NCBI RefSeq assembly: GCF_900112045.1
Contig: NZ_FOJW01000020.1
Location: 1-38,755, forward strand
Source: Lentibacillus halodurans
GTDB lineage: Bacteria; Bacillota; Bacilli; Bacillales; Amphibacillaceae
Direction: 5' to 3'
Length of the DNA: 38,755 bases
The notes beneath the pieces were generated by a model. It saw only the letters and a list, made by a program, of their open reading frames with translations. It ran no database searches and was not told the DNA's origin. Position 1 is the first letter of the stretch, and each line of letters begins with the position of its first letter. Of this stretch, positions 1 through 38,755 are shown in pieces. The position numbers and the translations under genes are program-made.

Positions 1-76
1 CATAGATTTCCCCTTTGTTATCAATAATTGCTACTTGATGTTTATGTTTAGCTACATCAATCCCCACATAAATCAT
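1..76 (-). CDS. IS110-family transposase, N-terminal fragment cut by the window edge
   Basis: Reading minus from 76 gives an ATG and 25 codons beginning MIYVGIDVAKHKHQVAIID. This is the characteristic start of IS110-family (DEDD, RuvC-like) transposases, where the Asp of GIDVAK is the first catalytic acidic residue. A strong ribosome site, AAGGAAGGA, lies six bases before the ATG. The rest of the protein, including the C-terminal serine-containing Tnp20 domain, lies beyond base 1, so intactness cannot be judged. IS110 elements lack classical inverted repeats, and those of the IS110 subgroup carry their guide RNA upstream of the transposase. That is where the candidate RNA at 110-290 sits. Confidence 0.85.
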   Translation of the reverse strand, partial: MIYVGIDVAKHKHQVAIIDNKGEIY

Positions 77-109
77 TAGAATTCCTTCCTTCGACTTTAT
101 TACGCTGTG

Positions 110-290
110 CTTCAAGCCACGCACTCCTTGTCCTGTATCCTTGTACGAAATCAAACGTCTTGCGTTATCTAACTGATTAACAGATAAACAAAGAGCTGTG
201 GTTAGATTCTCTAAAAACCAGTTACTAAAAAGTACTGTAGGCTGGGTTACTAATCCACAGCGTTGCTTTTAGTATAAACTAAAAAAGCAC
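110..290 (-). ncRNA. candidate IS110 bridge RNA (target- and donor-binding loops)
   Basis: This is the non-coding left end between the element boundary near 323 and the transposase ATG. Read on minus it folds into three consecutive hairpins. The first is a 5' stem (278-288 with 265-273, arms ACTAAAA/GCTTTTAGT). The second is a long loop closed by 250-260 with 196-205 (CTGTGGATTAG/CTAACCACAG). The third is a loop closed by 161-165 with 119-123 (ACGCA/TGCGT). The second loop contains CCCAGCCT (246 to 239) on its 5' side, matching the flanking repeat. The third contains TACAAGG (145 to 139), complementary to the core plus the left end. Size (about 180 nt), order and orientation fit known IS110 bridge RNAs. 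Exact ends are not determined. Confidence 0.55.
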
Positions 291-323
291 CAGAGGTAGC
301 GAACCTCTAGTACTTAATATACA

Positions 324-408
324 AGGTTGGGACATACCTAAAGTAAGGAGCTTTGAAGGCGACCAATAGTCAGATTTTTGTTTTATAAACGTTCTTTTGT
401 CCCAGCCT
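324..408. repeat. inverted-repeat-bounded intergenic repeat (GGCTGGGACA type), apparent IS110 target
   Basis: An 85-bp stretch is bounded by AGGTTGGGACA (324-334) and TGTCCCAGCCT (398-408), which are inverted copies with one mismatch. Such GGCTGGGACA arms look like the dispersed intergenic repeats of Bacillaceae, but I can see only this copy here. The inner sequence shows no coding potential. The IS110 left end starts immediately outside the left arm. Confidence 0.55.
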
Positions 409-599
409 CGTTCTCTTTCATTACTTACACTTATCCCCCGGATTGTATAGCGCTCAGCTTAAGTTTTACTGAAAACAATAGCCACATCCGCTTTTGGTAC
501 AAATTCTAAACACTTGCTGAAACGCCTGTTGGAAACAACTGACCTGAACAATACACCTCACTTTATCTGCGTATCAATCTATCATTTTGTGAAATTTGA

Positions 600-628
600 T
601 TGAATTTTTTCGGTAAATAATATATAAT
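600..628 (+). promoter_or_regulatory. SigA promoter of cstA
   Basis: TTGAAT (600-605) and TATAAT (623-628) are separated by 17 bp, giving an almost ideal SigA promoter. Transcription should start near 635, about 43 bases before the cstA ATG. Confidence 0.75.
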
Positions 629-632
629 CCTT

Positions 633-648
633 TTGTTAGCGTTTTCAA
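633..648 (+). promoter_or_regulatory. cre operator (CcpA) over the cstA start site
   Basis: TTGTTAGCGTTTTCAA fits the cre consensus WTGNAARCGNWWWCAW with one mismatch. It lies just 3' of the -10, over the expected transcription start, a position typical of CcpA repression. CcpA itself is encoded at 13909-14904. Confidence 0.65.
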
Positions 649-677
649 CGGTAGGAGTCACACAGGGGGAGAAAAAC

Positions 678-2117
678 ATGATATCTTTTTTCATAAGCAT
701 CGGATTATTGATTGTCGCATATTTTACGTACGGGAAACTTGTTGAAAAAAACTTCGGAATAGATCATTCACGTAAAACACCTGCCATTGCCAACCAAGAT
801 GGCGTTGATTTTGTTCCAATGAAAAAACAAAAGAATGCCATGATTCAATTGCTTAATATTGCAGGAACAGGCCCGATATATGGCCCAATTATGGGGGCCT
901 TATTTGGTCCGGCAGCGTTTATTTGGATTGTACTTGGTTCTATTTTTGCCGGGGCCGTTCACGATTATTTGACCGGTATGATATCGATTCGTAACAAAGG
1001 TGCGCATATACCGGAACTTGCCGGAAAGTTTTTAGGAAAAATTCCCCGGCACCTGGTGAATGCTTTTGCACTGCTGCTGCTCCTTTTGGTCGGAACGGTG
1101 TTCGCTACTACATCCGGATCACTGCTTCATATTTTACTAGATGGCCATGTGGCATTGTGGGTAATTTTAGGTATCATTTTTCTTTATTTCCTATTATCAA
1201 CGATGCTGCCGATTGATAAGATTATCGGCCGAATCTATCCTTTCCTTGGTGCCGTCCTGTTAATCGGGACAGTTGGGATTGGCATTGCGATGTTCACGTC
1301 AGGAAATGGTTCAGCCATCCCTGAATTGACACTGGAAAACATGCATCCGGAAAACTTACCCATATTCCCGATCCTATTTTTAACGATTACGTGTGGTGCT
1401 CTGTCCGGGTTTCATGCGACACAGTCACCTCTTATTTCCCGTACAGTACAAAAAGAGTCACAAGGCCGCTATGTTTTCTATGGGATGATGATTGCGGAAG
1501 GGATTATAGCCATGATATGGGCTGCCGCGTCCATGAGCCTTTTCCACGGGGAAGAATTAAATGCCCTCATCAATGCCGGTACAGCCTCTGCTGTTGTGAA
1601 TGAGGCATCCACAGTGCTTCTGGGCGCTATCGGCGGAACCATTGCCGTATTGGGGGTTATTGTGCTTCCGATCACGTCGGGCGACACAGCTTTCCGTGCC
1701 GCACGTTCCGTCATTGCGGATTATATGAATTTGAATCAGCAGAAAGTAGCGAATCGTTTAGTCATTGCGGTGCCTTTATTTGTCGTGTCCATCATTTTAA
1801 CGCAAATCGACTTTGACATTTTATGGCGGTATTTTTCCTGGGCAAACCAGTCAACAGCAGCACTCGCCCTATGGATTGCTACCATGTACCTGCTATTGAA
1901 AGGGAAAAATTATTGGATGTCGCTCATTCCGGCATTGTTCATTACCGACATGGTGTTTATCTATATATTGAATGCGCCGATCGGTCTTAATCTACCACTC
2001 CAGATATCGCATATTGGTGGAATTATCCTTACAATTGCTTTTGCTATGTGGTTCTTCCGAAAAGCGAAACAGAATAAATGGGATAGAATTGAAGTGGACC
2101 TTCAGAAAGCTGCATAG
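678..2117 (+). CDS. cstA: CstA family pyruvate/peptide transporter (carbon starvation protein)
   Basis: The 479-residue polytopic membrane protein belongs to the CstA family (carbon starvation induced; members import pyruvate or peptides). The N-terminal half carries the family hallmark NIAGTGPIYGPIMGALFGP followed by GSIFAGAVHDYLTGMIS. A second conserved block, TCGALSGFHATQSPLISRTV, lies near residue 255. It is shorter than E. coli CstA (about 700 residues), as in many Firmicutes. The ATG at 678 is chosen over an in-frame TTG at 633 because GGGGGAG lies at 665-671. It is monocistronic, between a SigA promoter with a cre site and a clear terminator. Exact substrate is inferred from the family only. 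Confidence 0.92.
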   Translation: MISFFISIGLLIVAYFTYGKLVEKNFGIDHSRKTPAIANQDGVDFVPMKKQKNAMIQLLNIAGTGPIYGPIMGALFGPAAFIWIVLGSIFAGAVHDYLTGMISIRNKGAHIPELAGKFLGKIPRHLVNAFALLLLLLVGTVFATTSGSLLHILLDGHVALWVILGIIFLYFLLSTMLPIDKIIGRIYPFLGAVLLIGTVGIGIAMFTSGNGSAIPELTLENMHPENLPIFPILFLTITCGALSGFHATQSPLISRTVQKESQGRYVFYGMMIAEGIIAMIWAAASMSLFHGEELNALINAGTASAVVNEASTVLLGAIGGTIAVLGVIVLPITSGDTAFRAARSVIADYMNLNQQKVANRLVIAVPLFVVSIILTQIDFDILWRYFSWANQSTAALALWIATMYLLLKGKNYWMSLIPALFITDMVFIYILNAPIGLNLPLQISHIGGIILTIAFAMWFFRKAKQNKWDRIEVDLQKAA

Positions 2118-2134
2118 CCAATCATATAGTAAAC

Positions 2135-2171
2135 AACCCTCAAATCCTTTGTAATAAGGTTTGAGGGTTTT
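2135..2171 (+). terminator. Rho-independent terminator after cstA
   Basis: AACCCTCAAA...TTTGAGGGTTTT forms a stem of about 12 bp with a short loop and 3' T run, 18 bases after the cstA stop. It may also serve the convergent asparagine synthase gene. Confidence 0.8.
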
Positions 2172-2251
2172 GCTATGATTTTTACAATCATTCAAAAATG
2201 CAGTCTAACCTGGGCTCTCGCACTACAGCAGTTATTTTAAAAAATCACCAT

Positions 2252-4105
2252 CTATTTATTTGGACAAGACTCAACATATTGCGAATACCAAAGCATAAAA
2301 ACAAGAATAACCCAAATCTTTCTACTGTTATCCGTTTTATGAAGGGCATGTTCCTCCAACAGAGCAAGTGCTTCCTGCTTTTTGATGAGATGTTCAGTTG
2401 GACTGTTTATGATAATGCTTTGCACCCATTCATAAAGTTCGTCTCTTAACCAATGACGAATCGGTACCGGGAAACCGAGTTTTCTCCGGTATAATACGGA
2501 ATCCGGTACAAGATCCCTCATGGCTTCTCTTAACGCGTATTTCGTTGTTCCTTTCGTTATTTTGGCACCTGTTGGGATTGCTTTTGCCACATCAAATACT
2601 GCTTTGTCTAAAAAAGGAACACGTAATTCCAATGAATGAGCCATTGTCATACGATCCGCTTTAACAAGAATATCACCGGGCAACCACGTGTGAAGGTCAA
2701 TATATTGCATCTTCAAGGAACTATCATATGTTATGGTATCTTGAAATAGCGATTGTGTAATCGCCGTATAAGGATTTCCCGTTTGATAATATGAAAGTAA
2801 TTGTTCTTTTTCAGCTTCAATAAAGATTTTGGCGTTGCCGGTGTATCTTTCGGATAATGGTGTTGTCCCGCGTAATAAAAAATTTTTTCCTTTCATACCT
2901 TCAGGTAGCCACAAAGCAATTTTTTTAAACAATTGTTTTATAATTCCAGGCAGATAAGAAAATCCTTTTAATGCCAAATGCTCCCGGTAAATGTTGTAAC
3001 CGCCGAATAATTCATCCGCACCTTCCCCCGATAAAACTACCTTCACATGCTTACTTGCTTCTTGTGCCACAAAATAAAGTGGTATTGCTGCAGGATCAGC
3101 GACAGGATCATCCATATACCAAATGATGTTGGGCAGTTCATTCATAAATGCTTCAGGCGTTATCAATTTATGAATATTTTCGACACCTAATTTTTCAGCC
3201 GTATTTCTTGCAACATCAATTTCACTATAACCTTCCCGTTCAAATCCAACCGTGAACGTTTTAATACCGGGATGATATTGTTTAGCCAAAGCGACAATAG
3301 CAGTTGAATCAATCCCACCTGATAAAAAGGCGCCTGTAGGGACATCACTTCGCAAATGCTTTGCAACGGAATCATCGAGTACTTTTCCTGTCTTTTCTAC
3401 ATAATGGGAGAAATGTTCGTTCGATGGCCTAAAATTTTTATGGTAATATGTTTGGATATCTATTTTACTTCCCGGTTTTTTAAATAAAAAATGACCAGGT
3501 TTTAATTTATGAACGTTACCCTTTAAACAGTACGATTCCGGTACATATTGATATGTCAGGTAATGCTGAAAAGCCTCTCTGGAAAGGTCATCATCATTTT
3601 CATAAACAGTCAAGCATTTCTTTTCGGATGCAAACAAAAACGCTTTGTCTGATTCCAGATAATAAAATGGTTTGATTCCAAATGGGTCACGCGCAGCAAA
3701 TAATACTTTTTCCTGTTTGTCCCAAATAGCAAATGCAAACATGCCACGTAGTGCTTTCAGACAACCCTCCTTTTTAGAAGAATACAAGGCCAAAATGACC
3801 TCAGTATCTGAATGGGTTTCAAAAGAAAAGCCTTGCTTGACCAAGCTTTCTCTGAGTTCGACATAATTGTATATTTCACCATTAAATACAATATGAAATC
3901 GGTTATTTTCATATGAAAGCGGCTGATCACCACATTCAATATCTATGATACTTAACCGTTTGAAACCAAGCTGGATATACGAATCATTATAATAACCAGT
4001 TGCGTCAGGACCCCGATGATGTATAGACGCCAACGCATTGTATATTTTTTCAGAGTTATCTTTCTGCTTACTCTCCAACGATAATTTACCGACAAATCCG
4101 CACAA
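2252..4105 (-). CDS. asnB: asparagine synthase (glutamine-hydrolysing), AsnO-like
   Basis: The 617-residue class II amidotransferase makes asparagine from aspartate, ATP and glutamine. The start is TTG at 4105, not the upstream in-frame ATG at 4120. TTG places the essential nucleophile Cys at position 2 (MCGFVGKL), and GGAGG lies eight bases before it. In fact the upstream ATG overlaps that ribosome site. Visible motifs are HHRGPDATG, VFNGEIYNY and ARDPFGIKPFYY in the glutaminase domain, then the pyrophosphatase loop FLSGGIDSTA near residue 262 and GEGADELFGGYN in the synthetase domain. Length and sequence resemble B. subtilis AsnO, the sporulation-associated paralogue. It stands alone, convergent with cstA. 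Confidence 0.93.
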   Translation of the reverse strand: MCGFVGKLSLESKQKDNSEKIYNALASIHHRGPDATGYYNDSYIQLGFKRLSIIDIECGDQPLSYENNRFHIVFNGEIYNYVELRESLVKQGFSFETHSDTEVILALYSSKKEGCLKALRGMFAFAIWDKQEKVLFAARDPFGIKPFYYLESDKAFLFASEKKCLTVYENDDDLSREAFQHYLTYQYVPESYCLKGNVHKLKPGHFLFKKPGSKIDIQTYYHKNFRPSNEHFSHYVEKTGKVLDDSVAKHLRSDVPTGAFLSGGIDSTAIVALAKQYHPGIKTFTVGFEREGYSEIDVARNTAEKLGVENIHKLITPEAFMNELPNIIWYMDDPVADPAAIPLYFVAQEASKHVKVVLSGEGADELFGGYNIYREHLALKGFSYLPGIIKQLFKKIALWLPEGMKGKNFLLRGTTPLSERYTGNAKIFIEAEKEQLLSYYQTGNPYTAITQSLFQDTITYDSSLKMQYIDLHTWLPGDILVKADRMTMAHSLELRVPFLDKAVFDVAKAIPTGAKITKGTTKYALREAMRDLVPDSVLYRRKLGFPVPIRHWLRDELYEWVQSIIINSPTEHLIKKQEALALLEEHALHKTDNSRKIWVILVFMLWYSQYVESCPNK

Positions 4106-4313
4106 TCTATTTTCCTCCAAGATTCATATATTATAAGTATGAAATAATAACATGCCTAGATCTGTTTTATACTTATACATTTTAATAACCAGTCCGTAAC
4201 TAATTCTTCATTCATCCTGCGATCGCCTTCTATAGTGTTTCATGGTGACTTCATTCATTAGACGATAATTGACATCATTTGTTTCAGTTTTTTGTCCACA
4301 ACTAGTCATTTTA

Positions 4314-4512
4314 TTAGATCCTATTATTCTTTGGAGATTTCGTACTTCGCGGAAGATAATGCCGATTCATCTTATGGACAGCTTTTCTGAATGGTTTGTT
4401 GTCATGCTTTTCTTCAAAACGTTTTCCCTTCCGTTAACCTTTTACTAGATTTTTCAGTTGCAATAGCTGAAGGTTCCGGTTGGTCCCCCGCCCTATTATT
4501 AGCTTTCCCCAT
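4314..4512 (-). pseudogene. possible frameshifted small basic protein gene
   Basis: On minus, an ATG at 4512 opens MGKANNRAGDQPEPSAIATE and stops after 32 codons. The next frame, entered at an AAAA run (4422-4425), continues with EEKHDNKPFRKAVHKMNRH to a double stop at 4311-4316. Removing one A would give a single 65-residue, very basic, hydrophilic product, reminiscent in composition of minor spore proteins. No strong ribosome site precedes the ATG. I do not recognise the family. It could be a decayed gene, a sequencing error or chance. Confidence 0.25.
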
Positions 4513-4563
4513 CTCTCACTCTATCCATGGGAACTTTCCTACTTCTACAATCGAAACCAATTT

Positions 4564-4602
4564 TAAAAAAGGGCATGAAAATATTTAAAAAAAATCATGC
4601 CA
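4564..4602 (-). terminator. terminator downstream of tyrS
   Basis: GGCATGA (4572-4578) and TCATGCC (4595-4601) form a 7-bp stem around an AT-rich loop. On minus it is followed by TTTTTT at 4570-4565. It lies about 85 bases after the tyrS stop. Confidence 0.5.
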
Positions 4603-4687
4603 CCAAAGTCAAGTTTATTTCGATTGTCATTATGAAGACAAATCCAATTTTCTCTGTGATATGCTATGACACCATACAAGTCCTGTT

Positions 4688-5959
4688 CTAACTAAAACGC
4701 ACTAAAAAATATTTCTTTTTCCCACGACGGATAACGGTAAATTGATCGTCAATGCGATCTGTTTCGTTCACAACGTATTGCAGATCCTGCTGGCGTTCAC
4801 CATTGATATAAATCGCGCCGTTTTGAAGATCTTCTCTTGCCTGTCGTTTGGATGACGAAATCGATGCATTAACGAGTAAATCAATCAGACCGATGTTTTC
4901 CTTGGACATTTCATATGTCGGTACATCTTTAAAACCTTGTTCAATATCGCCGGCGGATAAGTCTTTCAAATCACCGCTGAACAGGGATGCCGTAATTTTT
5001 TGGGCTTGCTCCAGTGCTTCCTGACTATGCACCATGATCGTCATTTCTTCAGCAAGCCTTTTTTGGGCGAGCCGTTTTTCCGGATGATTTTCGAGTTCAA
5101 GTTGTAATTCATCCAGTTCATGATCCTCAAGGAAGGTAAAGTAACGCAAAAACTTCATCACATCACGATCGTCAGTGTTAATCCAAAATTGGTAAAACAC
5201 ATATGGCGTGGTTTTTTCCGGATTAAGCCAAATCGCACCACCGGCTGTTTTGCCGAATTTGCTGCCATCTGCTTTTGTAATCAATGGAACGGTCAGTCCG
5301 AATACATTGATGTCATCTTCTTCATGTTCCCGGGAACGACGGATGAGTTCCATACCAGCTGTAATATTTCCCCATTGGTCACTGCCACCGATTTGCAATG
5401 TGCAATTTTCCTGTTCGTATAGTTTCATAAAATCGAGTGATTGCAAAATCATATAACTGAATTCGGTATATGAAATACCCTGTTCAATCCGGGCAGACAC
5501 CGACTCCTTGCCAAGCATATAATTGATGCCAAAATGCTTTCCCGCATCACGAAGAAAATCAATGACCGTCATGCTGCCAAGCCAATCATGATTGTTCCGG
5601 GCCACTGCTGCGTTCGTACCATTATCGAAATCAAGCAGTTTTGCCAATTGGTGTTTAATGTTTTCACTGTATCCGTGTACAACAGACGCTTCATTCAAGG
5701 ATCGCTCGGTTGATCGTCCGCTTGGGTCCCCGATCATACCGGTTCCGCCGCCAATCAAGGCGATCGGTTTATGCCCAGCCCGCTGGAATCGCTTTAGCAT
5801 GATGATCGGCAGCAAGTGCCCAATATGCAGACTGTCGGCGGTTGGATCAAAACCGCAGTATAATGTCACCTGATTTTCGTTCAGATGTTTTTCCAATGCT
5901 TCCCTATCTGTCGTTTGCTGTATCAGGTTTCGTTTTTCAAGATCCTGTAAGATATCCAT
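4688..5959 (-). CDS. tyrS: tyrosine--tRNA ligase
   Basis: The 423-residue class I tRNA synthetase attaches tyrosine to tRNA-Tyr in the cytosol. Motifs: YCGFDPTADSLHIGHLLP (HIGH signature near residue 45), IGGSDQWGNI in the tyrosine pocket region, KFGKT near residue 233 (the KMSKS-type loop of bacterial TyrRS), and a C-terminal S4 RNA-binding domain ending RRGKKKYFLV. The start is the ATG at 5959, served by GGAG eight bases upstream; the in-frame GTG at 5968 overlaps that ribosome site. Length equals B. subtilis TyrS (422). The Tyr-specific T-box leader upstream confirms the function. Confidence 0.97.
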   Translation of the reverse strand: MDILQDLEKRNLIQQTTDREALEKHLNENQVTLYCGFDPTADSLHIGHLLPIIMLKRFQRAGHKPIALIGGGTGMIGDPSGRSTERSLNEASVVHGYSENIKHQLAKLLDFDNGTNAAVARNNHDWLGSMTVIDFLRDAGKHFGINYMLGKESVSARIEQGISYTEFSYMILQSLDFMKLYEQENCTLQIGGSDQWGNITAGMELIRRSREHEEDDINVFGLTVPLITKADGSKFGKTAGGAIWLNPEKTTPYVFYQFWINTDDRDVMKFLRYFTFLEDHELDELQLELENHPEKRLAQKRLAEEMTIMVHSQEALEQAQKITASLFSGDLKDLSAGDIEQGFKDVPTYEMSKENIGLIDLLVNASISSSKRQAREDLQNGAIYINGERQQDLQYVVNETDRIDDQFTVIRRGKKKYFLVRFS

Positions 5960-6087
5960 ATTACTCACTCCATTTTGTAAGGTTATTACGAATTGAAATC
6001 AAAAAATATACACTGACTGCTTTAAAAGACTGTTCCTTTTAAATTTATTTTTAGGGGTGGATTTGTCAATCAGCAGTTGACACACAC

Positions 6088-6123
6088 GGAGATTCCTGCG
6101 GGAAAGCGAGCCTAAGAGACCCC
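6088..6123 (+). repeat. fragment of a dispersed GGAGNNTCCTGCGG repeat in the tyrS leader
   Basis: GGAGATTCCTGCGGG followed by AAGCGAG and GAGACCCC resembles, over about 36 bp, the reverse strand of the element at 37924-38024 (CGAGACTCCTGCGG, ACGAGCG, GAGACCCC). This looks like a partial copy of the same intergenic repeat family, lying between the T-box terminator and the tyrS start. Confidence 0.45.
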
Positions 6124-6150
6124 AGAAACAACAAAGAATACGAAAACAAC

Positions 6151-6423
6151 AAAAAGAAAACCCGCCCCTTCAAAATAAGGGACGAGTGTATGCTCGCGGT
6201 ACCACCCTTGTTGCACAAATTGATGCCGCTTGGGATTGTTAACGATTGTTAAACCGTCTTCTCTCGGTTGCGGGATGGGGCATGATCCAAAAGAAGATGC
6301 TCGGGACTGTAATTCATTTGCAAATGTTTACTGACTCGCACCACCGCCAGCTCTCTGAAACAGGGATTTGCACAACTACTGCGATCCTTCAACGCTCTGA
6401 ATATTTGATTATGATCTATTCAT
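6151..6423 (-). promoter_or_regulatory. tyrosine T-box riboswitch with terminator, upstream of tyrS
   Basis: The T-box sequence GGGTGGTACCGCG is plain on minus (plus CGCGGTACCACCCT, 6195-6208). Stem I carries AGAGAGCTGGCGGTGGTG, and the specifier region GAATTACAGTCCCGAG holds the codon TAC (6311-6309), which specifies tyrosine. The terminator is an 11-bp stem (6160-6170 with 6177-6187, ACTCGTCCCTT/AAGGGGCGGGT with wobbles) followed by TTTTCTTTTT. Uncharged tRNA-Tyr should stabilise the antiterminator and raise tyrS expression. Confidence 0.93.
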
Positions 6424-6429
6424 ACCATA

Positions 6430-6438
6430 ATTGTAACA
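6430..6438 (-). promoter_or_regulatory. extended -10 promoter for the tyrS T-box transcript
   Basis: TGTTACAAT on minus gives an extended -10 (TGnTACAAT) just upstream of the T-box stem I. No good -35 is visible. It is arranged back to back with the PBP promoter at 6489. Confidence 0.55.
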
Positions 6439-6488
6439 CAAATGCAATATGCGGACTGGATTTTTTCATTCAACAGGTATGACTACTG

Positions 6489-6497
6489 TGCTATAAT
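6489..6497 (+). promoter_or_regulatory. extended -10 promoter of the PBP gene
   Basis: TGCTATAAT is an ideal extended -10. The -35 position (TTCAAC) is poor. The transcript would begin near 6504, leaving a leader of about 20 bases that holds GGGGAGG before the GTG start. Confidence 0.6.
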
Positions 6498-6524
6498 AGA
6501 TTTGATTCAGGGGAGGTTTTACGA

Positions 6525-9500
6525 GTGGATTTTAAGCAATTATTCCAAAAATATATACATAAGTTCAAGTCACTTTGGGGAAGACTCAAATCTCATCAGT
6601 ATGTTGAAAAAGCCCGATCAATCTGGGGAACAGGAACAATCCAAAAATCATCACGAATCAGTTATGATGTCATCTGGAGTATTCTATTATTCTTCCTGAT
6701 TATCGGTGTGGTGGGCGGATTTTTTGCCGGCGGTGTCGGTGCAGGCTATTTTGCATCGCTTGTCAAGGATGAACCGATCCGCGACTATGAAAGTATGGAA
6801 CAGGACATTTATAACTATGAAGAAACATCATCGCTTTTTTTTGCTGATGAGAAGTATATTGGCGATATCCGGTCAGAGATATATCGGGAAGAAGTTGAAC
6901 TGAAAAATGTTTCGGATGTCCTCAAAGATGCAGTCATTGCAACAGAGGATGAATATTTTAATGAACATGAAGGAATCGTTCCAAAAGCCATTGTGCGTGC
7001 CGTTGTTCAGCAAGTAACCAGTGCATCCACACAATCTGGCGGAAGTACGCTGACGCAACAGCTTGTGAAAAATCAAATATTAACGAATGAAGTATCATTC
7101 GAACGAAAGGCAAAAGAAATTTTAATCGCGATGCGTCTGGAACGTTTCTTTGAAAAGGACCAGATCCTGGAAGCGTATTTAAACATCGTCCCATATGGTC
7201 GCGATGCCTCAGGAGGTAATATTGCTGGCATTCAAACGGCAGCACAAGGCATATTCGGGATTGATGCTTCCGAGGTAAATCTGGCCCAGGCTGCTTATCT
7301 GGCCGGCTTGCCGCAAAGCCCTTCTTCCTATACACCCTTTGAAAACAGTGGAGGGTTAAAAGACAAAGAAGGGTTGCAGCCGGGAATTAACCGAATGCAT
7401 TCCGTTTTAAACAGGATGTATGAATCGAATTATATTACAAAAGAACAATACGATGAAGCTATGGATTATGACTTAACAGCTGATTTTACTGAAGAATCAC
7501 AGTCACCAATTGAGAAATATCCTCACTTGACGTTTGAGGCAGAAGATCGTGCCAGCGACATTATTATGGAGCATCTGGCTGAAGAAGACGGGTATTCCAT
7601 GGATGATCTAAATAATGATGAAGAGCTAAAGGAAGAGTACAGCATATTGGCCGACCGTGCTTTGCGGAGAAACGGCTATCAAATTCATACAACCATTGAC
7701 AAGGAAACACACGATGCCTTTAAAAAAATCGCTCAAAACTATGAGCATTACGGACCGGATTGGACCGGGCTTGTGGAAGATTCCGAAACAGGTGAACAGG
7801 TTAAAGATACGCAACAGATACAAACAGGCGGTATATTAATTGAAAACGCCAGCGGACGAATCATCAGTTTTGTCGGCGGACGGAATTTCGATGAAGATAA
7901 CCAGTTTAACTATGCAACCCAAGCAACACGTTCCAACGGCAGTACGATGAAACCAATTCTGGTGTATGCCCCGGCATTCGAAAAAGGAATTATCCAGCCA
8001 GGGACACCAATAGCCGATGTGCCAAGAACGTTCGGTGATTATACACCAGGTAATTATGGCGGTGGTTATCACGGACTCGTGTCTGCCCGAACAGCACTTT
8101 ATAACTCCTATAATATTCCAGCGGTCGATGTCTATAACCGGTTTAATGCTCAGGATCCTGTCAGTGAGTTTCTTGAGCCGATGGGCATTACAACCATTGG
8201 AGAAAATGAGTACGCCCATCAGTCATTGGGGATAGGCGGTACTTCTGACGGTGTCACAGTGGAAGAGAATGTGAATGCATACACGACATTAGGCAATCAG
8301 GGGCAATTTGCCGATGGCTATATGATTGAAAAAATTACCGACCAGGATGGCAATGCCATTTTTGAACATGAATCCGATCCTGTCGATGTCTTCTCACCGG
8401 AAACAGCCTATCTCACACTGGATATTATGCGTGATGTGATTGACCAGGGTACAGGAACATACCTGCAGTCACAAATCAAGCACGGTGGTGTTGACTGGGC
8501 CGGAAAAACCGGTACATCACAGGATTACAAGGATGCCTGGTTTGTCGGGGTTAATCCAAATGTATCGATGGGTGTCTGGATTGGCTATGACGATGAAAAT
8601 AGCATTCAGTGTCCATCTTGCTCTTTAAGTTACAGCCAGCGGACCCAAAAATTATGGGCAGAACTGGTCAATACGGCATCCGACATTAACCCGGATCTGG
8701 TGGCACCCGAGAAAAGCTTTGAACGGCCGGATGGCATTGTATCCCGAAGCTACTGTGCCACTTCCGGAAAGCTGCCGTCAGACCTATGTGAAGAAGCAGG
8801 ATTAGTGCAAACGGATCTGTTTAATGCCAAACATGTTCCAACAGAGGAAGACGACAGCCTTATCCGGGGTTCTTATGTCATGGTCAACGGCAGAGCGGTC
8901 ATCGCGGGTGAGAACACACCGGATGAATTTGTGGAAGGTGACGGTCTGACATTCAACCCGGAATTTCTGGAACGAAACGGTTATGATCAGGTGGGCGACC
9001 TGTCCATACTCTTCCCGCGCACCAACCGCGAGGCATGGGAAAAAATCGGCCTGCCGCAGTCCGAAGTGAGCAATGATGTGATTGAAGACGATGGCGAAGA
9101 CCCTGCCGCACCTGGTTCGGTTTCAGAATCAGGCGGTGAGCTATCCTGGAACAGTTCAAACAGTAATGATGTTGTCGGCTACCGGATTTTCCGGGCCAAC
9201 AACCCGGATAGTTCGTTCAATCTTGTTGGCAGCACAACGGGGACAAGCTTTAACGTTCCAGACAATAATGCTGTTTACCATGTAAAAGCTGTTGACTATT
9301 TCGGCCTGGAATCCTCAGCATCCAATGAAGTCGTTGCCGGAGATGTTTCCAATGCTGACGAAGATTCAGAATCAGATCAGGATAATGGTGATTCCGGCGG
9401 AGACGCTGATGAAGAATCCGGTGACGGAGACAACAATGACAATAACGGCGATAACGATGATGATAACAATAATGATAACGATGGAGATAGTGATAGCAAC

Positions 9501-9560
9501 GACAGCGATCAAGAAAATAACGACGACAATCAAGGTACGAATAATGACGATGATAATTAA
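6525..9560 (+). CDS. class A penicillin-binding protein 1A, FN3 domain and acidic tail
   Basis: The 1011-residue bifunctional peptidoglycan synthase polymerises lipid II and crosslinks stem peptides outside the membrane. In order: a cytoplasmic N-terminus, one membrane anchor (about residues 49-75, SILLFFLIIGVVGGFFAGG), a GT51 glycosyltransferase (EDEYFNEHEG near 138 with the catalytic Glu, GGSTLTQQLVKN near 171, KDQILEAYLN), and a transpeptidase with STMK near 473, SYN and KTGTS near 659. A fibronectin type III-like segment lies at about 865-940 and an Asp/Asn/Glu/Ser-rich tail from about 945 to the end. The layout resembles B. subtilis PonA (914 residues). The GTG start is fixed by GGGGAGG eight bases upstream. 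Confidence 0.93.
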   Translation: MDFKQLFQKYIHKFKSLWGRLKSHQYVEKARSIWGTGTIQKSSRISYDVIWSILLFFLIIGVVGGFFAGGVGAGYFASLVKDEPIRDYESMEQDIYNYEETSSLFFADEKYIGDIRSEIYREEVELKNVSDVLKDAVIATEDEYFNEHEGIVPKAIVRAVVQQVTSASTQSGGSTLTQQLVKNQILTNEVSFERKAKEILIAMRLERFFEKDQILEAYLNIVPYGRDASGGNIAGIQTAAQGIFGIDASEVNLAQAAYLAGLPQSPSSYTPFENSGGLKDKEGLQPGINRMHSVLNRMYESNYITKEQYDEAMDYDLTADFTEESQSPIEKYPHLTFEAEDRASDIIMEHLAEEDGYSMDDLNNDEELKEEYSILADRALRRNGYQIHTTIDKETHDAFKKIAQNYEHYGPDWTGLVEDSETGEQVKDTQQIQTGGILIENASGRIISFVGGRNFDEDNQFNYATQATRSNGSTMKPILVYAPAFEKGIIQPGTPIADVPRTFGDYTPGNYGGGYHGLVSARTALYNSYNIPAVDVYNRFNAQDPVSEFLEPMGITTIGENEYAHQSLGIGGTSDGVTVEENVNAYTTLGNQGQFADGYMIEKITDQDGNAIFEHESDPVDVFSPETAYLTLDIMRDVIDQGTGTYLQSQIKHGGVDWAGKTGTSQDYKDAWFVGVNPNVSMGVWIGYDDENSIQCPSCSLSYSQRTQKLWAELVNTASDINPDLVAPEKSFERPDGIVSRSYCATSGKLPSDLCEEAGLVQTDLFNAKHVPTEEDDSLIRGSYVMVNGRAVIAGENTPDEFVEGDGLTFNPEFLERNGYDQVGDLSILFPRTNREAWEKIGLPQSEVSNDVIEDDGEDPAAPGSVSESGGELSWNSSNSNDVVGYRIFRANNPDSSFNLVGSTTGTSFNVPDNNAVYHVKAVDYFGLESSASNEVVAGDVSNADEDSESDQDNGDSGGDADEESGDGDNNDNNGDNDDDNNNDNDGDSDSNDSDQENNDDNQGTNNDDDN

Positions 9561-9590
9561 AAAATAAGGGGCTAGCCCCCTTATTTTTAT
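9560..9590 (+). terminator. terminator after the PBP gene
   Basis: AATAAGGGG CTAG CCCCCTTATTTTT is a near-perfect GC-centred stem followed by T's, directly after the PBP stop codon. Confidence 0.9.
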
Positions 9591-9633
9591 ATCAAACTTT
9601 CAACTGCTACTAAAAATCCAGGCCAATATCCTG

Positions 9634-9662
9634 TATAATAAAGTTAATGAAAACGCTATGAT
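9634..9662 (+). promoter_or_regulatory. acuABC -10 and cre operator
   Basis: TATAAT (9634-9639) has no good -35. It is followed by ATGAAAACGCTATGAT (9647-9662), which matches the cre consensus WTGNAARCGNWWWCAW with one mismatch. The cre lies around +1 to +16, fitting CcpA repression. CcpA control of acu genes is known in B. subtilis. Confidence 0.6.
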
Positions 9663-9686
9663 TTTACAAAGCAAGGTGGTGACATA

Positions 9687-10340
9687 ATGGATCACACAAA
9701 GACCTGCCATTCGGAAACACGCGATACGCCAAATGGTCCGCTCATCATCGAAGGGCCGCTTTCGGCTTCAGAGTTGAAAAAGTATCATTTTCATGAACAG
9801 CTGACTGCATTCCGTCCGGCTCCAAAACAATTCGAGGCGATTTTAAGTATTGCAGATTTTCCGGAAGGCCGCATCATCGTTGCCAGAACGGAAAATACCA
9901 TTATTGGCTATGTAACCTACTTGCATCCGGATCCGCTTGAACGGTGGTCAACATTCAATATGGAGGATCTGATGGAACTAGGAGCTGTAGAAGTCATTCC
10001 TGCCTATCGCGGCGCTAAAATTGCTTCAGGCCTGCTGGAAGTTTCCATGGAGGATGACTATATGGAAAACTATATTGTCATTTCCACTGAATATTATTGG
10101 CATTGGGATTTGAATGAAACCCGCTTAAGTGTTTGGGACTACCGGAAAGTGATGGAGAAAATGATGGCCGCAGGAGGGCTTCTCCCCGCTCCTACCGATG
10201 ATCCTGAAATCATCTCACACCCAGCTAACTGTTTAATGGTCCGAATCGGCAAAAACGTACCGGAAAAATCCATTAAACAATTTGATCAATTGCGCTTTTT
10301 ACAGCGGCAACAATACCGTAGCATGAGGGAGGGGTTATAA
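9687..10340 (+). CDS. acuA: protein acetyltransferase AcuA (GNAT family)
   Basis: The 217-residue protein is close in length to B. subtilis AcuA (210). That enzyme inactivates acetyl-CoA synthetase AcsA by acetylating its active-site lysine with acetyl-CoA. The N-terminal part is variable. The central GNAT fold includes ARTENTIIGYVTYL, LMELGAVEVIPAYRGAKIAS (pyrophosphate loop of the acetyl-CoA site) and the following helix LLEVSMEDDYMENYIVIS. A GGTGGTGA ribosome site precedes the ATG. It is the first gene of acuABC; its stop TAA shares a base with the acuB start (TAATG). The substrate gene acsA, adjacent in B. subtilis, is not in this window. Confidence 0.93.
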   Translation: MDHTKTCHSETRDTPNGPLIIEGPLSASELKKYHFHEQLTAFRPAPKQFEAILSIADFPEGRIIVARTENTIIGYVTYLHPDPLERWSTFNMEDLMELGAVEVIPAYRGAKIASGLLEVSMEDDYMENYIVISTEYYWHWDLNETRLSVWDYRKVMEKMMAAGGLLPAPTDDPEIISHPANCLMVRIGKNVPEKSIKQFDQLRFLQRQQYRSMREGL

Positions 10341-10990
10341 TGCTTGTAGAGGAAATGATGAAAACAGAGGTTGCAACGCTTCCGCCGTCAGCAACCATTG
10401 CCGATGCTTTACAGCTGTTGCGTGAAAATCATATTCGACACATTCCGATTGTTGATGGCGAAAAACATGTTGTCGGTATTGTATCTGACCGGGATGTGCG
10501 TGATGCGGCACCATCTATTTTTGACCAGCACACGAATCATCAGGCATTCTATCATGAAATCCAATCAATTATAAGCCATCCGGTTATAACAGTGCACCCG
10601 CTGGATTTTGTTGAAGAAATTGCCCGGGTTTTTTACGATGAGGCGTTGGCCTGCCTGCCCGTTTTGCGTGAAAATAAATTAATTGGCATCATTACGGAAA
10701 AAGATATGCTGTACACATTGATCCAATTAACCGGCACAAACGTTCAGAGTTCGCAGATTGAAGTTAAAGTACCGCACAAACCGGGGATTTTACCGGAAGT
10801 GGCGGCAGTTTTTGGTGAACGCCAAACCAATATATCGTCGGTTCTGATGTACCCTTATCATGATGATCCGAATTACAAAATCCTTGTTTTCCGTATACAG
10901 ACCATGAACCCGCTGCCAGTGATCCAGGATTTACGGAATGCAGGATATGAATTAATGTGGCCGAATAATATAGCGGAGCCAAAAATATGA
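10340..10990 (+). CDS. acuB: acetoin utilization protein AcuB (CBS pair plus ACT)
   Basis: The 216-residue cytosolic protein has two CBS motifs (about residues 7-58, with IRHIPIVDGEKHVVGIVSDRD, and 78-130, with CLPVLRENKLIGIITEKDML) and a C-terminal ACT-like segment beginning VKVPHKPGILPEVAAVF. CBS pairs bind adenine nucleotides and ACT domains bind small ligands, so a ligand-sensing role in acetate/acetoin metabolism is plausible, but the biochemical function is unknown in the family. Translation is coupled to acuA (overlap TAATG, with GAGGGAGGGG inside the acuA end) and to acuC (ATGA overlap). Confidence 0.93.
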   Translation: MLVEEMMKTEVATLPPSATIADALQLLRENHIRHIPIVDGEKHVVGIVSDRDVRDAAPSIFDQHTNHQAFYHEIQSIISHPVITVHPLDFVEEIARVFYDEALACLPVLRENKLIGIITEKDMLYTLIQLTGTNVQSSQIEVKVPHKPGILPEVAAVFGERQTNISSVLMYPYHDDPNYKILVFRIQTMNPLPVIQDLRNAGYELMWPNNIAEPKI

Positions 10991-12153
10991 CGTGCGATAC
11001 AGCCTTTATTTATTCCAATAAATTTCTGGACTATCATTTTCATTCGGATCATCCCTTTAATCAAAAACGCGTTTTATTAACAAAGGACTTATTGGAAAAG
11101 AGTCAACTATTAACAGACGATGATATAATCGAACCACGGATGGCTGCTGAAGAAGAACTGGCGCTTTTCCATGATAAAGCCTATATCCATGCTGTTAAAA
11201 AAGCGAGCAGTGGTCATTTATCTGCTGATGAAAGCATGGATTACGGTATTGGAACAGAGGATACACCTATATTTTCCAATATGCATAAAGCATCCAGCTG
11301 CCTTGTTGGCGGCACCCTGACCGCAGTTGATGCTGTATTACAAGGTAAATCGGCTCACGCATTGAATCTCGGCGGCGGGCTCCACCATGGATTCAAACGA
11401 AAGGCGAGCGGTTTTTGCATTTATAATGACGGTGCGATTGCCATCAAATATATTCGGGAAAAGTATGGTTTAAAAGTTTTGTACGTTGATACTGATGCCC
11501 ATCATGGTGATGGTGTACAATGGGCCTTTTATGATGATCCAAATGTATGCACATTGTCCATCCATGAAACCGGGAGATATCTTTTTCCGGGAACCGGACA
11601 TATCAATGAACGGGGCGTTAAAGCGGGCCACGGGTATGCGTTTAATTTACCAATCGATGCCTTTACCGAAGATGAGTCATTTATACAAGTGTATGAAGCC
11701 GCTTTCAGGTGTATTGCCGACTTTTTCCAGCCAGATGTGGTATTGACACAGAATGGTGCGGATGCCCATCTGAATGATCCGCTGACACACCTATGTGCCA
11801 CAATGGAAGTTTACGAGCGAATCCCGCTGCTTGCTCATGAATTAGCCCATAAGTATTGTAATGGGCGCTGGATCGCACTCGGCGGCGGCGGTTATGATAT
11901 GTGGCGTGTTGTACCGCGTGCATGGGGACAAATTTGGAGTGTGATGCAAACAAACAGCATTCAAACAGGAACGCTGCCAGCTGACTGGCAATCTACATGG
12001 CAAATGGAATCGCCCGTAACACTGCCTGATACCTGGCACGATGATAAATGGATGGTACCGGATATTCCCAGGAAAGCCGACATTACAGAAAAAAACGAAA
12101 AAGTCATGCAAAGTGCGCTTAAATATGCTCAAAATAAACAAGGCAACATGTGA
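10987..12153 (+). CDS. acuC: deacetylase AcuC (histone deacetylase-like, zinc)
   Basis: The 388-residue class I HDAC-fold enzyme is the counterpart of AcuA, removing acetyl from AcsA lysine. Motifs: NLGGGLHHGFKRKASGFCIY with the charge-relay histidines, VLYVDTDAHHGDGVQWAFYD with the Asp-x-His zinc ligands, and QNGADAHLNDPLTHL with the second zinc Asp. The tyrosine of the ending GGGGYDMWRVVPRAW completes the site. The start ATG overlaps the acuB stop by four bases. The B. subtilis protein has 387 residues. A strong bidirectional terminator follows. Confidence 0.95.
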   Translation: MTCDTAFIYSNKFLDYHFHSDHPFNQKRVLLTKDLLEKSQLLTDDDIIEPRMAAEEELALFHDKAYIHAVKKASSGHLSADESMDYGIGTEDTPIFSNMHKASSCLVGGTLTAVDAVLQGKSAHALNLGGGLHHGFKRKASGFCIYNDGAIAIKYIREKYGLKVLYVDTDAHHGDGVQWAFYDDPNVCTLSIHETGRYLFPGTGHINERGVKAGHGYAFNLPIDAFTEDESFIQVYEAAFRCIADFFQPDVVLTQNGADAHLNDPLTHLCATMEVYERIPLLAHELAHKYCNGRWIALGGGGYDMWRVVPRAWGQIWSVMQTNSIQTGTLPADWQSTWQMESPVTLPDTWHDDKWMVPDIPRKADITEKNEKVMQSALKYAQNKQGNM

Positions 12154-12202
12154 GAAATACCGCCTGAAACATTTATCGCAATTCTGATGCTTTCAGGATA
12201 TT

Positions 12203-12234
12203 AAAAAGGAGATGATGGCCGTCATCTCCTTTTA
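12203..12234. terminator. bidirectional terminator between acuC and motS
   Basis: AAAAAGGAGATGA TGGCCG TCATCTCCTTTTA is a 12-13 bp stem with T runs on both sides. It serves acuABC on plus and motPS on minus, and its outer base pairs overlap the motS stop codon. Confidence 0.9.
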
Positions 12235-13032
12235 TTCCTCATGATCTCCATTTTGCCCATCTTTTTCCATGATGACTATTTCAACGCGCCTGTTCTGACG
12301 CCAGTTTGCTTCAGAGCTATTCGGCACTAATGGTCTTGTATCACCGTAGCCGACTGATGAAAATCGTGATGCGTCAAAATCATTTTCATTGATCAAATAA
12401 CGAATGACACTGCTTGCTCTTGCACCGGATAACTCCCAGTTGGACGGATACTTATAGCTGGTAATTGGGCGATCATCTGTATGCCCCTCAACATTAACAT
12501 CGTTTGGTAAATTGGTAAGCAGTTCACCAATCTTGTCCAGAAAAGGTTTCCCGGAATCAAGAATTTCTGCTTCTCCAGTATCAAACAATATACTTTCCTG
12601 GAGCACAAGAACGACCCCGCGATCTGTTCTGCTGGCAGAAATCACGTCACTCAAATTATGATGACGTAAATATTGTTCCACCTGTTCCATCAAATCGTCC
12701 AGTGAGTCCTGCTCCTCATTTGACTGATCATCCCGATCATTCATATTTTCAATCTGTGTCGGGTGTTCAAATTCATTGGAATTTTTGCCGCTTTCCTCAT
12801 CACTTGTATGCTCTGTCGGGTTTTCCATTGGTACAGGAGACGGGTAGAAATCAAAAATCATCCGGTTCCTGAATGACTCCGATATGGCATCAAATTTGGC
12901 CATATCGATTTGCGACATAGAAAATAGCAAAATAAAGAAGACAAGAATCAGTGTTACCAAATCTGAATATGTAACCATCCATTTCGGTGCACCCGACGAC
13001 CTGCCGCTGCTCCTTATTCGTCTACGCTTCAT
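12232..13032 (-). CDS. motS: flagellar motor stator protein MotS (MotB family)
   Basis: The 266-residue protein has a basic N-terminus, one transmembrane helix containing the ion-binding Asp24 (MVTYSDLVTLILVFFILLFS), an acidic, poorly conserved linker (about residues 65-110) and a C-terminal OmpA-like peptidoglycan-binding domain (VEGHTDDRPI, NWELSGARASSV, NRRVEIVI). It anchors the stator to the wall. Position after ccpA and motP matches the B. subtilis motPS pair, which uses sodium; sodium coupling here is an inference. The start overlaps the end of motP by 11 bases, implying translational coupling. Confidence 0.9.
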   Translation of the reverse strand: MKRRRIRSSGRSSGAPKWMVTYSDLVTLILVFFILLFSMSQIDMAKFDAISESFRNRMIFDFYPSPVPMENPTEHTSDEESGKNSNEFEHPTQIENMNDRDDQSNEEQDSLDDLMEQVEQYLRHHNLSDVISASRTDRGVVLVLQESILFDTGEAEILDSGKPFLDKIGELLTNLPNDVNVEGHTDDRPITSYKYPSNWELSGARASSVIRYLINENDFDASRFSSVGYGDTRPLVPNSSEANWRQNRRVEIVIMEKDGQNGDHEE

Positions 13033-13840
13033 TTACGCTCTCCCCTGAAAAAGCAGCTTTCTCTTCAGCCTCTTCTTTTGTATCATTAGACAGGAAAGCG
13101 CCCAATTTCTCTTCCAGAATCCGCGGGTTTTGGCCTGATTGTACACCAATCACGCCTTCAATAATGATTTGTTTAATGAACATTTCTTCCTCTGTTTTGG
13201 ATGCCAATTTATTGGCCATCGGTATGAAAACCAAATTAGCCATCACAGTTCCATACAGGGTCGTTAACAGGGCTACCGCCATATTGGGACCCAGTGTTGC
13301 CGGATCGGTCAAACTGTTGAGCATCAAAACGAGACCGACTAAAGTTCCGATCATTCCCCAGGCGGGTGCATATTCCCCCGCTTTTTCCAGAATGACCCGC
13401 CCTCTGTGATGACGTTCTTCCATTGCAGTGATTTCCGCATTCATAATATCGTTGATGACTTCCGGCTCAATCCCGTCAACTGCAAGCAGTACACCTTTTC
13501 TGATAAACGCATCATCTACTTCATCCATCTCGTTTTCAAGAGCTAAAATACCTTCTCTGCGAGCACGCTCTGCCAAACGGATAAACATGTCGATCAGTTC
13601 CTTAAGCCGCTGATCCTTTTGATGGAAAGCTTCTTTTATTACTTTCCCGGTAAGCTTTATCTGCTCTGTTTTAAAATTAATCAGCAGTGAAGCCACCAAT
13701 CCGCCTATCACGACGAAGATGGAAGCTATATCCATAAAGGAAGTAAAACCTTGCGTGCCGCCCTTCGAAAGGATAGCCAGCATGATCATTATAAATCCCA
13801 ATGTAATACCGAATGGCGTTAATATGTCTCGTTTTCTCAT
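13022..13840 (-). CDS. motP: flagellar motor stator protein MotP (MotA family)
   Basis: The 272-residue membrane protein partners MotS to form the torque-generating ion channel. Four transmembrane segments are visible: two N-terminal (TPFGITLGFIMIMLAI, ASIFVVIGGLVASLLI) and two C-terminal (APAWGMIGTLVGLVLML, AVALLTTLYGTVMANLVF). Between them is a charged cytoplasmic loop (about 75-145) that contacts the rotor. The start is the ATG at 13840, with GGGGGAG seven bases upstream; an in-frame ATG at 13870 has none. The length equals B. subtilis MotP. It lies 68 bases behind ccpA with no terminator seen, so read-through from ccpA is likely. Confidence 0.92.
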   Translation of the reverse strand: MRKRDILTPFGITLGFIMIMLAILSKGGTQGFTSFMDIASIFVVIGGLVASLLINFKTEQIKLTGKVIKEAFHQKDQRLKELIDMFIRLAERARREGILALENEMDEVDDAFIRKGVLLAVDGIEPEVINDIMNAEITAMEERHHRGRVILEKAGEYAPAWGMIGTLVGLVLMLNSLTDPATLGPNMAVALLTTLYGTVMANLVFIPMANKLASKTEEEMFIKQIIIEGVIGVQSGQNPRILEEKLGAFLSNDTKEEAEEKAAFSGESVNEA

Positions 13841-13908
13841 ATTTGCGCTCCCCCAAAGCCTGTAATGCATGCTGAAAATATACGTCAGCTTTTATATCGG
13901 CATTAACA

Positions 13909-14904
13909 TTACTTTGTTGAATCCCTTTCGACAATTCGATGCGGCAATACAACTTTTTTCTCTTCTACATCTTCTTTATTCATATATTTAGTCAATAAAC
14001 GCATCGCAACAGCACCGATATCATACATTGGCTGTACAATCGTTGACAGTGTCGGGCGTACCATTGTTGCCAGTCTTGTATTGTCAAAGCCGAATACTTC
14101 TAGGTCATCTGGCACCTGGTATCCCTTGTCTTGTGCACCATGGATGACGCCAAGTGCCATTTCATCTGAAGCCACAAATACAGCAGTTGGTCTGTCATTC
14201 ATCTCCAGCAGCTGATTGACAGCTTCTATTCCGGAATCATACGAATAATCACCTGTAAGGATATATTCATCATTCAGCCTTACTGATTTTTCTTTAAACG
14301 CACGTACATAACCGTCATATTTTTGCTGATTGATCAAGGTATCATCCACGCCGGATATAAAGGCAATATTTACATTTCCTTTATCAAGCAAAAAGGATGT
14401 CGCTTCAAATGCGGCAGCTTCATAATCAATATTCACTGATGGGATGGTGTTCGTTTCATCATTTGTCGCCGCCACTACAACCGGCACTGATGAAGTGTGA
14501 AATTGATCGACATGTTCATTCGTAATATCGCCGCCCATAAACAGAATGCCATCCACCTGTTTTTCCAGCATTGCATTGATTAGCTGCAGTTCTTTATCTT
14601 TGTTCTGGTCAGAGTTACTCAAAATAATATTATACTTGTACATGGTCGCGATATCCTCAATCCCCCTTGCCAATTCAGCAAAAAAGATACTTGAAATATC
14701 CGGGATAATCGCTCCTACCGTTGTTGTCCTTTTGCTCGCCAGTCCACGTGCAACTGCATTTGGCCGATAGCCGAGCTCCTGGATTGTTGCCAATACTTTT
14801 TTACGTGTTACTGGTTTTACGTTAGGGTTGCCGTTTACCACGCGAGAAACGGTTGCCATCGATACATTCGCCTCTCTTGCTACATCATATATTGTTACAG
14901 TCAT
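13909..14904 (-). CDS. ccpA: catabolite control protein A
   Basis: The 331-residue LacI/GalR-family regulator mediates carbon catabolite control in Firmicutes when bound to HPr-Ser46-P. The N-terminal helix-turn-helix reads [20 protein letters not shown], with the hinge helix [12 protein letters not shown] inserting into the cre minor groove. The effector/core domain runs from about residue 60 to the end ([38 protein letters not shown]). The ATG at 14904 has GAGGAGG upstream; an in-frame upstream extension is non-conserved. Length matches B. subtilis CcpA (334). Cre-like sites at cstA, acuA and its own promoter lie in this window. Confidence 0.97.
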
Positions 14905-14930
14905 AATCAATCTGCCTCCTCGTCTGGTTA

Positions 14931-14944
14931 TCAAAACGTTTTCT
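14931..14944 (+). promoter_or_regulatory. cre-like site upstream of ccpA (possible autoregulation)
   Basis: TCAAAACGTTTTCT matches the core cre consensus TGWAARCGYTWNCW with one mismatch and contains the perfect palindrome AAAACGTTTT. It lies 27-40 bases before the ccpA ATG, downstream of a CATAAT-type -10 on minus. Confidence 0.45.
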
Positions 14945-14986
14945 TTGTCATTATGATACGCTAACATACAAAAAAACACAAAAAAT

Positions 14987-15020
14987 TTAAAGGCCGATCT
15001 TTTTAAAAGATCAGCCTTTA
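14987..15020 (-). terminator. terminator after aroA
   Basis: AAAGGCTGATCTTTT / AAAAGATCGGCCTTT on minus is a long stem with one mismatch, followed by a T-rich tract. It separates aroA from ccpA. Confidence 0.85.
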
Positions 15021-15086
15021 AGATCATCAGCTGTCATTTCAATCTTCAATTATAAGACGAATAAAGCTCGCTGACAAGTTATAAAC

Positions 15087-16169
15087 TTATTTTTGCATGG
15101 TACCGCGGGGTGCAAATGCATCAAGTTCATTCATAAAGTGGTCAAATGTTGGTATATTCATTTGCTGTGCTGCGTCTGACAATGCTACAGCAGGATCCGG
15201 GTGTACCTCAGCCATGACACCATCCGCCCCGATAGCTACAGCTGCTTTCGCTGCCGGTAGCAATATATCTCTGCGCCCTGTTGAATGAGTCACATCCACC
15301 ATCACCGGCAAATGGGTTTCCTGTTTTAAAATGGGTACAGCTGAGATATCCAGCGTATTGCGGGTAGCCTTCTCGTATGTCCGGATACCGCGTTCACAAA
15401 GTATAATATCACCATTACCCTGCGAAATAATATACTCTGCTGCATTCACAAATTCCGAAATGGTTGCAGACAGCCCCCGTTTTAACAGAACAGGCTTATT
15501 GGCTTCCCCAGCTGCTTTTAACAGTTCAAAATTTTGCATGTTGCGGGCACCGATCTGAATAACATCCACATAATCCAATGCCTTTTCCACGTGTACTGGA
15601 TTGACAATTTCACTGACTACTGCCAGATCATATTCATCGGCAACTTGTTTCAAAATCTGCAAGCCTTCTACACCAAGCCCCTGGAAGTCGTATGGAGACG
15701 TTCTTGGTTTAAACGCTCCGCCACGGAGTAATTTAACCCCATTTCGTTTTACTGCTTCGGCAACTTGTGCAACCTGATCATAACTTTCAACTGAACAAGG
15801 TCCCATAACATGCTGGAGATCTCCATTGCCGACCTTTTCCCCTTTAATATCAATAATCGTATCTTCCGGCTTCATTTTTCGCGATACAAGCAAAGCTTTC
15901 CGGTGATCATCTTCCTGCAGTTCAAGACTTGCCTTGAATATTTCCTTGAATATATGCTCAATGGTCGAATTTTCAAATGGTCCATTATTCTTTTCTGTCA
16001 GCTCATCCAGCATTTTACGCTCTCTAACCGGATCATAGCGGTTGATGCTTTGTTTCTCTTTGACCTTCCCGATTTGCTGAACGATTCCGGCACGCTGATT
16101 TATCAGCTCCAGTAATTCCGTGTTGACGCTATCCAATTGTTGGCGCAACTGTTCTAAATGATTACTCAA
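15087..16169 (-). CDS. aroA: bifunctional DAHP synthase / chorismate mutase
   Basis: The 360-residue enzyme opens the shikimate pathway, condensing PEP and erythrose-4-phosphate. The N-terminal AroQ chorismate mutase domain (about 1-85) gives feedback sensing; [13 protein letters not shown] and [12 protein letters not shown] are typical. The DAHP synthase barrel follows, with [41 protein letters not shown] and [11 protein letters not shown]. The start is TTG at 16169 ([11 protein letters not shown]), which has GGAGGGG six bases upstream and aligns with the B. subtilis AroA start (358 residues); the longer in-frame ATG at 16250 lies inside the promoter region. It has its own promoter and terminator. 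Confidence 0.95.
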
Positions 16170-16221
16170 TCTGATCCCCTCCTGCAAGCATTCATTTAAT
16201 TTTGAAAATATATTAGGAATT

Positions 16222-16250
16222 ATTATACCGAAAAGTTTTTTGGTTGTCAC
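16222..16250 (-). promoter_or_regulatory. SigA promoter of aroA
   Basis: On minus, GTGACA (16250-16245) and TATAAT (16227-16222) are spaced 17 bp, a strong SigA promoter directly after the ytxH terminator. The leader before the TTG start is about 45 bases. Confidence 0.75.
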
Positions 16251-16253
16251 CCA

Positions 16254-16285
16254 TAAATTTAAAAAAGCCAGTGGAATTCACTGGC
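16254..16285 (-). terminator. terminator after ytxH
   Basis: GCCAGTG GAATT CACTGGC (16267-16285) is a perfect stem followed on minus by TTTTTT. Confidence 0.9.
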
Positions 16286-16294
16286 CGTTTCTGT

Positions 16295-16735
16295 TTATTG
16301 ACTTTCCGATTTTTCGGCTTCCTTTACAGCTTCTGCGATTGCTCCGGCTGCTTCCTCTGCAGCCTCATCGTCAATATTTCTTTTTTCACTCCATTTGTCT
16401 TTTACATTTTGGGTCATTTCCTGTGTTTTCTGAGAAAGTTTTGATGTAGAGTCAACTGCCTTTGTCTTCAGATCTGAACCTTTAAGATATGCTTTTTCTT
16501 TTAATTCAGATCCTTTTTCATACGCTGAATCTTTCCATTCTGTTCCCTTCACATATGCAGTATCTTTCCATTCACCGGCACGGTCTCTTAGCTGTTTCGC
16601 ACCACCATTAAGATCGCCTCTTAATTCTCTGCCGGATTTTGGTGCCCACAATAAGGCGGCTGCAGCACCTGCAATAGTACCAATTAATGTTCCTACCATA
16701 AAATCTTTAAAATTGATGTTGCTGTTGTTCCCCAT
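16295..16735 (-). CDS. ytxH: YtxH family general stress protein with 11-residue repeats
   Basis: The 146-residue protein starts with a short hydrophilic stretch, then a single Gly/Ala-rich transmembrane segment (FMVGTLIGTIAGAAAALLWA) followed by PKSGRELR, the YtxH family signature. Residues 55-93 hold three and a half tandem 11-residue repeats of the form EWKD(T/S)AYxKG(T/S), reminiscent of LEA-type amphipathic repeats, and the tail is Glu/Ala-rich. AAGGAGG precedes the ATG. It lies 23 bases after ytxG under the same SigB-like promoter. In B. subtilis ytxGHJ is under SigB and SigH; a ytxJ homologue is absent here. The molecular role is unknown. Confidence 0.9.
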   Translation of the reverse strand: MGNNSNINFKDFMVGTLIGTIAGAAAALLWAPKSGRELRGDLNGGAKQLRDRAGEWKDTAYVKGTEWKDSAYEKGSELKEKAYLKGSDLKTKAVDSTSKLSQKTQEMTQNVKDKWSEKRNIDDEAAEEAAGAIAEAVKEAEKSESQ

Positions 16736-16758
16736 ACAGGTTCCTCCTTAACAATAAT

Positions 16759-17166
16759 TTATTTATTTCTTTTCTTTTTCCAGAAATCAATAATTGAATT
16801 GCCCCATTTGAGAACTTCAGAAACTTTCTCCTGATTTTTTGAGGCTGTCTTGGAAATATGAGACGATAAATTCTGGATTGATGCGTTTAATTCATCTACA
16901 GTTTTTCCAATACCTTTCACGCCATCAAACAAAACATTCAGCTTGTCCGATTTTTGATTGATATCTTCTGCAAGGTTATTTGTTTTATTTAACAGTTCAG
17001 TTGTTTCCGTGGTAATTCCCTGCATCTGGGTTTCCAGATTTTCCAGTGTATTTGCCACATGATGCATCGTTCGCTGCGCTGCCTTTAATATCACTGCCAG
17101 ATAGACAACAAGAACTGCAAAAGCTGCCGCGGCAATAATAGCAGCAATGTACAACAAAATTTCCAT
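16759..17166 (-). CDS. ytxG: YtxG, DUF948 membrane-anchored coiled-coil protein
   Basis: The 135-residue protein has an N-terminal transmembrane helix (ILLYIAAIIAAAAFAVLVVY) followed by a long helical, heptad-like region (residues 35-115, many T/N/L positions) and a basic C-terminus (FWKKKRNK). This is the DUF948 arrangement. The ATG at 17166 is preferred over an in-frame TTG at 17193 because AAGGAG lies just upstream of it. It heads the ytxGH stress operon, behind a SigB-like promoter. Function unknown; B. subtilis YtxG is a general stress protein. Confidence 0.88.
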   Translation of the reverse strand: MEILLYIAAIIAAAAFAVLVVYLAVILKAAQRTMHHVANTLENLETQMQGITTETTELLNKTNNLAEDINQKSDKLNVLFDGVKGIGKTVDELNASIQNLSSHISKTASKNQEKVSEVLKWGNSIIDFWKKKRNK

Positions 17167-17256
17167 TGGCTGACCAACTCCTTCATTCGGCAATAATTCG
17201 GTGTGATGATATGTTCCGGAGCATTATGAATCAATAAGTGAAGAGTTCTCTATTAT

Positions 17257-17281
17257 GTTCCCCATTTATAAGTTTATAAAC
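17257..17281 (-). promoter_or_regulatory. SigB-like promoter of ytxGH
   Basis: On minus, GTTTAT (17281-17276), a 13-bp spacer and GGGAAC (17262-17257) resemble the SigB consensus GTTTAA-N12-15-GGGWAW with one mismatch in each box. SigB control of the orthologous B. subtilis operon is established. Confidence 0.5.
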
Positions 17282-17445
17282 ATACGTCCCTAATATAAAA
17301 TCAAACTAACCGTACCATCACCTATATTATCTACTATAACGGATTATCGCTATAATTTCGACAAATATACAAAAAAAGCCGTGATGAAAATTCGACATTC
17401 GGCCTGTCCTATAACAAGTACCGCAATCTTCGAAATTCTAAATAC

Positions 17446-17476
17446 TAAAAAGAGCCTATCAATATGGCTCTTTTTG
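17446..17476 (-). terminator. terminator after murC
   Basis: AAAAAGAGCC TATCAATAT GGCTCTTTTT, a 10-bp stem with T runs both ways, lies four bases beyond the murC stop. Confidence 0.88.
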
Positions 17477-17479
17477 TTT

Positions 17480-18805
17480 CTACGCTTTTTTTATTTGCTG
17501 ATCATTCATAAATGCAAGCTGATCTTCATAGGATTCCTGGAATTTTTGAATGTCTCCTGCTCCCATGAACAGCAGTACACTATCTGAATGATCCATTAAT
17601 ACCTCTGTATTGGACAAATTCAGAATGCAGCTGTTATCTACAAGTTTCTGCAGATCTTCTATTGTCAGTTTTCCGCTTTCCTCCCGTGCCGATCCAAAAA
17701 TATCACACAAATATACCTCATCAGCAAGGCCTAGACTATCGGCAAATTCCTGCAGAAATGTTCGTGTACGTGTGAATGTATGCGGCTGGAATATCGCAAT
17801 AATTGATTTACCATGATATTTCTTCCTTGCCGAATCAATCGTTGCCGTAATCTCCCTCGGATGATGGGCATAATCATCTATTAACACTTGACTGCCGATG
17901 CTTTTCTCCGTAAACCGTCGCTTGACACCTTCGAAAGTATTTAATGCCTTTATTTTTTCCGCTTTAATGTCCTCATAATGACAAATGGCAATGACAGATA
18001 AAGCGTTCAATACATTGTGATTGCCGAACATTGGAATATTGAATGTATCATAGTAAGTATTGCGTACAAATACATCAAATTCAGTGCCATGCTCTGTCTC
18101 AGTCACGTTTTGTGCCTGAAAATCATTCGTACTGGAAAAACCATAGTAAACAACCGGTACTTTGGCCTGGATCTGCTGCAATTGTTCATCGTCGCCACAG
18201 GCGATGATTCCTTTTTTCACTTGATCTGCCATTGACTGGAACGCATTGAAAACATCGTCAACACTTGTGAAATAATCCGGATGATCAAAATCAATATTTG
18301 TCATGATGGCGTAATCAGGCTGATAGCTTAAAAAGTGCCGCCGGTATTCACATGCCTCAAACGCGAAATATTTGCTCTCCACATGTCCCTTACCTGTACC
18401 GTCACCGATCAAATAGGAAATCGGATAGGATGCATCCAGTACATGAGCCAGCAGTCCGGTAGTCGATGTTTTTCCATGTGCCCCTGTTACGGCAATACTG
18501 GTATATTGTTTCAGCCATTCTCCCAGAAACTCATGATACCGGTAGAATGTTAATCCTTGTTTTGTTGCTTCTTTAATTTCCGGATGATTATCTGAAAAAG
18601 CATTACCTGCAATAATGGTGTAATCTTCTTTGATGTTCGTTTCTGAAAAAGGGAAAATTGGAATGTTTTTTTCCTCTAATGCTTTTTGTGTAAAAAAATG
18701 CTTCTCAACATCAGACCCCTGCACTTTCTCGCCGGAATCATGAAGTATATGAGCAAGTGCACTCATTCCGGTTCCCTTAATACCAATAAAATGGTAAGCT
18801 GTCAT
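17480..18805 (-). CDS. murC: UDP-N-acetylmuramate--L-alanine ligase
   Basis: The 441-residue Mur ligase adds L-alanine to UDP-MurNAc with ATP, the first step of stem-peptide assembly in the cytoplasm. The N-terminal Rossmann domain has [17 protein letters not shown]. The ATP-binding loop is [13 protein letters not shown] near residue 105, the central domain has [11 protein letters not shown], and the C-terminal domain has [10 protein letters not shown]. Length is close to B. subtilis MurC (432). GGAGG lies nine bases before the ATG. It appears monocistronic, with an extended -10 promoter and its own terminator. Confidence 0.97.
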
Positions 18806-18867
18806 AAAAAAGAACCTCCAACTTTATGTCTATCTAAATGATATGATCTCCTCACTGCTATTTTGTC

Positions 18868-18876
18868 ATTATAGCA
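18868..18876 (-). promoter_or_regulatory. extended -10 promoter of murC
   Basis: TGCTATAAT on minus is a perfect extended -10; a second TATAAT lies 10 bp upstream. The -35 region is weak. Confidence 0.55.
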
Positions 18877-18959
18877 AATTATAACGGAGAATAAAATGTT
18901 TGGAAAAATTTGGGCGTTCACACAAAACTGGCTGTAGAAACCGACGTTTTTCCAATATG

Positions 18960-20078
18960 CTACTGATCCTGCCGGAAGTATTCAACCTTTTCCATACGCG
19001 GATTAGGCCGGTAGCGCCGCCCTTCTTTTGCTTCAGGGATTCCGTTAAACAGCACATTATCTCCAGTAAATCCGATATTGATTTTCAATAAGCTTCCACC
19101 TACACCATACATATCAACCGGGACACCTTTGTCCTCAAAATAACCGATCCTGCTTTCCGTAAATCCTCCACTGACCATAATCTTTACATGTGAGAAACCT
19201 TCATCATTGAGTGCTTTTCTTAAAGCAAAGACCAGTTCCGGATTGGTTCCTCTTGGGTCAAAGGTGCCCATTAAATGATGATTCCGCAGAAAATATTTAT
19301 CAACTAGTGTTCTGGACGTATCAATACGCACCGCTTTGAGTTCATCACCAAATGCATGGGCTACCTTCAATGAGTCTGTAATGACATCATTGTTATAATC
19401 GACGAGTGCCACGAGATCATCTTCAGGATACATTTCATGATAGGCTTTTGAAGCGGCAACAACATCTCCGCGGAACATTTGGATCATGGCATGCGGCATT
19501 GTACCCATACCTTCTTTTCCCCACCATTCATTCATCGCATGTGTAGCCTGTGCCGTTGATCCGCCGATGAACGCTGCATAGCCGTCCCCTGCCTGCTGGG
19601 TATAATGATCATCACGATCGCCCATAAAAATGACCGGTTTTTGCCTGCCTGAAGAATTGGCTGCTTTTACAACATTATATACATTCGTTGCGACTGATGT
19701 TCTTCTCGCCAGAATGCCATCAATGATCCCTTCCAGGAAACCAAACTGCTGATAGGCTCCGGAGATCGTAAGCACTGTTTCATACGGGCTGATTTTGTCC
19801 CCGTCTTTCAGCGAATGAATTTCCAGTTTCTCCGGATCATCGGCAAATGTATGTATCAATGCAATGGCTTCATCGGTACCACATAGCACTGCATCACTGC
19901 TTTTTTGAAAAAATTGCATGGTGACATGGTTGTTCGGCTGTTTTTTCTCCGCGATTTCCTTCGTTTTCAGGAAGTAAACTGCAGAGAACCATCCTTCCTT
20001 GATCCGCTTATCAAATTTAAACGTTTTATTCGTTAAACGTTTAATATCGCCGTTCAATTTTTGGGTGATTTCCTTCAT
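18960..20078 (-). CDS. nicotinate phosphoribosyltransferase
   Basis: The 372-residue type II phosphoribosyltransferase should convert nicotinate and PRPP to nicotinate mononucleotide in NAD salvage. Recognisable blocks are GWFSAVYFLKTKEIAEKK, GDRDDHYTQQAGDGYAAFIG, GTMPHAMIQMF, VDYNNDVITDSLKVAHAFG, AVRIDTSRTLVDKYFL and SGGFTESRI with a phosphate-binding GVGGSLLK near the end. It belongs to the shorter, archaeal-like class (about 370-390 residues) rather than the 490-residue PncB type. The ATG at 20078 has GGAGT upstream; an in-frame ATG at 20120 has none. It lies between murC and sftA on the same strand, 87 bases from sftA. Confidence 0.88.
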   Translation of the reverse strand: MKEITQKLNGDIKRLTNKTFKFDKRIKEGWFSAVYFLKTKEIAEKKQPNNHVTMQFFQKSSDAVLCGTDEAIALIHTFADDPEKLEIHSLKDGDKISPYETVLTISGAYQQFGFLEGIIDGILARRTSVATNVYNVVKAANSSGRQKPVIFMGDRDDHYTQQAGDGYAAFIGGSTAQATHAMNEWWGKEGMGTMPHAMIQMFRGDVVAASKAYHEMYPEDDLVALVDYNNDVITDSLKVAHAFGDELKAVRIDTSRTLVDKYFLRNHHLMGTFDPRGTNPELVFALRKALNDEGFSHVKIMVSGGFTESRIGYFEDKGVPVDMYGVGGSLLKINIGFTGDNVLFNGIPEAKEGRRYRPNPRMEKVEYFRQDQ

Positions 20079-20165
20079 AACCGTTACTCCTCTAAAGAAA
20101 TTAAATAGATTTTGAAACATTCATCCTCTATCATCATATATAAAGAAGCGGTATTCGACAAGCAT

Positions 20166-22376
20166 CTAATTTCCTTCTTGTGCTGCCGATACTAGCACTT
20201 CCCGCGGTTTGCTCCCGTTTTGCTGCCCGATGATCCCTCTTTCTTCCATCGCATCCATCAATCTCGCTGCCCGATTGTAGCCGATTTTAAACTGCCGCTG
20301 CAAGAGGGAGGTACTGGCGCTATTGTGCCCAACAACGAAATCAATCGCATCACTCAAAAGGTCATCTTCATAATCACCATGTGAAACTTGTTCCAATAAT
20401 TGCTCCTGTTCGAATTGATATTCAGGTTCAGCGATGGATCTCGCGTAATCTGTCACACGTTCAATCTCTTCATCAGATACAAAAGCACCTTGAAGCCGGA
20501 TACTTTTGCCTGCACCATTTTCCGTAAACAGCATATCGCCTTTTCCTAACAATTTTTCGGCACCGCCTGTATCGATGATCGTTTTCGAATCCACCTGTGA
20601 GGATACACTAAAAGCAATCCTTGTTGGAATATTGGCTTTAATCAAACCTGTAATAACATCAACTGATGGCCGCTGGGTAGCAAGCAGCAAATGAATGCCG
20701 CATGCGCGTGCCTTCTGAGCGATACGACTGATAGCATCCTCCACATCCTGAGGGGAAACCATCATTAAATCAGCAAGCTCGTCAATCACGATCACAATAA
20801 ATGGCATTTTATCTTCAGAACGGTTTTGCCTTGTCATTTTTTGATTGAAGCGCTCAATATCCCGGACACCTTCATGGACAAAAGCATCATAACGCGCTTC
20901 CATCTCCCTGACTGCCCATTTCAAAGCCGCAGTTGCTGCTTTCACATCAGTAATGACCGGTGAAATAAGGTGAGGAATGCCGTTGTATGGTGCGAGTTCG
21001 ACCATTTTCGGATCAATCAGCATAAACTTCACCTCATCATGGCTCGCTTTATATAAAAGACTGATTAGTATGGTGTTAATGCAAACACTCTTGCCCGATC
21101 CGGTCGCGCCGGCAATTAAGCCATGCGGCATTTTTTGGATATTGCTTACAAGCGGATCCCCTTCAATACTCAGCCCCAGCCCAATCGTCAATGGTGATGC
21201 GCTTGTCTGGAAGCTTTTATGATCAAAAATCTCCTGCAGACTGACCATTTGGGAGTGTTGGTTCGGAATTTCAATACCTATTGTGTTTTTCCCGGGAATC
21301 GGTGCCTCAATCCGGATATCTCTGGCAGCCAGGTTCAATTTGAGATCGTCACTTAGATTTTTAATTTTGCTTACCTTGACACCTGGTTCAGGCTGCACTT
21401 CGAATCGTGTTACCGATGGACCCTGTGTAGTTTTGACGACTTTGGCACGGACGTTAAAATGTTTTAATGTTTTTTCCAGAACCTGCTGCTGATTTCGCAT
21501 CCACAATTTATCCTGTTCCGTTTTTGGAACCGGATCATCCAATAAATGATAAGGAACGGTGCTGTTTTGTATGGGTTGCTCTTTTCTTGCCAACTGCTGA
21601 TCTGATTGCTTTCTTTTCAGTTGATTCTGTTTATCATTTGCCGACATCAACACATTAAATGGCGGTGTTTTAGGGCTTGACTGCTCCCTTCCAGGTTTGC
21701 GGGTTCGCCGTTTGCTGTTATCACGATGCGCAGGTTTCTGTGTTTCAGTTATTTCGGATTGGGTCTTGTTATCAGACGTCGTTTTTTCAATTGTACCGGA
21801 TTTGTCAGGACGCGAAAAATTTCCGGTACCTTGTTCAGTTTTACTATCGTTGGATGATAGCGATGACAAGTTCGGACGCTCGGAACTTCCGGTCTCATGT
21901 TCAAAATTGAGCGGTTTCCCATTTGCTGCAGCAGCTTGATCCTTTATCGGATCATGATTACCATTGTCATGTTGCTGTTTTCGCTGAAAAGCCGGTACGT
22001 CTTCAATCGTCTTTTCTTCATTTCGCTTTTGAAAGCCATAAATCGGTGATGGCACATCGCTCGGTGTGAACGGCTCCTCGGATTCCGATTTATAAACCTT
22101 TCGCATTTGCTGTTCCTCCTGACTAGAATCAGGTTTCGGCTGCTCCGTATTACGGCTTCTTTTTCGCTGGAATGCCGGCACTTCGGATTCTTCCTTCCGA
22201 TGCGGCTGGTCCGGGATGACAGGAAAACGAAATGATTTCTCAGCAGGATATTGATACGTCATTCTCGTACGGATACCCTGATTGTTGTGATGTAACGCTT
22301 GGTATGATTGATCATTGTTTTCTTCCTCTTCTTCAAAAAGAAAACGGCTGATTTTCTTTTTCCATCGACCCCACAT
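20166..22376 (-). CDS. sftA: DNA translocase SftA (FtsK/SpoIIIE family, soluble)
   Basis: The 736-residue septum-associated ATP-driven DNA pump clears chromosome from the closing septum. The N-terminus lacks the membrane helices of SpoIIIE/FtsK and starts with a basic amphipathic stretch (MWGRWKKKISRFLF). About residues 25-290 are polar and disordered, with repeated VPAFQRK motifs. The motor follows: alpha domain near 330-400, Walker A GATGSGKSV near 421, Walker B VIVIDELADLMM near 527, and STRIAFSVSS-type motifs (IPTRIAFSVSSQVDSKTI). The C-terminal gamma winged helix (about 665-736, LLQRQFKIGYNRAARLMD) reads polar DNA sequences. B. subtilis SftA has 952 residues, so the linker is shorter here. 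GAGAGG precedes the ATG. Confidence 0.92.
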   Translation of the reverse strand: MWGRWKKKISRFLFEEEEENNDQSYQALHHNNQGIRTRMTYQYPAEKSFRFPVIPDQPHRKEESEVPAFQRKRSRNTEQPKPDSSQEEQQMRKVYKSESEEPFTPSDVPSPIYGFQKRNEEKTIEDVPAFQRKQQHDNGNHDPIKDQAAAANGKPLNFEHETGSSERPNLSSLSSNDSKTEQGTGNFSRPDKSGTIEKTTSDNKTQSEITETQKPAHRDNSKRRTRKPGREQSSPKTPPFNVLMSANDKQNQLKRKQSDQQLARKEQPIQNSTVPYHLLDDPVPKTEQDKLWMRNQQQVLEKTLKHFNVRAKVVKTTQGPSVTRFEVQPEPGVKVSKIKNLSDDLKLNLAARDIRIEAPIPGKNTIGIEIPNQHSQMVSLQEIFDHKSFQTSASPLTIGLGLSIEGDPLVSNIQKMPHGLIAGATGSGKSVCINTILISLLYKASHDEVKFMLIDPKMVELAPYNGIPHLISPVITDVKAATAALKWAVREMEARYDAFVHEGVRDIERFNQKMTRQNRSEDKMPFIVIVIDELADLMMVSPQDVEDAISRIAQKARACGIHLLLATQRPSVDVITGLIKANIPTRIAFSVSSQVDSKTIIDTGGAEKLLGKGDMLFTENGAGKSIRLQGAFVSDEEIERVTDYARSIAEPEYQFEQEQLLEQVSHGDYEDDLLSDAIDFVVGHNSASTSLLQRQFKIGYNRAARLMDAMEERGIIGQQNGSKPREVLVSAAQEGN

Positions 22377-22558
22377 ATGTATCCTCTCATTTCTAAAGAT
22401 CAAGTTATTATAATTTTAGCAGTTTTCCTTTGAAATTGTAATGCACCAAGTGTTCTGTCCAGATTTGGTGAAAATGTCACAATTCCGGCCGAAATTCAAT
22501 GCTTCTGGCTGAAATTGTTACAAATTTGCACCATTGTCAGTCAGCGCTCCCTATTTCA

Positions 22559-22598
22559 CTAAAAAGCAACCATTGTCAATTGACGCAGGTTGCTTTTT
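22559..22598 (-). terminator. terminator after ytpR
   Basis: AAAAAGCAACC (22561-22571) and GGTTGCTTTTT (22588-22598) form an 11-bp stem with T's, immediately after the ytpR stop, closing the ytpPQR operon. Confidence 0.88.
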
Positions 22599-22599
22599 C

Positions 22600-23199
22600 C
22601 TAAAATTCAAATGGTTCACCTGTCGTAAAGCGATCATCCAGAACATAAATGCCCTTCTCTTTCGGTGCGTTTGGCAGCCCAAGTTCTTTCTGTGAACATA
22701 TCATACCATTCGAAGGGACACCTCGTAATTCTGTCGGTTTTATTTTGAACCCGCTTGGCATGACTGCTCCAACCTTTGCGACCACTACTTTTTGGCCGGC
22801 AGCAACATTTGGGGCGCCGCAGACAATCTGCAGCCTTTCATCACCTGTATCAACCTGACAAACGCTTAATTTATCAGCGTTTTCATGCGTGGATTTTTCA
22901 TTGACATAGCCAACAACAAACTTCGGACTTAAATCGAAATCGAGCGGATCATTCAAATTGTTTTGCCTGAACGTTTCTTTCATCTGGTTTAACAGGTTCT
23001 CCGTCATGGTGATTTTTCCGGTGTCTTTCAAGTCAAAGTAGCTTGATGCCTGAAAAATATTATAGCCCGCAATGGTACCTTTCTCCGTTATTTTCGTTAC
23101 ATCCCCGAAGTTTTCATAGGTGATGTCATAACGATTTCCGTCTGCAAGCGGAACAATCAGTACATCTCCTATACCGTTAGGGTTATAGAAAATATCCAT
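22600..23199 (-). CDS. ytpR: YtpR, tRNA-binding domain protein
   Basis: The 199-residue protein has an N-terminal DUF4479-like segment (about 1-85) and a C-terminal EMAP/OB-fold tRNA-binding domain ([58 protein letters not shown]). This is the same fold as the N-terminus of bacterial PheT. It likely binds RNA; the physiological role is unknown. Start: two nearby ATGs; the one at 23199 has AAAGGA at proper distance, whereas the ATG at 23208 abuts it. It is the last gene of ytpP-ytpQ-ytpR, 15 bases after ytpQ. Confidence 0.92.
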
Positions 23200-23214
23200 A
23201 TGGTTCATTCCTTT

Positions 23215-24021
23215 CTATTTCTTTTCCGGACGGTTTTTGGCGAGGATAAAGACCGGCTCCAGCATTTTGTTTTCATAAATGAACGACAGTGATGTAATCG
23301 GGATTCGCCCTTCTGCAAAAAACTTCATCGTCATTTGTGCCAATATATCATAACCTGCCTTATTCTGAATGTCAGCGAAAATCAGCACATCCTGATGGGG
23401 CACCGCAACGGCTAATTCGCCTTTTGCGTTTGCCAGCATTTCTTCCAGGAACGCTTCATTTAAAATTCTGCTCGCATCATAACCATCCTGCTTGGCCACA
23501 AAGTAAAAATCATTGTCGGCAACGGTATCTTGTTTATAATCATTATCCAACGACCGGATGTTGAAGGTAGCAATTTCATCAATCCGCTCACGCGTCCAGC
23601 CCTCTTGTTCCAGCATCGATTCATCAATCAGCTGATAAGATTTTCCCAGATCCAGTGCATAATAAACACGGGTTTCTGCCGTATGTTCTTTATGGACCAG
23701 TTGTTTGCCGGATTTCGTTTCGACGGGAAATGACGTGGCGCGGATAACCGGGAAAATTTGTTTTTCCATTCCGGTTAAATGATGCTCCTCATGCATAATT
23801 CTCATTGCTTCCGAAACATGCTCTTCCAGATCATCAATCGTCGCTTCCCCACGTTCATTATATTTTGAAACAACGTTCGGCAATGTGATGGTCATCCCCT
23901 GCCCGGTATCTTTCCACTCGATGCGAAATGTATCTTTGTCCCGATTGTAGGATGTTTTGAAATTATCGTTTGCCAACCTGTCCTCGAGGATTTGTTTCAT
24001 TTTGATACTGGTCATTTTCAT
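23215..24021 (-). CDS. ytpQ: YtpQ, DUF1444 family protein
   Basis: The 268-residue cytosolic protein of the DUF1444 family (B. subtilis YtpQ has 269) has no predicted membrane segment. Recognisable stretches are IFPVIRATSFPVETKSGKQL, YYALDLGKSYQLIDE and FADIQNKAGYDILAQMTMKF. AAAGGATG precedes the ATG. It sits between ytpP and ytpR with gaps of 17 and 15 bases, so the three are surely co-transcribed. No biochemical function is known for the family. Confidence 0.9.
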   Translation of the reverse strand: MKMTSIKMKQILEDRLANDNFKTSYNRDKDTFRIEWKDTGQGMTITLPNVVSKYNERGEATIDDLEEHVSEAMRIMHEEHHLTGMEKQIFPVIRATSFPVETKSGKQLVHKEHTAETRVYYALDLGKSYQLIDESMLEQEGWTRERIDEIATFNIRSLDNDYKQDTVADNDFYFVAKQDGYDASRILNEAFLEEMLANAKGELAVAVPHQDVLIFADIQNKAGYDILAQMTMKFFAEGRIPITSLSFIYENKMLEPVFILAKNRPEKK

Positions 24022-24038
24022 AGCCTAAGCATCCTTTC

Positions 24039-24356
24039 CTATCCACTGACTTCTTCCATGAATGCCGTGATTTCTTCCTTCGTTTTCCGGTCCTTGCTGA
24101 CAAACCGTCCGGCTTCAGAACCATCCTTAAATGCAATAAAACTTGGTATCCCGAATACATCATATTCTTGACACAGATCAATGAACTGATCACGGTCTAC
24201 TTCAACAAATGAAAAATCTGGATAGGCTTTTTCAATTTCCGGTATAATTGGTTCAATGACGCGGCAATCCGGACACCAGTCAGCCGAAAATACTGCGATC
24301 ACATTTTGATTATGGATAAAATCGTTCAATTGATTTTTCGATTCAATTGTTTTCAT
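24039..24356 (-). CDS. ytpP: YtpP, thioredoxin-like protein
   Basis: The 105-residue thioredoxin fold has an active-site motif SADWCPDCRVIEP (CPDC rather than the CGPC of housekeeping thioredoxin) and the cis-proline loop FGIPSFIAF. It probably acts in the cytosol on disulfides; CPDC is typical of the YtpP branch. The ATG at 24356 is served by GGAGG 10 bases upstream; an in-frame TTG two codons earlier lies too close. It heads the ytpPQR operon. Confidence 0.92.
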   Translation of the reverse strand: MKTIESKNQLNDFIHNQNVIAVFSADWCPDCRVIEPIIPEIEKAYPDFSFVEVDRDQFIDLCQEYDVFGIPSFIAFKDGSEAGRFVSKDRKTKEEITAFMEEVSG

Positions 24357-24668
24357 ATTCAATCAACCTCCACTGTTACCATCTATCATATCTCTGATTT
24401 TACTTGGATTCAATCATCATGATGTATTTTAATGAACAAGAAACATGACTGAACGTACCAGCAATTTCACATTTTAGCTTTTACCATTGCCCGTGAAGGT
24501 TTATTAGGCCAAATTTAGTGTTATGATTTTGTGTATAAGGGTTCAGCCGACATGAGTGCTAATTGATATTTTCTATCTTTTGCAGACTCCAACTGTTCTT
24601 CTGCTAATCCGGTTACTTTCTTAATTCATTTGGCTATTTTTGCCACATCACTTTAAAAAATTCTGACC
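24357..24668. other. 312-bp gap between the lipoprotein gene and ytpP
   Basis: It must contain the ytpP promoter, but no convincing box pair is seen. The left half (24525-24650) shows a possible decayed coding stretch on minus, listed separately. The rest has no recognisable structure. Confidence 0.5.
24522..24648 (-). pseudogene. possible decayed coding remnant
   Basis: On minus one frame reads DVAKIAK, a TGA stop, then IKKVTGLAEEQLESAKDRKY and on to a TAA near 24522. The phrase vTGLaeEqle resembles the C-termini of Rpn/PD-(D/E)XK nuclease-transposase proteins, but the match is only by eye. There is no start or ribosome site. It may be chance. Confidence 0.2.
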
Positions 24669-25199
24669 TTATTCCTTATTATTTTGTCCCATAACAATTG
24701 AGCGAGCCATTTTCATCATCACTTCCGTATCACTTTCCATTTCCGATTTGGATGTATAGGTTGTAATTTTGACACCGCCAACCCCTGCCTGAAGTTCATA
24801 ATGATCCTTTTCCTCGTCAGGCAGGATGCGAATATAGCCAAATTTCTCCTTGTCTTTAAAAGTCTCGAGCAGCAAAGCCTTATCACTTTTAGCAGCTGCT
24901 GATTCATAGCTTAATTCACTGAGCGGATCCTCCAGATTGTTATAAAACACGATATAAGTCTGGTCACCATCTTCCAGGATGACATTGCTTGCATCCTCCT
25001 CGACAATCTCCATGCCGGCAGGTAAATATATGGAAAAGGCATCAAGCTGCTGGTTCGTTTCAATTGAATCATCGGCCTGGAAAGATTCCCTGGCAGATTC
25101 CTCCACACTTTTAATAGCCTCTTCCTCAGATGGCGTACTGCATCCTATCAACATAGAAACATAAAATGAAATAAGCATAATATTCACTAAATTCTTCAC
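24669..25199 (-). CDS. small lipoprotein of unknown function
   Basis: The 176-residue protein has a type II signal peptide: short basic start, hydrophobic core and a lipobox ending LIGC-S, so Cys20 should be lipidated and the protein anchored on the outer face of the membrane. The mature part is acidic, with a beta-rich pattern (FSIYLPAGMEIVEEDASNVI, GDQTYIVFYNNLED, KFGYIRILPDEEKDHYELQA). The GTG start has GGGGG seven bases upstream. It lies upstream of and on the same strand as ytpPQR but 312 bases away. I do not recognise a named family. Confidence 0.75.
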   Translation of the reverse strand: MKNLVNIMLISFYVSMLIGCSTPSEEEAIKSVEESARESFQADDSIETNQQLDAFSIYLPAGMEIVEEDASNVILEDGDQTYIVFYNNLEDPLSELSYESAAAKSDKALLLETFKDKEKFGYIRILPDEEKDHYELQAGVGGVKITTYTSKSEMESDTEVMMKMARSIVMGQNNKE

Positions 25200-25355
25200 G
25201 ATTTTTCCCCCAAAATAGTACTTTTTCCTCAGTCTATCATACTATGAATTTTGCATTTGACAAGGGAATACTTTTGCGGTCAAACTTTTTTATTTGCGTT
25301 GTTTTACAAAATGGGTAAGATGGAATTGAGAGGATAAACACGGGAGGGATTTTTG

Positions 25356-25796
25356 ATGGAACTGACGGTTTATTTAGCAGGTCAGATTCACGATGATTGG
25401 CGAGGAGAGCTAAAGTCAAAGGCAAAGCAGAAAAATCTTCCACTTACATTTGTCGCACCACAGACAAACCATGACCGTTCCGATAATGTAGGCGATGACA
25501 TTCTTGGCGAGCAGCCGGGAAACGTATATAAAGATGATGCAGCATCCAGCATCAACAATCTTCGGACACAGGTTCTGATGCAGAAATCGGATGTCGTCAT
25601 TGCCTTGTTTGGGGAAAAATATAAACAATGGAACACGGCAATGGACGCAAGTACCGCCATAACCATGAATAAACCAACCATTGTTGTGCGCCCTGAATCA
25701 CTGATTCATCCGTTGAAAGAACTATCCAATAAAGCGAATGTAACAGTTGAAACAGTGGATCAGGCGCTGGATGTATTGAACTATATTTACGAATAG
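25356..25796 (+). CDS. ytoQ: YtoQ family protein
   Basis: The 146-residue cytosolic protein has YLAGQIHDDWRGEL at the start and SDVVIALFGEKYKQWNTAMD plus ASTAITMNKPTIVVRPESL later. This gives a Rossmann-like layout resembling nucleoside 2-deoxyribosyltransferases (an Asp and an N-x-A-x-D helix at the putative pocket). The B. subtilis orthologue has 148 residues and no established activity. The ATG at 25356 has GGGAGGG upstream. It is divergent from the lipoprotein gene. A weak promoter (TTGCGT, 16 bp, TAAGAT) lies around 25291-25318. Confidence 0.88.
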   Translation: MELTVYLAGQIHDDWRGELKSKAKQKNLPLTFVAPQTNHDRSDNVGDDILGEQPGNVYKDDAASSINNLRTQVLMQKSDVVIALFGEKYKQWNTAMDASTAITMNKPTIVVRPESLIHPLKELSNKANVTVETVDQALDVLNYIYE

Positions 25797-25882
25797 GAAA
25801 ACGCGGCATATCCTTGTTTTTCCAAAAGTCAGATGAGATTGACTGAATTAGGAAGAGCAGCCCATTCCCTTACTTAAATAAG

Positions 25883-25914
25883 AAAGCAGCGGTTTAAACC
25901 CGCTGCTTTTTTAT
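25883..25914. terminator. bidirectional terminator between ytoQ and the DUF84 gene
   Basis: AAAGCAGCGG TTTAAA CCCGCTGCTTTTTT is a strong stem with T's on plus and an A-rich 5' side serving minus. It touches the stop codon of the minus gene. Confidence 0.85.
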
Positions 25915-26417
25915 TGCTGCTCCCAATATTCCCATTGCCCGCGCAGCAGACTGACGACATGGACAAACATTTCTTTTCTTGATACATGATCATTGGTGAA
26001 GATACCAATGGCGCCTTCCTTTTTACGAACGTCCTGGCGTTTGGCATATTCATCCATCACATCCCCAAGCTCAATACCCTTTTTCAATTGATCATCAATT
26101 TCTCCCGGCAGCAAGACCCGAGCACCGCTAGCTGTGAAAACATTATTATGCCTGGTAACGAGCGCACCCCAATTGCATAAGTACAGGCCATTATCAACAT
26201 ACATGACACCGCCTTCCAACCCGATGCCGATTTCTCCTGTTTGTGCTTTAAGACTATTAAAAGCCCGGTTAATCGCACCCTGTCTTGTTTCTTCGTCGGA
26301 AAACGGCTGGTCACTTACCAGGGATGGCGCATCCGCCGTTGTTACATGATCGGTTAAAAATACTTCTTTCACTGCAGCCAATTTGGCAGGATTTCTAGAA
26401 CCGATTACAATAGTCAT
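25911..26417 (-). CDS. DUF84 family inosine/xanthosine triphosphatase-like protein
   Basis: The 168-residue protein belongs to the YjjX/DUF84 family of house-cleaning phosphatases for non-canonical purine triphosphates (ITP, XTP). Family blocks: IVIGSRNPAKLAAVKEVF at the N-terminus, SDEETRQGAINRAFNSL, GIGLEGGVMYVDNGLYLCNW with acidic metal ligands, and KKEGAIGIFTNDHVSRKEMF near the end. Activity is inferred from the family. It starts 9 bases after the M42 peptidase stop, so the two are probably co-transcribed. Confidence 0.85.
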   Translation of the reverse strand: MTIVIGSRNPAKLAAVKEVFLTDHVTTADAPSLVSDQPFSDEETRQGAINRAFNSLKAQTGEIGIGLEGGVMYVDNGLYLCNWGALVTRHNNVFTASGARVLLPGEIDDQLKKGIELGDVMDEYAKRQDVRKKEGAIGIFTNDHVSRKEMFVHVVSLLRGQWEYWEQQ

Positions 26418-26426
26418 TAGCGTGCC

Positions 26427-27491
26427 TTAGTCCGCCTTAATCGAGTCAATCGTATTTTGATCGGTTGATTGAACAAGCTTTACCAGCAGTTCTTTAGCCG
26501 CCTGATAATCATCGACATGAATGATGGATGATGACGTATGAATGTACCGAGAGCAAATACCAACAACTGCAGATGGAACACCGTCATTGGAAACATGCAC
26601 ACTGCCTGCATCTGTTCCGCCCTGTGAGACGAAAAACTGGTAAGGGATATCACTTGATTCGGCTGTATCCAGAATAAATTCACGCATGCCGCGATGGGTG
26701 ATCATCGACCGGTCAAAGATACGCAATAACGCACCTTTACCCAGCTGCCCGAATTCTTGATCGCTGCCAGACATATCATTGGCAGGTGATGCATCAAGTG
26801 CGAAGAAAATGTCCGGCTGAATCATGTTGGCGGCAACTTTTGCACCTCTCAAACCCACTTCTTCCTGAACAGTCGCGCCAGTGTAAAGCTCGTTTGGCAC
26901 TGTTTCATTTTGGAGTTCTTTCAATAGTTCTATCGACAGTCCGCAGCCATAGCGGTTATCCCATGCTTTGGCCAGGATTTTTTTCTCATTGGCCATAGGC
27001 GTAAACGGACAAATCGGTACAATCGACTGTCCCGGTTTGACACCAATTTTCTCGGCATCCTCCCTGTCATCAGCCCCGATATCGATCAGCATGTCTTTCG
27101 TGTCCATCGGCTTTTTCCGCTGTTCCGACGTTAAATTATGCGGTGGTGTCGAACCAATGACACCAATAACCGGCCCGTTATCCGTCATGATTTGCACACG
27201 CTGCGCCAGCAGTACCTGGCTCCACCAGCCACCTAATGTCTGGAAGCGGACCATGCCATTTTTGGTAATTTGCGTGACCATGAAACCTACTTCATCCATA
27301 TGGCCAGCAACCATCACACGTGGCCCATCTCCATTTTTAACGCCAAAAACACCCCCCAGATTATCCTGGACCACTTTATCGGCGTATTTCTCCAGTTCGC
27401 CTCGCATAAACTGTCGGACAGCATGCTCATTTCCGGGGGCACCTTGCAATTCAGTCATATTTTTAAATAAATCCATCGTTTCCTCGTTCAT
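26427..27491 (-). CDS. ytoP: M42 family glutamyl aminopeptidase-like metallopeptidase (YtoP)
   Basis: The 354-residue dinuclear-metal aminopeptidase (B. subtilis YtoP, 357) likely assembles as a dodecamer in the cytosol to finish peptide degradation. Metal and catalytic motifs: [15 protein letters not shown] (first His-x-Asp), AWDNRYGC (bridging Asp), [11 protein letters not shown] (catalytic Glu pair), [10 protein letters not shown], and [19 protein letters not shown] with [11 protein letters not shown] (last His). The ATG at 27491 is preferred because GGAGGAGG lies just upstream; an in-frame ATG at 27512 precedes that site. Its promoter region is shared with divergent ytzB and contains a 13-bp inverted repeat. 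Confidence 0.93.
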
Positions 27492-27531
27492 TCCTGTTCC
27501 TCCTCCATCCAACTTTTTATGTAATAGGTTA

Positions 27532-27609
27532 AGTATAACGGAAAGTACAGACTTCTTTCCACCATTCGACTGTATATCGGTTTTTATTTTACTGTTTTTC
27601 CGTTATACT
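27532..27609. promoter_or_regulatory. 13-bp inverted repeat spanning the ytoP/ytzB divergent promoters
   Basis: AGTATAACGGAAA (27532-27544) and TTTCCGTTATACT (27597-27609) are exact inverted copies, 52 bp apart. Each includes a -10-like TATACT on the strand that would serve its neighbouring gene, so both promoters carry the same sequence. Confidence 0.55.
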
Positions 27610-27660
27610 AATAAATAAAATGAGAAAGCGTAAAAAAATTTTTACAGAGGTGACCATATC

Positions 27661-27975
27661 ATGAAAGCCAGAAATGCAGTCATTGCTGCTGGAGCAGGAA
27701 TTGCGGCAGGATATTTAGTGAAACAGCAAATTGATCGCTATCAAAAAATCACACCTGAGAAAGCATTAAAACAGGCAAAGGAAACATTTAAGAAACAGGG
27801 GCCTATCAGCGGTTCCTGGATATACATGAAACCTGAGGAAGTTGAAAAGAACGGATTGTTGTACAACGTTTACCGCGGTGGGGTCACCCGCAACATCGAT
27901 GGCGAAAACAAACAATACGAATTTTACATTGACGTTGACACAGGGGCTGTGATTGACTCCGCAGAAACAGCCTGA
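27661..27975 (+). CDS. ytzB: YtzB, PepSY-domain small membrane-anchored protein
   Basis: The 104-residue protein has an N-terminal hydrophobic segment (AVIAAGAGIAAGYLV) acting as signal anchor, then a PepSY-like domain: ITPEKALKQAKETFKKQG, and YEFYIDVDTGAVIDSAETA with the typical xxxIDaxTGxV ending. PepSY domains often inhibit or sense peptidases; its divergence from the ytoP peptidase gene is suggestive only. GAGGTGA precedes the ATG, and a clean terminator follows. Confidence 0.85.
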   Translation: MKARNAVIAAGAGIAAGYLVKQQIDRYQKITPEKALKQAKETFKKQGPISGSWIYMKPEEVEKNGLLYNVYRGGVTRNIDGENKQYEFYIDVDTGAVIDSAETA

Positions 27976-27991
27976 TTCTTTCAACGCACCA

Positions 27992-28024
27992 TAAAATGCA
28001 CCGCAGCATTACGGTGCATTTTAT
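27992..28024 (+). terminator. terminator after ytzB
   Basis: TAAAATGCACCG CAGCATTA CGGTGCATTTTA: a 12-bp stem with T-rich 3' arm. Confidence 0.88.
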
Positions 28025-28180
28025 TTATAAGTAAATGAACATTAAATCCTTTAGGCCGGTTAATGTGGGATTTTTACCAAGTTTAACATTTGACGCGTCT
28101 GTGGATTTATTGAAACACAGCCACCCTTTCTTTTATAGAACTAACAGACGACAGCTTATCAGTTATTCGACTTCCGGGAT

Positions 28181-29044
28181 TCACCGGTGATCTTCATATG
28201 CATACCGCTCCCGTTTCACTTGATCAACCCGTTCGCCTGATCCGTCAAACTTAATCGCCCGGTAATAGGCATCATGATAAAATGTGTACCACGCCCGTTT
28301 CTGGTATCCGTAATTCATCCATTTTTCTTTCTGATGGACGGAAGTGACCGGATAATCATCATAGGCGAGCGCCCACAATTTATTTTGGTGTGCATGAGTC
28401 GGCATGATATCGGCCATATGGATCAACGTCTCATCACCATCTTCAAACAGAAGAATTGAATGCCCGTCACTGTGTCCGCCGGTATGAATCATCTTTAATC
28501 CGTCTGTAATGGTGCGTTCGTTCTCAAACGGCTGTACCTGATCCTGTATCGGCTTCCAGTTCATTTCCCAATATGTATTGGCTGAGCGTATATTCGGCTT
28601 GCGCATTTCGTCCCATTCCACCTGGGAAGCATAAATCACAGCATTTTGGAAAACAGACGCATAACCATTGCGCACAGGTTTCGTCAGCCCGCATGCATGG
28701 TCAAAGTGCAAGTGTGTCATCAGCAAAGCATCGATATTATCTGCGGAAAGCCCTAATGCGGCAAGTGAATGATCAACAGACGACTCTTCCAGAACTCCAA
28801 AGTTCCGGATCTGTTTATCCGTTAATTTTCCATTTCCCATGCCGGATTCGATTAGATAATTTTTCCCGTCCATTTGCAGTAATATCGGATCTGTACGCAA
28901 TTCGATCTGGTTTTTGTCATTATATGGATACTTCTTTCCCCATAGTGCCTTTGGAACAACCCCAAACATGGCTCCGCCGTCAAGAAAGTTCACACCGCCG
29001 TTCAGCCATGTCAGTTTTGCCCGTCCAATCTGTAGTGTTTCCAA
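28181..29044 (-). CDS. ytnP: MBL-fold metallo-hydrolase YtnP (lactonase-like)
   Basis: The 287-residue metallo-beta-lactamase fold enzyme resembles B. subtilis YtnP (281), reported as a quorum-quenching lactonase. Metal site: [18 protein letters not shown] (HxHxDH), [14 protein letters not shown] (third-ligand His) and [13 protein letters not shown] with the bridging Asp and last His. It starts with TTG at 29044: AGGAGGAGG lies eight bases upstream, and the nearby ATG is out of frame. Substrate is inferred. It is followed on the same strand by no close gene; trmB lies 97 bases upstream with a terminator between. Confidence 0.9.
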
Positions 29045-29117
29045 TGATTCATCCTCCTCCTATATGTCCAGTTTAGCGTATGAAGTGTATGATGTAAACG
29101 ATTGCAAATCAAGCAGA

Positions 29118-29142
29118 AAAAGAACCCTGTAATAGAGGGTCC
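29118..29142 (-). terminator. terminator after trmB
   Basis: GACCCT CTATTACA GGGTTC followed by TTTTTC on minus, beginning at the trmB stop codon. Confidence 0.7.
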
Positions 29143-29780
29143 TAGGAAAATTGTGCACTGCAGCGGTAAATCGTCTGTCCTTTTGCCGAGAATTTTTCTT
29201 CATATTCGGTCATGACATTTTCCGGATCTCCTGCGTTGTGAAGGTCCAGGTTAACCTTGTTCAGTTCCAGTCCGAACCGGGAAAAACTGACGAGCGAGTA
29301 TTCAAACAGACCTTGATTATCAGTTTTGAGCACGATTTCCCCCTCGGGCTGCAAAATATACTGATATTGTTCCAAAAACGTATGAAAGGTCAGACGTCTT
29401 TTTTCGTGCCGGTTTTTGGGCCATGGATCTGAAAAGTTTAAATAAATGACCGACACTTCATTTTCGGCAAAAAATTCCCTCAAATCAGCAGCATCCTCGT
29501 GTAAAAGCAGCACGTTATCCCGGGCTGTTTCCTTCACTTTGCTGCCGGCCATGACGATAATACTTTTCGCTAATTCGATACCAATAAAATTGACATCCGG
29601 ATGTTGCCCGGCCATACCTGCTATGAATTGTCCTTTGCCTGTTCCGATTTCCACATGAATCGGCTTATCATTTCCGAAATAATTCCGCCACTTTCCCTTT
29701 CTTTCTGCCGGGTTCGGAATAATCAAGTGAGTATTCTCTTTCAGAAACTCATCTGCCCACGGCTTATGACGTTGTCGCAT
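29142..29780 (-). CDS. trmB: tRNA (guanine-N7-)-methyltransferase
   Basis: The 212-residue SAM-dependent enzyme makes m7G46 in tRNA variable loops. Motifs: IHVEIGTGKGQFIAGMA (SAM-binding motif I), NFIGIELAKSII (motif II acidic end), and VIYLNFSDPWPKNRHEKRRL, the TrmB catalytic/tRNA-binding signature with DPWPK. The C-terminal TEYEEKFSAKGQTIYR is typical. AAGGAG precedes the ATG. The gene is divergent from ytzH, with 73 bases between. Confidence 0.95.
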   Translation of the reverse strand: MRQRHKPWADEFLKENTHLIIPNPAERKGKWRNYFGNDKPIHVEIGTGKGQFIAGMAGQHPDVNFIGIELAKSIIVMAGSKVKETARDNVLLLHEDAADLREFFAENEVSVIYLNFSDPWPKNRHEKRRLTFHTFLEQYQYILQPEGEIVLKTDNQGLFEYSLVSFSRFGLELNKVNLDLHNAGDPENVMTEYEEKFSAKGQTIYRCSAQFS

Positions 29781-29853
29781 TTTTTTACTTCTCCTTTATC
29801 CATAAGCATAGATTTGATCATATTGGTCAAAACTGTTAATTGAGGTGAATGAA

Positions 29854-30141
29854 ATGACATTAACGACGCACAACCAATTACGATTATTGCATGATATTTT
29901 AACCGAGCAAACTGAGGATTGCTGTGGTGAAATTTCCGAATACCAGCAAATTAAAAGACTCGTACAAGCTATGATGGCAAATAACAGCATTTCTGATGAA
30001 CAGCTGCTGCAGCTCTTGCCTGAGATTTATAATTATGGACGTCAGGGCGAGATTGCCCAAAACGATGAAGAACATATTCTTTCCAACCAGAAAAATATCG
30101 AAACATGGGTAAATGCCATTCAGCAGACTAACGCAGAATAG
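29854..30141 (+). CDS. ytzH: YtzH-like small protein
   Basis: The 95-residue acidic, mostly helical cytosolic protein is like B. subtilis YtzH (92). It begins MTLTTHNQLRLLHDILTEQT and contains ECCGE-like TEDCCGEISEYQQIKRLV, then DEQLLQLLPEIYNYGRQGEI. The ATG at 29854 has GAGGTG six bases upstream; an in-frame GTG nine bases earlier is part of that ribosome site. Its 3' end overlaps the convergent ytmP by 14 bases. Function unknown. Confidence 0.85.
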   Translation: MTLTTHNQLRLLHDILTEQTEDCCGEISEYQQIKRLVQAMMANNSISDEQLLQLLPEIYNYGRQGEIAQNDEEHILSNQKNIETWVNAIQQTNAE

Positions 30142-30946
30142 CATTTTCAACATATTGGTTTAAATGACGCAAATCGGTTAACCGGCTCTCGGCTTTATGC
30201 ATCTGGTTCCGTCCATGGTGCCAGGACAAATGATAAAGGGCATCAATCATTAAATACCAATACATCCGTTCGAATAATTGGTGATCCTTGGCTGCACCGT
30301 ATTGATTCAGCCATTCGTTCCAATTTTCCTGCGGTACATACCATTTTAATATAAAACCAAAATCCATTGCCGGATCAGCTATCATGGCATTGTCCCAATC
30401 AACCAGGTAGAGCTGTCCTTTCGTCGTTAATATAATATTATTATGATTCAAATCACAGTGACAGACAACCTGTTGCCGATCACGGGCAGCCGGAAGCAAA
30501 CGCTGCAAGTATTCGATTGCATCCACTACCTCCCGATACTGCTTTGTCAAACCATTTGACCATAATTGCGCGTTTATATCACTAAAATGTTCATCTGGTG
30601 TAACAGGTTTTTTGCCCAGACGCATAAGCATATGGAGCAGTTCAGATGAACTATGTATTTTACGGAGCAAATCGGCTACCCGGTGATGCTGCATCTCCTC
30701 TGCCTTGAGCTCTCTTCCGTCAAGCCACTCCTGAGCCGTTATGACATCGCCATTTTCCATCCGTTTCGTGAAGATAAGTTTTGGAACAATTCCCTCTGCT
30801 GACAATACTGCCAGAAACGGGGAAGAGTTCCGTTTCAAAAACAGACGCCGGCCGTTTTTTTCAGCAATATAAGCATCACCTGTTAATCCACCCGCAGGCG
30901 TAATATTCCATTCTTTTCCGACTGCTTGTTGAAGCCAATTCACCAT
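30128..30946 (-). CDS. ytmP: YtmP, aminoglycoside/choline phosphotransferase family kinase
   Basis: The 272-residue protein kinase-like fold has GGLTGDAYIAEKNGRRLFLK (P-loop-like strand pair with the conserved Lys), VVCHCDLNHNNIILT (Brenner HxDxxxxN motif, near residue 164) and LYLVDWDNAMIADPAMD (metal-binding Asp near 186). It probably phosphorylates a small alcohol or amino sugar; the substrate is unknown. The start ATG has GAGGT close upstream; a GTG one codon later is also possible. It is convergent with, and overlaps, ytzH. Confidence 0.88.
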   Translation of the reverse strand: MVNWLQQAVGKEWNITPAGGLTGDAYIAEKNGRRLFLKRNSSPFLAVLSAEGIVPKLIFTKRMENGDVITAQEWLDGRELKAEEMQHHRVADLLRKIHSSSELLHMLMRLGKKPVTPDEHFSDINAQLWSNGLTKQYREVVDAIEYLQRLLPAARDRQQVVCHCDLNHNNIILTTKGQLYLVDWDNAMIADPAMDFGFILKWYVPQENWNEWLNQYGAAKDHQLFERMYWYLMIDALYHLSWHHGRNQMHKAESRLTDLRHLNQYVENAILR

Positions 30947-31138
30947 TCATACCTCAAATCATGATAAGATTCACACTATGTTCGTCCATTAGAAAAACCT
31001 GTCATACAACAGGTTCAATTTCCTGTATGGTAACGGGAGCATTTTATCGAAAAACAGACATGAGATTAGATTATCGGAAAATCGTTATGTTTTCAACCTA
31101 AATTATTCGAAACCGGATTTTGCAATCAAAACATACAT

Positions 31139-32062
31139 TCAGTTTTCCCCATTATTCGCCGAGAATGTAAGATCGTCGTCCGCTTCCCACTCCGGTCGTT
31201 TTACAGAAGTCGTCTGGCAGTTTTTCAATAACAATTCCGCTATCTTCAATTGCTGACTTTTCAACGGGGAAACGAGTTGCCTTTTTTCTCCAAACCAATG
31301 TTCATATTCATGTTTTCCGATAAGTTTCGTATTGTAGGGTTCTCCATGGAATGTTATAGGATTCTCCCGTGATAATACTACCTTCTTGATGGGATATTCA
31401 ATATTTTCCAGGTTCAGGATGCTTTTAATAATTTGTTCAGTTCGTTTTAAAGCGAGCATTGGACTCAGCATTTTGGATTCTTGTTTATTTTTTTCCTTTA
31501 CAAGCCATGTCCTTTCATTGTCAGCTGTAATGATCGCACCAGCCGTTTTTTCAATGATATGAATGATTTCAATACCGATCGGACTGATTAAAATGATCTC
31601 ACCGTCAACAGGAGCCTTCTTGATATTAAAAATAGGATAATACATCACCAAATAAGTATCAGGAAAGCGCTGGAGAAAATATTTCAACTGATCATTCTCA
31701 TCATAATTTTTATCGGAAAAAGATACATCTGTGACGGTTGATGAAGCCCATTTCAACTGAATGGGAAATAATTGATCGAGAAAGTAATGCTTCAAATCAT
31801 TTTCAGTCTTTGGCAAGGCATTTTCTTCGTCGGGCATTTCTGACTCCATTTTCCGGCTTCCTAGTGTTAAAAATGACTTCCATTTCGAAAATGCTGAAAC
31901 AGGCTTATCCGGTACCGTTTCTTCCATCATTTCCTCATCCAGCCACATGTCATGAAGTTTTTTCCAGTTATCTTGCTTCATCCGGATAAACTGGCTCGGG
32001 TAGCGATAAACATTCCATTCATACCGCGAGATATAATCTTCCAGTTTAATCAGCTGAGCCAT
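31139..32062 (-). CDS. ytlQ: YtlQ-like protein with nuclease-related (NERD-like) region
   Basis: The 307-residue cytosolic protein has an N-terminal part (about 1-110) that is charged and helical. The middle section, TYLVMYYPIFNIKKAPVDGE followed by IILISPIGIEIIHIIEKTAG, resembles the conserved Asp-x-x-hydrophobic core of NERD domains (restriction-endonuclease-like fold). This assignment is by eye. GGGGAGGCGA precedes the ATG. It overlaps the end of thpR by 17 bases, as expected for the ytlQ-ytlP pair of B. subtilis. No catalytic activity is established. Confidence 0.72.
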   Translation of the reverse strand: MAQLIKLEDYISRYEWNVYRYPSQFIRMKQDNWKKLHDMWLDEEMMEETVPDKPVSAFSKWKSFLTLGSRKMESEMPDEENALPKTENDLKHYFLDQLFPIQLKWASSTVTDVSFSDKNYDENDQLKYFLQRFPDTYLVMYYPIFNIKKAPVDGEIILISPIGIEIIHIIEKTAGAIITADNERTWLVKEKNKQESKMLSPMLALKRTEQIIKSILNLENIEYPIKKVVLSRENPITFHGEPYNTKLIGKHEYEHWFGEKRQLVSPLKSQQLKIAELLLKNCQTTSVKRPEWEADDDLTFSANNGEN

Positions 32063-32621
32063 TCAAGTCGCCTCCCCTTAAATCATATGTTGCGCTGTTA
32101 TGATATTTTGGATTCTTTTCCGGTTCAATTCGGTAAATGACAACCTGATGGACCTCAAATATCTGTCCCCAGGTATATTGACGTTTTAGCTCGGTCAGAT
32201 CCATAGCACCGCCTGTCCATTTTTTCGCAAGCGTTATGTGTGGTGTGTAAGGTCGTTTTCCCCGCTGAAAACCTGCTTGTGATGACATTTGCTCAATAAC
32301 TCGCTGCAAGTGAAGCAATTCATTCTTCCGTTCCACTCCCGCCCACAGGACGCGTGGTTTTTCAGGATTGCCGAACGTACCTAAAGGTTCAGTATGTAAT
32401 GAAAAAGAACACAACGTTTTGATTTGCTTTATTGATGTCATGAGTGCTCTAAGCTGATCTTCTTCAACGGCCCCCAGAAATTTCAGCGTTACGTGCAAAT
32501 CATCAGGGTGAGTCCATTGTTTATAAGGCAGTTTGGATTGTAAATCATACTGCCACCTGGCGTACTGTTCCTTAAGAAAGGCCGGTAATGGAACAGCTAT
32601 AAAATAATGTGGAGATCGCAT
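32046..32621 (-). CDS. thpR: RNA 2',3'-cyclic phosphodiesterase (2H family)
   Basis: The 191-residue 2H phosphoesterase carries the two HxTx motifs DDLHVTLKFLG (near residue 43) and YTPHITLAKKW (near 130), with an N-terminal HYFIAVPLP strand typical of ThpR/LigT. The enzyme opens 2',3'-cyclic phosphates on RNA ends. GAGGGAT lies before the ATG. It is translationally coupled to the following NERD-like gene by a 17-base overlap. A TATAAT box on minus near 32650 is its likely -10. Confidence 0.92.
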   Translation of the reverse strand: MRSPHYFIAVPLPAFLKEQYARWQYDLQSKLPYKQWTHPDDLHVTLKFLGAVEEDQLRALMTSIKQIKTLCSFSLHTEPLGTFGNPEKPRVLWAGVERKNELLHLQRVIEQMSSQAGFQRGKRPYTPHITLAKKWTGGAMDLTELKRQYTWGQIFEVHQVVIYRIEPEKNPKYHNSATYDLRGGDLNGSAD

Positions 32622-32781
32622 ATTTATCCCTCATTTTCACACTAATTATATCGTATACTTTAATAAAGTGAAACATCATTCAACGGGGTGTTTCGACACA
32701 TAGGACGTGCTAGTGCCCGTGTTGCGATAGGACGTCGTGATTTTTATCCGGCTCCCACTGAATAAAAGGAACAAAGGCTAA

Positions 32782-33042
32782 ATACGCAACGTCCTCGAAA
32801 AAGGAAAACACTTTTTTCTTCGTGCGATGCATTGCTGCCGAATTTTCCCTTGTTCTTGTGCCTGCGATTACTCGGCTCAAAATGGCAAGGAAGCAATTCA
32901 AGCAGCTATCTTGTTGCAACGCCTTTGTGACCTGCATCATGCATGCCCAAACAAACAAATCGGACTTTACTGGCAGTTGTTCCCTGCTCACACAACTGAT
33001 GATTTACTTCGTGACTTCGGTTGGGGACCTACTGCCAGTTAA
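32782..33042 (+). CDS. unassigned Cys-rich ORF or remnant, no clear start
   Basis: An open frame of 86 codons without a ribosome site; the only ATG inside (32827) is unsupported. The reading is MHCCRIFPCSCACDYSAQ, then GKEAIQAAILLQRLCDLH and IGLYWQLFPAHTTDDLLRDF with a final GWGPTAS. The helical second half looks like the C-terminus of a real protein (transposase-like flavour), while the Cys-rich first half looks odd. It could be a remnant in the repeat unit 32700-33072. I do not recognise the family. Confidence 0.25.
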   Translation: MRNVLEKGKHFFLRAMHCCRIFPCSCACDYSAQNGKEAIQAAILLQRLCDLHHACPNKQIGLYWQLFPAHTTDDLLRDFGWGPTAS

Positions 33043-33150
33043 GGCGGGGTAAAAGTTGTACAGTTTTTTACCACAAATTCAATTTTTACTTTTATTCAAA
33101 ACAAAATAAGAGTAAAATTAAATTAACGGCACAGATAGTTGCATCAAAGA

Positions 33151-33165
33151 TGATAATGAAAATCA
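33151..33165 (+). promoter_or_regulatory. Fur-family-like box upstream of ytzE
   Basis: TGATAATGAAAATCA matches the 7-1-7 inverted repeat TGATAATNATTATCA at 12 of 14 positions and lies just before the ytzE ribosome site. Similar boxes are used by Fur, PerR and Zur. Evidence is sequence only. Confidence 0.3.
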
Positions 33166-33180
33166 TTAGGGAGTGGTTTT

Positions 33181-33399
33181 TTGAATCATGCGACATCTCG
33201 TATGCTGACGAGAGTAAAAGCTGTCTACCTTTACATAAGAGAAAAAGGGACAGTTTCAACCCAGGAAATCGCTGAAGAATTCGGAACAACTGACCGTACC
33301 ATACAACGGGATCTGAACATTTTAACACATAATGGTCTTGTAAAAAGTCCTAACAAAGGAAAATGGAAAATCACAAGTAAACCTGTCAACATCTCCTGA
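33181..33399 (+). CDS. ytzE: YtzE, stand-alone DeoR-type HTH protein
   Basis: The 72-residue protein consists almost entirely of a DeoR-family winged helix-turn-helix: LTRVKAVYLYIREKGTVSTQ, EIAEEFGTTDRTIQRDLNIL and HNGLVKSPNKGKWKI. Full-length DeoR regulators have an extra sugar-phosphate-sensing domain of about 180 residues, which is absent. B. subtilis YtzE is similarly short. The TTG start at 33181 has GGAG eight bases upstream. It is monocistronic with its own terminator. Target genes are unknown. Confidence 0.85.
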   Translation: MNHATSRMLTRVKAVYLYIREKGTVSTQEIAEEFGTTDRTIQRDLNILTHNGLVKSPNKGKWKITSKPVNIS

Positions 33400-33411
33400 G
33401 ATGAGCAAATA

Positions 33412-33443
33412 ACAGCTGACATCTTTCTGTCAGCTCTTTTTTT
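33412..33443 (+). terminator. terminator after ytzE
   Basis: AGCTGACA TCTTTC TGTCAGCT followed by CTTTTTTT: a perfect 8-bp stem. It overlaps the 3' end of the convergent pseudouridine synthase gene. Confidence 0.9.
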
Positions 33444-34155
33444 GGCTAAAATTTTTCAAGCGATCCACTTCTGCATCCGTCAGCTCACGAAACTCCCCGG
33501 TGTTGAGCTCATCATCCAAGATCAGACTGCCCATTCGGAGACGTTTTAAATAAACAACTTTTTTCCCAACCGCCTCAAACATCCGTTTCACCTGATGAAA
33601 CTTCCCTTCTGTAACCGTTACCTGAACTTGTGAAAAACGGTCTGCATGCAGAATCTGTAATGCCGCCGGTTTCGTAACATATCCATTATCCAGCGTGACG
33701 CCAATCCGGAATTTTTCAATATCCGCATCCGTTACATGACTGCTGATGTCAGCGTAATATGTTTTTTCAACAGCTTTCTTTGGGGACGTCAGCTGATGCC
33801 CCAGTTCGCCATCATTCGTAATCAGCAGCAGTCCCTCTGTATCCTTGTCAAGCCTGCCGACAGGAAACGGTTTAAATCGCTTATAGGAATCCGGCAACAG
33901 ATCGATAATCGTTTTGTCACGATCATCAGCTGTTGCCGAAACATAACCAGACGGCTTGTTAAGTATAAGATAGATAAACGCCTGATAGTTGACGATTTCG
34001 TTATCTACTTTTACCGTATCTTGTTCAGGGTGAACCTGGGAACTGCTATCTTTAACAATGTTGTCATTAACGGCAACTTTCTTTTTCCTGATGAGTGCTT
34101 TGACATCTTTTCTGCTTCCGTATCCTGTATTGGCGAGAAATTTATCCAGACGCAT
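33430..34155 (-). CDS. RsuA-family pseudouridine synthase
   Basis: The 241-residue RNA-modifying enzyme has an N-terminal S4 RNA-binding domain (MRLDKFLANTGYGSRKDVKA, residues 1-50) and a catalytic domain with GRLDKDTEGLLLITNDGELG, where the Asp of RLD is the nucleophile. KGVEKTYYA- and EGKFHQVKRMFEAVGKKVV-type blocks follow. It belongs to the RsuA/RluB/RluE/RluF family; 16S U516 is the likely target by the B. subtilis YtzG relation. The ATG at 34155 has GGAGG upstream; longer in-frame starts are not conserved. It lies 13 bases behind murJ, so probably co-transcribed. Confidence 0.9.
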   Translation of the reverse strand: MRLDKFLANTGYGSRKDVKALIRKKKVAVNDNIVKDSSSQVHPEQDTVKVDNEIVNYQAFIYLILNKPSGYVSATADDRDKTIIDLLPDSYKRFKPFPVGRLDKDTEGLLLITNDGELGHQLTSPKKAVEKTYYADISSHVTDADIEKFRIGVTLDNGYVTKPAALQILHADRFSQVQVTVTEGKFHQVKRMFEAVGKKVVYLKRLRMGSLILDDELNTGEFRELTDAEVDRLKNFSQKKS

Positions 34156-34168
34156 AAACAGCCTCCAT

Positions 34169-35788
34169 TCACCTGCGAAATATTCGGTCAACAATCCTTA
34201 CCCGATCCCCCAGCACACGTTCAAGTAATGTTGATTGGTAACTGAACCACAAATAGACGGCACCACCAATCATTACACCAGCAGTAAGCATGACCACTGC
34301 GGCACCGCGTGATTCCTCATACGACAAAAATGTACCGAATAAAGCCTTCGTTATCACGATTGCTATCACCATAAACACCGAGAAAATACAAATAAGTAAA
34401 AAACGCTTAAATGTTTGTTTAAACGGAAATTGAATAGCCGATTTAATCCGCCATAAATTCAGTGCGACAGCTGTACCAGTAGCAAGTGCAGTACCAAAAA
34501 CAGCCCCTTTTGCACCAAATGTGTGAATCAGCTGGATATTGAATAAAACTTTCATCAATACACCAGCAGATAAACTGATGACAGCAAATTGTTGTTCATT
34601 TATTCCTTGCAGAATGGCAGCTGTCACTGTAAATAAAGCAAACAGCAATGCAACTGGAGCATACCAGCCAAGCAATGATCCGGTAACGTTAATATTTTCC
34701 ATTCCAAAAAGCGCCCCGTAGGCCACTCCGGACAGCATTGACAATCCAATAACAGCCGGAACAACTAAGACAAGGACAATTTGCAGCGCCTGGTTAATTT
34801 GCTGAATTAATAATGCCCGGTTTTGCTGTGTGAACGTTTTGGTCAATGCGGGTATAATCGCCAGTGACATCCCTGTGGAAATGGTAACCGGAATAATGAC
34901 CAGTTTATGCCCATAATAGTTGATCGCAGCATAAGCCGTATCAAACAGGTCTTTTTGGCCTATCGCTGTCATTGCCCGTTCAACTGTGAACTGATCCACC
35001 AGCTGATATAGCGGAATAGCCACGCCTACCAGGACAAATGGACCGGCATAACGGAACAATTCAGCAAATAATTCCTTCGTCGGGATATCGTGCGTATGTT
35101 TTTGCTGTTCTACATTTTTGCGAATTAATGCGTTCCGTTTACGCCAATAAACGAACAGCACCGCACAGGATGCCAATGCACCGACAAATGCAGCAAACGT
35201 TGCAAATCCGACAGCCGTAACAATGGTTCCATCAATAACCTTTACGATGATAAACGATGTTAGTAAAATAAATCCGATCCGGACAATTTGCTCAACAACC
35301 TGTGACGCCGCAGTCGGTCCCATTGACTGATATCCCTGAAAGAATCCCCGTACAATACTCATGGCGGGGATAATCAGCAAAGCAAAACTTACCATCCGAA
35401 TAACCATGGTAACATCAGCAACCACAATGTTCCCTTTATCTTCATCAGTAATCATATAGCCGGCAAGCAATTCGGCACTGAAGAACAATGCTAAAAAGGC
35501 AAGCAAACCTGTAACAGCCATTAACATAATGCCTGCTTTAAACATTCGCATGCCGGTTTCATAATCACCTAAGGCATTATACTTCGAAACAAATTTCGAA
35601 ACAGCTAATGGCACTCCTATTGTAGACACACTAATTAAAATATTGTAAGGTGTGTACGCAAATGAAAACAGCGTACCACCAGTTTCCCCAACTAGCTCAT
35701 TAAACGGGATAACATAGATCATCCCTAAAAATTTAGACAAAAATGTTGCACCAGTAAGCAGCATGGTGCCCCTGACGATATTCGACAT
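34169..35788 (-). CDS. murJ: lipid II flippase MurJ (YtgP), MOP superfamily
   Basis: The 539-residue polytopic membrane protein has about 14 transmembrane helices. It begins MSNIVRGTMLLTGATFLSKF and continues GMIYVIPFNELVGETGGTLF, the typical polysaccharide-biosynthesis/MurJ start. PTAASQVVEQIVRIGFI, AYAAINYYGHKLVIIPVTIS and GAKGAVFGTALATGTAVALN follow. B. subtilis YtgP (544 residues) flips lipid II across the membrane for wall synthesis, together with or as alternative to Amj. AGGTGA precedes the ATG. It is followed closely by the pseudouridine synthase gene, as in B. subtilis. Confidence 0.92.
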   Translation of the reverse strand: MSNIVRGTMLLTGATFLSKFLGMIYVIPFNELVGETGGTLFSFAYTPYNILISVSTIGVPLAVSKFVSKYNALGDYETGMRMFKAGIMLMAVTGLLAFLALFFSAELLAGYMITDEDKGNIVVADVTMVIRMVSFALLIIPAMSIVRGFFQGYQSMGPTAASQVVEQIVRIGFILLTSFIIVKVIDGTIVTAVGFATFAAFVGALASCAVLFVYWRKRNALIRKNVEQQKHTHDIPTKELFAELFRYAGPFVLVGVAIPLYQLVDQFTVERAMTAIGQKDLFDTAYAAINYYGHKLVIIPVTISTGMSLAIIPALTKTFTQQNRALLIQQINQALQIVLVLVVPAVIGLSMLSGVAYGALFGMENINVTGSLLGWYAPVALLFALFTVTAAILQGINEQQFAVISLSAGVLMKVLFNIQLIHTFGAKGAVFGTALATGTAVALNLWRIKSAIQFPFKQTFKRFLLICIFSVFMVIAIVITKALFGTFLSYEESRGAAVVMLTAGVMIGGAVYLWFSYQSTLLERVLGDRVRIVDRIFRR

Positions 35789-35945
35789 TATTTCACCTGC
35801 ATCTATTTTTAATTACCATATCATACATTTTATCACAGATGACGTCTGCGTACGTTACATTTACGCAACAGAAATTCGAAAAGCTTGTTTGTTTTTAGGG
35901 TATAGGAAAACGTGGTATGCTACTAACGAAAGGAATGAATAAATA

Positions 35946-37217
35946 TTGTCATATGATGTCGTGGTAATTGGCGGAGGGCCATCAGGATTAATGGCTTCCA
36001 TTGCCGCAGCCGAAAATAGAGTAAAAACCCTATTACTCGAAAAGGGACAGAAATTAGGCAAGAAACTGGCCATTTCCGGCGGCGGCCGCTGTAACGTTAC
36101 AAACCGTCTGCCCGAAGATGAAGTGATCAAACATATCCCCGGAAACGGAAAATTTCTATACAGCCCTTTTTCTGAATTTAACAATTACGATATTATCCAT
36201 TTTTTTGAAAAGATGGGCGTTGCGCTGAAAGAAGAAGATCATGGACGAATGTTTCCGGTATCCAACTCCGCTAAAACTGTCGTCAATGCCTTAATCAGCA
36301 AATTGAATGAACTTGGTGCAGAAGTGCGTATGAATACCCCCGTGAAAGCTGTTCATTATAATACAGATGAACATACGATCATATTGGAAAACGGGACAAA
36401 AATACTCACAAAATCCATCATCATCGCAGTCGGGGGCAAAGCTGTCCCTCATACCGGGTCAACAGGAGATGGATATGCCTGGGCAAAAAAAGCCGGCCAT
36501 ACCGTCACAGATTTATATCCAACAGAAGTGGCGCTTACCTCCAGGGAAAAATTTATTCAACATAAAAACCTGCAGGGATTATCGTTAAGAGATGTTGCCT
36601 TATCCGTTTTAAATCAAAAGAATAAACCAATTGTCACCCATCAAATGGATATGATCTTTACCCACTTTGGCATTTCCGGCCCTGCTGTTTTACGTTGTTC
36701 GCAATTCGTTGTCAAAGAACTTATGAAAGGACGGGAAGAAGTTCCAATGGTACTTGATGTACTGCCTGGCAATCAGGAAAAGCAAATGGTTCAATCAATT
36801 TTAAAATCAATGGAAACATCCCCAAAAAAATCGATTAAAAATATTTTGAAAGGAATTGTACCGGAAAGGCTGCTGGATTACGTACTGAAATCTCATGATA
36901 TTGACGGAGAACAAAAAGCTGCAGCTGTCTCAAAGGAAATGATTCATAATGTTGTGCATCAGCTGAAACATTTCTTTTTTGCTGTCCACGGTTCATTGCC
37001 TCTTGATAAAGCGTTTGTTACCGGTGGCGGCATTTCGATCAAAGAAGTTGTTCCAAAGACATTGCAATCCAAACATATGCATGGACTTTATTTTTGCGGT
37101 GAAATATTGGACATTCATGGCTACACAGGCGGATACAATATAACCTCAGCACTGGTCACCGGAAGACTTGCCGGTATAAATGCCGCCAAAGAAAGCTTAC
37201 AAGAAACTGGCATTTGA
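35946..37217 (+). CDS. ytfP: NAD(P)/FAD-dependent oxidoreductase YtfP (HI0933/BaiN-like)
   Basis: The 423-residue flavoprotein begins with the dinucleotide-binding [38 protein letters not shown] is the hallmark of the HI0933/YhiN family, and [20 protein letters not shown] follows. The C-terminal FAD block is [20 protein letters not shown]. The start is TTG at 35946, with AAAGGA 11 bases upstream; no in-frame ATG is near. Reactions of most family members are unknown, with some acting on bile acids or uridine in RNA. It is divergent from murJ. Confidence 0.9.
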
Positions 37218-37292
37218 TACCTCGCATGTTTTAATGTTTTCAGGTCATCCTAATAATGACCGGGGACCTTATGCAGAAAGGACTGAATGATC

Positions 37293-37460
37293 ATGCAAAA
37301 CAATAACAATATGTGGCTGCCATTGATTGCATCTGTCGGTGTTGGAGCAGCAACATACTACAGCATGACAAGAAATAACCGAAATATTGGACAGGCCATA
37401 CAGCAAATGGCTCCGTTTGTTTCACAAATGAATAATGGAACAAACAACCAAAACTTTTAA
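37293..37460 (+). CDS. 55-residue single-pass membrane protein
   Basis: MQNNNNMWLPLIASVGVGAA is followed by TYYSMTRNNRNIGQAIQQMA and an Asn/Gln-rich end. There is one hydrophobic segment (residues 8-22) with polar flanks. AAGGA lies nine bases before the ATG, and a perfect terminator begins 25 bases after the stop, so this is very likely expressed although short. Composition and length resemble small spore or envelope proteins of the YrzQ kind, but that is a loose impression. It follows ytfP by 75 bases and may be co-transcribed. Confidence 0.7.
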   Translation: MQNNNNMWLPLIASVGVGAATYYSMTRNNRNIGQAIQQMAPFVSQMNNGTNNQNF

Positions 37461-37485
37461 TCGGTTCCGGGAAATGGAAGCCATT

Positions 37486-37514
37486 AAAGCGCACTCTCTC
37501 AGGGTGCGCTTTTT
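37486..37514 (+). terminator. terminator after the 55-residue protein gene
   Basis: AAAGCGCAC TCTCTCAGG GTGCGCTTTTT, a 9-bp stem with T run. Confidence 0.9.
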
Positions 37515-37548
37515 CAGACGGCAAATCAGCCTGCGTTATTCGCGACGA

Positions 37549-37577
37549 TTGTAAAAGTGTCGGATTTACTGTATAGT
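37549..37577 (+). promoter_or_regulatory. orphan SigA-like promoter
   Basis: TTGTAA (37549-37554), 17 bp, TATAGT (37572-37577). No gene with a ribosome site follows on plus within 800 bp. Confidence 0.4.
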
Positions 37578-37923
37578 GTATCTGACCTCTGACATCTTAC
37601 TTCTTATGAGAAAAGTTAACATATGTATTTGCATTGACCATAAAATTGAACAAATAGTAACCCTTCAATTTAAACCAAATTTTTTTTTGAAACCTCATAT
37701 TTTGCTTTTCATAACGAGTTCAGCAACTAAAGTACAGTTTAACTGTCCGGATAATCATAATATTAGTTTAATGTTTTCCATCAAGACAACACGTAAATAC
37801 ACACGATGATTTTTTATTGGTTCACTGCCATCTGTCAAATGTGGTGATTTGATTTTCACTCCACCATCTCTTATTCGAAACCTTTTTTATTAAAAATGAG
37901 TGATTATGGACAGAGCGCAGAAA

Positions 37924-38024
37924 GAAAATATACGCGCTTTCCGCGGACGAACGTCCAAGCCTTCTCACATGATCATGGCGGGGTCTCGATCGCTCGTTTT
38001 TCCGCAGGAGTCTCGTATATTTTC
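37924..38024. repeat. MITE-like palindromic intergenic element (101 bp)
   Basis: GAAAATATACG (37924-37934) and CGTATATTTTC (38014-38024) are perfect terminal inverted repeats. Next to them, CCGCGG and CCGCAG extend partial pairing. The interior carries GAGACCCCGC and CGAGACTCCTGCGG on minus. It is related to the 6088-6123 fragment, so it belongs to a dispersed family in this genome. Confidence 0.6.
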
Positions 38025-38027
38025 CTC

Positions 38028-38045
38028 TAACCGTGTTCACGGTTA
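38028..38045. repeat. perfect 8-bp hairpin beside the MITE-like element
   Basis: TAACCGTG TT CACGGTTA, four bases after the MITE-like element. No T run follows, so it is not a classical terminator. Confidence 0.6.
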
Positions 38046-38221
38046 TCGTAATTAGACGATTCAAGGATCAATTGTATCGAATGGAGCCTGTGAAAATTTC
38101 CTTAAGAAAGCGGTGTTATTTGTGTACCAATTGCACGGCATACTTTCTATAAAAAGCTTTAGATGGAGGGGCCAATATCAAAGATGGACACGTTCTATTC
38201 AAACGACCGCATTAACTTATA

Positions 38222-38249
38222 CAGCTGTAGGCTCATTTTACTACAGCTG
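38222..38249. repeat. inverted repeat CAGCTGTAG / CTACAGCTG
   Basis: Nine-bp perfect arms around a 10-base loop. The location is between genes; function unknown. It may be the end of a decayed element or a structured RNA. Confidence 0.5.
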
Positions 38250-38365
38250 CGCATAACAGGTTTGAATTCTAGTCGTTTATGGCCTTTATTTGATCGACGT
38301 ATGATATGAATGAGGATACCATCACATTTAGTATAGAGCTGAAATGTATTACTTGAATTTTAAAT

Positions 38366-38407
38366 CCAAAACAGAAGGCTGATCCAATTTGTTTTAGAAT
38401 CAGCCTT
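38366..38407 (-). terminator. terminator of the rRNA operon
   Basis: On minus AAGGCTGAT and ATCAGCCTT form a perfect 9-bp stem (38399-38407 with 38375-38383), followed by CTGTTTTGG, eight bases downstream of 5S rRNA. Confidence 0.8.
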
Positions 38408-38415
38408 TCCTTATT

Positions 38416-38531
38416 GCCTGGCGGCGTCCTACTCTCGCAGGGGTTAAACCCCAACTACCATCGGCGCTGGAGAGCTTAACTGCTGTGTTCGGCATGGGAA
38501 CAGGTGTGTCCTCTCCGCTATTGCTGCCAGA
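38416..38531 (-). rRNA. rrf: 5S ribosomal RNA
   Basis: About 116 nt read on minus from TCTGGCAGCAATAGCGGAGA to GCCGCCAGGC. Diagnostic internal segments are CACACCTGTTCCCATGCCGA, ACACAGCAGTTAAGCTCTCC, GCGCCGATGGTAGTTGGGG and GAGAGTAGGACGCCGCC, matching Bacillus 5S in order. The ends pair as UCUGGC with GCCAGG. It lies downstream of 23S and upstream of a terminator, the usual 16S-23S-5S order. Confidence 0.96.
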
Positions 38532-38724
38532 CCTATAGAATTTATAATCTGTGTTGTGCAACATAAACAAGTTAATAATAAATTCTTAATAAACCAAGTG
38601 ATCTCATGATTTTTTCATACCAACAAATATTATAATTGTTTTTTAAAAAAAATCAAGGATTATATTGAAGATTTTATTGTACCCTGAAAACTAAATAAGA
38701 GATACATTCAACGATCCTTTGTTT

Positions 38725-38755
38725 AGTTAAGTCCTCGATCGATTAGTATCCGTCA
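38725..38755 (-). rRNA. rrl: 23S ribosomal RNA, 3' end only
   Basis: The last 31 bases on minus read TGACGGATACTAATCGATCG followed by AGGACTTAAC, the conserved 3' end of Bacillaceae 23S rRNA. The rest lies beyond the window. The spacer to 5S (38532-38724) is AT-rich and holds CCCTGAAAACTAAATAAGAG, a sequence commonly seen after 23S in this group. Confidence 0.93.

What the first reader, a model, noticed from the sequence alone, without database searches (positions are those of the whole stretch)
110..290. IS110 left end encodes a foldable bridge RNA whose target loop matches its own insertion site
Seen: on minus, a hairpin loop closed by 250-260/196-205 holds CCCAGCCT (246 to 239) on its 5' side. 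The sequence directly flanking the inferred element end is CCCAACCT (331 to 324), giving 7/8 identity with the eighth a permissible G:T wobble. The other arm of the flanking repeat (401-408) is an exact 8/8 match. Known: IS110 bridge RNAs carry a target-binding loop whose left guide reads like the left target and ends in the core dinucleotide (CT in IS621). Inference: this element is guided to the GGCTGGGACA intergenic repeat family.
Basis: partly seen in the sequence, partly recalled or inferred. Interest (0 to 1): 0.78.

Follow-up and report, generated by a model that had tools for sequence, protein, structure and literature searches.

The report
Jumping gene with target-matching guide RNA
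The window begins inside a mobile DNA element of a known RNA-guided kind whose predicted guide RNA reads the end of a short repeat beside which its copies sit; related elements carry other guides that mostly match their own insertion sites, so this is a well-supported new member of a known kind.

Summary
The window opens inside an IS110-group element (recombinase gene on minus from base 76, left end 323-77, core CT at 325-324). The left end can form a target-binding loop whose left guide, CCCAGCCT, matches the flank CCCAACCT 7/8. Alone this is modest evidence (a match as good turns up in 120 of 5000 shuffles); other copies decide it. Of 8 left-end junctions in four genomes, 6 abut CCCA(G/A)CCT; one Siminovitchia copy has CCCAGACT in loop and flank. 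Across 10 lineages, left guides fit their own flanks better than other lineages' (2944 of 3,628,800 permutations as good); right guides too (8 of 3,628,800). The target is the outer tip of an intergenic inverted-repeat element (32 exact sites here against 4 control hits). Outer stem, donor loop and junction promoter also fit the bridge-RNA model. Weaker points: right-guide pairing in the window's clade is only CT-C(T); four of 10 lineages match the left flank 4/8 or less in fixed register; no transcript was seen; and a conserved downstream helix outcompetes the guide stem if the RNA runs on towards the recombinase. I found no description of that helix in what I read.

The parts
1..76 (-). 5' end of the IS110-family recombinase gene (MIYVGIDVAKHKHQ...), cut by the contig start
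   Evidence: a relative in another genus gives the full 387-aa protein with PF01548 + PF02371 and NF033542
77..323 (-). Non-coding left end (LE), first base after the core at 323
   Evidence: the 8 left-end junctions read break at CT|TGTATATTAA
324..325 (-). Core dinucleotide CT
   Evidence: CT at both junctions of the relatives C17, AGTR, G062 and Siminovitchia a; the right junction of the window's own copy was not seen
326..334 (-). Left target, TGTCCCAAC before the core; tip of a repeat element
324..408 (.). Short copy of the inverted-repeat element whose left tip is the target; ends AGGTTGGGACA (324-334) and TGTCCCAGCCT (398-408)
285..315 (-). 5' stem-loop followed by a T-run, terminator-like
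   Evidence: 1 found; shuffle mean 0.2
250..261 (-). Target-binding loop, 5' arm of outer stem (GCTGTGG-A-TTAG)
   Evidence: 192 of 198 cells paired; both-sided changes
239..246 (-). Left target guide CCCAGCCT
209..215 (-). Right target guide TTTAGAG (predicts CT-CTAAA)
   Evidence: register 3 nt before the closing arm, as used for all lineages
195..205 (-). Target-binding loop, 3' arm (CTAACCACAGC)
188..195 (-). Donor-binding loop closing stem, 5' arm CTCTTTGT
   Evidence: by best partner; not in the RNAalifold consensus
169..174 (-). Left donor guide AGTTAG, equal to the right-end tip TAGTTAG(C/T)CT
   Evidence: concordant by eye in 10 of 11 lineages
139..146 (-). Right donor guide GTACAAGG, pairs with CCTTGTAT across core and LE start (one G-U)
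   Evidence: sequence, by eye
124..132 (-). Donor-binding loop closing stem, 3' arm (GACAAGGAG); likely 3' limit of the mature RNA by analogy with IS621
   Evidence: the limit is inferred
102..109 (-). CACAGCGT, alternative partner of ACGCTGTG (263-256), 33 nt before the recombinase start

Best explanation
The feature is the bridge-RNA gene of an IS110-group insertion sequence. When the element excises as a circle, its right and left ends join at the core CT and form a sigma-70-like promoter (inferred). The RNA made from it folds a target-binding loop and a donor-binding loop (structure supported by covariation). [quoted passage not shown] This directs the DEDD recombinase to the outer tip of an intergenic inverted-repeat element, TGTCCCA(G/A)C-CT-C. 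Guide-target agreement is shown across copies and relatives; transcription and recombination are inferred from what is published on IS621 and the IS110 family.
For: Junctions of 8 left ends, with the loops of the 7 long enough to show one. Siminovitchia loop and flank share the same changed letter. Left-guide permutation test over 10 lineages, one row each: own mean 5.3/8 vs cross 3.64, 2944 of 3,628,800 permutations as good; the six positions away from the core alone 3.4/6 vs 2.01, 8250 of 3,628,800; with a shift of up to 3 nt 6.4/8 vs 4.32, 6 of 3,628,800. Right-guide test in one register over the six non-core positions: 4.3 vs 1.93, 8 of 3,628,800; the two CA-core elements carry CA in their right guides. 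Unconstrained RNAalifold recovers the outer target stem and inner donor stem; 8 of 15 pairs have both-sided changes. Junction TTGACT-17 nt-TATATT, with no sigma-70-like site found inside window 1-420. Recombinase assigned to the IS110 RNA-guided transposases and aligned with IS621 and ISCro4. Target letters 32 times in this genome vs 4 for the reversed control.
Against: No transcript data. Left-guide matches of 4/8 or less in fixed register: Leuconostoc 4/8 (5/8 shifted), 'Bacteriophage sp.' 3/8 (4/8), L. lactis LB7 unnamed2 2/8 (6/8), L. lactis LB7 unnamed4 4/8 (7/8); right-guide matches of 4/8 or less: the window's clade (3-4/8) and L. garvieae M21102102 (3/8). The decayed Siminovitchia copy has loop CCCAAACT against flank CCCAGCCT, and the C17 copy matches 5/8. 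The excess of C after the core (23 of 26 right ends vs 18 of 28 unoccupied repeat tips) is not significant (Fisher p = 0.056), and 12 of those 26 right ends are in two genomes (G170, G173) where no left end was found at E <= 0.001. The target hairpin is absent from the minimum-energy fold of the whole left end. The left-guide register was set by hand.
Confidence: 0.92

Rival explanations
1. The recombinase itself, without an RNA guide, recognises the repeat tip; the loop match is coincidental or a leftover.
For: In the window's clade loop and target hardly vary, so the clade alone cannot separate the two; the right guide pairs poorly there.
Against: Guides track flanks in diverged relatives on both sides of the core; one Siminovitchia copy shows the same changed letter in both; the RNA structure is conserved by compensatory change.
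Confidence: 0.04
2. The copies share the flank by descent (duplication of a repeat with its element), not by targeting.
For: The repeat stretches beside the C15 and C6 copies are alike.
Against: The four left ends of this genome lie on different contigs beside different genes; the right flanks of the five right ends found here differ; the same junction occurs in genomes of other genera.
Confidence: 0.02
3. The left end mainly acts as a 5' leader of the recombinase mRNA, in which the downstream segment 109-102 pairs with the target-loop arm, so the described hairpin is not the working form. (Not exclusive of the best explanation: both forms may exist.)
For: Minimum-energy fold of the full left end; conserved alternative helix.
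Against: An RNA ending near the donor-loop closing stem, as in IS621, folds the hairpin with probability 0.998; the hairpin stem has its own compensatory changes.
Confidence: 0.1

Closest known systems
IS621 (Escherichia coli, IS110 group) and its bridge RNA
   Same: DEDD recombinase, left-end RNA with 5' stem-loop, target- and donor-binding loops, CT core, junction promoter, target in a dispersed intergenic repeat (PMC11208160 and PMC11208158, passages seen; an IS621 left end read)
   Different: Target is the tip of an inverted-repeat element, not REP. About 45 nt lie between the donor loop and the recombinase start, holding a segment complementary to the target-loop arm; in the IS621 copy read, the donor loop reaches the start codon (by eye).
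IS4321/IS5075 (IS1111 group) targeting Tn21-family terminal inverted repeats
   Same: An IS110/IS1111 element that inserts at the terminal repeat of another mobile element (title seen in the reference list shown; otherwise recalled)
   Different: IS1111 elements carry the guide in the right end and longer subterminal inverted repeats (passages); this one carries it in the left end.
ISPa11, ISPpu9, ISPpu10 (IS110 family, REP-targeting)
   Same: All copies counted lay in a repeated intergenic sequence (6/6, 7/7, 7/7 in PMC1525189, passages seen)
   Different: Different repeat, host phylum and guide.
ISEc21 / seekRNA elements
   Same: IS110-type upstream non-coding region gives an RNA matched to the target (PMC11187229, passages seen)
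   Different: Different target and element.

Membership tests
IS110 family, IS110 group | DEDD transposase with C-terminal Transposase_20 domain | tested here: met
   PF01548 2e-33, PF02371 1.3e-22, NF033542 1e-68 on the 387-aa relative; aligned with IS621 at GID, E, KTD-x2-D and the serine of Y-x-SG. That the first four are the catalytic DEDD is recalled; the serine is S241 of the passages, matched by position. The window itself holds only the first 76 bases of the gene.
IS110 family, IS110 group | Non-coding left end longer than the right end | tested here: met
   Virgibacillus copy: about 258 nt left, about 179 nt right, from coordinates; the right end is not very short
IS110 family, IS110 group | Structured RNA in the left end with target and donor loops | tested here: met
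   the donor closing stem rests alone
IS110 family, IS110 group | Target-loop guides match left and right target including the core | tested here: met
   over 10 lineages, with misses; in the window's clade the right guide matches weakly
IS110 family, IS110 group | Donor-loop guides match the element's own ends | tested here: met
   By eye, 10 of 11 lineages share AGTTAG, AGTTTG or AGAATG between left donor guide and right-end tip; L. garvieae M21102102 does not
IS110 family, IS110 group | Sigma-70-like promoter formed at the circle junction | tested here: met
   (ends taken from different contigs of this genome); activity not testable
IS110 family, IS110 group | RNA expressed and bound by the recombinase | not testable with these tools
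   no RNA or binding data
IS1111 group | Guide RNA in the right end and 7-17 bp subterminal inverted repeats | tested here: not met
   the guide lies in the left end; no such inverted repeat seen between the right-end tip and left-end start, by eye only

The most novel reading that the evidence does not exclude
In this Bacillota clade the left-end RNA carries a conserved second partner for the 5' arm of the target-binding loop, 32-41 nt before the recombinase start and just beyond the expected end of the mature guide RNA. A transcript that continues into the recombinase gene would therefore refold and lose its guide loop, so guide RNA and recombinase mRNA would be alternative forms of one transcript.
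Probability: 0.3. Interest if true: 0.5.

Novelty: new member of a known kind. Interest (0 to 1): 0.4.

Why it matters
It shows from sequence alone that a guide RNA's letters predict where an unstudied element lands, and suggests that sister elements have been re-aimed between repeat tips and ribosome-binding sites by changes in a few guide letters. It adds a Bacillota clade to an RNA-guided recombinase family of practical interest. The conserved alternative helix makes a testable question out of how these elements separate guide RNA from messenger RNA.

Tried and rejected
Rfam over window 1-1000: two sub-threshold hits (SpF01 26 bits against a gathering score of 55; snoU85 15.3 against 41), taken as chance. 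Order-wide left-end DNA search over 397 genomes gave, besides this genome, one 39-base match (G389), not followed. Order-wide protein search at E <= 1e-90 rang in 0 of 397, and since few candidates per genome are scored it shows nothing. The viral-contig scan found no relative. Relatives are rare: 5 of 159 genomes of the family, 2 of 60 in the nearest-relatives search, both counts including this genome, 3 of 398 of the class with an enterococcal query. An IS1182-type transposase as source of the repeat ends: three loci checked, none clearly bounded by them, so what moves the repeat is unknown. Only two repeat units with both exact ends were found in 33 fetched stretches (273 and 309 bp), so 'inverted-repeat element' is a description, not a test. 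In one search the donor closing stem was sought by best partner, which picks spurious partners in some rows; it is used only as support.

Rows left out: L126 (IS110 between predicted resistance genes; only its annotation table was seen); L127 and L128 (left ends looked too different to align, by eye); the Monoglobus record in the flank tests (no flank); L162-L167, found after the tests. By eye, L163 matches TCACCTCC 8/8, L162 and L167 match weakly, and no right-guide test was made for them. The window's clade is represented by the window copy and by the Virgibacillus copy. The left-guide core register was set by hand from the loop with the flanks in view and may lean towards a match; the right-guide register is one rule for all rows. 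In one search, 14 of the 18 left ends were used, and the pair table there was typed by hand for 12 of them.

A count in my notebook (C after core in 21 of 26) is wrong; the script gives 23 of 26.

Full report
What was checked. The first 76 bases, read on minus, begin an IS110-family recombinase; bases 323-77 are the non-coding left end. The coordinates and letters in the finding are correct. The loop holds the only 8-mer on the minus strand of the left end that matches the flank 7/8 or better, but 120 of 5000 shuffles hold one too, so one copy proves little.

Copies of the element. The left end recurs in this genome at C15 (100%), C17 (86%) and C6 (66 bases, contig end), and in Virgibacillus sp. 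AGTR (90%; 387-aa recombinase, about 1.6 kb). Three left ends (C13, C15, C6) and three right ends (C12, C16, C18) lie at or near contig ends, so the assembly breaks at the element; in C17 most of the first half of the recombinase gene is missing; C23 has a right end with only part of a recombinase gene near it. I never saw the window copy's own right end. The element is rare: 5 of 159 genomes of the family hold a relative at E <= 1e-60.

Targets of the close clade. Eight left-end junctions were read: C13 CCCAACCT; C15, C6, AGTR, G062 and the second Siminovitchia copy CCCAGCCT; C17 CTCAGCCT; the first Siminovitchia copy CCCAGACT. That last element (recombinase 76% identical) reads CCCAGACT in its loop too. 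The loop of the second, decayed Siminovitchia copy reads CCCAAACT against CCCAGCCT, and the C17 loop has drifted. In this genome the left flank is the outer tip of a repeat whose ends read AGG(C/T)TGGGACA...TGTCCCA(G/A)CCT. That tip occurs 32 times here against 4 for the reversed pattern (occupied tips included), and 51, 53 and 6 times in three same-genus genomes (controls 2, 4, 1). So the element inserts at the border between repeat and host DNA, where only a letter or two right of the core can be constant. After the core, C follows in 23 of 26 right ends from six genomes and in 18 of 28 unoccupied repeat tips of this genome (p = 0.056); 12 of the 26 are from genomes where no left end was found. 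The right guide predicts CT-CTAAA; at most CT-CT is met.

Relatives with other guides. tblastn against plasmids and phages gave elements at 36-48.5% identity, of which 12 have alignable left ends. Enterococcus faecalis (three): loops TCACCTCC, ATACCTCC and TTACCTCC, flanks TCACCTCC, CTACCTCC and TTGCCTCC, right side CT-TTC in each. Lactococcus garvieae R22-8: TCATTTC in loop and flank. L. formosensis: TTTA(C/T)TCC, right side 8/8. Faecalibacterium phage Roos: ATCACC, right side CTCCCGAAAA 10/10. Two elements have a CA core with CA also in the right guide. Over 10 lineages, own left guides beat permuted ones (2944 of 3,628,800; six non-core positions alone 8250; with shift allowed 6), and own right guides do so clearly (8 of 3,628,800). 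The misses are in those counts: left 4/8 or less in fixed register for Leuconostoc, 'Bacteriophage sp.', L. lactis LB7 unnamed2 and unnamed4; right 4/8 or less for the window's clade and L. garvieae M21102102. Durrant et al. 2024 showed such covariation for the family with 5,511 target-RNA pairs (PMC11208160, passages).

RNA structure. Eighteen left ends were aligned. RNAalifold without constraint gives the outer stem of the target loop and the inner stem of the donor loop; 8 of 15 pairs change on both sides in at least one row; 192 of 198 cells of the target stem pair. The bulged A of the stem recalls the flipped-out A of IS621 (PMC11208158, passages; equivalence inferred). The left donor guide equals the right-end tip in 10 of 11 lineages by eye, in three versions. 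The joined ends give TTGACT-17-TATATT.

An unexpected helix. The minimum-energy fold of the whole left end lacks the target hairpin because CACAGCGT (109-102) pairs with ACGCTGTG (263-256), which includes the hairpin's 5' arm. The hairpin is almost certain in RNAs up to left-end nt 200 and nearly lost at nt 215. Of 14 left ends tested, 12 have the partner overlapping the arm, 32-41 nt before the recombinase start as the script placed it; in Leuconostoc the helix is shifted off the arm, and in L. garvieae R22-8 there is none better than chance (1474 of 2000 shuffles as good). Own pairs beat permuted ones (17.9 vs 14.2; 772 of 3,628,800). Shuffles combine to p = 2.7e-8 over 10 lineages. In a table of 12 rows, position -1 pairs in 12 (G-C 6, G-U 3, A-U 3), -2 in 11 (C-G 9, U-A 2), -3 in 8, -4 in 5 and +4 in 7. 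In two rows (L. lactis LB7 unnamed4, 'Bacteriophage sp.') the base next to the arm is unpaired in the hairpin (A.C) but paired in the alternative helix. In the IS621 copy I read, the donor loop runs to the start codon and I see no such segment. It may be a switch between guide and messenger or, as Leuconostoc suggests, a closing helix. Passages seen in PMC11208160, PMC11208158 and PMC11187229 did not mention it and one paper search returned nothing; that is a limited search of open-licence papers.

Verdict. IS110 elements aimed at dispersed repeats are long known (PMC1525189, passages). What a specialist might follow up is the alternative helix, and the sister elements aimed at ribosome-binding sites.

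Noticed in passing
L052, L053, L059 (Enterococcus faecalis plasmids); L163 (G685): Sister elements whose guides read ACCTCC / GAAAG: the three Enterococcus copies abut an AGGAGG Shine-Dalgarno-like sequence, which stays whole beside the element; two of the three (L052, L053) have an annotated start codon just downstream. L163 has the left target TCACCTCC. The listings of two paper searches showed no such report.
   Followed up: partly
L123 (NZ_OY725734.1, 1563 bp circular): A record filed as 'plasmid 10' of Monoglobus pectinilyticus is little more than one IS110 element, possibly its excised circle; its junction holds a few extra bases before the left end.
   Followed up: partly
L058 and L125: Elements with a CA core in place of CT, with matching CA in left junction, right end and right target guide.
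   Followed up: partly
[quoted passage not shown]
   Followed up: no
L162 (G704): A relative's copy appears, by eye, to sit in the left-end region of another IS110 element.
   Followed up: no
G000 contigs C15, C30, C31 ends; C30:40111-41181: At least one further, different IS110 element also lies at contig ends in this genome.
   Followed up: no
L098, L106 (G000 C15:35192-35464, C19:247156-247464): Intergenic repeats of 273 and 309 bp with inverted ends AGGCTGGGACA and no evident target duplication; what moves them is unknown.
   Followed up: partly
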